Below, in pieces: positions 1-64,000 of a stretch of DNA of 64,000 nucleotides. Source of the DNA: Hyphomicrobiales bacterium (GTDB lineage: Bacteria; Pseudomonadota; Alphaproteobacteria; Rhizobiales; Beijerinckiaceae); contig JAQGJX010000198.1 in NCBI GenBank assembly GCA_028290405.1, positions 1 through 64,000 on the forward strand. The letters run 5' to 3'. Within the stretch, counting starts at the first letter, position 1. Each line of letters starts with the position of its first letter. The translations under genes and the position numbers were made by a program. Below the pieces are notes generated by a model that searched no databases, was not told the DNA's origin, and saw only the letters and a program-made list of their open reading frames with translations.

Positions 1-238
1 TGTAAACCTTCGAGCCCTTCTTGCAGTACTGCTCGGCGACCTTCCCGAGGTTCTCGTTGAAGATGACGACGTTGTGCCACTCGGTCTTGTCCTTGCGCTC
101 GCCCGTCGCCTTGTCGCGCCACGACTCGGTGGTGGCGAGCGAGAAGTTGACGACGGAATCGCCCGAGTTCATGCGCCGGACTTCCGGGTCCCGGCCCAGA
201 TTGCCAATGAGAATGACCTTGTTGACGCTGCCCGACAT
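1..238 (-). CDS. ssb: Single-stranded DNA-binding protein, N-terminal part (cut by window edge)
   Basis: The first 79 residues of SSB are present; the C-terminal part lies beyond position 1. The visible OB-fold opening reads [20 protein letters not shown], followed by the family pattern of [12 protein letters not shown] and [12 protein letters not shown] coats single-stranded DNA during replication, recombination and repair. The ATG at 236-238 gives the usual SSB N-terminus. A LexA-type box lies 172 bp upstream of the start, and uvrA lies nearby in the opposite orientation, the common alphaproteobacterial ssb/uvrA pairing. Identity is secure; the acidic C-terminal tip cannot be checked. Confidence 0.95.
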
Positions 239-409
239 AACCCGCTCTCCAAAAGATCGCTCGCCGTCACCGGCGAAATGACTTTTAACGTGGCGCGCAC
301 CCTACCGCGCCGGACCCCCGCGCAAGCAGAAATTCCGACCCCGCGCCGCCCTTGTCCACAATGGCGTGAACCGGAGGGCTCGCGCGGCGCCGCCTGCGCA
401 GCTCACGAC

Positions 410-424
410 GTTCCTAATTTGTTC
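410..424. promoter_or_regulatory. LexA (SOS) box upstream of ssb
   Basis: The sequence is GTTC-CTAATTT-GTTC, an exact GTTC-N7-GTTC direct repeat, the SOS operator described for alphaproteobacterial LexA. It lies between the zinc-ribbon gene and ssb, in a stretch that is AT-rich for this genome. Regulation of ssb is inferred. Confidence 0.7.
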
Positions 425-478
425 TTATCAGAGCGGGCGCGAATGCGCAACAGGCGCCGGGCCTCCGAGGCAGGCCGA

Positions 479-745
479 TCAGTCCGAACCGCCCGGCATC
501 GCGGTGGCCGCCTGCCACATGCGCATGGCGCGAGCCTCGTAGGTGTGGATCTCGCCGCAGCGCGGGCATTGCACCTCGAACTGGCCCTCTCCGGTCGCGT
601 CGATGGGGTCGCCCTGCGTGGGGGCGTCGAGAACCGCGAGGTCGGCGCCGCAATTGCGGCAGCCGAACCCGAGGTAGTAAGCGCCCGGCACGAGGTTCAT
701 GCGCGCGGACGCCTGAAAGCGGCCGGCAAAATCTATGCGCGCCAT
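479..745 (-). CDS. Small zinc-ribbon-like protein, function unknown
   Basis: An 88-residue soluble protein with two CxxC pairs, C29/C32 (FGCRNCGAD) and C60/C63 (VQCPRCGEI), the layout of a zinc-ribbon fold. I do not recognise a named family. The ATG at 743-745 is preferred over an in-frame upstream start because AAAGGGGCG sits just before it. The gene lies between ssb and uvrA and reads toward ssb, so it could be transcribed from the promoter region holding the LexA box at 845-859. A role in DNA damage is possible from position only. Confidence 0.65.
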   Translation of the reverse strand: MARIDFAGRFQASARMNLVPGAYYLGFGCRNCGADLAVLDAPTQGDPIDATGEGQFEVQCPRCGEIHTYEARAMRMWQAATAMPGGSD

Positions 746-844
746 GGTGCGCCCCTTTCGCTCGCGATTGCGTTGGGGACACAACAGGTCTGGCCGGGCG
801 GGCGTTCCGTATGCAGCGCGGGCCGCTTGACGGGCGGGCCTGAT

Positions 845-859
845 GTTCTTTCTATGTTC
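845..859. promoter_or_regulatory. LexA (SOS) box upstream of uvrA
   Basis: The sequence GTTC-TTTCTAT-GTTC is a second exact GTTC-N7-GTTC repeat. It is 83 bp before the uvrA ATG and 99 bp before the start of the divergent zinc-ribbon gene, so it could serve both. uvrA is a classical SOS gene, which supports the call. Confidence 0.75.
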
Positions 860-942
860 TACTCGCGTCGATTCGCGCTCTGTGAATCTGCGGGCGGACG
901 TCTTACCTTGCAGCCAACCCCGACCGAGCCAGATCGAGACCC

Positions 943-3900
943 ATGCCGCCCAAAACCACCAAAGGCGCTGCGCCCAAGGTCGCCGCCAAGCGCGCCGCGC
1001 CCAAGCTCCCAGCTCCGAATCTCTATTCGCCCAAGCTCGCCGCGTCCAGCGCCGAGGCGGATCCAGCGTTGAACCTGCGCTTCGCCGACCAGCGCACGAT
1101 TTCGATCCGCGGCGCGCGCGAGCACAACCTCAAGAACGTGGACCTGACGATTCCCCGCGACAAGCTGGTGGTGTTCACGGGCCTGTCGGGCTCGGGCAAG
1201 TCGTCGCTGGCGTTCGACACGATTTACGCGGAGGGCCAGCGCCGCTACGTGGAATCGCTGTCCGCGTATGCGCGCCAGTTCCTCGAGATGATGCAGAAGC
1301 CGGACGTCGACCAGATCGACGGCCTGTCGCCCGCCATCTCCATCGAGCAGAAGACCACGTCGAAGAACCCCCGCTCCACCGTCGGCACGGTGACGGAGAT
1401 CTACGACTACATGCGCCTGCTGTGGGCGCGCGTGGGCGTGCCCTATTCGCCCGCCACCGGCCTGCCCATCGAGAGCCAGACGGTGAGCCAGATGGTGGAC
1501 CGGGTGCTCGCGCTGCCGGAGAAGACGCGCCTCTATCTGCTGGCGCCGGTCATTCGCGGCCGCAAGGGCGAGTACCGCAAGGAAATCGCCGAATACATGA
1601 AGCGCGGATTCCAGCGCCTCAGGATCGACGGGACCTACCACGAGATCGCCGAGGCGCCGGCGCTCGACAAGAAGTTCAAGCACGACATCGACGTGGTGGT
1701 GGACCGCATCGTCGTGCGCCCGGACGCCGCGGCGCGGCTGGCGGAATCCTTCGAGACGGCCCTGGAGCTGGCGGACGGCATCGCGGTGGTGGAATACGCC
1801 GACGAGAAGGACGCCAAGGGCGAGCCCCGTCGCATCCTGTTCTCGTCCAAGTTCGCCTGCCCGGTGTCGGGCTTCACGATCTCGGAAGTCGAGCCGCGGC
1901 TGTTCTCGTTCAACAACCCGTTCGGCGCCTGCCCGGCGTGCGGCGGGCTCGGGTTCGAGCAGAAGGTGGATCCCGAGATGGTGATCCCCGACCCCAAGGC
2001 CACCCTGCGCAAGGGCGCGGTGGGGCCGTGGGCGAAATCGTCCTCGCCGTATTACCTGCAGACCCTTGAGGCCATCGCCAAGCACTACAAGGTGCGGCTC
2101 GACCAGCCTTGGGACGAGCTGACCAAGCGCGTGCGCGACGTCATCCTGTTCGGCTCGGGCGAGGAGGAGATCACCTTCGCGTACGACGACGGGATGCGCG
2201 CCTACAAGGTGAAGAAGCCGTTCGAGGGCGTGGTGCGCAACCTTGAGCGCCGTTACGTCGAGACCGAGAGCGAGTGGGCGCGCGAGGAAATCTCGCGCTT
2301 CATGTCAGACACCCCCTGCGCAGCCTGCGAGGGCCACCGGCTGAAGCCGGAAGCGCGCGCCGTGAAGGTGGACATGCGCCACATCGGCGAAATCTCGCAG
2401 CTATCGGTGCGCGACGCGGCCCAATGGGCGCTGGATCTGCCGAGCAAGCTCGACAAGAAGCGCAACGAGATCGCGGGCCGCATCCTGAAGGAAATCCGCG
2501 ACCGGCTGATCTTCCTCGTGGACGTCGGGCTGGAATACCTCACGCTCGCGCGCGCCGCCGGCACCCTTTCGGGCGGCGAGAGCCAGCGCATCCGCCTCGC
2601 GTCGCAGATCGGCTCCGGGCTGACAGGCGTGCTTTACGTACTGGACGAGCCGTCCATCGGCCTGCACCAGCGCGACAACGCCCGTCTGCTCGAGACGCTG
2701 CGGCGCCTGCGCGATCTGGGCAACACGGTCATCGTGGTGGAGCACGACGAGGACGCCATCCTCACCGCCGATTACGTGGTGGACGTGGGCCCGGGCGCGG
2801 GCATCCATGGCGGGCGCATCGTGTCGGAGGGCAAGCCCGAGCACATTCTCAACGATCCCAACTCCCTGACGGGCGATTACCTGTCGGGCCGCAAATCCGT
2901 GGCGGTGCCGCGCGCGCGCCGCAAAGCGCAGCCGGGGCGCAAGCTGAAGGTGGTGAACGCCCGCGGCAACAACTTGAAGAACGTCACGGCGGAGATTCCG
3001 CTGGGCCTGTTCGCGTGCGTCACAGGCGTCTCGGGCGGCGGCAAGTCCACGTTCGTCATCGACACGTTGTACAAGGCGGTGGCGCGCCGCCTGAACGGCG
3101 CCATGGAGCACCCTGCCCCGCACGACCGCATCGAGGGGCTGGAGCATCTCGACAAGGTCATCGACATCGACCAGTCGCCGATCGGCCGAACGCCGCGCTC
3201 CAACCCCGCCACCTACACGGGCGCGTTCACGCCCATCCGGGAATGGTTCGCGCAATTGCCGGAGGCGAAGGCGCGCGGCTACCAGCCGGGCCGCTTCTCG
3301 TTCAACGTGAAGGGCGGCCGCTGCGAGGCGTGCCAGGGCGACGGCGTCATCAAGATCGAGATGCACTTCCTGCCGGACGTCTACGTCACCTGCGACGTCT
3401 GCAAGGGCAAGCGCTACGACCGCGAGACGCTGGAGGTGAAATACCGCGACCGCTCCATCGCGGACGTGCTGGACATGACGGTGGAGGAGGCGCGCGAACT
3501 GTTCAAGGCCGTGCCGACCATCCGCGAGAAGATGGAGACGCTGAAGCGCGTCGGCCTCGACTATGTGAAGGTGGGCCAGCAGGCGACGACGCTCTCGGGC
3601 GGCGAGGCGCAGCGCGTCAAGCTCTCCAAGGAACTGTCGCGCCGGGCGACGGGGCGCACGCTCTACATCCTGGACGAGCCGACCACGGGCCTGCACTTCC
3701 ATGACGTGAAGAAGCTGCTCGAAGTGCTGCACGAACTGGTGGACCAGGGCAACAGCGTGGTGGTGATCGAGCACAATCTCGAAGTCATCAAGACCGCCGA
3801 CTGGGTCATCGACATGGGACCCGAGGGCGGCGACGGCGGCGGCGAAATCGTGGCGCAAGGCACGCCCGAGGAGATCGCCGCCAACCCACGCTCGCACACG

Positions 3901-3972
3901 GGCCGCTTCCTGAAGGAAGTGCTGACGCGCAGGCCCATGCCCAAGGTGAAGGGGCAGGCCGCCGCGGAGTAG
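943..3972 (+). CDS. uvrA: Excinuclease ABC subunit A
   Basis: UvrA is the damage-recognition ATPase of nucleotide excision repair; it loads UvrB on lesions. At 1009 residues it is slightly longer than the usual 940-960, because of a basic, Ala/Lys-rich N-terminal extension of about 40 residues. Two ABC modules are complete: Walker [10 protein letters not shown] near residue 80 with signature LSGGESQR near 542, and Walker [10 protein letters not shown] near 695 with LSGGEAQR near 884. Zinc-module cysteines are visible in CPACGG and in CEACQGDG near 794 with CDVCKGK. The promoter region carries a LexA box. Identity is certain. Confidence 0.98.
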
Positions 3973-3996
3973 GCGCCGCGGCTCCCGGGAGCGTTC

Positions 3997-4779
3997 CTAC
4001 CGCCCCTGCCATACAGGGGCGCGCTTCTCCAGGAAGGCGCGCGCGCCTTCCTTGCGGTCTTCGGAGGCGTAGACGTCCGGCCCCGCGTCCAGCCGCAGGC
4101 CCGCGTGCAGCGGCAGGCCGTGCGACTTGCGGAAGGTGAGCTTCAGCCGCTGGAGCGACAGGGGCGCGTTCGCGGCGATCTCGTTGGCGAGGTCCATCCC
4201 TACGCGCATCAGGTCGGCCAGCGGCGCAACCCGGTTCACCAGCCCCCAGCGCACCGCTTCTTCCAGATCGATCCGGCGGCCCGTGTACAGCCATTCCATC
4301 GCGATGGCTGGCGGCACCATGGTGGGCAGCACCACGGAGGCGAAATGGGCGCCCATGCCGCGCTTGGCCTCCGGCACGCCAAAGAAGGCGGTGTCGGCCG
4401 CCACTCGCAGGTCGCAGGCGAGAGCGAGTTCGCAGCCGCCCGCGAGCGAGGGGCCGTTGACGAGGGCGATCAGCGGCTTGCGCGAGTCGATCATCACCTC
4501 GAACAGGCTGCGCTCGGGCTCGTGCAGCGGGCCCCGATAGGCGCCGGTGGATTCGTCCGTGGCGCGCGCGTCCTTCAGGTCCGCGCCGGCGCAGAACGCG
4601 CTGCCCGCCCCCGTGATGGCGACGACGGAAACGTCGTTGTCCGTGTCGGCGGCGATGATCGCGCGGCGCAGCGCCTGCGAGAGATCGCGCGAGAGCGCGT
4701 TGCGGCGGTCGGGCCGGTTCAGCGTCAGCAGCCGCACCTTGCCGGCGGTCTCGATCTTCAGGATGTCGCTGTCGCTCAT
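3997..4779 (-). CDS. Enoyl-CoA hydratase/isomerase family protein
   Basis: A 260-residue crotonase-fold protein. The oxyanion-hole segment AFCAGADLKD and the helix segment SLAGGCELALACD are present. Glutamates sit at both usual hydratase positions (GGCEL and FGVPEAKRG), so enoyl-CoA hydration is plausible, but crotonases are diverse and the substrate is unknown. The gene starts 11 nt after the stop of the ABC permease gene and is almost certainly cotranscribed with it. The divergent genes across 7583-7727 also encode acyl-CoA enzymes, so the whole block may degrade one organic acid after its import. The 3' end faces uvrA. Confidence 0.88.
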   Translation of the reverse strand: MSDSDILKIETAGKVRLLTLNRPDRRNALSRDLSQALRRAIIAADTDNDVSVVAITGAGSAFCAGADLKDARATDESTGAYRGPLHEPERSLFEVMIDSRKPLIALVNGPSLAGGCELALACDLRVAADTAFFGVPEAKRGMGAHFASVVLPTMVPPAIAMEWLYTGRRIDLEEAVRWGLVNRVAPLADLMRVGMDLANEIAANAPLSLQRLKLTFRKSHGLPLHAGLRLDAGPDVYASEDRKEGARAFLEKRAPVWQGR

Positions 4780-4790
4780 GACGTTTCCTC

Positions 4791-6494
4791 TCAAAGCTGC
4801 GCGCGCAGCCAGCGCCGGCCGATCAGCGTCAGCGCCACCAGCAGCACGGTGTAGATGAGGCTGATGGACGCGACCTGCGCCCAGTAGCCGTTCACGTAGG
4901 CCTCGTAAATCACGATGGAGAGCACGCGCGTGTCCGTCGTGTAGAGGAACAGCGACGCAGTGAGTTCGCGCACCCCCAGCACGATCATCAGGAACGCGGA
5001 GGCCACCACTCCGCCGCGCACCAGCGGCAGCGTGATGGTGCGGATCGCCCCCTGCCGCGTGGCGCCCGCCACCATGGCGGCGCTCTCCAGATCGTCGTGC
5101 ACCTGCTGGATGCTGCTGGACACCGCCCTGTAGCCCTGCGGCAGGAACCGGGTGAGGAAGGCGATGACCAGGATGGCCAGCGTGCCGTAGACCGGCAGCG
5201 GCATGCGCACCCACGTCCACAGGATGCCGAGGCCCATGACCAGCGCCGGCACCGCGATGGGCGTCATGGCGAGGTATTCGAGCGCGCGCCGCCCCGGCAG
5301 CGTGCTGCGGTTCACCACATAGGCGAGCACGAAAAAGAACACGGACCCGATGAGCGCCGTCAGCCCGCCGGCGATGAGGCTGTTCAGCAAGCCCTGCCGC
5401 ACCGTCGGGCTGGTGATGGCCTCGTGCAGGTGCTTGAGGCTCATCTGCGCGGGATCGAACAGGGCGGCGGCGTCCACGATGAAGAGGTTGCTGCGCAATG
5501 CGCCCTGCAACAGCGCCAGCATCGGCAGGCCGACCGCAATGAACGCGTACAGCGCCACGAAGCCGAAGGCGGGCCAGCGCCACGCTCCGAGGCGGATGGG
5601 CCGCACCTGCGCGCCCTTGCCGGTGAGCGTGCGGTAATCGCGCCCCGACAGCGCGCGGCGCTGGACATAGACCAGCACGCACACCAGCGCGGTGAGCGCG
5701 ATGCTGACCGCCGCCGCCTGGTTGGGCTGCGAGGGCACCACGGTCATGAGCTTGTAGATCGAGATCGACAGCGTCTCGATGCCCACCGGCGCGCCGAGGA
5801 TCTGCGGCACCGGGAAGTCCTCCGCCATCAGCACCACGATCAGCAGGAACGCCCCGATGAGCGCAGGCTTCACCAGCGGAAACGTGATCCGCCGCAGATT
5901 GCGCTGCAACGTGCCGCCATGCACGGCGGCGGCTTCCTCCATGTCGGGGTTCACGAGCGTGAGCGCGCTGTAGAGGAAGATGAACGGATAGGGCGTGTAG
6001 TAGAGCCCGTGAATGAACGTGATGCCGCTGAGCGACTGCATCTGCAGGCGGATGGGCAGGCCGATGTAATCGAAGATGAGGTTCAGGTAGCCGCTGCGGC
6101 CCGAGCCCAGCAGCGACCAGGTGACGGCCGCCACCAACAGCGACACGAACAGGGGCATGACGCCCGCAAGGTGAATGAGCGACTTGCACGGCGCGTCCGT
6201 GCGCGCCGCCAGCCACGCCATGCTGCACCCGATCGCCATGGCGATGACGGCGCCGCCCAGCGAAACGATCAGCGTGTTCATGGTGGCTTCGGCCAGATCG
6301 CCCGACAGCAGCGCGCGGTAATGGTCCAGCGTGAAGGTGAGCCCGGTCTGGCCCGAGAACGGCGCCCCGCTCAGCAGCGAGGTGTAGACGAGGGTGCCCA
6401 CGGGCGCGGCCACCAGCACCACGAGCGCGAGGAACAGCACGCCCATCAGCAGCAGGCCGGCCGGCCGGCTTGAGGAAAACGCGCCGCCGTTCAT
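4791..6494 (-). CDS. ABC transporter permease, fused two-domain type (Fe3+/polyamine/phosphonate-like)
   Basis: A 567-residue inner-membrane protein with two BinPDT_like permease halves in tandem and about 12 membrane spans, as in FbpB/SfuB-type importers. Each half has an EAA-type loop: EEAAAVHGGTLQRNLRRITF in the first half and LESAAMVAGATRQGAIRTIT in the second. The ATG at 6492-6494 overlaps the stop codon of the ATPase gene (ATGA), implying translational coupling. Comparable transporters carry iron(III), putrescine or 2-aminoethylphosphonate, but no periplasmic binding protein gene is adjacent, so the substrate cannot be assigned. The linked enoyl-CoA hydratase hints at an organic acid; this is inference. 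Confidence 0.88.
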   Translation of the reverse strand: MNGGAFSSSRPAGLLLMGVLFLALVVLVAAPVGTLVYTSLLSGAPFSGQTGLTFTLDHYRALLSGDLAEATMNTLIVSLGGAVIAMAIGCSMAWLAARTDAPCKSLIHLAGVMPLFVSLLVAAVTWSLLGSGRSGYLNLIFDYIGLPIRLQMQSLSGITFIHGLYYTPYPFIFLYSALTLVNPDMEEAAAVHGGTLQRNLRRITFPLVKPALIGAFLLIVVLMAEDFPVPQILGAPVGIETLSISIYKLMTVVPSQPNQAAAVSIALTALVCVLVYVQRRALSGRDYRTLTGKGAQVRPIRLGAWRWPAFGFVALYAFIAVGLPMLALLQGALRSNLFIVDAAALFDPAQMSLKHLHEAITSPTVRQGLLNSLIAGGLTALIGSVFFFVLAYVVNRSTLPGRRALEYLAMTPIAVPALVMGLGILWTWVRMPLPVYGTLAILVIAFLTRFLPQGYRAVSSSIQQVHDDLESAAMVAGATRQGAIRTITLPLVRGGVVASAFLMIVLGVRELTASLFLYTTDTRVLSIVIYEAYVNGYWAQVASISLIYTVLLVALTLIGRRWLRAQL

Positions 6495-7582
6495 GTGCGC
6501 GGCGCCACGAGAACCGCGCTGGCCGGCACGTCGAGCAGCACCCGCTCGCCCAGGCCATGCCCACGCGCGTCCGCCGGGCCATAGGCCTCCCACACGGCGC
6601 CCTGCGGCAGGCGCACGCGATATTGATAGAACGGCCCCATGAAGCTCGCGAGCACGATGTCGCCTTCAAGCCGGTTCATCCCCGGCGCCGGGCTCCCTGC
6701 CCCGTCCCTTGCGCGCACCGTGATGTCGTCCGGCCGCACGCACACGCTGATGGGCCCGGCCGGGGGCGCGTCCAGCGTCTCCAGCACGCAGGCCTGTCCG
6801 TCGAGCGAGACCCGAGGGTTCGCGCCGCCGTCCGCCAGCGTGGCGTCGAAAATGTTGCTGTAGCCCAGGAAGTCCGCGATGGAGCTGGTCTTCGGGCGCC
6901 GGTACAGCGACACCGGGTCGCCGCGCTGCACCACCTTCCCGGCCTGCATCACGGCGATCTCGTCCGCCAGCGCCAGCGCCTCGCGCTGGTCGTGGGTCAC
7001 GTAGACGCTGGTGATGCCGAACGTGGTCTGCAATTCGCGCAATTGCACGCGCAGATGGTCGCGCAGCCGTGCGTCGAGGTTGCTGAGCGGCTCGTCGAAC
7101 AGCAGCACGGAGGGACGCATGACGAGGCTGCGCGCCAGCGCCACCCGCTGCATCTGCCCGCCGCTGAGATAGCTGGCGCCGCGCTCGCCGAAGCCTTCCA
7201 GCCCCACGACCCGCAAAATCTCCGTGACGCGCTTTTCCTTCTCGGCCCGGGCCACGCCCGTCATGTCGAGCGGATAGGCGACGTTCTCGTACACGCTCAT
7301 GTGCGGCCAGATGGCGTAGGACTGGAACACCATGCCCACGCGCCGCTCGTTCACCGCGACGTTGATGCGTCCGGCATGGCTGAACACCGTGCGCTGGCCG
7401 ATGGCGATGACGCCTTCCTCAGGCTGCTCCAGCCCGGCGATGCAGCGCATGGTGGTGGTCTTGCCGCAGCCCGAAGGGCCCAGCAGCACGAGCATCTTGC
7501 CCTCGGGCACGGCGATGTCCACCCCGTCCACGGCGACGGAGGCGCCATAGCTCTTGCGCAGGCCTTCGATACGAATCGCCAT
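6491..7582 (-). CDS. ABC transporter ATP-binding protein with TOBE domain
   Basis: A 363-residue ATPase. It shows Walker A GPSGCGKTT near residue 36, Q-loop VFQSYAIWPH, signature LSGGQMQRVALAR, Walker B VLLFDEPLSNLD and switch histidine VTHDQ, followed by a C-terminal TOBE-like region from about residue 280. This is the FbpC/PotA layout. The start at 7582 gives the standard opening MAIRIEGLRKSYG; longer in-frame upstream sequence reads as antisense to the divergent gene. It energises the permease encoded immediately downstream. Confidence 0.92.
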   Translation of the reverse strand: MAIRIEGLRKSYGASVAVDGVDIAVPEGKMLVLLGPSGCGKTTTMRCIAGLEQPEEGVIAIGQRTVFSHAGRINVAVNERRVGMVFQSYAIWPHMSVYENVAYPLDMTGVARAEKEKRVTEILRVVGLEGFGERGASYLSGGQMQRVALARSLVMRPSVLLFDEPLSNLDARLRDHLRVQLRELQTTFGITSVYVTHDQREALALADEIAVMQAGKVVQRGDPVSLYRRPKTSSIADFLGYSNIFDATLADGGANPRVSLDGQACVLETLDAPPAGPISVCVRPDDITVRARDGAGSPAPGMNRLEGDIVLASFMGPFYQYRVRLPQGAVWEAYGPADARGHGLGERVLLDVPASAVLVAPRT

Positions 7583-7727
7583 ATGGGCCGTTTCCCCGTC
7601 CGCGCTTTTGCCGCGCGGCTGGCGCAAGACTAGCCCGCGCGCCGCCCAAGTCAATTCGCGGCGGCTCGCTTGAAACCCCCGGGCGCTTCGTGACATGCTC
7701 GCCTCAACAGATGAGGAAACGAGCCCC

Positions 7728-8696
7728 GTGACCCAACTCCCGTCCAGAGTCCATATTCTCGAGGAAGGCCCGCGCGAGGGTTTCCAGATCGAGAAAGGTC
7801 CCATTTCCACGGCGCGCAAGATCGAACTCATCGACGCGCTCTCGCACACGGGCCTCACCCACATCCAAATCGTCTCGTTCGTCGATCCGCGCCGCGTGCC
7901 CGGAATGGCGGACGCCGAAGAGGTGGTGCGCGGCATCGCGCCGGCGCCGGGCGTCACCTACACGGGCCTCTGGCTCAACGAACGCGGCTTCGAGCGCGCG
8001 ATCGCCACCGGGGTGCTCGACATACGCGGCACCATCGTGGTCGGCGCGTCGGACGCCTTCCTCAAACGCAACCAGAACCGCGACATGGCCGAGCAGATCG
8101 CCTCCCAGCGCACGCTGGTGCAGCGCTATCGCGAGCTGGGCTATCCGGTGACCCGCGGCGGCGTGATGGCGGCCTTCGGGTGCAATTACGAGGGCGACGT
8201 GGCGGTGTCGCGGGTGGTGTCGCTGGTGGGCGAAATCCTCGCCATCGCCAACGAGAACGAGATCAAGCTGGAGTATGTGTCGCTGGCCGACACCATGGCG
8301 TGGGCGACGCCCCTGTCCATCAAGCGCGTCGTCGGCGCCCTGCAGGACGCGTATCCCGACCTACCCCTGTCGCTGCATCTGCACGACACCCGCGGGCTTG
8401 GAATCGCCAACGCGTATGCGGGGCTGGAGATGGGCGTGGCGCGCTACGACGCCGCGGTCGCTGGCCTCGGCGGCTGCCCGTTCGCGGGACACGCGGGCGC
8501 GGCCGGCAACGTCTGCACGGAGGACCTCGTGTTCATGTGCGAAGAGATGGGCGTCGACACCGGCATCGACCTCGAGGCCCTCATCGCCTGCGCGAAACTG
8601 GCGGAGGACATCGTCGGCCACCCCCTGCCCGGCGCGGTCATGCGCGGCGGCGCGCTCTCGAAACTGCGGGCCGCGGCGGCGAGCGGCAGGCGCTAG
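7728..8696 (+). CDS. Hydroxymethylglutaryl-CoA lyase family protein
   Basis: A DRE-TIM-family aldolase/lyase of 322 residues. It has the opening EGPREGFQIEKG, the metal-binding LHLHDTRG, and the signature LGGCPF with the catalytic cysteine, followed by GNVCTEDLVFM. HMG-CoA lyase splits HMG-CoA into acetoacetate and acetyl-CoA; relatives act on other 3-hydroxyacyl-CoAs. I chose GTG 7728 because GAGGAAAC sits 7 nt upstream; an in-frame ATG at 7695 adds 11 residues without a good ribosome site. It is the first of three same-strand catabolic genes and diverges from the ABC importer operon. The exact substrate is uncertain. Confidence 0.85.
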   Translation: MTQLPSRVHILEEGPREGFQIEKGPISTARKIELIDALSHTGLTHIQIVSFVDPRRVPGMADAEEVVRGIAPAPGVTYTGLWLNERGFERAIATGVLDIRGTIVVGASDAFLKRNQNRDMAEQIASQRTLVQRYRELGYPVTRGGVMAAFGCNYEGDVAVSRVVSLVGEILAIANENEIKLEYVSLADTMAWATPLSIKRVVGALQDAYPDLPLSLHLHDTRGLGIANAYAGLEMGVARYDAAVAGLGGCPFAGHAGAAGNVCTEDLVFMCEEMGVDTGIDLEALIACAKLAEDIVGHPLPGAVMRGGALSKLRAAAASGRR

Positions 8697-8717
8697 GCGC
8701 GCGCGGGGAGCGACGGA

Positions 8718-10097
8718 ATGGACAGCAGCAACGCCTCGCTCCCGCCTTCGTCCAGCGTGTCCCGCACCGGGCGGATCGGCCGCGCGTTGGGCGAATTCGC
8801 GTCCGGCATGTCCTTCGACCGCATCCCCCGCGAGGGCGTTGTCTCCATCCGCAACGCGCTGACGGATTATGCGGGCTGCGTCGTGCTGGGATGCGACGAC
8901 GACGCGGTGCGCCTGCTTGGCGCGCATGAACCTCCCGGCGACGAGGCGAGCCTGTTCTTCCAGACCAAGCGCGCATCAGCCCCCACGGCCGCGCTGCTGA
9001 ACGGCGCAGCGGGCCACGCGCAGGATTATGACGACATCGGCCTTGGCTTTCATCCCGCGCACCCCAGCGTCGCCATCGCCCCGGCGGCCTTCGCGGAAGC
9101 GCAGGCGCTGGGCGCCAGCGGGCGCGATCTCATCGCCGCTTACGCGACCGGCTACGAGGTCTGGGGCGAGATCGCGTCGCGCGACGCCGCCCCCCAGCAT
9201 CTCAAGGGCTGGCACCCCACGGGCGTCTTCGGCGCCGTCGCGTCCGCCGCAGCCTGCGCGCGCCTGCGCGGGCTGGATCCGGCGCGCGCGCTGCACGCCA
9301 TGGCCATCGCGGCCAGCATGTCGAGCGGACTTGTGGCGAACTTTGGCACCATGACCAAGCCGTTCCACGCCGGGCACGCCTCGCGCAACGGCCTGCTCGC
9401 CGCCCGCTACGCGCAAGCCGGCATGACGGCGTCTCCGGACGTGTTCGACGATCCGCGGGGTTTCCTGTTCGCGCTCTCGCCAAGAGGCGAAGTCGATCTG
9501 GAGCGGGCGCCGCAACTCGGCCGGACGTGGAGCCTGCTGGAGCACGGGATCGGCCTGAAGCTCTATCCCATGTGCTACGGCGCCCATCGCATCATCGCCG
9601 CTCTCGTCCCGTTCGCGGAGCGCGAGGACCTGCGGGCGGAGGAGATCGCGCAGGTCGATTTCGTCACCGCGCCCGAGCGGGTCGTGCCGCTGGTGCACAC
9701 CGACCCGCGCACGCCCCTCGAGGCGAAGTTCAGCGCCGAGTTCGCCGTGGCTATGTGCGTCATCGGCCGCCGCGCGAGCCTGGACCTCATTTGCGAGGCG
9801 TTCGTGATGCGCCCTGACGTGCGCGAGTTGATGGGCAAAGTGCGGCGCGACCTGTCGCTGCGCGGCCCGGCTTCTTTCAGCGAGGCGGCGCAGGACGCGC
9901 TGGTCATCGCTTACATGGACGGCCGCGTCCACCGCCTGCCGCTGGTCGCGCCGGACGATCGCGCCGCCACCATCGACGCCGCCGTGCTGCGCGCGAAGTT
10001 CATGGATTGCGTGCGCGGCAAGCTCCCGCAAGACGCGGCGGACGTCCTGTTCGCGCGATTGCAGGCGCTGGACGGACAGGACAACGTGCGATTTTGA
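8718..10097 (+). CDS. MmgE/PrpD family protein
   Basis: A 459-residue member of the MmgE/PrpD family, whose best-known members dehydrate 2-methylcitrate or isomerise related tricarboxylates such as cis-aconitate. The N-terminal all-helical domain shows the family motif HAQDYDDIG (residues about 97-105) and the HPSVAIAPAAFA segment, then CYGAHR in the C-terminal half. The gene starts 21 nt after the lyase gene. Family members in such clusters act on varied organic acids, so calling this 2-methylcitrate dehydratase would be too specific; no prpB or prpC is nearby. Confidence 0.85.
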   Translation: MDSSNASLPPSSSVSRTGRIGRALGEFASGMSFDRIPREGVVSIRNALTDYAGCVVLGCDDDAVRLLGAHEPPGDEASLFFQTKRASAPTAALLNGAAGHAQDYDDIGLGFHPAHPSVAIAPAAFAEAQALGASGRDLIAAYATGYEVWGEIASRDAAPQHLKGWHPTGVFGAVASAAACARLRGLDPARALHAMAIAASMSSGLVANFGTMTKPFHAGHASRNGLLAARYAQAGMTASPDVFDDPRGFLFALSPRGEVDLERAPQLGRTWSLLEHGIGLKLYPMCYGAHRIIAALVPFAEREDLRAEEIAQVDFVTAPERVVPLVHTDPRTPLEAKFSAEFAVAMCVIGRRASLDLICEAFVMRPDVRELMGKVRRDLSLRGPASFSEAAQDALVIAYMDGRVHRLPLVAPDDRAATIDAAVLRAKFMDCVRGKLPQDAADVLFARLQALDGQDNVRF

Positions 10098-10144
10098 AGA
10101 CAGCCAGCGCCGCAAGAGCGCAACGGCCATAATGGGAGGCTTGA

Positions 10145-11344
10145 ATGGATGACCTCGACCACCTCGCGGGCGACGACCTCGCCATGGTCCCCGTGGGACA
10201 GGACTTTCCTGAAATCCGCGAGGCCGTGCGGGCCATCTGCCGCAATTATCCCGGCGCCTACTGGCGCAATCTTGAGGACACGGGCGAATACGCCAAGGAC
10301 TTCGTGGCCGAGCTGACGCGCGCGGGCTTCCTCTCGGCGCTGATCCCCGAAGAGTTCGGCGGCTCGGGCCTGCCGCTGAGGGCGGGCGGGGTGATCCTCG
10401 AGGAAATCCACGCGTCCGGCTGCTCGGGCGCCACCTGCCACGCGCAGATGTACATGATGGCCATGCTGGTGCGTTACGGCACCGACGAGCAGAAGGCGCG
10501 CTACCTGCCGGGCATCGCGTCGGGCGAATTGCGCTACCAGTCCTTTGGCGTCACCGAGCCCACCACGGGCTCGGACACGACGCAGCTGAAGACCCGCGCG
10601 GTGCGCGACGGCGACGACTACGTGGTCAACGGCCAGAAGATCTGGACCTCGCGCGCGCTGCATTCGGACCTGATGACGCTGCTGGTGCGCACCACGCCGG
10701 TGGACCAGGTGAAGAAGCGCACCGAGGGGCTGTCGGTGCTTCTCGTCGACATCCGCGAGTCGCTCGGCAAGGGCATGACGATCCGCCCCATCGAAACCAT
10801 GGTGAAGCACCAGACCAACGAGGTGTTCTACGAAAACCTGCGCGTGCCGGTGAAGAACCTCATCGGCAAGGAAGGGTCGGGCTTCCGGCACATTCTCGAA
10901 GGCATGAACTCCGAGCGCATCCTCGTGTCCCACGAATCCCTGGGCGACGCGCGCTGGTTCATCGAGAAGGCCACCGCCTACGCCAAGGAGCGCGTTGTGT
11001 TCGGCCGCCCCATCGGCCAGAACCAGGGCATACAATTCCCCATCGCGCGCGCCTATGCGGAATGGCGCGCGGCGGACCTGATGGTGCGCACCGCGTCGGC
11101 GAAGTTCCAGGCCGGCCTGCCCTGCGGCGAGGAGGCGAACCTGTCGCGCATGCTCTCCTCGGAAGCCGCATGGAACGCCGGCGAAGCCTGCATGCAGACC
11201 CACGGTGGCTTCGCGGTGGCGCGCGAATACGACATCGAACGCAAATGGCGCGCCGCCCGCGTGCAGCGCATCGCGCCGATCTCGACGAACCTCATCCTCG
11301 CCTACATCGGCCACGGGGTGCTGGGGATGCCCAAGTCGTATTGA
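10145..11344 (+). CDS. Acyl-CoA dehydrogenase family protein
   Basis: A 399-residue flavoprotein of standard length. Visible family features are QSFGVTEPTTGSDTTQL (FAD/substrate loop), YVVNGQKIWTSRA, FGRPIGQNQGIQFPIA, and the C-terminal MQTHGGFAVAREYDIER. These enzymes introduce a 2,3-double bond into an acyl-CoA and pass electrons to ETF. It lies 47 nt after the MmgE/PrpD gene and probably ends that catabolic operon. With the enoyl-CoA hydratase across the divergent promoter it could form a short beta-oxidation-like route; the acyl substrate is unknown. Confidence 0.9.
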   Translation: MDDLDHLAGDDLAMVPVGQDFPEIREAVRAICRNYPGAYWRNLEDTGEYAKDFVAELTRAGFLSALIPEEFGGSGLPLRAGGVILEEIHASGCSGATCHAQMYMMAMLVRYGTDEQKARYLPGIASGELRYQSFGVTEPTTGSDTTQLKTRAVRDGDDYVVNGQKIWTSRALHSDLMTLLVRTTPVDQVKKRTEGLSVLLVDIRESLGKGMTIRPIETMVKHQTNEVFYENLRVPVKNLIGKEGSGFRHILEGMNSERILVSHESLGDARWFIEKATAYAKERVVFGRPIGQNQGIQFPIARAYAEWRAADLMVRTASAKFQAGLPCGEEANLSRMLSSEAAWNAGEACMQTHGGFAVAREYDIERKWRAARVQRIAPISTNLILAYIGHGVLGMPKSY

Positions 11345-11400
11345 AGCGCCCACGTCACCAGCTTTGAGGCTCGTCCGGCGGGCGTCGGGCGCGCCTCGAT

Positions 11401-11424
11401 GGACCGCGCGCCTCCCGGCGCGCA
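11401..11424. repeat. Dispersed GC palindrome, copy 1
   Basis: The core GGACCGCGCGCCTC followed by CCGGCGCGCA also occurs at 51220 and 52571, with a diverged copy at 63082. GCGCGC on each side of CTCCCG can pair. Here it lies between two convergent genes, where it could act as a terminator-like hairpin. Confidence 0.6.
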
Positions 11425-11444
11425 GTCTTTGCCCGGCGCGACCG

Positions 11445-12614
11445 TTACGGCTTCAGCACCACCTTGATGCAGCCGTCCTCCTTGTCGCGGAAGGTCTGGT
11501 AGAAGTTCGGCCCTTCCGACAGAGGCGCGCGGTGGGTGATGATGTAGGACGGGTCGATTTCGCCCTCCTGCACGCGGCGCAGCAGGTCGTCCGTCCAGCG
11601 GTTCACGTGGGTCTGGCCCGTGCGCACCGTGAGGCCCTTGTTCATCAACTGGCCCATGGGCACCTTGTCGATGAGGCCGCCGTAGACGCCCGGAATGGAG
11701 AGGGTGCCCGCGGGGCGGCAGACGTAGATCATCTCGCGCAGCACGTGGGCGCGGTCCGTCTCCAGCATCATCGTCTGCTTGGCGCGGTCGTACATCGAGT
11801 CGATCGTGGCGGTGGCGTGCGCCTCCATGCCGACCGCGTCGATGCACTTCTCCGGCCCGCGCCCATGGGTCAGCTCGTTGAGCCGTTCCACGACGCTTTC
11901 CTCGCTGAAGTCGATCGTGATCGCGCCGACCTCGCGGGCGAGCCGCAGGCGCTCGGGCACGTTGTCGATGGCGACCACCTGCCGCGCGCCCATCATGATG
12001 GCGCCCAGGATGGCGAATTGCCCCACGGGCCCCGCGCCCCACACGGCGACCGTGTCGTCCGGCTGGATGTCGCATTGCGCCGCCGCCTGCCATCCGGTCG
12101 GCAGGATATCGCCAAGGAACAGCACCTGCTCGTCGCTGAGCCCATTGGGAATCTTCACCGGCGCCACGTCCGCATAGGGCACGCGCACGTATTCGGCCTG
12201 CCCGCCCGCGTAACCGCCCGTCAGGTGCGTGTAGCCGAACAGGCCCGCCGTGGTGTGGCCGAACATCTTCTTGGCCAGATCGCGATTGCGGTTGCTGCGC
12301 TCGCATACGGAGAAGTTGGAGCGCTTGCACTGGTCGCACTCGCCGCAGCAGATTGTGAAGGGCACCACCACGCGGTCGCCGACCTTCAGCTTCTTGTTGC
12401 CGGCCCCGACCTCCATCACCTCGCCCATGAACTCATGGCCGACGATGTCGCCGGACTGCATGCCCATCATGAAGCCGCCGTAAAGGTGAAGATCGGACCC
12501 GCAGATGGCGCAGCTTGTGACCTTGATGATGGCGTCGCGCGGATGTTCGATCCGCGGATCGGGCACCTCCTCGCAGCGAATGTCCTGCTTGCCGTGCCAG
12601 ACGAGAGCTTTCAT
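11445..12614 (-). CDS. Zinc-dependent alcohol dehydrogenase family protein (formaldehyde-dehydrogenase-like)
   Basis: A 389-residue medium-chain dehydrogenase. Catalytic zinc ligands are C38 (CAICGSD), H60 and E61 (GHEFMGEV); structural zinc cysteines are C90, C93, C96 and C104. The Rossmann motif [13 protein letters not shown] binds NAD(P). The long lobe after it resembles the glutathione-independent formaldehyde dehydrogenase/threonine dehydrogenase-like branch. Start 12614 is the first ATG giving the family opening MKALVWHGK. It is a single gene, convergent with the acyl-CoA dehydrogenase; substrate unknown. Confidence 0.88.
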
Positions 12615-12703
12615 GGCGAGGGTCTCCGATTGGGGCGCCGATTGCGCACATGCAACAATCGTCGCCCGACCCGGTTCCCATCCGCGCAGCCTCAAGCTTG
12701 CGA

Positions 12704-15700
12704 TCAGGCCGCCTTCTTGCCCGCGATGTCGGCCAGCGCCCGCAGGATGCGCCGCGCGCCTTCAAGCCGTTCCTCGGGCCCGTCGAAGTCGCGCATGAAC
12801 ACGATCTTCATGTCCGGCCGAACCTTGGCGCGATGCCCCTGCTCGGTGACGTAGCGCACCAGACCCGCCGGATTGGCGAAGGAATTGTCGCGGAACGCGA
12901 CGATGACGCCCTTCGGGCCGGCGTCCACCTTCTCCACGTGCGCCTTGCGGCACAGGGCCTTGATGGAGGTAAGCTTGAGAAGCTGGCTCACCTCGGGCGG
13001 CAGCGGCCCGAAGCGGTCGATCATCTCCGCCGCGAAGCTTTCGATCTCCTCGTCGTCCATCAGCGTCGACAGGCGGCGGTAGAGATTGAGCCTGACTCCA
13101 AGGTCCGTGATGTACTCCTCGGGGATCATGACCGGCGTACCGACCGTGATGGACGGCGACCACGCCTCTTCCTGAACGTCCTCGGCGCCCGCCTTCAGGG
13201 CCTCCACGGCGTCCTGGAGCATCTGCTGGTAAAGCTCGTATCCAACTTCCTTGATGTGGCCCGACTGCTCGTCGCCCAGCAGGTTGCCGGCGCCGCGAAT
13301 GTCGAGGTCGTGGCTGGCGAGCTGGAAGCCCGCGCCCAGCGTATCCAGCGACTGCAGCACCTTCAGGCGCTTTTCCGCTTGCGGCGTGAGGGTGCGGTTC
13401 GGCGGCAAGGTGAAGAGCGCATAGGCGCGCGTCTTCGAGCGGCCGACGCGGCCGCGCAACTGGTAAAGCTGGCCGAGGCCGAACATGTCCGCGCGATGGA
13501 CGATCAGCGTGTTGGCGGTGGGGATGTCGAGGCCCGATTCCACGATGGCGGTGGCGACGAGCACGTCGTACTTGCCGTCGTAGAAGGCCGACATGCGCTC
13601 CTCGAGCTCGGTCGCCGACATCTGCCCGTGGGCGGTGACGAACTTGGCTTCCGGCACCGACTTGCGCAGGAAGGCCGTGACGTCCTCGATGTCCTCGATG
13701 CGCGGGCAGACGAAGAAGCTCTGGCCGCCGCGATAGCGCTCGCGCAGAAGGGCTTCGCGCACCAGCAGCTCGTCGAACGGCGTGATCGACGTGCGCACAG
13801 CAAGCCGGTCCACCGGCGGGCTGGCGATGATGGAGAGTTCGCGCACGCCCATGAGCGCAAGCTGCAAGGTGCGGGGAATGGGCGTGGCCGACAGCGTCAG
13901 CACATGCACTTCCGCCCGCAGCTCCTTCAGCCGCTCCTTGTGGGTGACGCCGAAGTGCTGCTCTTCATCGATGATGACGAGGCCGAGATCCTTGAACGTC
14001 ACGCCCTTGCCGAGCAGCGCGTGCGTGCCGACGACGATGTCCAGAGTGCCGTCCGCCAGTGACTTCTTGGCCTCGCGCTGGTCCGCCGCCGACACCATGC
14101 GAGAAAGCTGCGCCACCTTGATGGGCAGGCCCGCGAAGCGCGTCGCGAAGGTCTTGTAGTGCTGGCGCGCGAGCAGCGTCGTGGGCACCACCACCGCCAC
14201 CTGCTTGCCCTCGATGGCGGCCGCGAACGCGGCCCGCAGGGCCACCTCCGTCTTGCCGAAGCCGACGTCGCCGCAGACCAGCCGGTCCATGGGCCGGCCC
14301 GAGGCCATGTCGTCCAGCGCCGCGTCGATCGCGGCCTGCTGGTCCTCCGTCTCGTCGTAGGGGAAGCGCGCGGCGAATTCGTCGTAGGCGCCCTCGGGCG
14401 CGATGAGCTTGGGCGCCTCGCGCAACTGGCGTGCGGCGGCGATGCGGATGAGTTCGTGCGCCATCTCGCGGATGCGCTTCTTCATGCGCGCCTTGCGCGT
14501 CTGCCAGCCGAGCCCGCCCAGCTTGTCGAGCGCGATCTCCGTATCCTCGGAGCCATAGCGCGAGAGCAGTTCGATGTTCTCCACCGGCAGGAACAGCTTG
14601 TCGCCGCCCGCATAGTGGATTTCCAGGCAATCGTGCGGGGCGCCCGCCGCCTCGATGGCGCGCAGTCCCGTGAAGCGGCCGATGCCATGGTCCACGTGCA
14701 CCACGAGGTCGCCCGCCGTCAGCGAGGTCGCCTCGCTGAGGAAATCCTGCGGGCGCTTCGTCTTGCGGCGGCCGCGGATCAGCCGGTCGCCGAGGATGTC
14801 CTGCTCGCCGATGATTGCGAGGTCGCCCGCCTCGAACCCCTGCTCCAGCGCCATCACGGCGAGCGGCGTCTCGTTGCGCGGGAACGCCAGCGCGACCGAG
14901 AGCGCGTTGACGGGCCGGATGTTCTTCAGCCCGTGTTCGCCCAGCACGCTGGCGAGGCGTTCGCGCGAGCCGTCCGAAAAGCCCGCCACGATGACGCGCT
15001 TGCCCTGCCCCTGCAGGTCGCGGATATGCGCGATGGCCGCCTCGAAGACGTTGATCGTCTCGTCCGTGCGCTCGGGGGCGAAATTGCGCCCCGCCTTCCC
15101 GCCGCAGTCGATGATGCGCGGATCGGGCTGCGCAGGCGCGAAGGGCGTGACGCGCGCCACAGTCGCGCGGGCCAGCCGCTCGCGCCATTCGTCGGGCGAG
15201 AGATAGAGCGCGTCGGGCGGCAGCGGCTTGTAGGGCGTGGCGCCGCCGTCGAGTTCCTGCCGCGTCTTGCGGGCGTCGTGGTAATCGCGGATTTCGCCCA
15301 GCCGCTCGCCGGCCGCGTCGTCCGCCAGCGCGTCGAGCATCAGCGGCGCGTCGCCGAGGAAATCGAACAGGGTGTCGGCGCCGCCGTAGAACAGCGGCAG
15401 CCAGTGCTCCATGCCCGGATAGCGGCGTCCCTCGCTGATCGCCTCGTACAGCATGTCGCCGCGCGTCTGCGCGCCGAACTCGGCCACGTAGCCCTGCCGG
15501 AAACGGCGGATGGTGTCGGTGGTGAGCTGCACCTCGCTCATGGGCACCAGGTCGAGCGCGCGCATCTGCATGGTGGTGCGCTGCGTCTCGGGATCGAACG
15601 CCCGGATGGATTCCAGCGTGTCGCCGAAGAAGTCGAGCCGCAGCGGCGCCGGCAATCCCGGCGGATACAGATCGAGGATGCCGCCCCGCACCGCGTATTC

Positions 15701-16234
15701 GCCCGTGTCGCGCACCGTGGATGAGCGCAGGTAGCCGTTCGTCTCCAGCCAGGCGGCCAGCTTGTTCATGTTGACCGAATTGCCCGGCGCGGCCGAAAAG
15801 CTCTCCGTCTCGATGAACCGGCGCGGCGGCGCCCGCTGGATCATGGCGTCGATGGTGGTGCACAGGATGCGCGGCCGCTCGGCCGAGGAGCGCGTGCGCG
15901 CGATGCGCGACAGCACGGTCATGCGGCGCGACACCAGCGCGGCGTTCGGCGAGGCGCGGTCGTAGGGCTGGCAGTCCCAGGCGGGAAACTCCAGCGCCTC
16001 GATCTGCGGGGCCGCGAAGGCGAGCGCGTCCTGGAACGCGCGCGAGCGCTGGGCGTCGCGGGCCACATGCACGAGCACGGCCGCGCCCTCGGCGCCGCTC
16101 GCGGCGAGCGCCCGCGCGATGTCGGCGGCCACGAACGCGTCGAACCCTTCGGGCACGCTGGCCAGCGTCACGGAAGCGCCCTTGGCGAGTTCCGCGACGG
16201 CGCGCTTCAGCTCGTTCACCTTGGTCGAACTCAT
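12704..16234 (-). CDS. mfd: Transcription-repair coupling factor
   Basis: Mfd (1176 residues, normal length) removes stalled RNA polymerase from lesions and recruits UvrA. Order: UvrB-like N-terminal domain; RNA-polymerase-interacting domain around residues 500-570 ([15 protein letters not shown]); SF2 translocase with Walker [10 protein letters not shown] near 654 and DEEQ box near 755; helicase C motifs such as [12 protein letters not shown]; and a C-terminal TRCF domain. Upstream, around 16327, a TATATAGG sequence may be part of the promoter. The gene stands alone. Confidence 0.97.
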
Positions 16235-16408
16235 GAGATGCAGCGGGCCCTGGCGGGAGAAAACGGGGGTGCGTCACGCAACGCAAACGCCGCCGCCGGG
16301 ATTTCCGACGGCGTGCGCTGGCGCCTATATAGGACGCGGAGCGGAAACGATAAAGGCCGCATTGCGCAGTTCGCGCGCGGGCCGGACCTGGCGCCCCGTT
16401 CGGCCGCA

Positions 16409-16465
16409 CCCTCATCCGTCACCGCTGCGCGGCGACGCCTTCTCCCGTAACGAGAGAAGGCGGAA
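16409..16465. repeat. Dispersed short repeat with hairpin
   Basis: The text CCTCATCCGTCACCGCTGCG followed by CCTTCTCCCG-TAAC-GAGAGAAGG resembles a short intergenic repeat widespread in Hyphomicrobiales genomes (from memory, not searched). CCTTCTC/GAGAAGG forms a stem. It occupies most of the 239-nt gap between mfd and the next stop codon and could terminate transcription. Confidence 0.55.
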
Positions 16466-16473
16466 GGGCGGCC

Positions 16474-17493
16474 CTAGCGGCCCAGCGTCTTCTTCACGCG
16501 CTCGACGGTTTCCGCGTCCGTGCGGTACATGCGGGCCACGAGGTCCTGCACCTGTTCGCCCGTGCTGGGGATGACGTCGATGTTCATTTTCTCGGCTTCG
16601 GCCAGAAGCTCGGGGTCCTTCATGGTCGCGTCGAGCGCGCGGCGCAGGGTCTCCACCACGGGCGCGGGCACGGCCTGCGGCAGGATGAGCGGGCGCGCGA
16701 AAGCGTTCTGCGCGTAGAAGACCTCCATGACCTTGCGGTCGCTCTCGCTCCTGGCGAGATCGATCATCAGCGGCACGCCGGCGGCGGTGAGCTGCGGGTG
16801 GCCCTTCATGTCCTCCTGGGCGAACACGCGCGCGAAAAGTTCGCTCTTGAGCACGTCCGGGTATTGCACCTTGATGGTGGACCAGCCGACGCCGCAGATG
16901 CCCTGCACCTCGCCGCGCTCCACCGCCAGCGTCACTTCGCGCGAGCCCTTGTAACCCGTCACGATCTTCATCTTGGCGCCCAGCACGCTGTTGAGCGCGG
17001 TGGGGAAGTCGAACGTGGTGCTGCCCGCCGCCGTGGCGCCGATGATGCTGGGCGTCGTCAGCAGGTCGGCGGGCGTCTTCACCTCCGCGTCGCGCCGCAC
17101 GAGGCAGACGAGCGTTTCCGAATGGGCGTTGCCCATGTAGTTGAACGTGCTCGGATCGTAGTTCTTGCGCAGGCTTTCGCTTAGCAGGGGGTCGACGATG
17201 ATGCCCGGGAACACGAGGCCGATGAACGTGCCGTCCGTGGGCGCCTTGTTGGCGAGATAGGCGGCCACGATGCCACCGCCCGCGCCCGGCATGTTCGAGG
17301 GCACGACCGTGGGATTGCCCGGCACATGCTTGCCAAGGTGGCGCGCCACGAGCCGGCCATAGGTGTCGAGCCCGCCGCCCGTGGACGAGCCGATGCCGAT
17401 GGTGACCTGCTTGCCGGCGAAGGACGTTTGCGCCTGCGCGGCGCAGGTCACAAGCAGCGAACAGGCTGCGGCGGCGAGGATGCGGATGTTCAT
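16474..17493 (-). CDS. Bug/TctC-family periplasmic receptor (copy 1)
   Basis: A 339-residue protein with a Sec signal peptide ending near CAAQAQ. It belongs to the receptor branch with the pattern GGGLDTYGRLVARHLGKHVPG and NMPGAGGG, seen also in copies at 28388, 29416, 39320 and 50160. Bug proteins bind organic acids such as di- or tricarboxylates in the periplasm and deliver them to TctAB membrane proteins, which are absent here. The gene starts 22 nt after dgkA and may be read with it, although the two functions look unrelated. Ligand unknown. Confidence 0.85.
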   Translation of the reverse strand: MNIRILAAAACSLLVTCAAQAQTSFAGKQVTIGIGSSTGGGLDTYGRLVARHLGKHVPGNPTVVPSNMPGAGGGIVAAYLANKAPTDGTFIGLVFPGIIVDPLLSESLRKNYDPSTFNYMGNAHSETLVCLVRRDAEVKTPADLLTTPSIIGATAAGSTTFDFPTALNSVLGAKMKIVTGYKGSREVTLAVERGEVQGICGVGWSTIKVQYPDVLKSELFARVFAQEDMKGHPQLTAAGVPLMIDLARSESDRKVMEVFYAQNAFARPLILPQAVPAPVVETLRRALDATMKDPELLAEAEKMNIDVIPSTGEQVQDLVARMYRTDAETVERVKKTLGR

Positions 17494-17515
17494 GGCGTCT
17501 CCGGGACGGTTCGGC

Positions 17516-17869
17516 TCACAGCCAGGCCAGGCGCTCGGCCAGCGCGGCGAGCCAGATGAGGCCTGCGACGCAGATGGCGCAGAACACGGCGGCCGAGCCC
17601 ATGTCCTTCACGATCTTGATCGTGGGGTGCCGCTCCGGCGTCACGTGATCGCAGAGCTTCTCGATGCAGGTGTTGAGCAGTTCGACCGCCATCACCAGCA
17701 GCACGCTGGCGACGAGCGCCACGCGCTGCCACGGCCCGGCGCCGACGAGATACGCCAGCGGCACCGCCATGAGCAGGACAAGCGTCTCCTGCCGCACCGC
17801 CCGCTCGGTGCGCACCGCGTGCGACAGGCCTGCGCACGTGTTCCAGAAAGCCGCGACGATCGCGCCCAT
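17516..17869 (-). CDS. dgkA: Diacylglycerol kinase
   Basis: A 117-residue membrane protein with three hydrophobic helices, the size of prokaryotic DgkA. The signature AVELLNTCIEKLCDHV carries the conserved Glu/Asn-Thr-x-Ile-Glu active-site pattern. DgkA phosphorylates diacylglycerol released during membrane-derived glucan and lipid turnover, feeding phosphatidate back to phospholipid synthesis. It lies 29 nt after the DAHP synthase gene and 22 nt before a Bug receptor gene. Identity is secure. Confidence 0.93.
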   Translation of the reverse strand: MGAIVAAFWNTCAGLSHAVRTERAVRQETLVLLMAVPLAYLVGAGPWQRVALVASVLLVMAVELLNTCIEKLCDHVTPERHPTIKIVKDMGSAAVFCAICVAGLIWLAALAERLAWL

Positions 17870-17898
17870 ACGCCCCCCCAGGCATGTTGTATGCGGCG

Positions 17899-19281
17899 CT
17901 ATTCCGCCGCGCGGATCTGCGCCGGCTGTCCGGCGCGCTCGCCCTTCAGGAGCTCCGCGACGAGGAACGCCACTTCGATGGCCTGTTCGGCGTTGAGCCG
18001 CGGGTCGCACGAGGTGTCGTAGCGGTCGCTGAGATCGCCTTCCGAGTTCGCCCGCGCGCCGCCGGTGCATTCGGTGACGTTCTGGCCGGTCATCTCCAGA
18101 TGCACGCCGCCCGCGTAGGTCCCCTCGGCCTGGTGGACCGCGAAGAACGTGCGGATTTCGCTCATCACGCGCTCGAAGGGGCGCGTCTTGTAGCCGCCCG
18201 CCGCGATGGTGTTGCCGTGCATGGGATCGCACGACCACACGACGTTGCGCCCTTCCCGCTTCACGGCGCGGATGAGGCTGGGCGGGTGATCGACGATCTT
18301 GTCGGAGCCGAAGCGGCAGATCAGCGTGAGCCGGCCGGGCTCGTTGTCGGCGTCCAGCGCCTCCACAAGCCGCAGCAGGTCGTCCGCCTTCAGCGAGGGG
18401 CCGCACTTGAGCCCGATGGGGTTCTTCACGCCCCGGCAATATTCCACGTGGGCGTGATCGAGCTGGCGCGTGCGGTCGCCGATCCACAGCATGTGGCCCG
18501 ACGTCGCGTAAGGGTCGCCGGAGGTCGAGTCGATGCGTGTGAGCGACTGCTCGTAACCCAGCAGCAGCGCCTCGTGCGAGGTGTAGACGTCCGTCTGCCG
18601 CAGTTCGGGATGGGTCTCGGCGTCGAGCCCGATGGCGCGCATGAACGCCAGCGTCTCGGTGATGCGGTCGGCCAGCTCCTGATACCGGTGGGACTGCGGC
18701 GAATCCTTCACGAAGCCCAGCATCCAGCGATGGGCGTTCTCAAGGTTGGCGTAGCCGCCGGTCGCGAACGCGCGCAGCAGGTTCATGGTCGCCGCCGACT
18801 GGCGATAGGCCTCCAGCAGACGGCGCGGATCGGGCGTGCGCGCCTCGGGGGTGAACTCGATGTCGTTGATGATGTCGCCGCGATAGCTTGGCAGCTCCAC
18901 GTCGCCGCGCTTCTCGGTGGGCGCCGAGCGGGGCTTGGCGAATTGGCCCGCGATGCGGCCGACCTTGACCACGGGCGAGGAGCCCGCGAACGTCAGGACG
19001 ACGGCCATCTGCAGGAAAACGCGGAAGAAGTCGCGGATGTTGTCGCCCGAGTGCTCGGCGAAGCTCTCGGCGCAGTCGCCGCCCTGCAGCAGGAAGGACT
19101 GGCCCAGCGCGACCTGCCCAAGCGCCTTCTTCAGCTTGCGCGCCTCGCCGGCGAACACCAGCGGCGGATAGCCCGCGAGCGTCTTCTCCGCCTCGGCCAG
19201 CGCAGCAGGGTTCGGATAGTGCGGAACCTGCTGAATCGGCTTGGCTCTCCAGCTATCCGGGCTCCAGCGATCTGCGGACAT
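17899..19281 (-). CDS. Class II 3-deoxy-7-phosphoheptulonate (DAHP) synthase
   Basis: A 460-residue plant/actinobacterial-type (class II) DAHP synthase, the first enzyme of the shikimate pathway (PEP plus erythrose 4-phosphate). Family blocks include [18 protein letters not shown] at the N-terminus, [38 protein letters not shown] and [10 protein letters not shown], with the metal-binding cysteine in GGDCAE. Start ATG 19281 gives the normal N-terminus; in-frame sequence upstream is not family-like. Followed 29 nt later by dgkA. Confidence 0.95.
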
Positions 19282-19416
19282 GTCAACAACTCCGTAGGGG
19301 CGCAGCAGGCCATGGCCCGCTCGCCCGCACAATCACGAAGGCGCGCTTATACACGAGGCGCCTGCGGCTGGCGATATGATCGAAAGCGGCAGATCGACCG
19401 GGGGACGCCTGCGGCG

Positions 19417-19863
19417 TCAGCGCGCGCGCAGCGGCACCGGCAGGGCGGACCCGGCTTCGTCCAGGATGGCGAACGACCAGCGCCCCTCGGCGTCCAGCGC
19501 CACGGAATACGTGAGCGTGGACGTGACGTTATTGTGGGCGTCGAACGTCAGCACGCGCGGGCGCATGGCGGCGATTTCGCTTTCCTGCACGTAGGCCGAG
19601 CTGGCGATGATGATTTCGTCGCCCGGCTGGCACGTGCGGGCCGCGGCGCCGTTCAGCACGCAGCAGCGCGAGCCGCGCTCGCCGAAGATGACATAGGTGG
19701 AGATGCGGGCGCCCGACGCCTTGTTCCAGATCTCGACGAATTCGAGCGGCAAGAGGCCCGCGCGCTCGCACTGCTCGGGATCGAGCGTGATGGAGCCGTG
19801 ATAATTCAGGTCCGCGCCGGTGACGCGGATGCCGTGGAGCTTGGCGGCGACGATCTTGCGCAT
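19417..19863 (-). CDS. panD: Aspartate 1-decarboxylase precursor
   Basis: PanD makes beta-alanine for pantothenate and CoA. The 148-residue proenzyme shows the self-cleavage site YHGS (Gly23-Ser24, the Ser becoming pyruvoyl), plus [12 protein letters not shown] and LNGAAAR, which are typical of the double-psi barrel. It is somewhat longer than the usual 126-140 residues at the C-terminus. The start lies 4 nt after the gor stop, so it is the last gene of the rpiA-DUF2059-gor-panD operon. Confidence 0.93.
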
Positions 19864-19867
19864 GGGT

Positions 19868-21241
19868 CTAGCGTTCGTAGCGCGCGGTGCGGGTGCGCAT
19901 GGTGACAAGTTCTTCGGCGGCCGTGGGATGCACCGCCATGGTGGCGTCGAAATCGGCCTTGGTGGCGCGCATTCTCACCGCGATCCCCAGCAATTGCGCC
20001 ATCTCGCCCGCGTCGTGGCCCAGCACATGGACGCCCAGCACCCGGTCGGTCGTCCCGTCCACCACGATCTTCATCAGCACCCGCTCCTCACGGCCCGACA
20101 GCGTGGCGCGCATGGGGCGGAACGCGGCCTTGTAGATGTCCACGACAGGGTACGCCTCGCGGGCGGCCTCTTCCGACAGGCCCACCGTGCCAAGCTCCGG
20201 CGTGGTGAAGACCGCCGTGGGGATGTTCTCATGGTCGCACGCTACGTCCTTGCCGCCGAACAGGCGGTCGGCCAGCGTGTGGCCTTCGCGGATCGCCACC
20301 GGGGTGAGGTTGCTCACGTCTGTGACGTCGCCGACGGCGAAGACGCTGGGCACGTTGGTGCACGACAGATCGTCCACGATCACCGCGCCGTTGGCCCGCA
20401 TGGCCACCCCCGCCTTTTCGAGGCCAAGGCCTGTCGTGTGCGGATTGCGGCCCGTGGCGACGAGCACCTGGTCCACATTGAGCGCCGAGCCGTCGCTGAG
20501 GCGCGCGATAAGGCCGTGCGCCTCCTTCTCGATGCGCACCGGCAGCGCGTTGGGGTGAAACGTCACGCCCGCATGGGCGAGCGCGTCGCGAAGCGCGGTG
20601 CGCAGGTCATTGTCGAACCCGCGCAGGATGTTGTCGGCGCGCATCGTGACCGCCACCTGCGAGCCGAGCCGCGCGAACACGCTGGCGAACTCGACGCCGA
20701 TGTATCCGCCGCCCACCACGAGGAGGCGCCTGGGAAACTCCGGCAGGTCGAAAATCTGGTCCGACGTGATCCCGTGCTCTACGCCCGGAACGGCGGGCTG
20801 CAGCACGGGCGCGCCGCCGGTGGCCACCAGAATGTACCTCGCGGTGACGCGGCGCCCGTCCGCGAGGCGCACCTCGTGCGGACCCTCCACTTCCGCGCGC
20901 TGCTCGACCACCGCAACGTTCGCGCCGTCCAGCCCCTTGCGATAAAGGCCGGAGAGCCGGGTGATTTCCTTCTCCTTGGCGGCGACCAGGGTCGGCCAGT
21001 CGAAGGTGGGCTTCTGGCCGAGCGTCCAGCCGAATCCGGCCGCGTCCTCGAAATCGTCCGCGAAGCGGCTGGCGTAGACGTAGAGCTTCTTCGGCACGCA
21101 GCCGCGGATAACGCAGGTTCCGCCGATGCGGAACTCCTCGGCCACCATGACTTTGGCGCCGTACCCGGCCGCGATGCGCGCCGTGCGCACGCCGCCCGAA
21201 CCAGCGCCTATGACGAAGAGATCGACGTCGTAATCGGCCAT
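19868..21241 (-). CDS. gor: Glutathione-disulfide reductase
   Basis: A 457-residue FAD/NADPH oxidoreductase that regenerates reduced glutathione in the cytoplasm. The redox-active disulfide is C43/C48 in [13 protein letters not shown], the form found in alphaproteobacterial and plant-type glutathione reductases. The FAD site [10 protein letters not shown], the NADPH site [12 protein letters not shown] and the C-terminal [13 protein letters not shown] with the catalytic His are all present. Its ATG shares one base with the stop of the upstream DUF2059 gene, so translation is probably coupled. Confidence 0.96.
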
Positions 21242-21771
21242 CAGATGTTGTGGCCCTTCTTGCGCATTTCCACGCGCACGCGCTCCACGAGGTCCGTGGA
21301 CATCTGGCGGTTGAAGGCTTCCAGCGACACGACCATCTGGTCGATCACGCGGGGCTGCATCTGCACATATTGCTTGCCGGCGTCGGTCTTGAAGAAAGCC
21401 GCCGTGTCCTTCAGCGCCTGCTCGGTCATGACGCCCGCGAAGGCGCGCGCCGTCGAGTCGATCATCTCCGCGTTGCGCTTTTCGAATTCGGGCAGCAGCG
21501 CCGTCAACACCGCGATCAGGTCCGTGCGGACCTCAGGGCGCGTGCGGGTGATGGTGACGACCGTCTGGTCGGCCAGCTGCGGCACGATGGCGTTGAACGT
21601 GCGGCCGATGCCCGACAGCACTACCACTTCCCTGGCGGCGTCGAGATGAGAGGCCGAAATCACCGGCGCGGGCGCGGGCGCGGCGGGCGCGGGCGCAGGC
21701 GCTTGGGCGAACGCGGGCGCGCCCGCAGCGCCAGCCATGAGAACGACGACGAGAGTACGAAGGAACTTCAC
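21241..21771 (-). CDS. DUF2059 domain-containing secreted protein
   Basis: A 176-residue protein with a signal peptide (cleavage near GAPAFAQ), a short Ala/Pro-rich linker (repeated APAPA), and a helical DUF2059 domain from about residue 42 (HLDAAREVVVLSG to the FFKTDAGKQYVQ segment). The domain has no established function. It is packed between rpiA (3 nt gap) and gor (1-nt overlap), an order I recall from other alphaproteobacteria, and is probably periplasmic. Confidence 0.88.
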   Translation of the reverse strand: MKFLRTLVVVLMAGAAGAPAFAQAPAPAPAAPAPAPVISASHLDAAREVVVLSGIGRTFNAIVPQLADQTVVTITRTRPEVRTDLIAVLTALLPEFEKRNAEMIDSTARAFAGVMTEQALKDTAAFFKTDAGKQYVQMQPRVIDQMVVSLEAFNRQMSTDLVERVRVEMRKKGHNI

Positions 21772-21774
21772 TGC

Positions 21775-22512
21775 TCATCTCCTCGAGTTTTGACGTGCGG
21801 CGCCCGTGGGATCGCCCACGACTTCGACGCCCCCGGGCGCCGCGACGATCACGGCGTCCGCCAAATTCAGAAAAAGCCCAGTCTCCACGACTCCCGGAAT
21901 CCCCGCCAGCAGCGCCGCGAGCTTTTCCGGATCGGCGATGGAGCCGAGCCTGCAATCAAAGATGAAGTGCCCGCCGTCGGTGACGAAAACATGTCCGTCC
22001 CCGCCCCGGCGCAGCACGATGTCTCCGGCGCAGCCCGCGCGCTGGATGGCGCGCGCCATGGCGCGGCGCGTAGCCTCCGCGCCGAACGGCACGATTTCGA
22101 CCGGCAGCGGAAAGCGGCCCAGGGTCGCCACGCGCTTGGAATCGTCCGTGATGACGATCATGCGGGCCGACGCGGCCGCGACGATCTTCTCGCGCAGAAG
22201 CGCGCCGCCGCCGCCCTTCACGAGGCGCAGCGAGGCGTCGAATTCATCCGCGCCGTCAATGGTGAGATCGAGTTCGGGCGTTTCGTCCAGCGTGGTCAGC
22301 GGCACCCCGAGGGCCTGCGCCTGGGCGCGGGTGGCCTCCGACGTCGGCACGCACAGGACGTTGAGCCCCGCCTTCACGCGCTCGCCCAGCAGGTCCACGA
22401 AGTGCTTGGCGGTGGAGCCGGTGCCAAGACCCAGCCGCATGCCCTCGGTGACATGGGTCAGCGCCTGCGCTGCGGCGCGGCGTTTCAGGTCGTCGGCGGC
22501 GGCGGGAGACAT
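21775..22512 (-). CDS. rpiA: Ribose-5-phosphate isomerase A
   Basis: RpiA interconverts ribose 5-phosphate and ribulose 5-phosphate in the pentose phosphate pathway. The 245-residue protein has LGLGTGSTA (phosphate loop), TIDGADEFD (catalytic Asp), [11 protein letters not shown] and [10 protein letters not shown]. It heads a tight operon with DUF2059, gor and panD; NADPH and glutathione metabolism could link rpiA to gor, though this is inference. The C-terminal ~15 residues beyond VEVVGDP are polar and probably disordered. Confidence 0.96.
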
Positions 22513-22588
22513 GGCTTCACTCTTGAGCGGCTGGGCCGAGGCCGGATAGCCCTTTCGCGCCGGAAAGGCAAATGAAGCGCAGCCCTGG

Positions 22589-22960
22589 TTACTTCGCCGG
22601 CGGGGTGCAGACCACTTCCAGCTTCAGCACGTAGCAGATGGACATCAGGCCGGTGCGCACGTCCACCCGGAACACCCCTCCTTCGCGCTCGTGGCGCGAG
22701 GCGACGAGGCGGTAGCTGGAGGCCGCCTGCCCGCGCGCGCCCTCGCCCGGCGGGTAGCACAGGGTGACGCCGATGGTGCCTTCCTTGTCGCCGTACTGGC
22801 AGGCGCCGATCTCGCCCGACACCGTGTCCAGCCGGTAGACGCGGTTCAGCTCAATTTCCGGCGCGGCCAGGAAGTCGAAGTTCTGCGCGTAGGCGGCGGG
22901 CGCCAACACGATGGCGGCGCCGGCCACGAGGGTGCGGGCGAAACGGGAGAGAGCTGGCAT
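22589..22960 (-). CDS. Hypothetical secreted protein
   Basis: A 123-residue protein with a clear signal peptide (basic start, hydrophobic core, cleavage near APAAYAQ). The mature part has four cysteines (in ACQYGD, TLCYPP, SICYVL and VVCTPP), which could form disulfides in the periplasm. I do not recognise the family. Start 22960 is chosen because it opens the signal peptide; further upstream in-frame sequence is arginine-rich and unlike a leader. It lies 76 nt upstream of rpiA on the same strand. Confidence 0.7.
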
Positions 22961-23093
22961 CCTGAGGCTCCGTCGGGCTGCGGCGCTTGATCGGCGCCAC
23001 GAATCATGGGGCCGAGCATACGCGATTGCGGCCCTCCGGCGATGTGGTACGCACACCACACCCGTTGCTCACTCCCGCCAACCGCGAGCGCCC

Positions 23094-23792
23094 ATGACCC
23101 GCGACATCTCCCCCCTGCTCGTCCTCGACCTCGACGGCACCATCGCCGACACGGCGGCCGACCTCATCGGCACGCTCAACTTCATCATGGCGCGCGAAGG
23201 GCTCGCGGCCGTGTCGCTGGCGAGCGGACGCGCCATGGTGGGCGCGGGCGCGCGCGCCCTCCTCGAGCGCGGCTACGCGGCCTCCGGCCAAAGCGTCGAG
23301 GCCGACGAACTGGACGCGCTGTTCCACGAATTCCTCGCCATCTACGAATCGCGCATCGCGCAGGAGACGCGGCTGTTTCCGGGGTTCGAGTCCGCGCTCG
23401 ACCGGTTCGCCGCCGCCGGGTGGCGCTTCGCGGTCTGCACCAACAAGATCGAAGGCCCGTCGGTGAAGCTGCTCACGGCCCTGGGGGTGGCGCACCGGTT
23501 CGAGGCCATCTGCGGGCAGGACACGTTCCGCATCGAGGGCGAGGCGATCTCCAAGCCCGATCCGCGCGCCCTCACGCTCACCATCGCGCAGGCGGGCGGC
23601 GCCCCGTCGGACGCCGTCATGGTGGGAGATTCGCGCACCGACATCCTCACCGCCCAGAACGCGGGCGTGCCCGTGGTGGCGGTTGATTTCGGCTACACGG
23701 ACGTCCACGTCAGCGAACTGGGCCCCGACAGGGTGATCTCCCACTTCGACGAACTCTGGGACGCCGTGGAATCCCTGCGCAACGCAGGATGA
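23094..23792 (+). CDS. HAD-superfamily hydrolase, phosphoglycolate phosphatase-like
   Basis: A 232-residue HAD subfamily IA phosphatase. Motif I is VLDLDGTIADT with nucleophile Asp, motif II CTNK, motif III Lys in SKPDPRAL, and motif IV VGDSRTDILTAQNA. The helical cap (residues about 20-85) fits phosphoglycolate phosphatase, which clears 2-phosphoglycolate, but close relatives act on other small phosphates. ATG 23094 begins directly at the catalytic domain. Divergent from the secreted protein gene; it ends 69 nt before the tRNA-Val gene. Confidence 0.85.
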   Translation: MTRDISPLLVLDLDGTIADTAADLIGTLNFIMAREGLAAVSLASGRAMVGAGARALLERGYAASGQSVEADELDALFHEFLAIYESRIAQETRLFPGFESALDRFAAAGWRFAVCTNKIEGPSVKLLTALGVAHRFEAICGQDTFRIEGEAISKPDPRALTLTIAQAGGAPSDAVMVGDSRTDILTAQNAGVPVVAVDFGYTDVHVSELGPDRVISHFDELWDAVESLRNAG

Positions 23793-23805
23793 TGCAGACA
23801 AGCGC

Positions 23806-23835
23806 TTGACTTCCCCCCCAACCGTGGAGGATACA
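23806..23835 (+). promoter_or_regulatory. Putative promoter of tRNA-Val
   Basis: TTGACT at 23806-23811 is followed after 17 bp by GGATAC (or 18 bp by GATACA, ending 23835). This is a good sigma-70-type spacing, about 27 bp before the tRNA 5' end. The -35 match is strong and the -10 match weak. Confidence 0.45.
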
Positions 23836-23861
23836 GCGCGCACCGGAGCGGCAGCGCTCAC

Positions 23862-23936
23862 GGGAGATTAGCTCAGCGGTAGAGCGCGCCCTTCACACGG
23901 GTGAGGTCACAGGTTCAATCCCTGTATCTCCCACCA
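23862..23936 (+). tRNA. tRNA-Val (anticodon CAC)
   Basis: The cloverleaf can be drawn by hand: acceptor GGGAGAT/ATCTCCC, D-arm GCTC-AGCGGTA-GAGC, anticodon stem CGCCC/GGGTG with loop TTCACAC (anticodon CAC, reading GUG), 5-nt variable loop AGGTC, and T-arm ACAGG-TTCAATC-CCTGT. CCA is encoded at 23934-23936. I saw no integrase or displaced 3' tRNA copy downstream, so it is not an obvious island attachment site. Confidence 0.96.
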
Positions 23937-23977
23937 TTTTCGCAGACAATTCCGTCGTGTTCTGCACCCCCTCCCCG

Positions 23978-24002
23978 GGAACGATCCCCATGCTTCACCG
24001 TT
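23978..24002 (+). promoter_or_regulatory. EcfG-type general-stress promoter before the dodecin gene
   Basis: GGAAC (23978-23982), a 16-bp spacer and CGTT (23999-24002) match the published alphaproteobacterial sigma-EcfG consensus exactly. The dodecin ATG is 34 nt downstream. Control by the PhyR/EcfG response is inferred. A perfect 8-bp inverted repeat, CTGAACCG-GA-CGGTTCAG, follows at 24005-24022. Confidence 0.6.
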
Positions 24003-24036
24003 GTCTGAACCGGACGGTTCAGCGGGGACGAGCGTC

Positions 24037-24243
24037 ATGGAAGAGCATGTCTACAAGATCGTGCGGCTGGTGGGGTCTTCGCAGACCGGCGTCGAGGACG
24101 CGATCCAGAACGCCATCACCAAGGCCAGCGCCAGCATCCGCAACATCCGCTGGTTCGAGGTGGTGGAGACGCGCGGGCACGTCGAGGACAACCAGGTGAT
24201 GCACTATCAGGTGACGCTGAACGTGGGCTTCACGATTGACTGA
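24037..24243 (+). CDS. Dodecin family flavin-binding protein
   Basis: A 68-residue protein with the compact beta-alpha-beta-beta dodecin pattern: VYKIVRLVGSS, then a helix GVEDAIQNAITKAS, then RWFEVVETRG with the conserved Trp that stacks on flavin, and HYQVTLNVGF. Dodecins assemble into 12-mers that store or buffer flavins. ATG 24037 is chosen because GGGGA precedes it and the protein then opens at the fold. An EcfG-type promoter lies upstream, suggesting stress or stationary-phase expression. Confidence 0.92.
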   Translation: MEEHVYKIVRLVGSSQTGVEDAIQNAITKASASIRNIRWFEVVETRGHVEDNQVMHYQVTLNVGFTID

Positions 24244-24256
24244 CGCGGGGCACGTA

Positions 24257-24448
24257 ATGACCGAGCCCGAGCGCAGGCAATTGCGCGAGATCCAGGCCCT
24301 TGCGGACGCTGTTCGCGCGCTCGCGGATGCGTACGACCAGACCGGCGACGTGACGGTTCACGAGTTCCAGCAGATCAGCCAGGCGCGCGACGACCTGACG
24401 GAGCTGATCCGGCGCATGTACGAGCAGGCGATCTACAAGGACGATTGA
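24257..24448 (+). CDS. Hypothetical small protein
   Basis: A 63-residue, highly charged, apparently all-helical protein (RRQLREIQALADAVRALADA, then ARDDLTELIRRMYEQAIY). No cysteines, signal or membrane segment. I do not recognise the family. ATG 24257 is preceded by GGGG at a good distance; a TTG at 24236 would overlap the dodecin gene. It starts 14 nt after the dodecin stop, so it is probably cotranscribed with it and shares its stress promoter. Confidence 0.65.
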   Translation: MTEPERRQLREIQALADAVRALADAYDQTGDVTVHEFQQISQARDDLTELIRRMYEQAIYKDD

Positions 24449-24488
24449 GGGACGCTCCACGGGCCGACGCCCTGCTTCCAGACGCGGT

Positions 24489-24514
24489 CGAACGGCAAGC
24501 CGGGACTTGGCGTT
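24489..24514 (+). promoter_or_regulatory. Weak EcfG-like promoter before the HdeD-like gene
   Basis: CGAAC (24489-24493), 17 bp, then CGTT (24511-24514) matches the EcfG consensus at 8 of 9 fixed bases. It would give a leader of about 120 nt. The nearby dodecin promoter and the acid-resistance label of HdeD make it worth noting, but a chance match is possible. Confidence 0.3.
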
Positions 24515-24638
24515 TGTGCACTTCAGGGCTGTTTAAGCGTGCCGCCCGGGGGCCTATTTATATCTCCTGACGTCGGCACGGCGCACCCCGCGGGGTCAGG
24601 CTTTCGGCCGCGCCGCCGACCTCGCAGGAGGCGCCGCC

Positions 24639-25247
24639 ATGACCCACATACCCACAGCCACGCACTCGCCGGTTGAAAAGCTCGACGGCACGAGCTTCAC
24701 GCGTGAACTCGCAGACAGCCGCTGGTGGCTTTATGCGGTCGGCTTCCTGCTGATGCTCGCAGGCTTCGCGGCCATCGCGGCGCCCTTCTGGGCCAGCCTT
24801 GCGGTGGAGGCCATCGTCGGATGGATGTTCATCATCGGCGGCGTCTCGCAATTGATCCACGCATGGCAAACCAAGGGTTGGGGCGGCTTCGCGTGGGAGA
24901 CGCTGATCGGCCTCGTGTTCCTCATCGGCGGCTTCACGCTGCTCACCAATCCGGTGGCGGGCCTTTTCAGCCTGACGCTGGTCATCATCGCGACCTTCCT
25001 CACCAGCGGCGTGTTCAAGATCGCCATCGGCCTGCATCTGCGGCCCATGGACGGCTGGGGCTGGTTCATCGTGCTGGGGATCATCTCCATCGTGGTCGGC
25101 GTGATGATCTGGAACCGCCTGCCGACCTCCGCCGCCTGGAGCCTGGGACTGCTGGCGGGCGTGGATTTCCTGTCGGCCGGGCTGGTGTTCCTGCGCTTCG
25201 GCCACCTCGCGGGCCGCGCAGAACGCAGGATCGGCGCAAGGCCGTAA
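24639..25247 (+). CDS. HdeD family (DUF308) membrane protein
   Basis: A 202-residue inner-membrane protein with about six hydrophobic helices in the DUF308 repeat pattern (WWLYAVGFLLMLAGFAAI; WMFIIGGVSQLIHAW; GWGWFIVLGIISIVVGVMIW). E. coli HdeD contributes to acid resistance at high cell density, but the family is broad and the role here is unproven. AGGAGG lies 7 nt before the ATG. A 190-nt gap upstream contains a possible EcfG-type promoter and an AT-rich CTATTTATAT stretch. Confidence 0.85.
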   Translation: MTHIPTATHSPVEKLDGTSFTRELADSRWWLYAVGFLLMLAGFAAIAAPFWASLAVEAIVGWMFIIGGVSQLIHAWQTKGWGGFAWETLIGLVFLIGGFTLLTNPVAGLFSLTLVIIATFLTSGVFKIAIGLHLRPMDGWGWFIVLGIISIVVGVMIWNRLPTSAAWSLGLLAGVDFLSAGLVFLRFGHLAGRAERRIGARP

Positions 25248-25323
25248 GGCCCCCGCGCGGCTTGCCCGGGCGCCGCGTTCGCGTAAACTCCCTCCCAACG
25301 CACACGCATCCGGGAGGGAGCGC

Positions 25324-26304
25324 ATGGACCGTCGTCAGGTACTCGCAGGGCTCAGCCTTGCGCCGTTGGCCGCCACACATGCGGCGCTCGCGCAGGCGCC
25401 CGCGTGGCCCAACCGCACCATCACCCTCGTGGTGCCGTTTCCCCCTGGCGGACAGGGGGATCTTGCGGCGCGGCCAGTCGCGGAGGCGCTGCGCCAGCGG
25501 CTCGGGCAAGCGGTCATCGTCGAGAACCGCGCGGGCGGCGGCGGCAAGACGGGCAACGCCGCCGTGGCGCGCGCGCAGCCCGACGGGCATACGCTGCTGG
25601 TCACCTTGTCGTCCCTCGCGGTTCTGCCCGAAGCCGACAGGCTGTTCGCGCGCCCTGTCGCATATGAGGTGAGCGACCTCGTTCCCGTGGCGCGCATTCT
25701 GGCGGACCCCACCCTGCTGGCGGTGCCGGCGGACGCGCCATGGAAGACGCTCGCCGACTTCGTGGCCGCCGCCAAGGCCGATCCAGGCGGCGTTCCGTAT
25801 GGCTCGTCGGGTCCCTATGGCACGCTGCACGTGGCCATGGAGATGTTCGCGTCCGAGGCGGGAATCAAGCTGCTGCACGTGCCCTTCACGGGCGCGGGCC
25901 CGGCGCTGAACGCGCTGCTCCAAGGCTCCATCAAGGCGCTCGCCTCCGCCCCGGGCGTGCTGAAGGCGCAGGCGGACGCCGGCTCCATCCGCGTGCTCGC
26001 CAACTGGGGCGCGCAGCGCGTGCAAAGCTTCCCGGACGTGCAGACGTTCAAGGAGCTGGGATATCCCAACGTCGAGTTCTACATCTGGGGCGGGCTGTTC
26101 GCCCCCAAGGGCACGCCCGCTGCCGTGGTCGAGCGGCTGCGCACGGAGATGAAGTCGATCATGGCCGATCCCGCCATCGCCAAAATCTTCAACACAGCCG
26201 GCAGCCCGCCGGCCTATCTCGACGCGCCGGAATTCCAGGCCTTCGTGGAGGCCGACAGCGCCCGGCTCATCAAGGCCGTTCAGAAAATCGGCAAGGTGGA
26301 ATAG
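25324..26304 (+). CDS. Bug/TctC-family periplasmic receptor (copy 2)
   Basis: A 326-residue receptor of the second branch: VVPFPPGGQGDLAARPVAEA, then ENRAGGGGKTGN and ARAQPDGHTLL. The N-terminus MDRRQVLAGLSLAPLAATHA has a twin-arginine-like pair before the hydrophobic stretch, so Tat export is possible. A promoter-like TTGCCC-N16-TAAACT lies about 40 bp upstream. The next gene, 32 nt downstream, encodes a fumarylacetoacetase-family hydrolase, which suggests that the bound ligand is related to its substrate. Confidence 0.87.
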   Translation: MDRRQVLAGLSLAPLAATHAALAQAPAWPNRTITLVVPFPPGGQGDLAARPVAEALRQRLGQAVIVENRAGGGGKTGNAAVARAQPDGHTLLVTLSSLAVLPEADRLFARPVAYEVSDLVPVARILADPTLLAVPADAPWKTLADFVAAAKADPGGVPYGSSGPYGTLHVAMEMFASEAGIKLLHVPFTGAGPALNALLQGSIKALASAPGVLKAQADAGSIRVLANWGAQRVQSFPDVQTFKELGYPNVEFYIWGGLFAPKGTPAAVVERLRTEMKSIMADPAIAKIFNTAGSPPAYLDAPEFQAFVEADSARLIKAVQKIGKVE

Positions 26305-26336
26305 ACATTCCCCGCTGGGAGCGGACAGGAGAGAAC

Positions 26337-27209
26337 ATGCGTCTGGTGATGTTTGACGACGGGCGCGGCGCGCGGCTTGGCGCATTGCGCGGCGACAAGG
26401 TGGCGGACCTGGCCAGCACCGGCGCCCTGCGCGACGTCGCGGCCTGCTGCGCGGCGGGTCCCCAAGGGCTGGCGGACCTGAAGGCGCGGCTGGACGGCGC
26501 GCCCGCCTTGGCGCTCTCCGGCGTGCGCCTGCTGTCGCCCTTCCCGCGCCCGGCGCGCAACATCTTCTGCGTGGGCAAGAACTACCACGAGCACGCCCGG
26601 GAGTTTCACGCGAGCGGCTTCGACTCCACGTCCACCAGCGCCATTCCCGACCTGCCCATCGTCTTCACCAAGGCGCCCAGCAGCGTGATCGGGCCCGGGG
26701 ACGCCATTCCCGGGTATCTCGACGAGACCCAATCGGTGGACTACGAGGGCGAGCTTTGCCTCGTGATCGGCCAGGGCGGCCGGGCCATCGGCAAGGCGCA
26801 GTCCATGGCGCACGTCTTCGGCTACACGATCGTGAACGACGTGACCGCGCGCACGCTGCAAAGCAGCCACAAGCAATGGTTTCTGGGCAAGAGCATCGAC
26901 GGGTTCTGCCCCATGGGGCCGTGCGTGGTGACGGCGGACGAGATTCCCGATCCCGCCGCGCTTCGGCTTGTCACGCGGGTGAACGGCGAGACGCGGCAGG
27001 ACGCCAGCGTCACGGACCTCATCTTCGACATTCCGACGCTGATCGAGAGCATCTCAAGGCGCATCACGCTGGAGCCGGGCGACCTGATCGCCACCGGCAC
27101 GCCGGCGGGCGTGGGCATCGGCTTCGATCCGCCGAAGTACCTGCGCAAGGGCGACGTGGTGGACGTGACCATCGAGCCCATCGGCACGCTGTCGAACCCG
27201 GTCGCCTGA
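26337..27209 (+). CDS. Fumarylacetoacetate hydrolase family protein
   Basis: A 290-residue enzyme with an N-terminal domain and a C-terminal FAH fold. Metal-ligand motifs are VDYEGELCLVIG and GYTIVNDVTAR, with KSIDGFCPMGP and TGTPAGVGIG toward the end. Family members include fumarylpyruvate hydrolase, acylpyruvases, oxaloacetate decarboxylases and 2-hydroxyhepta-2,4-diene-1,7-dioate isomerases, all acting on oxo-dicarboxylate-like compounds. GACAGGAGAGAAC precedes the ATG. It probably forms an operon with the receptor gene upstream; exact reaction unknown. Confidence 0.88.
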   Translation: MRLVMFDDGRGARLGALRGDKVADLASTGALRDVAACCAAGPQGLADLKARLDGAPALALSGVRLLSPFPRPARNIFCVGKNYHEHAREFHASGFDSTSTSAIPDLPIVFTKAPSSVIGPGDAIPGYLDETQSVDYEGELCLVIGQGGRAIGKAQSMAHVFGYTIVNDVTARTLQSSHKQWFLGKSIDGFCPMGPCVVTADEIPDPAALRLVTRVNGETRQDASVTDLIFDIPTLIESISRRITLEPGDLIATGTPAGVGIGFDPPKYLRKGDVVDVTIEPIGTLSNPVA

Positions 27210-27210
27210 G

Positions 27211-27582
27211 TTAGCCGCGGCGGTCCAGGCTGAGCGCCAGGTTCTCGGCCATGCGCTCGGCGATGTCGATGAGGAGGTCGGCGTCGCCGGGCTCCAGCCG
27301 CTCACGGCAGGCGCCGCGGAACAGCTCCAGCCAGCGCGGCAGATGCGCGGGCTGGATCGCCGCATGGCGCAGATGGGCGGGCATGAAATCGCGCCCCGGG
27401 TACCCGGCGCCCAATCGGGTCACGGTGAGCCAGAACTGCGTGATCTTGTCCAGGTGCGCGTCCCAGCCGTCGCCGATGATGGGCTCGAAGACCGGCCCGA
27501 GCGCGTCGTCGGCCCGCACGCGGCCGTAGAAGGCCTCCACGACGCCCCGGATCGCCGGCGCGGTCAGGCACGCGCCCGTCAC
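27211..27582 (-). CDS. Group III truncated hemoglobin (first copy)
   Basis: A 123-residue 2-over-2 globin. It shows VEAFYGRVRADDALGPVFEP, the distal region HLDKITQFWLTV, and a proximal-helix segment FMPAHLRHAAI with the likely heme-binding His. Group III globins can bind O2 and NO; detoxification of NO is a proposed role. The GTG start (27582-27580) overlaps the stop of the upstream small gene as GTGA, so translation is coupled. Two NsrR boxes upstream of that gene place this globin in an NO-response operon. A second paralogue lies at 56915. Confidence 0.87.
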   Translation of the reverse strand: MTGACLTAPAIRGVVEAFYGRVRADDALGPVFEPIIGDGWDAHLDKITQFWLTVTRLGAGYPGRDFMPAHLRHAAIQPAHLPRWLELFRGACRERLEPGDADLLIDIAERMAENLALSLDRRG

Positions 27583-27737
27583 ACGAACAGCAGCGCGACG
27601 AACGCGGCGAGCAGGTTCCAGAACAGCATGTTGATGAGGGTGCGGATCATCCCGCGGTCGTCGGTTTCGCTGGCGCCCAGCATGTTGGACACGATGTCGC
27701 CCGGCAGCAGAAAGCCCCTGGTGAGAACTGCGACCAT
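27579..27737 (-). CDS. Small membrane protein coupled to truncated hemoglobin
   Basis: A 52-residue protein beginning MVAVLTRGFLLPGDIVSNML, with a C-terminal membrane helix (TLINMLFWNLLAAFVALLFV) that ends at the last residue. ATG 27737 has GGAG 7 nt upstream; longer in-frame starts lack one and would run into the regulator sites. It is the first gene of a two-gene operon with truncated hemoglobin, below two NsrR boxes. I know no family for it; a role in anchoring or assisting the NO response is only a guess. Confidence 0.6.
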   Translation of the reverse strand: MVAVLTRGFLLPGDIVSNMLGASETDDRGMIRTLINMLFWNLLAAFVALLFV

Positions 27738-27778
27738 GATTTCGCTCCGCATTTGCGCCTTGCGCGGCCATCGTGCAA

Positions 27779-27801
27779 AAGGTGCATTACTGATGTACCT
27801 T
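27779..27801. promoter_or_regulatory. NsrR box 1
   Basis: An 11-1-11 inverted repeat: AAGGTGCATTA, C, TGATGTACCTT. The arms match at 9 of 11 positions. The spacing and the AAG-TG-ATT half-site agree with the NsrR operator described in E. coli and other bacteria. It is 42 bp before the small membrane protein start. Confidence 0.7.
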
Positions 27802-27815
27802 ACGCCGGCCACGTA

Positions 27816-27838
27816 AAGATGCAATCTGCTTGCACCTT
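27816..27838. promoter_or_regulatory. NsrR box 2
   Basis: A second 11-1-11 inverted repeat: AAGATGCAATC, T, GCTTGCACCTT, with 9 of 11 positions pairing. It is centred 37 bp from box 1 and 46 bp before the nsrR ATG, so the divergent promoters, including nsrR itself, are likely repressed together. Confidence 0.65.
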
Positions 27839-27883
27839 TACAGGCGCGACGTGGCGCCGCAGCGCCGACGAGAGCTCAAGGCG

Positions 27884-28333
27884 ATGAAACTCACGCGCTT
27901 CACCGATTATTCCCTGCGGGTGCTGATGCATCTGGGGCTGAACCAGGGCCGGCTGTGCTCAATTTCCGAGATCGCGCGGGCGAACCGCGTGTCGGAGAAC
28001 CACCTCACCAAGGTGGTGCATCGCCTCGGCCAGATCGGACTCGTGAAGACCGTGCGCGGGCGCGGGGGCGGCATGAAGCTGGCGTTGCCGGCGGGCGAGA
28101 TCAGCGTGGGCCGGGTGGTGCGCGAGACCGAGGAAGGGTTCGACCTTCTCGATTGCGGCGCGTGCCTGCTGACGCCCGCGTGCGGGCTGACGGGGGCGCT
28201 GGCCAAGGCAGTCGGGGCCTTTCTGGAGGTGCTGGACGGCTATACGATCGCCGACCTCATCAAGCCCGGCGACAGGCTGCGGGCGCTGCTCCAGATCGCG
28301 CCGCTCGAGACCGCGTCCGCCGCCTCGGACTAG
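27884..28333 (+). CDS. nsrR: Rrf2-family nitric-oxide-sensing repressor NsrR
   Basis: A 149-residue winged-helix regulator opening MKLTRFTDYSLRVLMHLG, like NsrR. Recognition helix VSENHLTKVVHRLGQIG and wing VRGRGGGMKLALP follow. Three cysteines, C91, C94 and C100 (DCGACLLTPAC), fit iron-sulfur ligation; the first two are closer together than in E. coli NsrR (C-x4-C there, C-x2-C here). NsrR loses its cluster to NO and releases its operators. Two matching NsrR boxes lie upstream, supporting this over other Rrf2 members such as IscR. Confidence 0.88.
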   Translation: MKLTRFTDYSLRVLMHLGLNQGRLCSISEIARANRVSENHLTKVVHRLGQIGLVKTVRGRGGGMKLALPAGEISVGRVVRETEEGFDLLDCGACLLTPACGLTGALAKAVGAFLEVLDGYTIADLIKPGDRLRALLQIAPLETASAASD

Positions 28334-28387
28334 CGCGAGCGGGGCTCATCGGCTACGCATCGGGCGATCACTCCGGGAGGCGAGCGC

Positions 28388-29410
28388 GTGGGCAAGAACA
28401 AGATCATCGCAGGCTTGCTTGGCCTGGTGGGCCTGCTGGGGGCCAGCGGCGCGCAAGCGCAGTCCGAGGCGGAGACGTTCCGCGGCCAGACGATCCGCAT
28501 GATCATCGGCTACGGCCCGGGCGGCGGCTATGACCTGTACGGCCGCTTCGCGGCGGAGTTCCTCGGCCAGTTCATTCCCGGCGCGCCGCAGATCGTGCCG
28601 CAGAACATGCCCGGCGCGGGCAGTTTCGTGGCGGCGAAATACCTCGCGGGCCCCGGCCCGAAGGATGGCACGGCGATGGCCAGCCTCGTGCAGTCCCTCG
28701 CCCTCGACGGGCTGACGGGCAACGCCGCCGGGCTCGACGCGACGAAGTTCAGCTATATCGGGCGCCTCACGACGAACATCGACCTGGGCATCGCGCGTCC
28801 GGGCGGCGCGCTGAACACCTTTGAGGACGCGCGCCAGCGCGAGTTCACCGTCGGCTCCACGGGCGGCGCCTCGCCGGCCGTGCTGCTGCCAACTGCGCTG
28901 ATGACCTACGGCGGCGCGAAGTTCAAACTGATCCGCGGCTATCAGGGCATCGCCGAAACGCTGATCGCCGTCGAGCGCGGCGAGGTGGACGTCGCGGGCT
29001 CGGGCGGGCTGGCGGGCCTGCTGGTGAGCCATCCCTCGTGGGTGATGGAGCGCAAGGCGCCGATCATCTATCAGGCCGCCCTGAAGCGCCACGCCCTGCT
29101 GCCGCATGTGCCGACGCTGGAAGAGCTGGCGCTGACCGACGAGGGGCGGCAGGTGATGCGCGCCATCTCCAGCACCGCCGAGATCGGCCGCTCCATCGTC
29201 CTGCCTCCGGGCGTGCCCCCTGCCCGCGTGGCCGTGTTGCGCGCGGCCTTCCAGGCCATGGTCAAGGACCCGGCCGTCCTCGCCGCAGCGGCCAAGCGCA
29301 ACGTCATGCTCGATCCCGCTACGGGAGAGGCCATGGACGCGGTGGTGCAGGACACCACGCGCATGCCGAAGGACATCATCGACAAGGTCGCGGCGCTCCT
29401 GAAGATGTAG
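28388..29410 (+). CDS. Bug/TctC-family periplasmic receptor (copy 3)
   Basis: A 340-residue secreted receptor, branch one: GYGPGGGYDLYGRFAAEFLG and QNMPGAGSFVAAKYL. The start is GTG 28388, supported by GGGAGG upstream; a signal peptide ends near SGAQAQ. It starts 54 nt after nsrR, so read-through from the NO-regulated promoter is possible though functionally odd. Its 3' end meets that of a convergent fourth receptor gene only 5 nt away. Ligand unknown. Confidence 0.86.
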   Translation: MGKNKIIAGLLGLVGLLGASGAQAQSEAETFRGQTIRMIIGYGPGGGYDLYGRFAAEFLGQFIPGAPQIVPQNMPGAGSFVAAKYLAGPGPKDGTAMASLVQSLALDGLTGNAAGLDATKFSYIGRLTTNIDLGIARPGGALNTFEDARQREFTVGSTGGASPAVLLPTALMTYGGAKFKLIRGYQGIAETLIAVERGEVDVAGSGGLAGLLVSHPSWVMERKAPIIYQAALKRHALLPHVPTLEELALTDEGRQVMRAISSTAEIGRSIVLPPGVPPARVAVLRAAFQAMVKDPAVLAAAAKRNVMLDPATGEAMDAVVQDTTRMPKDIIDKVAALLKM

Positions 29411-29415
29411 GAGCC

Positions 29416-30420
29416 CTATTCGGGCGACATCGCCTTCACCAGCCTTTCGCGCACTTGCGGGGAGGCGTTGGCGATGATCGCTATGGTCTTCTCCACCTCC
29501 TGCGCGCCCAGCACGGACACGTCGATCTTCGCCTTCTCGGCCTCCTCCAGCAGCGTCTTGTCGGCGCTGAGCGCCATGAAGGCGCTGCGCAGGTCCGCGA
29601 GCCGGTCAGCCGGAACGCCGGGCGGCGCGACGACCGGCCGCGCGACGGTCTTCTGGGTGAAGTAGAGCTGCATGGCCTGCCGGTCGACGTCGGTCTTCAC
29701 GAAGTCGAGCGCGTTGGGCACGTCCGGCAATTCCTTGTCGCGTTGCAACGCGCCCTGCATCAGCACGCGCACCTGCTTGCCTTCGAACCATTGCGGCCGT
29801 TGCACTTTCACGCTGGACCACGACCAGTCGCCGATGCCCTGAACCTCGCCGCGCTCCATCGCCAGACCTATGGCGGTCGTGCCCTGATAGCCGTTCACGA
29901 TGCGGAATTTCGTGCCGATGAGCGCGTTGTAGATGCGCGGCGAAATCTCGGGGTCCACGCCCGTCTGGCCGCCGACGATCAGTTCCGTCGTCATGAGGTC
30001 CGCAGGCGTGCGATGGGGCGCCGTATGCCAGGCCAGCACCACGCCGGTCTCGCTGTTGAGGCTGCAAATCCAGTTCAGCGTCGCCACGTCGAATTGCACC
30101 GACGAGGGGTTGATGAGCTTCGCCAGCAGCATGTTCCGTTGCAAAAGGGCGATCGCCGTCCCGTCGCGGGCGGCCACGTTGGCGATGTGGTTGGCGGCCG
30201 CGATGCTGTTGCCCGTGGGCATGTTCTGCACGACCACCGTGGGAGACCCGGGCAGGAAGCGCCCCAGGTGCCGCGCCGCGAGCCGCGCCAGATGGTCGTA
30301 GCCGCCGCCAGCGGGCGCGCCGACGGTGAAAGCCACCTGCCGGCCCGACCAATCGGCCGCCGACGCGGCCCCGGACGCGAGCGCGCAACAGACGGCGGTG
30401 ACAGCAATGCGGCCGAACAT
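29416..30420 (-). CDS. Bug/TctC-family periplasmic receptor (copy 4)
   Basis: A 334-residue receptor with signal peptide (cleavage near SGAASAA), branch one: GAPAGGGYDHLARLAARHLG and VVQNMPTGNSIAAANH. The usual NMPGAG is NMPTGN here, a change in the ligand-contact loop that may alter specificity. ATG 30420 opens the signal peptide and is preceded by GGGAGGGA. It is convergent with copy 3; the two differ enough that a recent duplication is unlikely. Confidence 0.86.
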   Translation of the reverse strand: MFGRIAVTAVCCALASGAASAADWSGRQVAFTVGAPAGGGYDHLARLAARHLGRFLPGSPTVVVQNMPTGNSIAAANHIANVAARDGTAIALLQRNMLLAKLINPSSVQFDVATLNWICSLNSETGVVLAWHTAPHRTPADLMTTELIVGGQTGVDPEISPRIYNALIGTKFRIVNGYQGTTAIGLAMERGEVQGIGDWSWSSVKVQRPQWFEGKQVRVLMQGALQRDKELPDVPNALDFVKTDVDRQAMQLYFTQKTVARPVVAPPGVPADRLADLRSAFMALSADKTLLEEAEKAKIDVSVLGAQEVEKTIAIIANASPQVRERLVKAMSPE

Positions 30421-30804
30421 GAGTCCCTCCCGGGCAGAATGAATTACGCAAAGCTTACGCGGGAAGTCGCCACGATGGAAAGGCGCCCGTGCGGCTTCGG
30501 GACCGCCGCCACAGCGCTTTTGTGGGGAAGCGGAGCTTAGTTTCACCTGAAAATGCCGGGCAAGCTGATGATATCGAAGCACTTACTACAGAGGCCAACT
30601 AGACGTGCGCCGCAACGCGGCGTGCGCGCGGCGCTTACGACGCAGCATGGGACGGTAAGGAGACGTTGATGGAAAACAGGTATTCTTCAAGCCGCCTCAG
30701 CTTACCTCTTGCAACCTGAGCAGGAAGTAAGTAGGGATTATGCCATCTTGATTATATTTCGCGCCGCCTATTTATAGCGGATATCTGATTTGACGAGGTC
30801 CAAC
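30421..30804. other. 384-nt intergenic stretch, AT-richer than surroundings
   Basis: This stretch lies between divergent genes and is clearly less GC-rich from about 30540 to 30800. It holds a 16-codon ORF at 30669-30719 (MENRYSSSRLSLPLAT) with TAAGGAG placed 8 nt before its ATG, and a possible promoter TTGATT (30748-30753), 17 bp, TTTATA (30771-30776). The AT-rich character and the AT-hook gene next to it may mark acquired DNA. Confidence 0.4.
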
Positions 30805-31068
30805 GTGTCTCTTTCATCCATTGAACTTGCCCAGCTCAAAAAACTCGTCGCGATCGCCGAGAAGCTGATTGCGAACGCCGAGCCGCCCAAGAGGGGCAGG
30901 CCGAAAAGCGCCGCCAACGCCCCCGCGCCCCGCCGCACGCGCCGCTCGGGCAAGGACCTCGCGGCCTTCCGCAAAATGCTCAAGAGCGAGCGCAAAAAGG
31001 GCGTGCCGGTGGCCGATCTTGCGCGTAGCCATGGCATTTCCGCCGCATATATTTACCAGCTCAAGTAG
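30805..31068 (+). CDS. Small basic protein with AT-hook-like and helix-turn-helix segments
   Basis: An 87-residue lysine/arginine-rich protein. Residues 1-25 form a helix (SSIELAQLKKLVAIAEKLIA), then an AT-hook core PKRGRPKS, a flexible Ala/Pro/Arg linker, and a C-terminal segment GVPVADLARSHGISAAYIYQ that reads like a helix-turn-helix. It probably binds DNA, perhaps AT-rich DNA as a xenogeneic silencer or local regulator; this is inference and I know no named family. Start GTG 30805 is favoured by GAGG 6 nt upstream over TTG 30790. It sits at the edge of an AT-rich intergenic patch. Confidence 0.6.
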   Translation: MSLSSIELAQLKKLVAIAEKLIANAEPPKRGRPKSAANAPAPRRTRRSGKDLAAFRKMLKSERKKGVPVADLARSHGISAAYIYQLK

Positions 31069-31282
31069 AGCCCTGCCTTCGCGGGCCCCAGCGCACTGTA
31101 CGCCGCAAGCCTTCGGGCCCAGCCCTTCCAGCCCCCGCACGCCGTCCGCAGGAGCTCGCCCGCAACCGCTCCGGCGAGTCTACTAAGGCGAAGCGTCGTC
31201 GCTTTTCGACGCTCGCCCGGCGGCGTCATCCCGTTCAGGCGCGCGGCGACGGACCCGTCGTTTCAGTGAGTTCACATTCACG

Positions 31283-31708
31283 TCATTTCGCAATCACGTC
31301 CTGCGAGCCTTCCGCGCCCATGTAGACGGCCAGAATGCGGACAGGAACGTCGCCGCTGTTGCGCGCCGCGTGTGGGGCCTGCATCGCCTCGAGAAAGCCC
31401 TGCCCCTTCGTGTAGGTGCGCACGCCGTGCGGCCCGTAGTCGATGGTGACTTCTCCGTCCAGGATGTAACCGAAGATCGGGACTCCGTGGATGTGGGAGA
31501 TCGTCTTCTCGCCTGGCGCCAGCGTCACGATCATCGCAGTCACCACGGCCTTGCCGGTCGCCGGATACGCGATGGACTCGCCCACGACGGTCTGGCTGCC
31601 GGACACCACCGGTTGGGTCGGATAGCCGTCCGCCCGGACGGGAATCGCCGCCAGCGTGACGAGAGCGACGGAAGCGAGAAGCAGGCCCGCGCGACGGAAA
31701 AGGCTCAT
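31283..31708 (-). CDS. Secreted cupin-domain protein
   Basis: A 141-residue protein with an N-terminal signal peptide (cleavage near AIPVRA) and a single cupin barrel. Cupin motif 1 includes TISHIHGVPIFGYILDGEVT, and motif 2 PHAARNSGDVPVRILAVY. His residues at the usual metal positions are partly kept (HIH, then H in APHA). The role is unknown; periplasmic cupins of this size are common and varied. The start codon is directly followed upstream by the palindrome GGAACGTTCC (31709-31718). Confidence 0.8.
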   Translation of the reverse strand: MSLFRRAGLLLASVALVTLAAIPVRADGYPTQPVVSGSQTVVGESIAYPATGKAVVTAMIVTLAPGEKTISHIHGVPIFGYILDGEVTIDYGPHGVRTYTKGQGFLEAMQAPHAARNSGDVPVRILAVYMGAEGSQDVIAK

Positions 31709-32016
31709 GGAACGTTCCACCCCCGCGAGGTCACGAATCGGCGCCGGCGGGAGGGAGCGCCGGGCGGCCAAGCCTAATTGGCCTGTATGAAATTAGGAAC
31801 GTTCGACTATTTTCTGCGGCGCGCGCGAATTGGCGTTGCGGCGGGCCGCCGCGAGTGTGACTGGGGCGCAACACCTTGCGAGGACTCCCGCCGCGCCCGG
31901 TCAAATCACGCGTGAAGCGATTGCATAGCTCCCCTCCAAGATGCGATTCAGGGCGGCAGATTTGACTGATGCCGGGGCGGGCCTGGCGTCGTTCGCCAAG
32001 AATCAGGGTTTTCACG
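31709..32016. other. 308-nt intergenic region between divergent cupin and L,D-transpeptidase genes
   Basis: No gene seen. The palindrome GAACGTTC occurs twice, inside GGAACGTTCC at 31709-31718 and inside GGAACGTTC at 31796-31804, 87 bp apart. An AT-rich patch (AAATTAGGAACGTTCGACTA) covers the second copy. Promoters for both genes must lie here, but none is clear. Confidence 0.35.
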
Positions 32017-32610
32017 ATGGGACTTCGCAAGACGGCCATTGCCGGCTTTACATTGGGCGCGCTGTTGGGCCTCGGGGGCGCGGCTCAGGCGCAGGAAAGC
32101 GCCGCCGATTTTTTCTCCTCGATGTTCTCTCCCCAGTCGCAGGGCATGAGCGGCCGTCCGCAGCAGAGCGCCATTCCGCGCCAGGTGGTGCAGTTCACCG
32201 CCCGCTACGCGCCCGGCACCATCGTGGTGTCCACAAAGGAGCGCCGCCTGTACCTCGTGCAGGGCGACGGCAAGGCCCTGCAATACGGCGTCGGCGTAGG
32301 CCGTCCCGGCTTTGAATGGGGCGGCGCCAAGTCGATCACCCGCAAGGCCGAATGGCCGGGGTGGACGCCCCCGCCCCAGATGCTCCGCCGCCGTCCCGAC
32401 CTCCCGCGCCACATGAAGGGCGGGCCGGAGAACCCCCTCGGCGCCCGCGCCATGTATCTGGGCTCGTCGCTCTATCGCATCCACGGCTCCAACGAGCCGG
32501 ACACCATCGGCCAGGCGGTCTCCTCCGGGTGCATCCGCATGACCAATGAAGACGTGATGGACCTCTATGAGCGCGTCCGCGTCGGCACCAAGGTCGTCGT
32601 GCTGCGCTAA
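32017..32610 (+). CDS. L,D-transpeptidase (YkuD domain)
   Basis: A 197-residue exported enzyme that forms 3-3 peptidoglycan cross-links or attaches proteins to peptidoglycan. Signal peptide to about residue 26 (GGAAQAQE). The catalytic block has H156 (YRIHGSNEPD) and the S-S-G-C172-I-R-M motif with the nucleophilic cysteine; GVGVGRPGFEWGG and the NPLGARAMYLG segment are typical of the family. ATG 32017 is chosen because it opens the signal peptide. A hairpin terminator follows 20 nt after the stop. Confidence 0.93.
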   Translation: MGLRKTAIAGFTLGALLGLGGAAQAQESAADFFSSMFSPQSQGMSGRPQQSAIPRQVVQFTARYAPGTIVVSTKERRLYLVQGDGKALQYGVGVGRPGFEWGGAKSITRKAEWPGWTPPPQMLRRRPDLPRHMKGGPENPLGARAMYLGSSLYRIHGSNEPDTIGQAVSSGCIRMTNEDVMDLYERVRVGTKVVVLR

Positions 32611-32629
32611 GCGTCCGCGAAGTCGATTC

Positions 32630-32659
32630 AAAAGGCCGGGGCGTCGCTCCGGCCTTTTT
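32630..32659 (+). terminator. Rho-independent terminator after the L,D-transpeptidase gene
   Basis: Stem AAAGGCCGG (32631-32639), 9-nt loop, CCGGCCTTT (32649-32657), then further T. The run of A on the 5' side lets it also serve the convergent gene that ends at 32660. Confidence 0.8.
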
Positions 32660-32977
32660 CTATGGCGCGCGCCAGAGCACGCTCAGCACGCTCAAGGCGA
32701 CCACCGCCACCACCGCCGCCATGGCGACGATTGTGAACCATTGCGGGCCGGTCCGGCCCGGATTGTTCGCGGTCTCGGCGGCCAGCGCCGTCTCGATGGA
32801 GCGTTCCGAGGGGGGCGCGCCGGCGGCCTCATCGTCGGTCCCCAGCGGCGCGGCGGCGGGATCGCTGTAGGCGACCTTGTCGCCCGTGCGGCCCGAATCG
32901 ATCTCCCAGCGCAACCGGTCGGTGGTCGCGGGAGCCCCGGCGGGGGGTCGCGGGGCGGATGATGAAGGCTCCGGCAT
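32660..32977 (-). CDS. Hypothetical protein with C-terminal membrane anchor
   Basis: A 105-residue protein: a Pro/Ala-rich start, an acidic middle (DRLRWEIDSGRTGDKVAYSD), and a C-terminal membrane helix (FTIVAMAAVVAVVALSVLSV) with only five residues after it, the topology of a tail-anchored protein. I do not recognise the family. Start ATG 32977 has GGGAGAG before it. It is divergent from moaA across 141 nt containing a TATATAGG sequence, and shares a terminator with the L,D-transpeptidase gene. Confidence 0.65.
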   Translation of the reverse strand: MPEPSSSAPRPPAGAPATTDRLRWEIDSGRTGDKVAYSDPAAAPLGTDDEAAGAPPSERSIETALAAETANNPGRTGPQWFTIVAMAAVVAVVALSVLSVLWRAP

Positions 32978-33118
32978 GGATCTCTCCCGTCGGCGAAAGC
33001 AGCCCACCAGCGTCCTTGGGTGAACGGCCCGGCAAAAGCCCGGTTCCGCGCCCCCATTTCGCGATCCGGCTCGCCAAGCGGTGTATTCGGACATATATAG
33101 GGATCTGGAGAGAGGCCC

Positions 33119-34174
33119 ATGAACATCCAGGTCCCGAACGTGCTGGTTCCGAACGCGAACCTCAAGGCCGCGCCCAGCGCGCCGCTCGTCGATCCGTTCG
33201 GGCGCGCCATCACCTATATCCGCGTCTCTGTGACGGACCGCTGCGATTTCCGCTGCGTGTACTGCATGTCCGAAGACATGAATTTCCTGCCCAAGCGCGA
33301 CCTGCTGACGCTTGAGGAGCTGGACCGCCTGTGCGGCGCCTTCGTGGCCCGGGGCACGCGCAAGATTCGCATCACCGGCGGCGAGCCGCTGGTGCGTCGC
33401 GACATCATGACCCTGTTCCGCTCGCTCGGACGCCACCTTGAGTCGGGCGCGCTGGAGGAAGTGACGGTCACCACCAACGGGTCCCAGCTCGCGCGCTACG
33501 CCAAGGAGCTGGCCGCCTGCGGCGTGCGCCGCATCAACGTGTCCCTGGATACGCTCGACGAGGCGAAGTTCCGCAAGATCACCCGCTGGGGCGACCTTTC
33601 AAAGGTCGTGGCCGGGCTGGACGCCGCGCAGGCCGCAGGCCTGAGCGTGAAAATCAACGCTGTGGCGCTGGCGGGGGTCAACGAGGACGAGACGGCGCCA
33701 ATGGTGCGCTGGGCCCACGGGCGCGGCATGGACATCACGTTCATCGAGGTGATGCCGCTGGGCGAGATCGACGGCGAGCGCGTGGACCAGTACCTGCCGC
33801 TCACCCGCGTGCAGGCGGACCTCGCCGAGCAGTTCTCGCTGGAGCACAGCGACTACCAGACCGGCGGTCCGGCGCGCTACGTGCGCGTGAAGGAGACCGG
33901 CGGGCGCATTGGCTTCATTACTCCGCTGACGCACAACTTCTGCGAAAGCTGTAACCGCGTGCGCGTCACCTGCACGGGCACTCTCTATATGTGCCTTGGG
34001 CAGGAGGACGCGGCGGACCTGCGCACCCCCCTCCGCGCAAGCGAGAGCGACGACCTGCTGATGGCCACCATCGAGCGCGCCATCGCCCGCAAGCCGAAGG
34101 GCCATGACTTCGTGATCGACCGCACCACGAAGACGCCGGCCGTGGGGCGGCACATGAGCGTGACGGGTGGCTGA
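33119..34174 (+). CDS. moaA: GTP 3',8-cyclase, molybdenum cofactor biosynthesis protein A
   Basis: Radical SAM enzyme that, with MoaC, converts GTP to the first pterin intermediate of molybdenum cofactor. 351 residues. N-terminal cluster cysteines C42, C46 and C49 (CDFRCVYC); SAM/GTP motif [11 protein letters not shown]-terminal cluster ligands in [10 protein letters not shown] and TLYMC; terminal Gly-Gly essential for MoaA activity. GGAGAGAGG precedes the ATG. moaC is not adjacent, but other cofactor-linked genes occur at 57992 and 63186. Confidence 0.97.
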
Positions 34175-34201
34175 CGCGTTTTCTCCGTTGAAGCCCGCCC
34201 G

Positions 34202-35071
34202 ATGCTGACCGCCGCCGGCAACCGCCGGGGCATCATAGCCATGGTGCTGGCGGTGATCGCGTTCACCGCCACCGACGTGCTGATGAAGTTCGCCACCGGC
34301 TTCCTGCCGACCTCGCAGATCCTGGCGATGCGGGGCGCCATGGCCATGGCGATGACCATCGCGTTCCTGGGCGCCACCGGGTCCTTGCGGCATGCGGCCC
34401 TCGTGGCGCAGCCGCGCGTGGTGCTGCGCACCGCGTTCGAGACGGGCATGATTCTTTGCTACGTCACGGCGCTGAGCATGGCGCCCATCGCCAACGTGTT
34501 CAGCGTGTTGCAATCGGCCCCCATCCTCATCACGGCGTTCGCCGCGCTGGTCTGGCGCGAGAAGGTCGGCTGGCGGCGCTGGACGGCGATCTTCGCCGGC
34601 TTCGCGGGCGTGGCGCTGATCGTGCGTCCCTCCCCCCAGGGGCTCGATCCCGCCATGGGCCTCGCGGTGATCGCGGTCGTGCTGGTCTCGGCCCGCGACC
34701 TCACCACCCGCACCATCCCGCCCTTCGTCCCCTCGCCCATCGTCACCCTGTGCGCCACCATCGGCAGCACGTCGGCGGGGGTGGCGCTGGCGCCCTTCGA
34801 GACGTGGGTCACGCCTTCTCCGCTGATCTGGGGAGTTCTGGCGGGCGCGGCGTTCGCCGTCGCGTGCGGCAATTACGCGGTCATCATCGCGTTTCGCGTC
34901 GCGCAGGTGTCCGCCATCGCCCCGTTCCGTTATCTGGGCGTGCCCATCGCCATCCTGCTGGGATGGCTCGTCTGGGGCCACGTGCCGGACGCGCTGGCGT
35001 TCGTGGGAATCGGCGCCGTGGTGGCCGCAGGGCTCTACACGATGCAGCGCGGCGCTCCCCGGAAGGCCTGA
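34202..35071 (+). CDS. DMT-superfamily (EamA) transporter
   Basis: A 289-residue inner-membrane protein with ten predicted helices arranged as two EamA repeats of about 140 residues (AMVLAVIAFTATDVLMKFAT; PIANVFSVLQSAPILITAF; AIAPFRYLGVPIAILLGWLV). Family members mostly export metabolites such as amino acids or purines; this one cannot be assigned. It begins 27 nt after moaA on the same strand and may be cotranscribed, but no functional link is obvious. Confidence 0.88.
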   Translation: MLTAAGNRRGIIAMVLAVIAFTATDVLMKFATGFLPTSQILAMRGAMAMAMTIAFLGATGSLRHAALVAQPRVVLRTAFETGMILCYVTALSMAPIANVFSVLQSAPILITAFAALVWREKVGWRRWTAIFAGFAGVALIVRPSPQGLDPAMGLAVIAVVLVSARDLTTRTIPPFVPSPIVTLCATIGSTSAGVALAPFETWVTPSPLIWGVLAGAAFAVACGNYAVIIAFRVAQVSAIAPFRYLGVPIAILLGWLVWGHVPDALAFVGIGAVVAAGLYTMQRGAPRKA

Positions 35072-35105
35072 GTTGTCCACACCTTCCTGAAACCCGGCAT
35101 GCGCT

Positions 35106-35173
35106 TGAGCCTGTGCATTATTCTTTAGGCTCATTTCGCCCTTGGGCGGCATGGGGCATGGTCCCGTGGGACC
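35106..35173. promoter_or_regulatory. Two palindromes before the TRAP genes, possible operator region
   Basis: TGAGCC (35106-35111) and GGCTCA (35128-35133) form a perfect inverted repeat with a 16-nt AT-rich centre. GGTCCC-GT-GGGACC (35160-35173) is a second perfect palindrome. Both lie in the 206-nt gap before dctQ. Regulator unknown. Confidence 0.3.
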
Positions 35174-35277
35174 TCTGCGAAAGCCCGCTGGCGGAACGCC
35201 GCGCCCGGGTGGTAGGAACGCTAGGGACCGAGATCGCCGACCAGAGCGGCCCGGTACGTCGAGGGGAGCCGAGCATC

Positions 35278-35823
35278 ATGTCATCGCTGTTAGGCCTCAG
35301 CCGGGCCATCGACTGGATCAACGAGCGCATCGGGCGCGCGATGATGTGGCTGGTGCTCGCCGCCGTGCTGGTCTCGTCGGTCAACGCCGTGGTTCGGTAC
35401 ACGTTCAACCGCAGCTCGAACGCCTGGCTTGAGCTGCAATGGTATCTGTTCGGCGCCGTGGTGCTGCTTGGCGCGGCCTACACGCTCAAGGCCAACGAGC
35501 ACATCCGCATCGATATCCTGACTTCGCGCCTTTCCCAGCGCGCGCGCGACTGGATCGACGTCATCGGCCACATCTTCTTTCTCACGCCGCTCTGCCTGCT
35601 GATGCTGTGGCTGGGCGTGCCGTTCTTCATGCGCTCGTTCGCCTCGGGGGAAATTTCGTCCAGCGCCGGCGGCCTCATCGTCTGGCCTGCGAAAATGCTG
35701 GTGCCGCTCGGCTTCGCGCTGCTGCTCGCGCAGGCGATGTCGGAGTTGATCAAGCGCATCGCCTTCATGAGGGGGTTGATCCCCGAACCCAACCCGCGCT
35801 CGGGCGGACACGCACCCGAATAG
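35278..35823 (+). CDS. TRAP transporter small permease (DctQ type)
   Basis: A 181-residue inner-membrane protein with four helices and the DctQ pattern (AVVRYTFNRSSNAWLELQWY, then LGAAYTLKANEHIRIDIL). Small subunit of a TRAP uptake system, which imports organic acids with sodium using a periplasmic DctP protein. GAGGGGAG lies just before the ATG. The large permease gene follows 24 nt later. No DctP gene is present in the window, which is unusual for this operon type. Confidence 0.9.
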   Translation: MSSLLGLSRAIDWINERIGRAMMWLVLAAVLVSSVNAVVRYTFNRSSNAWLELQWYLFGAVVLLGAAYTLKANEHIRIDILTSRLSQRARDWIDVIGHIFFLTPLCLLMLWLGVPFFMRSFASGEISSSAGGLIVWPAKMLVPLGFALLLAQAMSELIKRIAFMRGLIPEPNPRSGGHAPE

Positions 35824-35847
35824 CCAGCAAGAGCGAGGGGAAAAGAA

Positions 35848-37746
35848 ATGACAGCCTTCATCGCACAGAACATGGCTCCCATCATGTTCGCGTCGCTCGT
35901 CGTGTTCCTGCTGCTGGGATACCCGGTGGCGTTTTCGCTGGGCGCCGTGGGCCTGGCGTTCTTCTTCATCGGCGTGGAGCTTGCGCCCTATTCGGCCGGC
36001 AACATCAGCCTCGACTGGCCCCTGCTCTCCGCCCTGCCGGAACGCATCTACGGGGTGATGAACAACGAGACGCTGCTGGCGATCCCGTTTTTCACCTTCA
36101 TGGGCCTGATCCTCGAACGATCGGGCATGGCCGAAGACCTGCTCGACACCATCGGCCAATTGTTCGGCCCCGTGCGCGGCGGGCTCGCGTTCGCGGTTAT
36201 CTTCGTGGGCGCGCTGCTGGCGGCGACGACCGGCGTCGTCGCGGCCTCCGTGATCTCCATGGGCCTCATCTCGCTCCCCATCATGCTGCGCTACGGCTAT
36301 GACCGGCGCCTTGCGGCGGGCGTCATCGCGGCGTCCGGCACGCTGGCGCAGATCATTCCGCCCTCGCTCGTGCTGATCGTCATGGCCGACCAGCTCGGCC
36401 GCTCGGTGGGCGACATGTACAAGGGCGCGTTCATCCCCGGCATCGTGCTGTCGCTGATGTACGCGGGCTACGTGTTCCTCATCGCCGTCTTCAAGCCGGA
36501 GGCGGCCCCCGCCCTTCCGCTGGAAGCGCGCTCCATTCCCGAGAACGAGACCTATGCGCGACGGCAGGGCGTCACCACGGCGGTGGCGCTGCTCCTGTTC
36601 GGCGTGCCGCTGTTCTATTTCCTCATCTGGCTGGGCGTGGCGCTCGCCAACGCCGTCGGCCTCGACGTCGTCGCGCCCAGCGAGGGCGTGCGGCTGATGA
36701 TGGCGGGCGCGCTGTCGCTCATCGCATTCGGCCGCAAGCTGTTCGGCTCGGAGCTGAGCAAGCAGAGCTCGCCGCGCGTCAACACGCTCGCGGTCGTGGG
36801 CTTCGGCATCCTGCTGGGCCTGCTGTTCGCAGGCCTCATCCGGCAGCAGCAGCCGGAAATGGCGCCGGACAACCTCGCCATCTGGGCCGCCTTCGCCGCC
36901 ACCGGCACGCTCTATGCGCTGGCGCTGCTCAACAAGGCGACGGGCGCGAGCCTGATGGCGAACATGACCCAGCAGGTCATCATCGTGCTGGTGCCGCCGC
37001 TGGCGCTGATCTTCCTCGTCCTGGGTACGATTTTCGTGGGCATCGCGACGCCCACGGAGGGCGGCGCCATGGGGGCGGCGGGCGGGCTTCTGCTCGCCCT
37101 GTCGAAGGGACGCCTCAACCTCGCCCTGCTCAAGCAGGCGATGGATTCCACCTTGAAGCTCTCCGCCTTCGTGGTGTTCATCCTCATCGGCGCGCGCGTG
37201 TTCTCGCTCACCTTCTACGGGGTGAACGGCCACACGTGGGTGGAGCACCTGCTCACCTCGCTGCCTGGCGGCCAGACGGGATTCCTCGTCTTCGTCAACA
37301 TTCTCGTCTTCGTGCTGGCCTTCTTCCTCGACTTCTTCGAGCTGGCCTTCATCATCGTTCCGCTGCTGGGGCCAGCCGCCGACAAGCTGGGCATCGACCT
37401 CATCTGGTTCGGGGTGATCCTGGGCGTGAACATGCAGACGTCGTTCATGCACCCGCCGTTCGGCTTCGCGCTGTTCTACCTGCGCTCGGTCGCGCCCAAG
37501 GAGCCGTATACGGACCGCCTGACGAAGAAGCTCACTGCGCCGGTCACAACCGGACAGATCTACATGGGCGCGATTCCGTTCGTCATCATCCAGTGCATCA
37601 TGGTGGCGATGGTCATCGCGATCCCCCAGATGGTGATGCACTACAAGGCGGGCGCGATTCAGCTGAACCAGCAGCAGATCGACGACCAGTTCAAGAACAT
37701 CGCGCCTCCGCCCGCCATGGACGAGCCGCCCGCGCTGAAGTTCTAG
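35848..37746 (+). CDS. TRAP transporter large permease (DctM type), long form
   Basis: A 632-residue membrane protein, longer than the typical ~430-residue DctM because of an extra hydrophobic region around residues 230-360. DctM hallmarks: LLGYPVAFSLGAVGLAFFFI at the N-terminus, the AATTGVVAASVISMGLISLP segment, GTLAQIIPPSLVLIVMADQL, and the C-terminal FLDFFELAFIIVPLLGPAAD. The protein conducts sodium-driven uptake of an organic acid with the small permease just upstream. Its last codon overlaps the 3' end of the convergent sterol desaturase gene by 4 nt. Confidence 0.92.
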   Translation: MTAFIAQNMAPIMFASLVVFLLLGYPVAFSLGAVGLAFFFIGVELAPYSAGNISLDWPLLSALPERIYGVMNNETLLAIPFFTFMGLILERSGMAEDLLDTIGQLFGPVRGGLAFAVIFVGALLAATTGVVAASVISMGLISLPIMLRYGYDRRLAAGVIAASGTLAQIIPPSLVLIVMADQLGRSVGDMYKGAFIPGIVLSLMYAGYVFLIAVFKPEAAPALPLEARSIPENETYARRQGVTTAVALLLFGVPLFYFLIWLGVALANAVGLDVVAPSEGVRLMMAGALSLIAFGRKLFGSELSKQSSPRVNTLAVVGFGILLGLLFAGLIRQQQPEMAPDNLAIWAAFAATGTLYALALLNKATGASLMANMTQQVIIVLVPPLALIFLVLGTIFVGIATPTEGGAMGAAGGLLLALSKGRLNLALLKQAMDSTLKLSAFVVFILIGARVFSLTFYGVNGHTWVEHLLTSLPGGQTGFLVFVNILVFVLAFFLDFFELAFIIVPLLGPAADKLGIDLIWFGVILGVNMQTSFMHPPFGFALFYLRSVAPKEPYTDRLTKKLTAPVTTGQIYMGAIPFVIIQCIMVAMVIAIPQMVMHYKAGAIQLNQQQIDDQFKNIAPPPAMDEPPALKF

Positions 37747-38561
37747 GACGCCGCGTCATTGCGAAAGGGCTGCGTGAGGAGACGATCCACACGCAGCTCT
37801 TTTTCGTTGCGGAAGGCCGGCAGCCCGATGGTCATGCCCAGATGGCCGAGCGCCGGCTGCGCGCGATAGGTCCCGAACAGCCGGTCCCACACCGAAAGAT
37901 TGAAGCCGAAGTTCGTGTGCGTCTCCGACGGGTCCACCGAGTGGTGGACGCGGTGCATGTCCGGCGTGACGACCAGCTTGCGCACCATGGCGTCCACCCG
38001 TTCGGGCAGGCGCATGTTGGCGTGGTTGAACATCGACGAGGCGTTAAGCACGATTTCGAACACGAGCACCGCGATGGCCGGCGCGCCCAGCGCCGCGATG
38101 GCGGCGAACTTCACGAGCATCGAGAGGCCGATCTCCAGCGGATGAAAGCGCAGGCCCGTGCTGGCGTCGATGTCGAGGTCCGCATGGTGCATCCGGTGCA
38201 GGCGCCACAGCAGCGGCACCCGGTGGAACGCGACGTGCTGCGCCCAGATGACGAGATCAAGTGCGATCACGCTGAGGGGCGCGGCGATCCAGAGAGGCGC
38301 CTCCAGCCAGTTCAACGCGCCCCAGCCGTGCGCCTGCGCCAGCAAGGCGAAGCCGACGCCCGCCAGAGGGAAGATCGCGCGCACGAAAATCGTGTCGGCG
38401 ACGACCAGCGCGAGATTGTTGGCCCAGCGCCACCCGCGGGAATGGTTCAGCTTGCGGCGGGGCGCGAAGGTCTCCAGCGCCGCCAGAAGCGCGAGCACGC
38501 CCACGAAGGCGGCAAGCCGGATGACAGGTTCGGACAGGTTTTCGATGACGGGCTCCCGCAT
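37743..38561 (-). CDS. Sterol desaturase/fatty acid hydroxylase family membrane protein
   Basis: A 272-residue integral membrane di-iron enzyme candidate. The eight-histidine pattern is visible as QHVAFHRVPLLWRLHRMHHA and MHRVHHSVDPSETHTNFG. Members hydroxylate or desaturate lipids or small alkyl chains using O2; the bacterial branch is poorly characterised. Four helices precede or separate the histidine boxes. The gene lies 90 nt after a flavin reductase gene on the same strand, which could supply reduced flavin or belong to an unrelated function. Confidence 0.87.
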   Translation of the reverse strand: MREPVIENLSEPVIRLAAFVGVLALLAALETFAPRRKLNHSRGWRWANNLALVVADTIFVRAIFPLAGVGFALLAQAHGWGALNWLEAPLWIAAPLSVIALDLVIWAQHVAFHRVPLLWRLHRMHHADLDIDASTGLRFHPLEIGLSMLVKFAAIAALGAPAIAVLVFEIVLNASSMFNHANMRLPERVDAMVRKLVVTPDMHRVHHSVDPSETHTNFGFNLSVWDRLFGTYRAQPALGHLGMTIGLPAFRNEKELRVDRLLTQPFRNDAAS

Positions 38562-38651
38562 CTTCCATCGCAGCGGCGCACGCTAGCACACCCGGGCGAT
38601 GGCGGCCCGGGCGCGCCCCGCGAGGGAACGCAGCCCGGAACGCGGAGCGTG

Positions 38652-39299
38652 TCACATATCGTCGAAGTAGCTGCGCACGCTCTTGTCGGCCGCCTGCACC
38701 TCGGGGCCCTCGTACGGCATGCCGACTTCCATCGTCTCGTAGCCGGCCGCGAACATGTTGACGTAGGGCGCGCCGCAGAACGCGACGGGCTTCACCTTCT
38801 CCCAGACAAGGTAGCCCTTCTCGTCCACGAGACCCTTGTGGACCGACGCCGCGAGCACGTTGCCCACGATCATCATGCGCTTCTGCCATTCCTTCACCCA
38901 CACCACTTCGCACTCGAAGTGACGCGTGCATTCCAGAATGCGCGGCGCCTTGACGGTCTGGGAGGGTATGGCGGTGAGGCCGGCCTTCTCAAGCTCGTTC
39001 ACGCCTTTGGCGAAGGGAAGTCCGACCACGCGGACCTTCTCGAGAATGTCGCGTTCGAAGGACGGCAGGTTCACCACGAACTGGTTCGTGGCCAGAATGT
39101 TGGCCGCCGTCTGCCCGGCCGCGTGGGTGGTGAAGGCGATCTGCACCGGGTTGTGCACGATGCGAACGGTCGTGGCGTAGGAGGCGGCGTTGACGCGGCC
39201 CTCCTCGTCCACGGTCGTGATCATGGACGCATGGCCGCCCGGGGCGAACAGGCGGTCCCAGTATTTCTCGGGCTGGTAGATAACATCTTCGGGACGCAT
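38652..39299 (-). CDS. Flavin reductase family protein
   Basis: A 215-residue protein of the FMN-binding split-barrel, DIM6/NTAB type. The pattern GGHASMITTVDEEGRVNAAS starts the barrel, followed by IAFTTHAAGQTAANILATNQ and FECEVVWVKEWQKRMMIVGN. Such proteins reduce flavin for a partner oxygenase or bind flavin themselves. It starts 20 nt after the receptor gene at 39320, so both are probably in one operon with possible extension to the sterol desaturase gene. Partner and substrate unknown. Confidence 0.85.
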   Translation of the reverse strand: MRPEDVIYQPEKYWDRLFAPGGHASMITTVDEEGRVNAASYATTVRIVHNPVQIAFTTHAAGQTAANILATNQFVVNLPSFERDILEKVRVVGLPFAKGVNELEKAGLTAIPSQTVKAPRILECTRHFECEVVWVKEWQKRMMIVGNVLAASVHKGLVDEKGYLVWEKVKPVAFCGAPYVNMFAAGYETMEVGMPYEGPEVQAADKSVRSYFDDM

Positions 39300-39319
39300 G
39301 ACGGCTCCTGGGTTTCAGT

Positions 39320-40351
39320 TCAGTTCTGCCGCACGGCGGCTTTGGCGCGCTCCACGACCTCGGGCGGATAGGCGAAGAAGCGCGCGATGAGCTTCTCGAC
39401 CCCCTCGCCCGCCGTGGGGTTGAGATCGAGCTGAAGCTTTTCCGCCTCGGCGCGGAATTGCGGGTCGTTCACGGTGCTGGTGAACGCCTGGCGCAGCGCC
39501 GCGACGCGGTCCGCTGGCGTCTCGGGCGGCGCCGCGAAGGGGCGCCCGTTCGCCTGGGCGCCGAAGATGAGGTCGAACGCCTGCCGGTCCTCCGTCGTCT
39601 TGGCGAAGTCGTAGACGTGCGGCAGGTCCGGGATCTCGGGGTTCTTGTTGAGCCCCAATTGCAGCAGCGGCCGGATGCGCCCGGAGGTGAAATCGTCCCG
39701 CCATTCGGACTTCAGCGTGGACAGCGGGATTCCGCAGATGCCGTGCACCTCCCCGCGCAGGATCGCAAGGCGCACGTCCGCGGAGCCCTTGTAGCCCTGG
39801 ATGAGCTTGATCTTCATGCCGAGGAGGTTGCGCAACGCCCGCGGCGATTGCGACAGCGGCCCGCCGACGCCCGCGCCCGACGCCCCGACCAGCACTTCTT
39901 TGGTGAACAGGTCCTGCGCCTTTTCGATTCCCGACTCGGGCGAGAACGCGCAGGTGCCGGTGACTTCGTCGAGGTTGCCGATCCAGTTGAACTTGGCGGG
40001 ATCGAACTTCCCTCCGGAGGCCCCCAGCAGCGGGTCCACCGAAACCGTGTGGGCGAAGGTGGCGATGACGGAGCCGTCGCGCGGCGCCACGTTGCCAAGC
40101 CAGTTGGCGCTGGCGAGCCCAGCCGCCCCCACCATGTTCTGCGTCACGACGCCTGGCTGGCCGGGGATGTGCTTGCCGATGTAGCGGGCGAGCGTGCGCG
40201 CATAGATGTCGAAGCCCGTCGCGGGTTCGTGGCCGACCACGATGCTGAACGTGCGCCCCTTGTAGAACGAAGCGACGTCCTGCGCGTCCGCGCTGGCGGC
40301 GGACAGGGCGGCGGCGCTCGCGGCGAGCGCAATGCGGACAAAGCGAACCAT
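39320..40351 (-). CDS. Bug/TctC-family periplasmic receptor (copy 5)
   Basis: A 343-residue secreted receptor, branch one but divergent in its glycine loop: VVGHEPATGFDIYARTLARY instead of a GGG motif, then TQNMVGAAGLASANWL. The loop changes imply a ligand unlike that of the other copies. Signal peptide ends near SAASADA. ATG 40351 is chosen as the first residue of the signal peptide. It heads an operon with the flavin reductase gene and is divergent from receptor copy 6 across 206 nt. Confidence 0.85.
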   Translation of the reverse strand: MVRFVRIALAASAAALSAASADAQDVASFYKGRTFSIVVGHEPATGFDIYARTLARYIGKHIPGQPGVVTQNMVGAAGLASANWLGNVAPRDGSVIATFAHTVSVDPLLGASGGKFDPAKFNWIGNLDEVTGTCAFSPESGIEKAQDLFTKEVLVGASGAGVGGPLSQSPRALRNLLGMKIKLIQGYKGSADVRLAILRGEVHGICGIPLSTLKSEWRDDFTSGRIRPLLQLGLNKNPEIPDLPHVYDFAKTTEDRQAFDLIFGAQANGRPFAAPPETPADRVAALRQAFTSTVNDPQFRAEAEKLQLDLNPTAGEGVEKLIARFFAYPPEVVERAKAAVRQN

Positions 40352-40557
40352 CGCAGTGTTTCCTCCGGCGGTTCGTCTGTGCGCGAACTCTGCGTCGTTT
40401 CTAGCCCTGTTGCGCAACGCGATCAAATCGTGGGCGAAGGCCCGCTCGGGCCCATCTCGTCCCATCGGGGCGGCGGCTTTTGCGCCATTGGCGAGCGGCG
40501 CGAAGCTCGCTAGCATGCGCCGAATGCATCGGGCACACGATGCATCGGGAGGACGAC

Positions 40558-41520
40558 ATGAAACGATTCCGCATGGGTCTCGCGACGCTTGTCATGGGGC
40601 TGGGCCTAGCTTCCGCCAACGCGCAGACCTTTCCGGCGCAGGACTTCCGCTTCGTGGTCGGCTTTCCGGCCGGCAGCGGCGCGGACACGCTCACGCGCTT
40701 TTTCGCCGAGAAGCTCCAGGCGGCGTCCGGCCGCACGGTCATCGTGGAGAACCGCCCCGGCGCCGCGGGCAACATCGCCACGGAGGCGGTCGCGCGCGCG
40801 AAACCGGACGGCTACACGCTGCTTCTGGGCGCGGGCAGCGCCATCGCGGCGGGCATGCACCTGATGAAGACGCCGTCGGTGGACGTCACCAAGGCGTTCC
40901 AGATCGTCGCGACGCTGAACCGGCAGGCGTTCATGATCACCGTCGACGCCAAGTCGCCGCACAAGACCGTGGCGGAGCTGACTGCGGCTCTCAAGGCCAA
41001 GGGGGACGCGGCCAGCTACGCCACAACCGCTCCCACGGGCATCGTGCTGGGGGCCATGTACAAGAGCATCGCGGGCGTGAACGCCGAGGAGGTGCGCTAC
41101 AAGGGCGCGGCGGACGCGCTGGGCGAATTCGCCACCGGCAAGCTCGACTTCGGCGCGCTGGACCCGGCGTTTGCGTTGAGCCAGCAGCGCGCCGGGCGCC
41201 TGCGCGTGCTGGCGCATTCCTCCGGCCTGCCGCTGAAGGCCGTCGCGGACGTGCCGACCATGGAGGCCGCGGGCGTGCCGGGCATCGACCTCACCTCGTG
41301 GTGGGCCGTGCATGCGCCCATCGCCACGCCGCGCCCGGTCGTGGACCAGTTGAACGCCTGGTTCAAGCAGATCCTGTCGACGCCCGAGGCCGCGACGTTC
41401 CTCGGCAATCTCGGCGGCGACCCCTTCATCAACACGCCCGACGACGCGCAGGCGCTCTTCATCCGCGAGGAGAAGGCGTGGAAGGACTACGTGCGCCTCG
41501 CCAAGATCGAGCCGCAATGA
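40558..41520 (+). CDS. Bug/TctC-family periplasmic receptor (copy 6)
   Basis: A 320-residue receptor, branch two: VVGFPAGSGADTLTRFFAEK and ENRPGAAGNIATEAVARAKP. Signal peptide ends at SANAQ. GGGAGG precedes the ATG; the ten-base sequence ATGCATCGGG occurs at both 40524 and 40540 just before it. The stop codon overlaps the start of the GMC oxidoreductase gene (ATGA), so both proteins are made together. This makes the ligand a probable substrate or precursor for that enzyme. Confidence 0.88.
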   Translation: MKRFRMGLATLVMGLGLASANAQTFPAQDFRFVVGFPAGSGADTLTRFFAEKLQAASGRTVIVENRPGAAGNIATEAVARAKPDGYTLLLGAGSAIAAGMHLMKTPSVDVTKAFQIVATLNRQAFMITVDAKSPHKTVAELTAALKAKGDAASYATTAPTGIVLGAMYKSIAGVNAEEVRYKGAADALGEFATGKLDFGALDPAFALSQQRAGRLRVLAHSSGLPLKAVADVPTMEAAGVPGIDLTSWWAVHAPIATPRPVVDQLNAWFKQILSTPEAATFLGNLGGDPFINTPDDAQALFIREEKAWKDYVRLAKIEPQ

Positions 41521-43124
41521 CGGCTGGCGGAACCACGCAGGCCGATTACGTCATCGTAGGGGCTGGCTCGGCGGGCTGCGTGCTCGCCGAGCGGCTCACG
41601 GCCGCAGGCGCGTCCGTCATCCTGCTCGAGGCGGGCCCGCGCGACCTGTCCCCGCTGATCCATGTGCCGGCGGGCGTCGCCAGCCTGATGGGGCACAAGA
41701 CGTACGACTGGAATTTCGAGTCGGAACCGGAGCCCGGCGCCGGCGGCCGGGCGATCCGCCTGCCGCGCGGGCGCACGCTGGGCGGCACCAGCTCCACCAA
41801 CGGCATGAACTTCGTGCGCGGCATGCCCGCCGACTTCGACGCCTGGGCGCAGGCCGGTTGCGCCGGCTGGGGCTGGGACGACGTTCTGCCGAGCTTCAAG
41901 TCCATCGAGGCCTACGCGTACGGCGACGCCAACGTGCGCGGGCGCGAGGGCCCGATCGCCGTGGAGCCCTACCGCACTGTCCTGCCCATCACCCACCGCT
42001 TCGTCGCCGCAGCCCGCGAGGCGGGCTTCGACTATCTGGAGGACCTCAACGGCGACCCGCGCGAGGGCGTGGGGTATTCGCAGATGTCGCGACGCGGCCG
42101 GTTCCGGCAATCCACCGCGCGCACGTTCCTCGCCGCCGCGAAGGGGCGCCCCAACCTGCGGGTGGAGACCGGCGCCTTCGTGACCCGGCTGCTGTTTGAG
42201 GGGCGCCGCTGCACGGGCGTCGCGTATGCGCGCAACGGCGTCTCCATGACGGCCCTCGCCGGGCGCGAGGTGCTGCTCAGCGCAGGCGCCATCGGGTCGC
42301 CGCACCTGCTGCAAGTCTCGGGCGTCGGCCCCGCCGGGCCGCTGCGCGCGGCCGGCGTGGACGTGCTGGCGGACATGCCGGGCGTCGGGCGCAACCTCTC
42401 GGACCATTATTGCGCGCCGCTCTCCTATCGCGTGCGCGATGCGCTCACCATCAACCAGATGCGCCGCTGGCCGCGTCTTGGCTGGGAGCTGCTGCGCTAC
42501 GCGTTCGCCGGCACGGGGGCGCTGACCTTCGGGGCGACCTCGGCCTCGGTCTTCTGCCGCTCGCGGCCGCAGGCGGAGCACCCGGACCTGCAACTCATGT
42601 TCTTCCCCGGCAGCTTCCAGGCGGCGAACGTGCGCGCGTTCGAGGACGAGCCCGGCGTGCGCGTGTCCGTGTCGTTGGCGCGCCCGCGCAGCCGCGGCGA
42701 GGTGATGGCGCGCTCCGCCAACGTGGCGCAGCCGCCGTCCGTCTCGCTGAACTACCTTGCGGACCCGGACGATCTCGCGGTGCTGGTGGAAGGGATGCGC
42801 ATCGCGCGCCGCATCTTCGCCAGCCCAGTCCTCGCCCGCCACGTCGCGCAGGAAGTCGCGCCCGGCCCGCAGGCGCAATCGGACGAGGCGCTTGCGGCGC
42901 ACGTCCGCAGCACGGGAACGACCGTGCATCACCTCGCGGGCACGTGCGCCATGGGCGTGGGCGCGGGGGCGGTGGTCGATCCGCGCTTGCGGCTGCGCGG
43001 TTTTACGGGCCTGCGGGTGGCGGACGCCTCCATCATGCCGCAGGTGACGACGGGCAACATCAACGCCCCCACGATCATGATCGGCGCCAAGGCGGCCGCC
43101 ATCATTCTCGAAGACGCGCGTTGA
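41517..43124 (+). CDS. GMC-family FAD oxidoreductase (choline dehydrogenase-like)
   Basis: A 535-residue flavoprotein. The FAD site is VIVGAGSAGCVLAERL (from residue 12), then EAGPRD, the GMC signature PRGRTLGGTSSTNGMNFVRG, and the C-terminal HHLAGTCAMG with TGNINAPTIMIG carrying the active-site His/Asn pair. Family members oxidise alcohols (choline, glucose, alkanols, PEG). No signal peptide, so it acts in the cytoplasm. Translation is coupled to the upstream receptor gene by ATGA overlap. Substrate unknown; betB is absent, so choline is unlikely. Confidence 0.9.
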   Translation: MTAGGTTQADYVIVGAGSAGCVLAERLTAAGASVILLEAGPRDLSPLIHVPAGVASLMGHKTYDWNFESEPEPGAGGRAIRLPRGRTLGGTSSTNGMNFVRGMPADFDAWAQAGCAGWGWDDVLPSFKSIEAYAYGDANVRGREGPIAVEPYRTVLPITHRFVAAAREAGFDYLEDLNGDPREGVGYSQMSRRGRFRQSTARTFLAAAKGRPNLRVETGAFVTRLLFEGRRCTGVAYARNGVSMTALAGREVLLSAGAIGSPHLLQVSGVGPAGPLRAAGVDVLADMPGVGRNLSDHYCAPLSYRVRDALTINQMRRWPRLGWELLRYAFAGTGALTFGATSASVFCRSRPQAEHPDLQLMFFPGSFQAANVRAFEDEPGVRVSVSLARPRSRGEVMARSANVAQPPSVSLNYLADPDDLAVLVEGMRIARRIFASPVLARHVAQEVAPGPQAQSDEALAAHVRSTGTTVHHLAGTCAMGVGAGAVVDPRLRLRGFTGLRVADASIMPQVTTGNINAPTIMIGAKAAAIILEDAR

Positions 43125-43148
43125 CAGGGCCCCGCGCGCCCTTAATCT
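43121..43148 (+). promoter_or_regulatory. Putative promoter of receptor copy 7
   Basis: TTGACA at 43121-43126 is a perfect -35 hexamer, followed after 16 bp by TAATCT (43143-43148). The -35 overlaps the stop codon of the GMC gene, so the next operon would have its own start. Confidence 0.45.
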
Positions 43149-43173
43149 CACGCCAAAGATCACCGGGGAGGAC

Positions 43174-44133
43174 ATGATGAAAAGCGCCGCAGCCCTTGCG
43201 TTTGCGTGCATTGCCGCCGCCTCGCTTCCGGCGGCGGCGCTGGATTATCCCACGCGGCAGATCGACATCGTGGCCGGGTATGCGGCGGGCGGCGGCATGG
43301 ACGTGCTGGCGCGCTATTTCGCCGACAGGCTCGGGGCGCTCTCGGGCAAGTCGGTCGTGGTGATGAACAAGCCCGGCGCCAACGGCAACCTCGCCGCGCA
43401 GGAGGTGGCGCAGGCGCGCCCGGACGGCCACAAGCTGCTCTGGGCCGCGACCTCCACCTACACGTCGAACCAGTTTCTCTACAAGGCCCTGCCCTTCGAC
43501 GCGCGACGCGACCTCAGGATCGTCTCCACCGCCGCCGAATACGGCTTCGTGCTGGTGACCAAGGCCGACCCCGCCATCGCGAGCGTCGACGACCTCAAGG
43601 CCGCCATGGGCCGCAAGGACAAGACGCTCTACGGCGCCAGCGGGTCCACCACCATGGCCGCCGGCGAGATGTTCAAGACCATGTCGGGCGTACAGGCCAC
43701 GTTCGTCTCCTACAAGACTGCGCAGGACGTGATGCGCGACGTCTCGGCCGGCGAACTGGACTTTGGCGTCGTGGACGCCACCGCGGCCCTCGCGCGGGCG
43801 CGCCAGGGCGGGCTGAAGGCGCTCGCGGTCACCATGGGCCGCAGGATGGGCGCGGCACCGGAGATCCCCACCTTCGACGAGGCGGGCGTGAAGGGCTATG
43901 AACTCAACGGCTGGATGGCGGTCGCGGCCCCCGCCGCCACCCCCGCGCCCATCGTCGAGCAATTGAGCGCATGGATGAAGCAGATCGTGGAAACGCCCGA
44001 GACGCGGGCCTTTCTCGCCACCGCGGTCTCCGAGCCGTTCTACGTGCAGCCGGACAAGATACCGGCGTTCGTGGACGCGCAGACCGAGAAGTGGCGCAAG
44101 CTGATCGAAGCCGCCGGCATCCAGCCGCAATAG
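43174..44133 (+). CDS. Bug/TctC-family periplasmic receptor (copy 7)
   Basis: A 319-residue receptor, branch two: IVAGYAAGGGMDVLARYFAD and MNKPGANGNLAAQEVAQARP. Signal peptide ends near LPAAAL. GGGGAGGAC precedes the paired ATG ATG start. It starts 49 nt after the GMC gene with a promoter of its own, and is followed 22 nt later by a class II aldolase gene, again pairing a receptor with an enzyme. Confidence 0.87.
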   Translation: MMKSAAALAFACIAAASLPAAALDYPTRQIDIVAGYAAGGGMDVLARYFADRLGALSGKSVVVMNKPGANGNLAAQEVAQARPDGHKLLWAATSTYTSNQFLYKALPFDARRDLRIVSTAAEYGFVLVTKADPAIASVDDLKAAMGRKDKTLYGASGSTTMAAGEMFKTMSGVQATFVSYKTAQDVMRDVSAGELDFGVVDATAALARARQGGLKALAVTMGRRMGAAPEIPTFDEAGVKGYELNGWMAVAAPAATPAPIVEQLSAWMKQIVETPETRAFLATAVSEPFYVQPDKIPAFVDAQTEKWRKLIEAAGIQPQ

Positions 44134-44155
44134 CGCAGGCCTCCAGGAGACGACG

Positions 44156-44911
44156 ATGTTGCAGACCGCGCGGCCGAACCCGCTGGACACCGAAGCCGCC
44201 GTGCGCACCGAGCTGGCGGCCGCTTTCCGCGCCGCCTACGACTACGGCTGGAACCGCGAGATCTTCAACCACATCACCGCGCGCCTGCCGGGCGGCGACC
44301 GTTTCCTCATGAACCCGCTGGGGCTGGGCTGGAACGAGATCACCGCCTCCAACCTCGTCACGGTGGGCCTCGACGGCACGGCGCTGGCGCCGGCGGGCGC
44401 CGCGCTGGCCCCCGCCGGGCTGAACTTCCACAGCGGCATCCTGCGGGCGCGGCCGGACGTGAACTGCGTCCTTCACGTGCACGCGACGGCGGGCGCGGTG
44501 ATCTCGGCGCTGCAATGCGGCCTGATGATCCTCGATCAGTCCGGCTGCATCCTGCATGAGGAAGTGGGCTCGCACGCCTTCGAGGGCTTCGCGGTCGAAG
44601 AAGACGAAGTGCCGCGCATCCTGCGCGACCTGGGCGACCGGCATGCGCTGCTGATGCACAATCACGGGCTGCTGACCATCGGGGGCTCCATCGCGGAAGC
44701 CTTCGTGTGGATGCGCCGCCTCGTCGCCGCGTGCGAATTGCAGGAGCGCATCATGGCGACCGGCGGCGCGATCCGCCCCGTGCCGCGCGAGGCGCTGGAG
44801 GCCACGCGGCGCGAGTTCCTGCAACGCGAGAAGGGCCGCGCGCCCAGCCGGGCGGAATGGGACTTCCACCTGCGCCAGGCGCTCGCCAACCACCCGGACC
44901 TGCGCGACTGA
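44156..44911 (+). CDS. Class II aldolase/adducin family protein
   Basis: A 251-residue zinc enzyme candidate. It shows NREIFNHITARLPGG at the substrate loop, zinc-binding HVHATAGAVISALQCGL and HNHGLLTIGGSI, and the Glu-rich EEVGSHAFEGF. The family includes fuculose- and ribulose-phosphate aldolases and decarboxylases; many adducin-like members beside organic-acid transporters are uncharacterised. AGGAGACGACG precedes the ATG. Its stop directly abuts that of the convergent amidohydrolase gene. Confidence 0.87.
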   Translation: MLQTARPNPLDTEAAVRTELAAAFRAAYDYGWNREIFNHITARLPGGDRFLMNPLGLGWNEITASNLVTVGLDGTALAPAGAALAPAGLNFHSGILRARPDVNCVLHVHATAGAVISALQCGLMILDQSGCILHEEVGSHAFEGFAVEEDEVPRILRDLGDRHALLMHNHGLLTIGGSIAEAFVWMRRLVAACELQERIMATGGAIRPVPREALEATRREFLQREKGRAPSRAEWDFHLRQALANHPDLRD

Positions 44912-46156
44912 CTATCCGGCCGGTTGCGCGGCCGCGCGGGCGGCCCGCCGCTCGAGCTTGGCGTCGGACAGGTCCGTGGGCAGCTTGAACAGCTTGCGGG
45001 CGTTCTCCCCCAGGATGTTGCGCTTCTGGATCTCGTCCAGGAACGGCAGGTCGTAGATCGTGCTCGGCAGGTCCATGTCCCAGTGGGGATAGTCGGACGA
45101 ATAGAGCAGTTGCGAGCCCGCGTTGATCATCTCGAAGGTCACTTCAAGCGCCCGCGCGTTCTTCACCCGCTCCATCGGCTGGGAGGAGAAATACATCTCG
45201 CGCATATAGTCGCTTGGCAGGCGCTTGAGCAGCGGCGCGTCCGACGAGCGCATCATGAACTCGTTGTCGAGGCGCTGCATCAGGAACGGTATCCACGCCA
45301 GCCCGCTCTCGATCCAGATGGTCTTGAGCTTGGGAAAGCGCTCGGGCATGCCGTTGATGATCCAGTTCGTCATGTGGATCATGTTGAACCAGGGGAAGCC
45401 CAGCGCATGCAGGCCGATGAAGCGGTTCGTGAGCTTGAGGCCCTGGTCGCTTGACGGGAAGCCCGCGTGGAACGCCAGCGGCACGTCAAGCTCCTGCAGC
45501 AGCGAATAGCTTTTCGCATACGCGTTGCTGTAGACGCTGGCGTAGTGCGGCGCCGTGATCATGAAGCCGATCACGCCCTTGCGATGGCCGAACTGCTTCA
45601 CGATGTCGTAGCAGGCCTCCGGATCGTGCAACGGCAGATAGAGCATCGACTTGAGCCGCGAGTCCTGGCTGAGGATGCGGTCGCAGAGCCATTCGTTGTA
45701 GGCCTTCGCAAGCCCCACCTGCACCTCGATGCGCTGGCAGCTCGCCAGGTTCAGCATCGGCGTCGGGAACATGCAGGCGATGTCCACGCCCATGGCGTCC
45801 ATCCAGCGGCGCATCAGCGTGATGTCGCGATGAGGCGCGGGCGGCGTCTTTTCCTTCTTGCGATTGGGATAGCGCGTCACGCGGCCCATCATCGACTGAT
45901 ACGAGCCAAGCTCGGAGGTGATGCCGCCATGGCCCGCGCCCTGGAACATCGCCTCGTCGCGCAGCACCGGATCGCTGATGTATTGCGCGATCTCCTTGAA
46001 GGCCTCCGTCTCGTAATGATGGGAGTCCACGTCGATGATGAGGAAGTCGTCGTAGCCGCGCTCGTCGCGCTGTTTCGCGGCGTTCTTCAGCAGAACCGAT
46101 GTGTCGAAGCGCGTGTCGCTGTTGTCGCGGCGCCCGTCGTTGTGCAAATCGTCCAT
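44912..46156 (-). CDS. Amidohydrolase family protein (ACMSD-like)
   Basis: A 414-residue metal-dependent hydrolase/decarboxylase of the amidohydrolase-2 group. The opening IIDVDSHHYETEAFKEI is typical of the group, replacing the N-terminal HxH with D-x-D-S-H-H. Downstream FHAGFPSSDQ and the C-terminal SDYPHWDMDLP supply further His and Asp ligands. Members include aromatic-acid decarboxylases such as ACMS decarboxylase. It starts 20 nt after a Rieske protein gene, so the pair looks like part of an aromatic- or xenobiotic-degrading operon; substrate unknown. Confidence 0.88.
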   Translation of the reverse strand: MDDLHNDGRRDNSDTRFDTSVLLKNAAKQRDERGYDDFLIIDVDSHHYETEAFKEIAQYISDPVLRDEAMFQGAGHGGITSELGSYQSMMGRVTRYPNRKKEKTPPAPHRDITLMRRWMDAMGVDIACMFPTPMLNLASCQRIEVQVGLAKAYNEWLCDRILSQDSRLKSMLYLPLHDPEACYDIVKQFGHRKGVIGFMITAPHYASVYSNAYAKSYSLLQELDVPLAFHAGFPSSDQGLKLTNRFIGLHALGFPWFNMIHMTNWIINGMPERFPKLKTIWIESGLAWIPFLMQRLDNEFMMRSSDAPLLKRLPSDYMREMYFSSQPMERVKNARALEVTFEMINAGSQLLYSSDYPHWDMDLPSTIYDLPFLDEIQKRNILGENARKLFKLPTDLSDAKLERRAARAAAQPAG

Positions 46157-46176
46157 GGGATGCTCCTGCGGGCGGG

Positions 46177-46542
46177 TCAGACCGTGACGTAAACGACGCC
46201 GTCGCGCGCGAACGCGTCGTACTTACGAAGCCGGACGTCGCCGTCCACCGCATGGCGCCCGTCGCTGAGGCGGAACTCGTAACCGTGCCAGGGGCAGACG
46301 AGATGCATCTCGCTGCGGTCGTAATCCTGCCCCGTGTAGACGCCGTTTTCGCCGATCACGTCCTTCACGGCGGGCATCAGCAGGCCTTCGCAGGCCGGGC
46401 CGCCCTGATGAGGACAGGAATTCTCGTAAGCGAAGTACCGGCCATCGTGGCGCAGCACGCCGATTTCGCGCTTGCCTGATCGAACGAGGCGCATCTCGCC
46501 GTTCGTCAGCTCAGCTTCATTGCACACGGGCACATCGACCAT
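46177..46542 (-). CDS. Rieske [2Fe-2S] protein
   Basis: A 121-residue ferredoxin-like Rieske protein. Cluster ligands are C43 and H45 (SCPHQGGPACEG) and C83 and H86 (VCPWHGYEF). The segment between them is 37 residues, longer than in dioxygenase ferredoxins, and holds VIGENGVYTGQDYDRSEM. It could be an electron carrier or regulatory subunit. GGAGGA lies 8 nt before the ATG. First gene of an operon with the amidohydrolase; no oxygenase alpha subunit is in the window. Confidence 0.9.
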   Translation of the reverse strand: MVDVPVCNEAELTNGEMRLVRSGKREIGVLRHDGRYFAYENSCPHQGGPACEGLLMPAVKDVIGENGVYTGQDYDRSEMHLVCPWHGYEFRLSDGRHAVDGDVRLRKYDAFARDGVVYVTV

Positions 46543-46638
46543 TCCCGGCGTTCCTCCATTTTTATACGTTAGTACAGGAGGGGCGCGCGGCTGCGCAAGC
46601 CAGCCTTTCGCGCCGCCTCCCAGCAGGAGGAAAGCGCC

Positions 46639-47004
46639 ATGCGTATGATCCGCACTCTCGCAGCAACCTCGGCCCTCTGCCTCGCCCTGCCGCCGCTGGC
46701 GGCCTTCGGCCAGTCGCCTTTCCCCAGGGATGCGCGCCCATCGCACATGCGGCCGGTCGAGGACGCCGGACCGCGCGCCGGCCGCCCGCCGCGAGATCGC
46801 GCGCGTCGCCCCGCCCCTGCGGAGAGATATGAACTCGCGCCGCGGCGCGATTGGGAGAGGGATCGGTTCGGGCGCATCGCACGTCCGTCGCCCCGCAGGT
46901 GCGGCATGGACAGGCCGAGGCCTCGCGCCTCCGCGTATTGCTCCAGGCCGTGCCGCGATTACCGGGGGCAGGAATATTGCGAGCAGTGGACGCTGATCCG
47001 CTAA
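46639..47004 (+). CDS. Hypothetical secreted basic protein
   Basis: A 121-residue protein with a signal peptide (IRTLAATSALCLALPPLAAF), then an Arg/Pro-rich stretch (residues 30-90) and a cysteine-containing end (SAYCSRPCRDYRGQEYCEQW). AGGAGG precedes the ATG, so expression is likely. No family recognised. The low-complexity middle suggests an unstructured periplasmic or surface protein. Confidence 0.6.
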   Translation: MRMIRTLAATSALCLALPPLAAFGQSPFPRDARPSHMRPVEDAGPRAGRPPRDRARRPAPAERYELAPRRDWERDRFGRIARPSPRRCGMDRPRPRASAYCSRPCRDYRGQEYCEQWTLIR

Positions 47005-47019
47005 GGCGAGCGCTGCGGC

Positions 47020-47274
47020 TCACTCGCCGTCAGCGCGCGTCTCGTCCTCGTCGCTGTCCTCGTCCGGATTGGGCGCCACGGGGACGGCGTACGACCCCGT
47101 GAGCCATCGGCCGAGATCGACGTCGGCGCAGCGCTTGGAGCAGAAGGGATGATAGGCCTTGATCGCGGGCTTGCCGCAGGTCGCGCAAGGGCGCCCGGTG
47201 GGCTCGTTCGCGTCGGGCATGTCGGCGGGCTTCATGGCGCGCTTTGCGGAATTGTCGTTCGCCGAGGCTGGCAT
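47020..47274 (-). CDS. yacG: DNA gyrase inhibitor YacG
   Basis: An 84-residue zinc protein with ligands C30, C33, C45 and C49 in [10 protein letters not shown] and [17 protein letters not shown], the standard YacG pattern. YacG binds GyrB and inhibits gyrase in E. coli. The C-terminus is acidic ([17 protein letters not shown]), as in many homologues. It follows maf by 10 nt in the infA-maf-yacG arrangement. Confidence 0.93.
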
Positions 47275-47284
47275 GTGTCGTCTC

Positions 47285-47968
47285 TCAACCGCGATTGAGC
47301 CAGAGGAGATGGGCCGGATAGCCCTCCCCGGTCAGCAGCGACACGGTTTCGTACAGCGGCAGGCCCACGACGCTCGGATAGGAGCCGATGAGCTTGACCA
47401 CGAACGAGCCGGCGATGCCCTGGATGGCGTAGCCGCCGGCTTTTCCGCGCCACTCGCCAGAGGCGAGATAGGCCTCCACTTCCGCGGCGGAAAGACGCTT
47501 GAAGCGCACGCGTGTCTCCACAAGCCGGCGGCGCTCGGCCCCCTTGGGGGTGATGAGCGTGACCCCCGTGTAGACCCGGTGCGCGCGGCCCGACAGCAGG
47601 CGCAGGCAAGCGCCCGCCTCCTCGGCCAGTTCGCATTTGGGAAGTATGCGCCGGCCGACCGCCACCACCGTGTCGGCGGCCAGCGTGTAGCAACCGGCGA
47701 GGTCCGGACGATGGCTGGCGACCCGGGCGGCGGCGCGCGCCTTCTCGTTCGCCAGGCGCACGGCGAGGCTGCGGGGCAACTCGCTGCGATGGGGCGTCTC
47801 GTCAAGATCGGCGGGGATCAACTCGTCCGGCTCTATGCCGACCTGCTGAAGCAGCGCCATGCGGCGCGGCGAGGCGGAGGCGAGCACGAGCCTTGGCCGC
47901 CAGGCTCCAGCCTTGCCGGACGCAGCGGCGGACCCTGAAGTGGCGTCGGCGTCTGCGGGCCCGTTCAC
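47285..47968 (-). CDS. Maf family nucleoside triphosphate pyrophosphatase
   Basis: A 227-residue Maf protein. [18 protein letters not shown] is the N-terminal family signature, TLAADTVV and [14 protein letters not shown] follow, with [20 protein letters not shown] near the end. Maf proteins hydrolyse dTTP/UTP or modified pyrimidine nucleotides to monophosphates and influence septation. An extra Ala/Gly-rich stretch of about 25 residues precedes the signature, so the true start may be further in. Located between infA and yacG. Confidence 0.92.
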
Positions 47969-48035
47969 GCGATGATCCTTGGGAGAGCGGTTGAGGATGC
48001 GATAGCCGGATAGACCGCCAGAATGGACCGTACGC

Positions 48036-48254
48036 TCACTTGAAGCGGTAGGTGATCCGGCCCTTGGTGAGGTCGTAAGGCGTCATTTCAACGAGAACGC
48101 GATCGCCTGTCAGCACGCGGATGCGGTTCTTGCGCATTTTTCCGGCGGTGTGGGCGATGATCTCATGCTCGTTCTCAAGCTTCACCCGGAAGGTCGCATT
48201 CGGCAGGAGTTCGGTGACCATTCCCGGAAACTCGAGCAATTCTTCTTTGGCCAT
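48036..48254 (-). CDS. infA: Translation initiation factor IF-1
   Basis: A 72-residue OB-fold protein, [20 protein letters not shown] at the start, with [20 protein letters not shown] and [20 protein letters not shown] following: the canonical IF-1. It binds the ribosomal A site during initiation. Full-length and normal. A CTATATAG sequence at 48383-48390 may be its -10 region. maf begins 67 nt downstream. Confidence 0.98.
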
Positions 48255-48425
48255 GAATACCCATATGTGTAGCGGCGGCGCAGCAGCGCGCCCGTGATTT
48301 CGCGCGGACCCTAAAGCACGCGTCGCCGTTTGTGAACTGCGCAGAAGGCGCCGGACGCAGCGTGGCGCCCGGACGATTCCGTCTATATAGGCGCTGGCGC
48401 GGCTGAGCGCCATGGCAACCTTGCG

Positions 48426-49283
48426 TCAACCGCCGTCGAGCGGCCCCGCCACGGTCTGCGCCGGGACGGCGGCCGCCGCGTCGGCGTCCGCTTTCGCGTA
48501 AGCCTTGTAGCGCTTCCACGCGAAGGGAATGAGGCTGAGATAGAGAAGCGTCAGCACCACCAGCACCTCGGCGGGATAGCTCGCCAGCAGCAGGATGCCC
48601 GCCACCACGCCCAGCATGACGGGCAGCAGGTATTCGCGCGGCACGCGGCCCATCTGCTTGCCGGAGAAGTGCGGAATGCGGCTGACCATGAGGAACGCGA
48701 CCAGCAGCACGTAAAAGATCAGCAGAGACGCCAGCACCGGGCTGCGCGGCATGTGGAACACCGACAGGTGCAGGTAGATCGGCAGCAGCACCACCACGGC
48801 CCCGGCCGGCGAGGGCATGCCGACGAAGAACTGGGCCGACCACTTGGGCTTGTCGGGATCGTCGATGGCGACGTTGAAACGCGCCAGCCGCAGCGCGCAG
48901 GCCACGACATAGACCATGACGGCGAACCAGCCCGCCGTCTTGATCTCGTGCAGGGTCCAGAAATACAGCAGCAGCGCGGGCGCGACGCCGAAGTCGATGA
49001 AGTCGGCCAGCGAATCCAGCTCCGCCCCGAACCGGGACGTGCCGTTGAGGGCGCGCGCGAGACGCCCGTCCAGCCCGTCGAGCACTGCCGCGCCCGCGAT
49101 GGCGAGGATCGAGAGTTCGAACCGGCCCTCCACGGCGAAGCGGATCGCCGTGAGGCCAAGGCACAGGCCCAGCAGCGTCACCAGATTGGGCAGCACGTAC
49201 CGCATTGGCACGCGCACGAAGCGCCGCACGCGACGGGGGGGCGTTGGGCGCAGCGGCTCGCCGCCGTGGTCCGGTTGGCTCAT
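48426..49283 (-). CDS. pssA: CDP-diacylglycerol--serine O-phosphatidyltransferase
   Basis: A 285-residue membrane enzyme making phosphatidylserine. The CDP-alcohol phosphatidyltransferase signature D-G-x2-D-G-R-x-A-R-x8-G-x3-D-x3-D is complete (LDGLDGRLARALNGTSRFG, then AELDSLAD). About eight membrane helices follow. The second of two close ATGs (49283) is preferred because GAGGGG lies 6 nt before it. It follows psd by 26 nt, the common pss-psd pair for phosphatidylethanolamine synthesis. Confidence 0.95.
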   Translation of the reverse strand: MSQPDHGGEPLRPTPPRRVRRFVRVPMRYVLPNLVTLLGLCLGLTAIRFAVEGRFELSILAIAGAAVLDGLDGRLARALNGTSRFGAELDSLADFIDFGVAPALLLYFWTLHEIKTAGWFAVMVYVVACALRLARFNVAIDDPDKPKWSAQFFVGMPSPAGAVVVLLPIYLHLSVFHMPRSPVLASLLIFYVLLVAFLMVSRIPHFSGKQMGRVPREYLLPVMLGVVAGILLLASYPAEVLVVLTLLYLSLIPFAWKRYKAYAKADADAAAAVPAQTVAGPLDGG

Positions 49284-49309
49284 GTGCATCCCCTCAGCAG
49301 CGTTTGCGC

Positions 49310-50008
49310 TCAGCCGCTCTTGAACATGCGGCTGCGGTCGCCCGTGGCGAATTCCGCGATGACGGTTTCGCCCGCCACGCACTTGGAGCCGAGCGTGACC
49401 AGCGGCGTGCCGCCTGCGGGCATGTAGACGTCCACCCGCGATCCGAAGCGAATCAGCCCGATGCGGTCGCCCGCCACCAGCGCGTCGCCTTCCTTCACGA
49501 AGCACAGGATGCGACGGGCCACGAGCCCGGCGATCTGCACCACGCCGAACTGGCCGCGCGGCGTCTCGATGACCAGCCCGTTGCGCTCATTGTCTTCGCT
49601 CGCCTTGTCAAGGTCGGCGTTGACGAACAGGCCCGGCTTGTAGCCGATGCGGGTGATGCGGCCGTTCACCGGCGTCCGGTTCACGTGGCAGTCGAACACC
49701 GACATGAAAATGGAGACCCGCGGCATGGCGAGTTCGCCAAGGCCCAGCTCCGGCGGGGGCACGTAGGAGCCGACGGAGCAGACGATGCCGTCCGCCGGCG
49801 CCACGACGAGCGAATCGTCCAGCGGCGTCATGCGCACGGGATCGCGGAAGAAATAGGCGCACCACAGGGTGAGCAGAGCGCCGATCCAGCCCAGGGGTGA
49901 CCAGATCCAGTGCAGGATCAGCGCCCCTATGGCGAAAGCGACAATGAAAATATAGCCTTCCGGATGGATGGGCGTGAGCTGGCGGCGGATGCTTTCGACG
50001 ACGTTCAT
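49310..50008 (-). CDS. psd: Phosphatidylserine decarboxylase proenzyme
   Basis: A 232-residue short-form Psd that converts phosphatidylserine to phosphatidylethanolamine. Two membrane helices near residues 18-53, then [26 protein letters not shown] and [12 protein letters not shown]. The self-cleavage site is Gly189-Ser190 in [12 protein letters not shown]; the Ser becomes the pyruvoyl cofactor. First gene of the psd-pssA pair. Confidence 0.95.
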
Positions 50009-50159
50009 GTCATTTCCCGTCAAGCCCGGGGGCGATGCGGTCCTTTTGCCATTTTGCAGAGCCGAAGTCACGACCATGCATGAGGCGCCGCATCGCCCAG
50101 TGGACGAAAGGCGCCGGCGCTTCCTACAATGAGCGCAGGACTCAAACGAAGAGGACGAC

Positions 50160-51185
50160 ATGGGGAGGATGACAAGCGCCTTGGGCGCCGGGGTTTCGCT
50201 CGGCCTCGCGTGCGCAATTCCGCAGGCCCGGGCGCAGGCGCCGGACGATTTCTGGCGCGGCAAGACCATCACGGTCGCCATCGGGGCGCCCGCCGGGGGC
50301 GGCTTCGACCTGGCGGGGCGGCTGATGGCGCGCCACCTTGGCAAGCACATGCCCGGCAAGCCGAACCTGGTGGCGCAGAACATGCCCGGCGCTTCGGGCG
50401 TGCGCGTGCTCGACTGGGTGTGGAGCGTCGCGCCCAAGGACGGCACGGCGATGGGAATCACGCTTCCGTCCGCGTACCTGTCGAAAGTGCTGGAGCAGAA
50501 CGCGGAGGCGCGGCCCCATCTCTACACCTGGGTCGGCCGGATCGCGGCCTTCCGGGGCTATGGCGTCGTGTGGAAGAGCGCTCCGGCGCAGACCTTCGAG
50601 GACGCGCGGCGCACGACCCTGTCGCTTGGCGCCGAGGGCCCCACGGGCCTGGCGTCCATGACGGCGGCCGCGCTGAACGACCTCGCGGGTTCGAAGTTCA
50701 ACATCGTGCGCGGCTACACGGGCGGACCCGACCAGGGCCTCGCCATGGAGCGCGGCGAGATCCAGGGCTCGGGCTCCATGAGCTGGGAGTACCTCGACCA
50801 GCAGGGCTGGGTGAAGGACGCCAAGGTGCGCTTCCTCTTCACCATCGCCCTCAAGCCCTACCATCGCATTCCCGACGTGCCGGTGGTGGCCGATCTCGTG
50901 CCCCGTGAAGAGGACAAGCCGATCCTGCGGCTGATCGCCAGCAGCACGGAGATCGGCCGCGCGTTCATCGCCCCGCCGGGCGTGCCCGCCGAGCGCGCCC
51001 GCGCGCTGCGCGAAGGCTTTATGGCGATGCTCAAGGACCCGGAGTTCGAGGCGGAGGCCGACAAGCTGAAACTGGAGCTCGAGGGCCTCAGCGGCGACGA
51101 AATGCAGGCGCTGGTCAGCGCCGCGATGAACGTGCCGCAAACAGTGGCGGACCGCACGAGGGCGTATGCGCCGGGATTGAAGTGA
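50160..51185 (+). CDS. Bug/TctC-family periplasmic receptor (copy 8)
   Basis: A 341-residue secreted receptor, branch one: [20 protein letters not shown] and [16 protein letters not shown]. The pocket-facing NMPGAS is followed by an unusual [10 protein letters not shown] in place of the AANYL of its relatives. Signal peptide ends near PQARAQ. TACAAT at 50125-50130 may be the -10 element. It is followed in tandem by copy 9, 200 nt downstream, with a dispersed palindrome between. Confidence 0.86.
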
Positions 51186-51197
51186 AGGTAGCGAATA

Positions 51198-51243
51198 GAG
51201 GCGCGCGGTCCGCCCCCTTGGACCGCGCGCCTCCCGGCGCGCA
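51198..51243. repeat. Dispersed GC palindrome, copy 2, with long hairpin
   Basis: GAGGCGCGCGGTCC (51198-51211), 8-nt loop, GGACCGCGCGCCTC (51220-51233) is a perfect 14-bp inverted repeat, and CCGGCGCGCA completes the copy to 51243. It separates two receptor genes and may terminate the first. Confidence 0.7.
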
Positions 51244-51385
51244 TGCCCAGCCTTAACCAACTCCCTATTCGCTATTCGCCATTCGCCATTCGCCACCCCC
51301 CCTTCCCCACCCCCTTGCCAAATCGCGCCGCAGCATCGAAGCTCCCCGCATTCCGCGCAGACGGATCATCAAGGGAGCCAGCGCC

Positions 51386-52408
51386 ATGTCGGATTCGACC
51401 ACCCGGAAACTCGCCGCAACGCGCCGCGACGTCCTTCGCGCCGGAGCGCCGCTTGCGCTGGGCGCGCTTGGCCTGAAGGCCGGACCGGCGCTGGCGCAGG
51501 AATCCGCCGACGCCTATCCGTCGCGCGAAGTGCGCATGGTGTGCGCCTTTCCGGCGGGCAGCGGAGCGGACGTGTTCGTGCGGTATTTCACCGAGAAGAT
51601 GCGGCCGTTCCTGAAGGGCACGCTCATCGTCGACAATCGCGTGGGCGCCAGCGGCAATCTCGCGACCAATTACGTCGCAAAGTCGAAGCCGGACGGCTAC
51701 ACGATCTACATTCATGCGCCCAGCGCGGTCGCGGGCAACATGGCGCTGTTCAAGAACGCCGGCTATGACGCCGCGGAAGCGTTCGACGTCGTGGCCAGCG
51801 TCTGCACCCTGCCCTTCACGGTTTCAGTGGCGGCAAGCAGCCCCTTCAAGACCGTGCAGGACCTTGTGGAGCACGTGCGCAAGAAGGGCGACAAGGCCAA
51901 TTACGGCACCACCGCCCCCACGGGCCAGGTGGCGGGCGCCATGCTCAAGAAGTTCCACAACCTTCCCGTGGTGGAGGTGCAATACCGCACGGCCGGCGAC
52001 TCGCTGAACGATCTGGAAAGCGGCCATATCGACTACGCGATGTACGACCCGATCTTCGCGCTGCCGCTGCACCGCTCCGGCAAGATCCGGGTGATCGCGC
52101 TCTCGTCGAAGGAGCGGATGCAATCGACCCCCGAGATTCCCACCATGCACGAGCAGGGCGTCACGGGCGTGGACGTGGTCGGCTGGTGGGGGGCGCTGAC
52201 GCCCAAGGGCGTGCCCGCCCCCATCCGCGCCAAGATCGGCGCGGCGTTCACCCAGATGGCGCAATTGCCCGAAACCCGCACCTGGCTCGCGCAATTCGCC
52301 GGAGACCCGCTGGTGATCTCCGCCGAGGAAGCCCAGAAGCGCATGATCGACGACGTCGCCAAGTGGGCCGAGTACGTGAAGATCGCCGGGATCGAGGCGA
52401 AGGGGTAG
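51386..52408 (+). CDS. Bug/TctC-family periplasmic receptor (copy 9), probably Tat-exported
   Basis: A 340-residue receptor, branch two: MVCAFPAGSGADVFVRYFTE and VDNRVGASGNLATNYVAKSK. The N-terminus holds ATRRDVLRAGAPLALGALGL, a twin-arginine signal rather than a plain Sec one, unlike most copies here. It resembles copy 6 in its glycine loop. It stands alone after copy 8; no enzyme gene follows on the same strand. Confidence 0.87.
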   Translation: MSDSTTRKLAATRRDVLRAGAPLALGALGLKAGPALAQESADAYPSREVRMVCAFPAGSGADVFVRYFTEKMRPFLKGTLIVDNRVGASGNLATNYVAKSKPDGYTIYIHAPSAVAGNMALFKNAGYDAAEAFDVVASVCTLPFTVSVAASSPFKTVQDLVEHVRKKGDKANYGTTAPTGQVAGAMLKKFHNLPVVEVQYRTAGDSLNDLESGHIDYAMYDPIFALPLHRSGKIRVIALSSKERMQSTPEIPTMHEQGVTGVDVVGWWGALTPKGVPAPIRAKIGAAFTQMAQLPETRTWLAQFAGDPLVISAEEAQKRMIDDVAKWAEYVKIAGIEAKG

Positions 52409-52570
52409 AAACGTCCCTCAGCGCGGCGTTTCGACGCCGTGTCCACTTTCCCGGGCCGCGCGGCGGACCCGGGATCCAGAGCCGCGAGACTGAGCGTTCG
52501 CCCTCGGCCCCGGATCGCGTCGCGTCCGGGGAAGCGGGATATGAAAGGGAGAAAGCGCAAGTGCGCCCTT

Positions 52571-52594
52571 GGACCGCGCGCCTCCCGGCGCGCA
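52571..52594. repeat. Dispersed GC palindrome, copy 3
   Basis: GGACCGCGCGCCTC then CCGGCGCGCA, identical to copies 1 and 2 over 24 bp. The preceding text (about 52440-52550), rich in CCCGGGATCC-like palindromic pieces, looks like part of a larger intergenic repeat mosaic. It lies between a receptor gene and the convergent CDGSH gene. Confidence 0.6.
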
Positions 52595-52631
52595 GGGTTA
52601 AGGGGCGCCCGAAGCGGGTTGCGGACGCGGC

Positions 52632-52871
52632 TCAGATCTTCGCGTGCGTGCCGTCGCACAGCGGACGGTTCACGGACTCCTTGCAGCCGCAGAAATAGAC
52701 CTTCTGGCTGCGCGTCGCGGTGTAGCGGATGGGCGCAAGCCCTGTGCCCTTGTGCGAGCCGTCGCAGAGGGGCTGCTTCTTGGAGAGGCCGCAAGCGCAC
52801 CAGGCGTAGCTCTTTCCCTCTTCCACATCGGTCGGATAGGGCATTTTCTGGGCCGCGATGGGGTGCGTCAT
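52632..52871 (-). CDS. CDGSH iron-sulfur domain protein (double-motif type)
   Basis: A 79-residue protein with two CDGSH centres: C25, C27, C36, H40 (WCACGLS, CDGSH) and C61, C63, C72, H76 (FCGCKES, CDGTH). Each centre would hold a [2Fe-2S] cluster ligated by three Cys and one His. Bacterial CDGSH proteins are thought to take part in electron transfer or iron-sulfur homeostasis. It lies 112 nt downstream of glyQ on the same strand. Confidence 0.92.
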
Positions 52872-52983
52872 GACGTTTCCTCGTGTGAATCGAGCGGCGG
52901 CCGGCTTCTGGCCGGCTCTTCACCTTCGAATGATTCCAAGCTTTGCCTGCCGGCGAGCCTGAACGCAAGAGGACAGGCGCGCG

Positions 52984-53931
52984 TCACGCCGACGCGCCGC
53001 CGGCCTCCGTCTTCAGCCATGCGGCCCCGCACGCCTTGGCGAGTTCGCGCACGCGCAGGATATAGCTCTGCCGCTCGGTGACGGAGATCACGCCGCGCGC
53101 GTCCAGCAGGTTGAAGCGGTGCGAGGCCTTGATGCACTGGTCGTAAGCCGGAAGCACCATGTCGTGCCGCTCGCCCCGGTCGCCGCGCGCAAGCAGCGAC
53201 TTGCACTCTGCCTCCGCGTCCTTGAAGTGCTGGAACAGCAGCGCCGTGTCGGCGTGCTCGAAATTGTGCCGCGAATATTCCTGCTCGGCCTGCTTGAACA
53301 CGTCGCCGTACGTGACCTTCCCGGCCCCCTCGCCGCCGTTGAAGTTCAGGTCGTAAACGTTCTCGACGCCCTGCACGTACATGGCGAGGCGCTCCAGCCC
53401 GTAGGTGAGTTCCCCGGAGACCGGCGTGCATTCGATGCCCGCGACCTGCTGGAAATAGGTGAACTGGCTCACCTCCATGCCGTCGCACCAGCACTCCCAG
53501 CCCAGGCCCCAGGCGCCCAGCGTTGGGCTTTCCCAGTCGTCCTCGACGAAGCGAATGTCATGCAAGCCAGCGTCGACGCCGATCGCCGCGAGCGAGCGCA
53601 GATAGAGGTCCTGAAGGTCCGGCGGCGAGGGCTTCAGGATCACCTGGAACTGGTAATAGTGCTGCAGGCGATTGGGGTTCTCGCCGTAGCGGCCGTCCTT
53701 GGGACGGCGCGAGGGCTGCACGTACGCGGCCTTCCAGGGCTTGGGGCCCAGCGAGCGCAGCGTCGTCGCGGGGTGGAACGTGCCCGCCCCCACTTCCATG
53801 TCGTACGGCTGCAGGATGACGCAGCCCTGCTCCGCCCAGAAACGCTGCAACGTCAGGATCAATCCCTGGAACGAGCGGGCCGGGTCGAGGGATGCGGCGC
53901 CCGAGGAAGACGGGCGGGAAAGATCGGACAT
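52984..53931 (-). CDS. glyQ: Glycine--tRNA ligase alpha subunit
   Basis: The catalytic alpha chain of the heterotetrameric glycyl-tRNA synthetase, 315 residues. Class II motifs include [54 protein letters not shown]-like [20 protein letters not shown] and [18 protein letters not shown]. The beta-subunit gene glyS usually follows, but here the next genes encode a CDGSH protein and a receptor, so glyS must lie elsewhere. ATG 53931 matches the family N-terminus with about 15 extra residues. Confidence 0.96.
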
Positions 53932-54167
53932 GAAAGCCTCGGGCAAGGGTGTCTGGCGTGCGCGCAACCTAATGGACTTGCGCGGGAAGGCAATCCTCCA
54001 GCGCGGCGGCGGGCGCGGGACCTGCGCCCCGCATCCTTAACCAAAGATGAACATCGGATGAACGATCCTCTCACGCAGCGTTCAGCGGCGATGTTACAGT
54101 CTTGATTACACAGGGGCCGATCCCGCCCCCGCAAAGGGGCCGGCAGGCCCCGTCAGGAGTGAAGGCG

Positions 54168-54596
54168 ATGACTGATTTCTTCCGGTTCGCACGCCGCGCC
54201 GCGCTTGCGGCGGCCATGCTGGCGGGCGGCGCGTTCATGACGTTCGAAGACGCGTCGGCCCGGCCCGGCCATGGCGCGCGCGGCGGCGGCGGCCACGTGT
54301 CCCGCGGCTTCTCGGCGCCCCGGTCCTTCTCGGGCCCCAGGCACTTCTCGGGCCCGCGGCACTTCTCAGGCCCCCGCGCGTTCCGCCCAGCGGTCTCTGG
54401 CAATTTCTATCGCCCCGCGCCGCGCGCCTATTATGCGCCCCGCAGGCATGTGCGCAGGGGCTATTACGCCGCCCCCGTCTACTACGGGGGCTACGCGCCC
54501 GTTTATTACGGCCGTCATTGCGTCATCAAGAAGCGCTGGGTCGCCACCCCGTGGGGCTGGCGGAAGGTCCGCAAGCGCGTCTGCTACTGGCGCTAA
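54168..54596 (+). CDS. Hypothetical secreted protein with tandem FSGPRH repeats
   Basis: A 142-residue protein with signal peptide (RRAALAAAMLAGGAFMTF), then a Gly/Arg/Ser-rich segment containing three to four tandem copies of F-S-G-P-R-H/A (residues about 50-70), then a Tyr/Arg-rich region (RAYYAPRRHVRRGYYAAPVY) and a conserved-looking end WVATPWGWRKVRKRVCYW. Similar tails occur in small alphaproteobacterial periplasmic proteins (from memory). Function unknown. A strong terminator follows 24 nt later. Confidence 0.7.
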   Translation: MTDFFRFARRAALAAAMLAGGAFMTFEDASARPGHGARGGGGHVSRGFSAPRSFSGPRHFSGPRHFSGPRAFRPAVSGNFYRPAPRAYYAPRRHVRRGYYAAPVYYGGYAPVYYGRHCVIKKRWVATPWGWRKVRKRVCYWR

Positions 54597-54620
54597 GCAC
54601 CCCCGCTTCACGATCGTCGA

Positions 54621-54648
54621 ACCGCCGGCCCATCAGGCCGGCGGTTTT
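54621..54648 (+). terminator. Rho-independent terminator
   Basis: Perfect 10-bp stem ACCGCCGGCC (54621-54630), loop CATCA, GGCCGGCGGT (54636-54645), then TTT. It ends the hypothetical secreted protein gene and lies just before the convergent methyltransferase stop. Confidence 0.88.
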
Positions 54649-54652
54649 GCGT

Positions 54653-55408
54653 TCATGCCTCGGGCAAGAGCGCTTCGCCCCGATGAAGCGCCTGCGCGCA
54701 CGCCGTGAACCGGCCGTTTGCGTCATGCAGCACAAGGCCCGGGGCCAGCGCCAGGGGCGCGCGGCTGCCCTTGCGGCCGCTCACGAGGATGCGACGGGCG
54801 TCCTCGCCTTCGCGCGCGTGCACCGGCATCACCCGCAGGCCGCCGATCCGGCCGGCGCACGCCGCGACGATCTCCGGCAGCGCCTCGGGCAGGTGGATCA
54901 TCGCCAGCCGGCCGTCGGGCGCCAGCAGCGCCAGGCAAGCGCGCAGCCACGCCTCCAGTCCCCCCGCCCCCAGAACATGCGCCGCCGCCCGGCCCGCGTG
55001 GGGCGAGGCGCGCACCTGCGCGGCCGCGTAGAACGGCGGATTGGTGAACACGGCCTGAGCGCCGCCGTTGACGAGCCCCGCAGCCCTGCGCGAGCCCAGC
55101 GACAGCAGGTCGCATGCCGCCACGCCGACGCGGTCCGCGACCCCGTTGAGCGCGACGTTCTGGGCCGCGATCTCCGCCAGAGCGGGGTCGCGCTCCACCA
55201 GCCGCACCGTCGCGCGCGGCGACCGCAAGGCCACCGCGAGCCCCACGGCGCCCACCCCCGCGCCCGCGTCCACCACAAGGCCCGAGGGTTCGTCCAGCAT
55301 GGCGGCGAGCAGCACCGCGTCCGTTCCCACTCGATGGCCCGCGGCCTGCTGGCGCAAGGTCAGGCGTCCGTCCAGGATGCGGTCTTCCGCCAGCGGCGCG
55401 TTATCCAC
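54653..55408 (-). CDS. SAM-dependent methyltransferase, tRNA1(Val) m6A37 type (TrmN6-like)
   Basis: A 251-residue class I methyltransferase. LTLRQQAAGHRVGTDAVLLA is the typical N-terminus of the TrmN6-like group, followed by SAM motif VVDAGAGVGAVGLAVAL and the adenine-binding NPPFY. E. coli TrmN6 modifies A37 of tRNA1(Val); specificity here is inferred. GTG 55408 overlaps the DUF2007 stop by 8 nt and puts the domain near the start; ATG 55429 is an alternative adding seven residues. Confidence 0.82.
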   Translation of the reverse strand: MDNAPLAEDRILDGRLTLRQQAAGHRVGTDAVLLAAMLDEPSGLVVDAGAGVGAVGLAVALRSPRATVRLVERDPALAEIAAQNVALNGVADRVGVAACDLLSLGSRRAAGLVNGGAQAVFTNPPFYAAAQVRASPHAGRAAAHVLGAGGLEAWLRACLALLAPDGRLAMIHLPEALPEIVAACAGRIGGLRVMPVHAREGEDARRILVSGRKGSRAPLALAPGLVLHDANGRFTACAQALHRGEALLPEA

Positions 55409-55628
55409 GCGGCGCAAGCTCCGCGCCATAGCCTGCGGCGGTGAGCACCTGCACGGCATGTTTCAGACGGTCGCGCTCCACCAGGATGCGCCGCGGCAGG
55501 AAGCCCGCCGATCCTTCCAGCACGCTCATATGCGTATCGGCTACGAAATAGCCGATCTCCGCCCCGGCCAGCATGGCCTCGACGGCGGAAATGAGCACAA
55601 GATCGTTGGTTCGCATGATCTCGATCAT
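55401..55628 (-). CDS. DUF2007 domain-containing protein
   Basis: A 75-residue protein, MIEIMRTNDLVLISAVEAML, then AEIGYFVADTHMSVLEGSAG and RRILVERDRL, matching the DUF2007 (putative signal-transducing) family through its ferredoxin-like fold. It commonly sits beside the TrmN6-like methyltransferase in alphaproteobacteria, as here with an 8-nt overlap. ATG 55628 is favoured by alignment to the family start. Role unknown; divergent from the polyprenyl synthase gene. Confidence 0.82.
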   Translation of the reverse strand: MIEIMRTNDLVLISAVEAMLAGAEIGYFVADTHMSVLEGSAGFLPRRILVERDRLKHAVQVLTAAGYGAELAPRG

Positions 55629-55789
55629 CTGCCCACGCGTAACGCCTGAAGTTGCGCGCCCTTGTGGGGCGTGCGATGAGGGCGAAACTCGCACGGCTTT
55701 CGCCGGGCGTGCAAGACCCGCGCTTACATGGCGCGTGAGATGAGAGCTTGAAAGCGGGCGCGATTGCTTCGCCGGACAGGGGTTTCGCC

Positions 55790-56803
55790 GTGGGTGTCGT
55801 GGTTCCTTTCGAAGAGGCCTCGCCGGAGACGGGCGTCGAGCGTCTGGTGGCGCTCGTCGCGTCCGACATGGAGCGCGTCAACCAGACGATCCTGACGCGC
55901 ACCGGCTCTGACGTGACGATGATTCCCGAGGTGGCCAACCACCTCATCTCGTCTGGCGGCAAGCGCCTGCGCCCCATGCTGACGCTGGCGACCGCTGGCC
56001 TGTGCGACTACCGCGCCGAGGGCCACATCAAGCTCGCCGCCGCCGTCGAGTTCATGCACACCGCGACGCTGCTGCACGACGACGTAGTGGACGAAAGCGA
56101 CATGCGGCGCGGCAAGCTCGCCGCCCGGATGCTGTGGGGTAACGAGGCCAGCGTGCTGGTGGGCGACTTCCTGCTGGGCCAGGCCTTCAAGATGATGGTC
56201 GAGGTGGGCTCCCTGCCCTCGCTCGACGTGCTCTCCACCGCCGCCGCCGTCATCGCGGAAGGCGAGGTGATGCAGCTCTCCGCCGCCAAGGACACCGAGA
56301 CGACGGAGGACGCCTACCTCGCCGTCATTCGCGCCAAGACCGCCGCGCTGTTCGGCGCCGCGTGCGAGGTCGGCCCGATTCTCGCCGCCCGCCCCAAGGC
56401 CGAGCAGGCCGCCTGCCGCAGCTATGGCGTGAACCTCGGCATCGCCTTCCAGCTCATCGACGACGCGCTGGACTACGGCGGGTCCGCCGCCAAGCTGGGC
56501 AAGAACGTCGGCGACGATTTCCGCGAGGGCAAGATCACCCTGCCCATCGTGCTGTCCTTCCGGCGCGGCAACGACGCCGAGCGCGAGTTCTGGCGCCGCA
56601 CGCTGGAGCGCGGCGAAATAGCCGAGGGCGATCTGGAGACGGCGCTGGCCACCATGCGCCGCCACCGCGCGCTGGAAGACACGATCGAACGCGCCCGCCA
56701 CTACGGCGCCATGGCGCGCGACGCGCTGGAGCTGTTCCCCGCCTCCAACTGGAAGCGCGCGCTGTTCGACGTGGTGGAGTTCTGCGTCAGCCGGGCGCAC
56801 TAG
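55790..56803 (+). CDS. Polyprenyl diphosphate synthase (octaprenyl/decaprenyl type)
   Basis: A 337-residue trans-prenyltransferase making the isoprenoid tail of ubiquinone. Both Asp-rich motifs are present: LLHDDVVDESDMRRG near residue 95 and FQLIDDALDYGG near 220; SSGGKRLRP near residue 57 binds the substrate diphosphate. Chain length cannot be read securely; alphaproteobacteria usually make C50 tails. GTG 55790 gives the family start MGVVVPFEE with GGGG upstream; TTG 55748 is an alternative. Confidence 0.92.
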   Translation: MGVVVPFEEASPETGVERLVALVASDMERVNQTILTRTGSDVTMIPEVANHLISSGGKRLRPMLTLATAGLCDYRAEGHIKLAAAVEFMHTATLLHDDVVDESDMRRGKLAARMLWGNEASVLVGDFLLGQAFKMMVEVGSLPSLDVLSTAAAVIAEGEVMQLSAAKDTETTEDAYLAVIRAKTAALFGAACEVGPILAARPKAEQAACRSYGVNLGIAFQLIDDALDYGGSAAKLGKNVGDDFREGKITLPIVLSFRRGNDAEREFWRRTLERGEIAEGDLETALATMRRHRALEDTIERARHYGAMARDALELFPASNWKRALFDVVEFCVSRAH

Positions 56804-56840
56804 CGCCACGACGGGCCGCACGTTCAATCCGGCCTGAATG

Positions 56841-56876
56841 GGTCCCGGCCTCCGCCGGGATGACGTGCGCAGAGAG
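56841..56876. repeat. Dispersed short repeat
   Basis: CCCGGC-CTCC-GCCGGG followed by ATGACGTGCGCAGAGAG. A related copy is at about 63138-63176 (TTCGCGGGGATGACGCTCGCAGAG). Likely an intergenic palindrome family of this genome. Confidence 0.45.
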
Positions 56877-56914
56877 CCACGCTCCCATGTTCGCAGAATA
56901 AATAGCGCCGCCCG

Positions 56915-57379
56915 TCACCCGGCCCGGATCGGCGCCTTCAGCGGGGGCAGCACCCCACGGTGGAAATCGAGCGACAGGCGCAGCGACTGGGCGATGCGCT
57001 GGGCGCGGTCCAAGAAGATGTCGGCGGCGGCCGGCGGGCACACCTCGCGCGCGGTTTGCTCGAACAGCTTCAGCCAGTGTTCGAAATGCGCGTGTTCCAG
57101 CCCCGGGATCTTTATGTGGGCGGGCACCGGACGGCCATCGTACCGGCGCGTCATCAGCACCACCGACGACCAGAAGTCGCACATCTTGGCCAGATGCGGG
57201 TCCCAGTCCGAAATTTGCGCGGCGAAGATCGGGCCCAGCGTCTCGTCCGCGCGGATGCGATCGTAGAACGTGTGCACAAGCCGATGGATCATCGCCTCGT
57301 CCACGCCAGCCTCCGCTCCGGGCGGCGGCGGGCGGTTGACAACGCGGGGCTCAGGCCTGGAGCCGTTGGCTTCGCTCAT
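56915..57379 (-). CDS. Group III truncated hemoglobin (second copy)
   Basis: A 154-residue globin with a Pro-rich N-terminal extension of about 30 residues (VVNRPPPPGAEAG) absent from the copy at 27211. The globin part has VHTFYDRIRADETLGPIFAA, HLAKMCDFWSSVVL and proximal region PVPAHIKIPGLEHAHFEHW. GGAGGA precedes the ATG, within an inverted repeat at 57381-57403. No NsrR box is seen, so this copy is probably controlled differently. gpt lies 100 nt upstream on the same strand. Confidence 0.88.
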   Translation of the reverse strand: MSEANGSRPEPRVVNRPPPPGAEAGVDEAMIHRLVHTFYDRIRADETLGPIFAAQISDWDPHLAKMCDFWSSVVLMTRRYDGRPVPAHIKIPGLEHAHFEHWLKLFEQTAREVCPPAAADIFLDRAQRIAQSLRLSLDFHRGVLPPLKAPIRAG

Positions 57380-57380
57380 G

Positions 57381-57403
57381 GGAACATCCTCCGTGGATGC
57401 TCC
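57381..57403. promoter_or_regulatory. Inverted repeat over the ribosome-binding site of the second globin
   Basis: Read on the minus strand: GGAGCATCC, ACGGA, GGATGTTCC, directly followed by the C before ATG. Arms pair at 8 of 9 positions and the ribosome site GGAGGA straddles loop and right arm. It could fold in the mRNA and limit translation, or be a protein operator. Confidence 0.4.
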
Positions 57404-57479
57404 TATAAGCGTCCGCAACCATTTGCAAAAGCTGACGAATGGTCGCGCGGGCGGCGCGCCCGGGACGCGCCGCGCAGCC

Positions 57480-57980
57480 TCAGCCCTTGACGTCGCTGCG
57501 GGCGATCGGCGGCACGAAGGCGAGCCCCGTGTCCCATGGGAAGAAGATCCAGGTGTCCTGCGACACTTCCGTGATGAACGTGTCCACCATCGGACGGCCC
57601 TGCGGCTTGGCGTAGACGGTGGCGAAATGCGCGTTCGGCAGCATCTCGCGCACCAGCTTGGCGGTCGCGCCCGTATCCACGAGATCGTCCACCACCAGCA
57701 CGCCCTTGCCGTCGCCCAGTTGGGAGACGTTCTCCGAAATGCTCTTGAGGACGCGCAGTTCGCCCTGCCGCATCTCGCCGTCGTAGCTCTCGATGCAGAC
57801 GGTCTCGATGACCCGGATGCCAAGCTCGCGGGCCACGATGGCGGCGGGCACCAGCCCTCCGCGGGTGATGGTCACCATGGCGCTGAACGGTCCGAAGCCG
57901 TTCAGGCGCCACGCAAGCGCGCGCGCGTCGCGGTGAAACTGGTCCCACGAGACGGGGAACGCCTTGCCTGCATCGCTCAT
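57480..57980 (-). CDS. gpt: Xanthine phosphoribosyltransferase
   Basis: A 166-residue purine salvage enzyme using PRPP to convert xanthine or guanine to nucleotides. PRPP-binding [15 protein letters not shown], the N-terminal [17 protein letters not shown] and the C-terminal [16 protein letters not shown] match the Gpt family. It starts 11 nt after the molybdopterin-binding-domain gene and is probably cotranscribed with it. Confidence 0.93.
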
Positions 57981-57991
57981 GGAAAATGGTC

Positions 57992-58744
57992 CTAGTTGGT
58001 GGCGCGTTGTTCAATGAGGCGCGCGACGAGGGCCGAGACCTCGGCGGACGCTTTGGCGAGTTCGACGGGATCCTTGCCGCGCAGCACGATCTGGTTGCGC
58101 GGGCCGCCCTGGCCGAAGGAAGGATAAGAGCCGATGGAGAGGCTGGGGAAACGCTCCGCGATCTCCTTCAGGCCCGCCGCGTAGACGCCCTCCGGGATGG
58201 GCGCCTCCAGCGTTTCGGCGATGATTTTCACGCCCGTGTCGAGCGTCGGGGCCACCTTGTCGAGCATGGCCTGCATGATGCGCGGCACTCCGGCCATCAC
58301 CATGACGTTGCCAAGCTTGAAGCCGGGCGCGGCCGAAACCGGGTTCTCGATCAGGTCCGCGCCCTGCGGGATGCGACACATGCGCAGGCGCATCTCGTTG
58401 AGGTCCTCGCGCTTCATCCGCGTCAGCAGGCACGCGACGGCGCGCTCGTCCACGTCGATCGGCACGCCGAACGCCTTGGCGACGCACTCGGCGGTGATGT
58501 CGTCATGGGTCGGGCCGATGCCGCCGGTGGTGAACACGTAGCCGTAGCGCGTGCGCAGCGCGTTCACGGCGGCCACGATCTCCTCCTCCACGTCGGGCAC
58601 GACGCGCACTTCGCGCAGTTCGATGCCGATGTTGGTGAGGTATTCGGCGATGTAGCCGATGTTCTGGTCCTTGGTGCGGCCGGAGAGAATTTCGTCGCCA
58701 ATGACGAGGATAGCGGCGGTGATGGTTTTGGGCTGTGCGGTCAT
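57992..58744 (-). CDS. Molybdopterin-binding (CinA/MoaB-like) domain protein
   Basis: A 250-residue protein. The MoCF-type domain (residues 7-175) has [40 protein letters not shown] and [13 protein letters not shown]. Such stand-alone proteins are annotated as competence/damage-inducible CinA-like; some are nucleotide or cofactor pyrophosphatases. The C-terminal CinA deamidase domain is absent. It is followed by gpt. Function cannot be fixed; a molybdenum-cofactor role is only one option. Confidence 0.85.
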
Positions 58745-58871
58745 GTGGCGCTCCTGCGCCTGCTTTAGGGAAGCGGAACCGGGCTTGGCAAGGGAAAAGG
58801 CGGCGTCATCCCCGTCCGGGCGTCAAACGGGACAGAGCGCGTCCGGCGCGCACGTGCGCGGCGTGGGTCGG

Positions 58872-58900
58872 TTGAAATGTGCGAACACCAGGCGTACATA
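58872..58900 (+). promoter_or_regulatory. Promoter of the toxin-antitoxin operon, predicted leaderless
   Basis: TTGAAA (58872-58877), 17-bp spacer, TACATA (58895-58900). The antitoxin ATG starts at 58908, 7 bp beyond the -10, exactly where transcription should begin, and no Shine-Dalgarno precedes it. Confidence 0.6.
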
Positions 58901-58907
58901 ACTCTCC

Positions 58908-59234
58908 ATGTCCAAGCTCCTCAAGGCCGCCGAGCCTCAATCCCCATCGAAAACTGGCCGGAAGGCGCTCCGGGAGGAACGGCTCGCCTTCCGGCTCGAC
59001 AGCGAAACGCGATCTCTCGTCGCACGCGCGGCGGAACTCGAGCGCAGGAGCCTGACGGATTTCTGCCTCGGCGCCGTGACCGAGGCCGCGCGCAAGTCGC
59101 TCGCCGCCAGCGAGGTCCTGGCGCTGGCCGAAGCGGACCGCCGCGTCTTTTTCGATGCGCTCGTCAGCCCGCCGGAGCCGAACGCCCGCCTCCGCGACGC
59201 CTTCAAGGCCGCCCGCGACCGCATAGGTTCATGA
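58908..59234 (+). CDS. TacA-type antitoxin (DUF1778, ribbon-helix-helix)
   Basis: A 108-residue protein. The ribbon-helix-helix part is EERLAFRLDSETRSLVARAA through RRSLTDFCLGAVTEAARKSL, matching DUF1778 antitoxins. The C-terminal part (residues about 75-108), with FFDALVSPPEPNARLRDAFK, is the toxin-wrapping tail typical of TacA. It likely represses its own operon. Its stop overlaps the toxin start (ATGA). The ATG is probably used without a leader. Confidence 0.9.
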   Translation: MSKLLKAAEPQSPSKTGRKALREERLAFRLDSETRSLVARAAELERRSLTDFCLGAVTEAARKSLAASEVLALAEADRRVFFDALVSPPEPNARLRDAFKAARDRIGS

Positions 59235-59752
59235 CCGGCGGGCCCGAGTTCCGGGTTGGCCCGCTGCTTGAGGATCATGACCGGGCTGCTTTCCGGTGTG
59301 GCGACGAAGCGCTGGACAGATACCTGCAAACACAAGCGGCGCAGGACATGCGCCGCAAGGCTAACGCAGTGTTCGTCATGGTCCGGCCGTCCGCGCCTGG
59401 CGCCGTCGTGGGCTTCTATACGCTCTGCGCGACCGCGCTGGAGCCTGGCGCCGTTCCCGAGGCCGCCCGCAAGCGCCTGCCCCGCTACCCGCTCGTGAGC
59501 GCCACCCTTCTGGGGCGGCTTGCGATTTCGCGCGACGACCAAGGCCGGGGCTTGGGCTCCGCGCTGCTCGGGCACGCCCTGCGCTCAGCGCTCCAGAACG
59601 CCGGCCTCGTGGGGTCCTCGATGGTCGTCACGGACGCCGCGAGCGCAGGCGCGCAGCGGTTTTACGAAGCGCACGGGTTTATCGCCCTGCCTCTCAGCAT
59701 GCGCCTCATCCTGCCCATGGCGACGATAGCCGCCCTGCCCCTCGCGCCGTGA
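59231..59752 (+). CDS. TacT-type GNAT acetyltransferase toxin
   Basis: A 173-residue Gcn5-related acetyltransferase. Acetyl-CoA motif [18 protein letters not shown], catalytic Tyr145 in [10 protein letters not shown], and opening [20 protein letters not shown] match TacT, which acetylates the amino acid on charged tRNA and stops translation. Translation is coupled to the antitoxin. All key residues are present, so it looks intact. It ends 4 nt before sfsA. Confidence 0.9.
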
Positions 59753-59756
59753 CGCC

Positions 59757-60464
59757 ATGCGCTTTCCCGCTCCGCTCATTCCCGGCCGGCTGCTGCGTCG
59801 CTACAAGCGCTTCCTGGCGGACGTGCGGCTGGAGGACGGCGAGGAGGTCACGGCCCATTGCGCCAACCCGGGCGCGATGCTGGGGCTGCTGGCGGCGGAG
59901 GGGCGCGTGTTCCTGTCGCGTTCGGACAACCCCGCCCGCAAGCTGAAGTATTCCTGGGAAGTGGTGGAGACGGACTTTGGGCGGGGGCCCGAATACGTCG
60001 GCGTCAGCACCGCGCTGCCGAACGCTCTGGTGGGCGACGCCATCCGGGCGGGCTTCTTTCATGAGTTCAGCGACTGGCCGACCCTGCGCCGCGAAGTGAA
60101 ATACGGGGAGGCGAGCCGCGTCGATTTCCTGCTGGAGCGCGAAGGCGCCCCGCCCTGTTACGTGGAGGTGAAGAACGTCCACATGATGCGCCAGCCGGGC
60201 CTGGCCGAGTTTCCCGATTGCGCCACGGCGCGCGGAGCAAAGCACATGCGCGAACTGGCCGCCATGGTGCGCGGGGGCGCGCGGGCCTGCGTGATCTTCC
60301 TTGTGCAGATGCAGGCGGACCGCTTCACGTTGGCGCGCGACGTCGACCCGGCCTATGCGCGCGCCTTCGACGACGCCAGAGCCGCCGGGGTCGAAGCGCT
60401 GGCGGTGGCGTGCGACGTGTCGCCCCTGGGCGTCGAGCCCGTGCGACGCATTCCCATCGTCTAG
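59757..60464 (+). CDS. sfsA: DNA/RNA nuclease SfsA
   Basis: A 235-residue protein. Family patterns: [40 protein letters not shown] with [10 protein letters not shown] (nuclease-fold D-ExK), and [16 protein letters not shown]. SfsA was first named for sugar fermentation stimulation; an OB-fold plus PD-(D/E)XK nuclease is now the accepted fold. It starts 4 nt after the toxin gene, so some read-through from that operon is likely. Its 3' end overlaps the convergent FkbM gene by 4 nt. Confidence 0.94.
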
Positions 60465-61303
60465 CCGCGCACGTACGCGACGTTCTGGCGCGTGCGCAGC
60501 ACCTCGCGATAGCCACGCTCCGCCATGAGCGCGGGCAGGTCGATGGCCCAGCGGCCGTGGGTGTGCTGCATGAGGATGAGCGCCGGCCACAGCGCTTGCG
60601 GCGCATGGCGCAGGTACGGCTCGAGGATCAGGTCTTCCGCGCCTTCGACGTCGAGCTTCAAGGCGTCGATGCGCTCATAGCCCTCCGCCTCCACCACGCT
60701 GAGCATGGTGCGCGCCGGAACGCGGATGCGCGTGCCGTCCGATTCCGCATGGACGATGCGCATGGAGGACTCGCCGCGATTGTGCCGGGGGAGGAACAGC
60801 GTGATCTCGCCGTCCTCGTCCGCCAGCGCGCAATCGATCGCCTTCACGGTCGCGAACGGATTCTGCCGGATATTGTAGACGAGCCGCTCGAAGATCTCGG
60901 GCTGCGGCTCCACCGCCAGCACCCGCGCGCGCGGACCGGCGTGGGCGGCGACGAAAAGAGCGTAGCCGCCGATGTTGGCCCCCACGTCGATGAACGTGAA
61001 GTCAGGCGTGATCCGGCTGGCGAGCAGATCGCGCTCGGCGGGGTCAAAGTACTGCGGCGTAAAGAGGATGCGCTTCTCGCAGACGTTGTTGTAGGGATAG
61101 AGCCGCATCCACGCGCCCAGCGCCTCGGTGTCCACAGGCTTGCCGCCGAGCGCCCGGAGCCCCATGGCGCGCAGCACGAACGCGCGGCGCATGCCCGCCC
61201 AGTCCGCGCTCGCCGCCCGCGTCCATTTCAGGATCCGCTTCAGAAAAGGCTGCGGAGCGTAATGGCCGAACGGGCTGAGATCGTTGGACGTTGTTTTCGG
61301 CAT
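60461..61303 (-). CDS. FkbM family methyltransferase
   Basis: A 280-residue SAM-dependent methyltransferase. SAM motif I is [20 protein letters not shown], followed by [18 protein letters not shown] and the FkbM-typical [14 protein letters not shown]. FkbM proteins methylate hydroxyls of polysaccharides or secondary metabolites. The N-terminal 90 residues are an extension with no clear domain (Arg/Phe-rich). No glycan cluster is nearby, so the acceptor is unknown. ATG 61303 is the start nearest to a plausible domain boundary. Confidence 0.87.
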
Positions 61304-61516
61304 AGAGTCGCGCTGGCCATGGGCTGCGGCGGCACGGGACCGCCTTGGGCAGCAAGGCGCTGCGTCCAGCGCTCTTAGCATGCTCCCGCTGAAGGGCGCC
61401 AGTGACGGGCGCGCGCCCCGGCGGCTTGCGCGCAAGCGGCGGCAATTGCGCCAGCGCACTTGCGTCCCCGCGCTTTTCGCCTAGATTCCGCCCAGCCTCA
61501 TTCACTGGAACCCATA

Positions 61517-62356
61517 ATGTCGTTTGTTGACGCGGAGCTCGCTCCAAGCCGGAAGACCGGCCAGATCAAACTCCACGGAGCCGAGGCTTTCGAGGGCATG
61601 CGCAAGGCCGGCCGTCTGGCGGCGCTTGCGCTGGACGTGATGGCAGAACACGTGAAGCCCGGCGTCACCACCGACGCGCTGGATCGGCTGGCGTTCGATT
61701 TCGCCATGGATCACAAGGCCTACCCTGCGCCCCTGGGCTATCGCGGCTACCGCAAGTCCATCTGCACGTCCATCAACCACGTCGTCTGCCACGGCATCCC
61801 GGACGCCAAGCCCCTACGCGAGGGCGACATCGTCAACATCGACGTGACGCTGATCGTCGACGGCTGGCATGGCGATTCGAGCCGCATGTATTGCGTGGGA
61901 GAGGTGAACCGCCGCGCCGAGCGGCTGATCGAGGTCACGTACGAATCGCTCATGCGCGGCATCGACGTGGTGAAGCCCGGCGCGACGACGGGCGACATCG
62001 GCTGGGCCATCCAGGAATACGCGGAATCCGAGCGCTGCTCGGTGGTGCGCGATTTCTGCGGCCACGGACTCGGCCAGCTTTTTCACGACGAGCCGAACAT
62101 CCTGCACTACGGCCGCCAGGGCGAAGGCGTGACGCTGACGCCCGGCATGTTCTTCACCATCGAGCCCATGATCAACCTCGGACGTCCGCAGGTGAAGATC
62201 CTCCCGGACGGCTGGACCGCCGTGACGCGAGACCGCTCCCTCTCGGCCCAGTTCGAGCACACGGTGGCGGTGACGGAAACGGGCTGCGAAATCTTCACGC
62301 TCTCGCCCGCCGGCATGCACCGCCCGCCCTACACGCCGGGGCAATCGCTTCGATGA
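61517..62356 (+). CDS. map: Methionine aminopeptidase, type I
   Basis: A 279-residue enzyme removing N-terminal methionine. Pita-bread fold motifs: [20 protein letters not shown] (metal-loop His), [19 protein letters not shown] (Asp pair), [14 protein letters not shown] (His) and [10 protein letters not shown] (Glu), all metal ligands present. The ATG 61517 has only a weak ribosome site. The stop overlaps the start of radC (ATGA), an arrangement seen in other alphaproteobacteria. Confidence 0.96.
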
Positions 62357-63069
62357 GCGCGCGGGAGGGATCTCCTTCCGCTGACAAGCGCGCCGAAGAC
62401 CCGCACTATAAGGGGCACCGCACACGTCTGCGCGAGCGCTTCGCGGAAGTCGGCGAACAGGCGATGCCTGACTACGAACTGATGGAGCTGGTGCTGTTCC
62501 GCTCCATTCCCCAGCGCGACGTGAAGCCGCTCGCCAAGGCGCTCATCGCGCGCTTCGGCTCCTTCGCCGAGGTGATCGGCGCGCGCACGGAACGGCTCAT
62601 GGAGGTCGAGGGCATCGGCGAGGCGACCGCGCTGGACCTGAAGATCGTCGAGGCCGCGGCCCGGCGGCTGACGCGCGGCGCCATCAGCCAGCGCCCCGTG
62701 CTTGGCTCCTGGAAGGACGTGATCGACTATTGCCGCACCGCGATGGCCTTCGCGGACCGCGAGGAATTCCGCATCCTGTTCCTCGACAAGCGCAACTTCC
62801 TCATCGCCGACGAAGTGCAGGGCTCTGGCACCGTGGACCACACGCCGGTCTATCCGCGCGAAGTGGTGAAGCGCGCGCTGGAGCTGGCGGCCTCCGCGCT
62901 CATCCTGGTGCACAACCACCCCTCGGGCGACCCCACGCCCTCCTCCGCCGACATCCGCATGACGGCCGACCTGCAATCCATCGCCAAGCCGCTCGGCATC
63001 GCCCTGCACGACCACATCATCGTGGGCCGCAACGGCCACACGAGCTTTCGCGGGCAGAATTTGCTTTAG
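62353..63069 (+). CDS. radC: RadC family JAB-domain protein
   Basis: A 238-residue protein. An N-terminal helix-hairpin-helix-like part (residues 20-110, [20 protein letters not shown]) precedes the JAB1/MPN domain with [10 protein letters not shown] and the metal-binding [18 protein letters not shown] (H187, H189). Despite the name, a repair role has not held up; it is thought to be a metalloprotease or nuclease-like protein. Overlaps map by 4 nt. Confidence 0.93.
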
Positions 63070-63081
63070 GGGCAGCCAACG

Positions 63082-63105
63082 GGACCGTGCGCCTCACGGC
63101 GCGCA
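63082..63105. repeat. Dispersed GC palindrome, copy 4 (diverged)
   Basis: GGACCGTGCGCCTC, A, CGGCGCGCA differs from the other copies at two positions. It is directly followed by the second repeat type up to about 63176, filling the gap between radC and the convergent nucleotidyltransferase gene. Confidence 0.5.
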
Positions 63106-63185
63106 TGGCCGCTTCCCCGCCGCGTACTCCATGGCCCGCCATGGATCCAAGCCTTCGCGGGGATGACGCTCGCAGAGCGTGAGCT

Positions 63186-63824
63186 TCAATCTCGGCGGGA
63201 CAAAGTCCCCTCGTCCCGCCCCAGCGCCGCAAGCGCTTCGGGCGTGTCCACGTCCAGCGCCACGCCTTCATCCTCTACATGAACTTCAACCACCCCGGAC
63301 CGTCCGCGCAGCACGCGGCGGGCCCCCTCGTCGCCTTCGAGGTTCATGACGTCGGCGAACACGGCGCGGCCAATGAGCGCCGGGTTGCCCCATGCGCCGG
63401 CGTGAACCGGAACGGCGGCTTGCGCGCCGGGCGCCGCGCGGAACGCCTGCGCCAGCGCGCCCAACAGCGCGGCGCTCACCCGCGGCATGTCCGCCAGCAG
63501 CACGAACGCGCCCGCGCATTCGGCTGGCGCCACGCCCACGCCGCAGCGAAGCGAGGACGCCAGACCGCTCGCAAAATCCGCATTGTGAGCCAGCGTCACG
63601 GGCAATCCGTCGAGCGCCCGCGCCACGTCCTGCGCGCCAAAGCCCGTCACCACGATCACAGGGCCGAGCCCCGCTGCGAGCGCCGCCTGCGCCACGTGGC
63701 GCACCAGCGGCGCGCCGTCCAGCAGCGCGACCGCCTTGGTGGCGGCCTGCGGATCGGTCCCGCGAAAGCGCGTGGAGCTTCCCGCCGCGAGGATGATCGA
63801 CGCGAGGGGCGCGGCGTCAGCCAT
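63186..63824 (-). CDS. MobA-like NTP transferase (molybdenum cofactor cytidylyl/guanylyltransferase)
   Basis: A 212-residue nucleotidyltransferase. The nucleotide-binding ILAAGSSTRFRG (residues 11-22), then VVTGFGAQDVARAL, HNADFASGLASSLRCGV and FVLLADMPRVS fit the MobA/MocA branch. MocA adds CMP to molybdopterin for xanthine-dehydrogenase-type enzymes, MobA adds GMP for the DMSO-reductase family; which applies cannot be read. Its ATG overlaps the stop of the upstream molybdopterin-binding gene by 8 nt. Confidence 0.85.
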   Translation of the reverse strand: MADAAPLASIILAAGSSTRFRGTDPQAATKAVALLDGAPLVRHVAQAALAAGLGPVIVVTGFGAQDVARALDGLPVTLAHNADFASGLASSLRCGVGVAPAECAGAFVLLADMPRVSAALLGALAQAFRAAPGAQAAVPVHAGAWGNPALIGRAVFADVMNLEGDEGARRVLRGRSGVVEVHVEDEGVALDVDTPEALAALGRDEGTLSRRD

Positions 63825-64000
63825 CGGCGCCTTCGCGCGGCTGGCCCCGTTGCACGATCTCCATCAGCAGCCCGCCCGCGCCCATGCGGCGGATGTCGGC
63901 GGCGGTGACGTCGACGCCTGCGAGGAGGCGCTGCAACACCCAGTCGAACCCGTTCTCCTTGGGCGAGCGCGCGCAGCCCGGGGCGCCCAGCACTGGCTTT
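63817..64000 (-). CDS. Molybdopterin-binding-type protein, C-terminal end (cut by window edge)
   Basis: The last 60 residues are visible: KPVLGAPGCARSPKENGFDW, then LLAGVDVTAADIRRMGAGGL and a polar end. The GCARSPKENGFDWVLQ pattern is common in alphaproteobacterial molybdopterin-biosynthesis proteins that lie just upstream of MocA-type transferases. The 5' part lies beyond 64000, so domains cannot be checked. Translation is coupled to the transferase gene by an 8-nt overlap. Confidence 0.7.
   Translation of the reverse strand, partial: KPVLGAPGCARSPKENGFDWVLQRLLAGVDVTAADIRRMGAGGLLMEIVQRGQPREGADG

Follow-up and report, generated by a model that had tools for sequence, protein, structure and literature searches.

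In its iron-sulfur (Fe-S) form the regulator NsrR binds DNA; on meeting nitric oxide (NO) it loses affinity and derepression follows, according to the accessible portions of two papers (PMC4432287, PMC6950321). The first of these, as far as available, describes a 23-bp site in which two 11-bp inverted repeats flank a single base, with conserved AA/TT ends. The available text of a 2005 paper (PMC1274295) predicts tandem NsrR sites at Bacillus subtilis hmp, proposes glbN-lpg2536 as the sole NsrR target in Legionella, and reports no NsrR in alphaproteobacterial genomes except that of R. capsulatus E1F1. Accessible passages of a survey of rhizobial globins list 43 class 3 genes, with NsrR near one flavohaemoglobin gene (PMC4648194), and a role claimed for NsrR in Magnetospirillum (PMC11014258) was contested in 2026 (PMC12774639), to judge from the available parts of these two papers. 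The literature found in our search, which took in few subscription papers, contains no description of the small membrane protein discussed below or of NsrR control of a group III globin.

The locus considered here lies in a 64,000-nucleotide stretch of a Hyphomicrobiales draft genome (hereafter the window; the draft comprises 4,071,990 bases in 223 contigs and is 99.65% complete). We think it probable that the locus is a self-contained NO-response switch, in which an Fe-S NsrR acting at two operators would repress itself and an smp-trHb3 gene pair until NO relieves the repression. Its features are as follows.

27884..28333, plus strand: nsrR, Rrf2-family regulator, 149 aa (Rrf2 domain PF02082; best PDB match NsrR 5N07; tree and residue table)
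27579..27737, minus strand: smp, 52-aa small membrane protein (SMP) of an undescribed family (translation; family in other genomes; structural model)
27211..27582, minus strand: trHb3, group III truncated globin, 123 aa, GTG start (PDB entry 2IG3, by sequence and by fold)
27738..27883, no strand: divergent regulatory gap, 146 nt, between the start codons at 27884 (nsrR) and 27737 (smp)
27779..27801, no strand: predicted NsrR-type operator, box 1, matching the consensus at 15 of 18 positions; centre 53 nt from the smp start codon
27816..27838, no strand: predicted NsrR-type operator, box 2, matching at 15 of 18 positions; centre 57 nt from the nsrR start codon

The start codons at 27884 (plus strand) and 27737 (minus strand) confirm the divergent arrangement of nsrR and the smp-trHb3 pair across the 146-nt gap that a first-pass annotation had described. 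The interval assigned to the locus there, 27579-28333, takes in nsrR, the gap, and smp; trHb3 (27582-27211) falls almost entirely outside it. The GTG start of trHb3 at 27582 overlaps the smp stop codon (GTGA), and its own stop lies at 27211. The neighbouring genes encode an FAA-hydrolase and two TctC-type receptors (Pfam), with no visible link to NO.

Two operator boxes in the divergent gap

The two 11-1-11 inverted repeats noticed earlier are present as reported: box 1 (AAGGTGCATTACTGATGTACCTT) and box 2 (AAGATGCAATCTGCTTGCACCTT) each pair at 9 of 11 positions. Palindrome content by itself was rejected as evidence, since pairing at 9 or more of 11 positions occurs at 30 places in the window, and of 20,000 dinucleotide shuffles of the gap, 755 hold at least one such palindrome and 17 hold two apart. 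The boxes are significant because of their letters. As a ruler we used the published NsrR core gATGyAT-N5-ATrCATc (from the available text of PMC1274295) with AA/TT ends, for 18 scored positions. By this motif search, which the first-pass annotation had proposed, both boxes score 15/18; they are the sole sites of at least 15 in the window, the next best scoring 13. Among 20,000 shuffles of the gap, one site of at least 15/18 appeared in 3 and two sites in none, and 60 dinucleotide shuffles of the whole window gave a mean of 0.017 such sites per 64 kb.

The boxes also stand out in the genome. Only four places in the 4.07-Mb draft, both boxes included, come within three mismatches of the consensus, a reversed-pattern control in the same genome gives none, and a stricter pattern made from the boxes themselves matches only these two. 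The other two places were not counted as regulon members: one (on contig C36) has two mismatches, fewer than the boxes, and lies inside an open frame reading like ribosomal protein S21; the other (C25) has three and lies 92 nt before the ATG of a frame that reads like a LysM protein or lipoprotein. In this genome the regulator probably controls little or nothing beyond this locus. The box starts are 37 bp apart, and the distances of their centres from the two start codons (53 and 57 nt) suggest that one box serves each promoter and that nsrR is autoregulated. No sigma-70-type promoter was found in the gap, a point against reading the locus as an NO switch.

The regulator and its relatives

The nsrR product contains an Rrf2 domain (PF02082, 109.5 bits against a cut-off of 30). 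It scores 130.9 against the NCBIfam model for NsrR (cut-off 182) and 132.8 against that for RirA (cut-off 193), missing both; we count the missed NsrR cut-off and the slightly higher RirA score against an NO switch, the equivalog cut-off being a database threshold and not a biological trait. The regulator of an hmp-linked relative (L133) misses as well (140.1 for NsrR and 141.4 for RirA), as do five further relatives scanned, for both models. Three Cys residues lie near the C terminus, with the loop at residues 91-100. The window's loop, C-x2-C-x5-C, is unique among the 46 regulators compared, the 45 others having five to seven residues between the first two Cys. This shortening could alter the cluster and is likewise counted against the switch.

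These scores and the altered loop would suit an Rrf2 protein of RirA or IscR type whose signal is iron, Fe-S status, or O2 and not NO, with a globin serving O2 metabolism, as the Campylobacter group III globin is said mainly to serve microaerobic growth in the accessible parts of PMC9686644. We hold this to be quite unlikely. According to the available text of PMC10510648, residue 8 is an Asp that ligates the cluster in NsrR and an Asn in RirA. The window regulator has Asp8, not the Asn8 of RirA, together with Arg12; Asp8 is found in 45 of the 46 tree rows, the window included, and Asn8 in the remaining one (L131). The operators are of NsrR type, and the closest relatives are hmp-linked with the same paired boxes.

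In the 46-row tree the nearest rows to the window (L132, L133, L129, and L128) belong to the same family and are 57-61% identical; three of them (L132, L133, and L128) are hmp-linked. The smallest group with good support (95/88) joins the window, these four, and two rows of family f74; a closer join of the window with the f74 rows is weaker (87/69). With Asp8, three Cys, and nearest rows that are mostly hmp-linked regulators of the same family, the protein appears to be a regulator of NsrR type, as had been proposed, and NsrR control of the locus is well supported by sequence. At least three changes are needed on this tree, some deep joins of which are long-branch and unsure, for the combination of SMP with trHb3, which was therefore not simply inherited once with nsrR.

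The same arrangement recurs with a different effector. In all three hmp-linked loci of the family that were read (G153, G254, and G378), nsrR and hmp diverge from a gap with two boxes, which score 15 and 16, 16 and 15, and 18 and 14 of 18, with starts 41, 40, and 40 bp apart, respectively; the flavohaemoglobin call rests on Pfam globin, FAD, and NAD domains for G153 and on phmmer matches to the G153 protein for the other two. Three further loci of the family differ among themselves: G351 has no hmp and no site of at least 13, G323 has nsrR with trHb3 and one 13/18 site, and G291 has two Rrf2 genes and one 14/18 site. Two hmp loci outside the family (L101 and L122) have one site of at least 15 each. 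The comparison of the gap across relatives, suggested by the first-pass annotation, thus divides: the paired boxes recur before hmp in 3/3 same-family loci, and the locus is patchy within its own genus, where 28 of the 30 globin loci read have no nsrR within 1.5 kb. The exceptions are the window and G026, which has nsrR beside two tandem trHb3 genes.

Across the order, 29 NsrR-like loci, the best profile matches, were read with 1.5-kb flanks. A trHb3-type globin lies within 1.5 kb in 17, SMP in none, and neither in 12, four of which hold hmp (L101, L115, and L122 by Pfam, and L114, which is the G254 locus). Since the profile was built from three regulators, all linked to trHb3, the 17/29 is biased and not a population rate. 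The first-pass view of a group III globin as an uncommon substitute for Hmp is not supported by this sample, biased as it is, nor by Legionella, in which a cyanoglobin gene was predicted in 2005 as the sole NsrR target (PMC1274295, available text). One of the nsrR-trHb3 loci of the order, in a Hyphomicrobiales metagenome-assembled genome (MAG; L004, 2421-2443 and 2492-4562), has in series a 16/18 box, nsrR, and two globin genes, trHb3 and another of trHb3 type.

The globin and the small membrane protein

The best PDB match of the trHb3 product is the Campylobacter globin Ctb (2IG3), by sequence (E 5.2e-7) and by fold (TM 0.88). The general Pfam model Bac_globin fits poorly (15.9 bits, below its cut-off of 21), and the Ctb match decides the group III assignment, which bears out the first-pass call. 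The protein is not Hmp, being a 123-aa globin that lacks a reductase and has only the weak Bac_globin match in Pfam. The haem-pocket residues Tyr19, Phe32, His43, Trp51, His70, and Trp84 are invariant in a three-row alignment; the pocket positions are named B10, E7, F8, and G8. Two named relatives, from a Xanthobacteraceae MAG and a Hyphomicrobiales MAG, are 52 and 55% identical. Group III globins have a modest published record with NO, which lowers our confidence in the globin step: the accessible portions of one study call the NO-metabolism role secondary in Campylobacter, where the protein acts mainly in microaerobic growth (PMC9686644), and those of another describe a Helicobacter TrHb, its group not stated there, whose reaction with NO is much slower than that of a single-domain globin (PMC5577044).

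A second trHb3-type globin gene lies in the window at 56915-57379 on the minus strand (154 aa from ATG), just downstream of a phosphoribosyltransferase-like gene. It has no NsrR-type site of at least 13 nearby, and many genomes of the genus have comparable globins without nsrR.

The draft genome has three truncated-globin genes and three Rrf2 genes. A search with PF00042 at E 0.001, positive in the E. coli and B. subtilis controls, found no Hmp-type globin in it, and none of its five COX1 matches is NorB-like. Three of these are nearest to subunit I of aa3 oxidases (one above the CtaD cut-off, one below, and one a 305-aa fragment), one is cbb3 above its cut-off, and one scores 359 bits against ba3 oxidases and 26 bits against NO reductase. 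Both absences are relative to a draft that is 99.65% complete.

SMP matched no Pfam or NCBIfam family, and its model (pLDDT 86) matched no PDB fold. The model has helices at residues 2-9 and 11-19 and a long C-terminal helix at 28-51; the maximum 19-residue hydropathy is 2.29. The protein is sparsely distributed: it occurs in 2/61 relatives (2/37 in the genus, own genome included), in 22/397 genomes and 13/142 genera of the order (23 places), in 5/385 genomes of the class, own included, and in 5/398 of the phylum, all five from the same class according to the kinship column. There are 28 distinct places in total, six of which, weak or unplaced, were left out of the NO-type count (G372, G396, G072 C156, G125, G289, and G695); G125 is a fragment with a stop, G289 lies inside a 471-aa frame, and G695 lies inside a 282-aa permease-like frame. 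In the plasmid collection one Mesorhizobium record matched, and a second SMP query gave no match. The record, plasmid pB2-1-8 of Mesorhizobium sp. B2-1-8 (L155), has an SMP-like frame that resembles the unplaced G372 copy, with no NsrR-type site of at least 13 and no gene over the frame in its table, which is incomplete.

Seventeen places were classed as NO-type. In ten of them nsrR adjoins SMP (the window, G184, G079, G371, G151, G116, G076, G181, G682, and G585), and in nine of these trHb3 is also present, so that nsrR, SMP, and trHb3 occur together in nine genomes, with the gene order of the window kept in G682 and G585; G371 has a DUF1971 gene downstream instead. The remaining seven (G026 and G687, with G177, G111, G069, G228, and G270 of family f34) have an NsrR-like site of 14-17/18 just upstream of SMP, a score reached by 0-4 of 1000 shuffles. 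No nsrR was found near these seven, within about 7 kb on each side (less at contig ends) or 1.5 kb for G687; an Asp8 NsrR-type regulator is encoded elsewhere in each of the five f34 genomes and in G687. At the SMP place of G026, of the same genus as the window (L002, 357-1439, minus strand), a 16/18 box and SMP are followed by an HPP-CBS membrane protein, not a globin. Among the loci where nsrR adjoins, the canonical consensus is at best 12/18 and within shuffles at G079, G371, and G585 (332, 230, and 153 of 1000), marginal at 13/18 in G184, G151, G181, and G682 (65, 73, 51, and 35 of 1000), and 14/18 at G116 and G076 (18 and 11 of 1000). That it does no better than shuffles in several SMP loci counts against an NO switch, and in the distant groups the NO-type call rests on the adjacent genes and on a motif judged similar by eye. 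SMP nonetheless appears to be a recurring NsrR-associated family, missed by the first-pass annotation, and is the newer part of the locus.

If NsrR control is real, SMP could be the key effector, protecting a membrane target by itself, with the globin an accessory that comes and goes. The seven NO-type loci where SMP follows an NsrR-like box with no nearby nsrR found and no adjacent trHb3 fit this idea, as does G371, where SMP adjoins nsrR without trHb3. We think it unlikely, however: SMP is at 0/29 order-level nsrR loci, against 17/29 with a trHb3-type globin, and in only 22/397 genomes of the order, so that it seems to be missing from most carriers of the switch.

One may also ask whether SMP is a protein at all or whether the 52-aa frame is a by-product of the globin-gene leader. 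It is tiny, matches no family, and has a Mesorhizobium plasmid relative with no listed gene in an incomplete table. Yet Pro12, Gly13, Asp27, Gly29, Arg32, and Asn36 are invariant in 16 aligned NO-type and near SMP proteins from seven families (rows picked as profile matches, so that part of the conservation is due to selection), the frame shares a start-stop overlap with the globin gene, and several genomes have SMP following the globin or separated from it. A by-product is thus very improbable.

A second set of five SMP places (G188, G256, G404, G380, and G072 C69; L031 5690-8618 for G188, with L033, L036, L037, and L045) has a YgaP-like gene just upstream, called by Pfam for G188 and by eye for the other four. 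No NsrR-type site above 10/18 was found at these five. Around G188 are genes for a Crp-type regulator, a Sulf_transp protein, and a metallo-beta-lactamase-fold protein (Pfam), and the clusters look sulfide- or persulfide-related. NO and sulfide both inhibit haem-copper oxidases, and SMP could therefore bind, protect, or re-tune a terminal oxidase. A speculative view, which we rate as unlikely, is that SMP is an alphaproteobacterial family induced against small-molecule respiratory poisons, through NsrR and NO at 17 loci and in YgaP-like clusters at five, and that it acts on the oxidase independently of the globin.

The proposed switch compared with known systems

The NO-response switch that we favor is based on operators of 15/18 that are near-unique in the genome, Asp8, nearest regulators that are mostly hmp-linked, parts that recur in relatives, and a genome with no PF00042 globin. 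By analogy with characterised NsrR proteins, an Fe-S NsrR repressor would occupy the gap's two operators, each closer to one of the two start codons, and repress both itself and the smp-trHb3 unit; NO would damage the cluster and repression would lift. The later steps are conjecture: the group III globin might bind or oxidise NO, and SMP might act at the inner membrane, either together with the globin or alongside it. A globin lacking a reductase would need an electron donor, and SMP could supply membrane contact; its occurrence without an adjacent globin makes an independent membrane role possible. The earlier view that regulator, sites, and globin lie together is upheld, in that a predicted NsrR-type regulator, two of the genome's four good sites, and a group III globin as the putative target share one locus.

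The switch type is already known; the new part is the tiny membrane protein, which recurs beside such switches under NsrR control and has no name in the libraries used. This appears to be a near single-target NsrR circuit in a genome in which neither an Hmp-type globin nor a NorB-like COX1 protein was found, so that it offers a setting free of those two enzymes in which to test what group III globins do with NO, a matter of dispute.

Among described systems, Legionella glbN-lpg2536 resembles the window in a small globin that replaces Hmp and in a predicted single-locus NsrR regulon, but pairs a cyanoglobin with a ferredoxin-reductase-like partner where the window has a group III globin and a small membrane protein (PMC1274295, available text). 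Campylobacter Ctb is, like the window's globin, of group III and there belongs to a nitrosative-stress regulon; unlike the window, its regulator NssR belongs to the Crp-Fnr superfamily and also controls Cgb (PMC3820574, accessible parts). Loci of the same order in which an Rrf2/NsrR gene lies beside a trHb3-type globin (17/29; L003, L004, and L134) match the window in this pairing, whereas SMP is absent from all 29. The nsrR-hmp loci G153, G254, and G378 share with the window the regulator clade, the divergent layout, two 23-bp boxes, and similar spacing, but their effector is a flavohaemoglobin where the window has SMP and a reductase-less group III globin, a contrast that amounts to a natural effector swap behind one operator layout.
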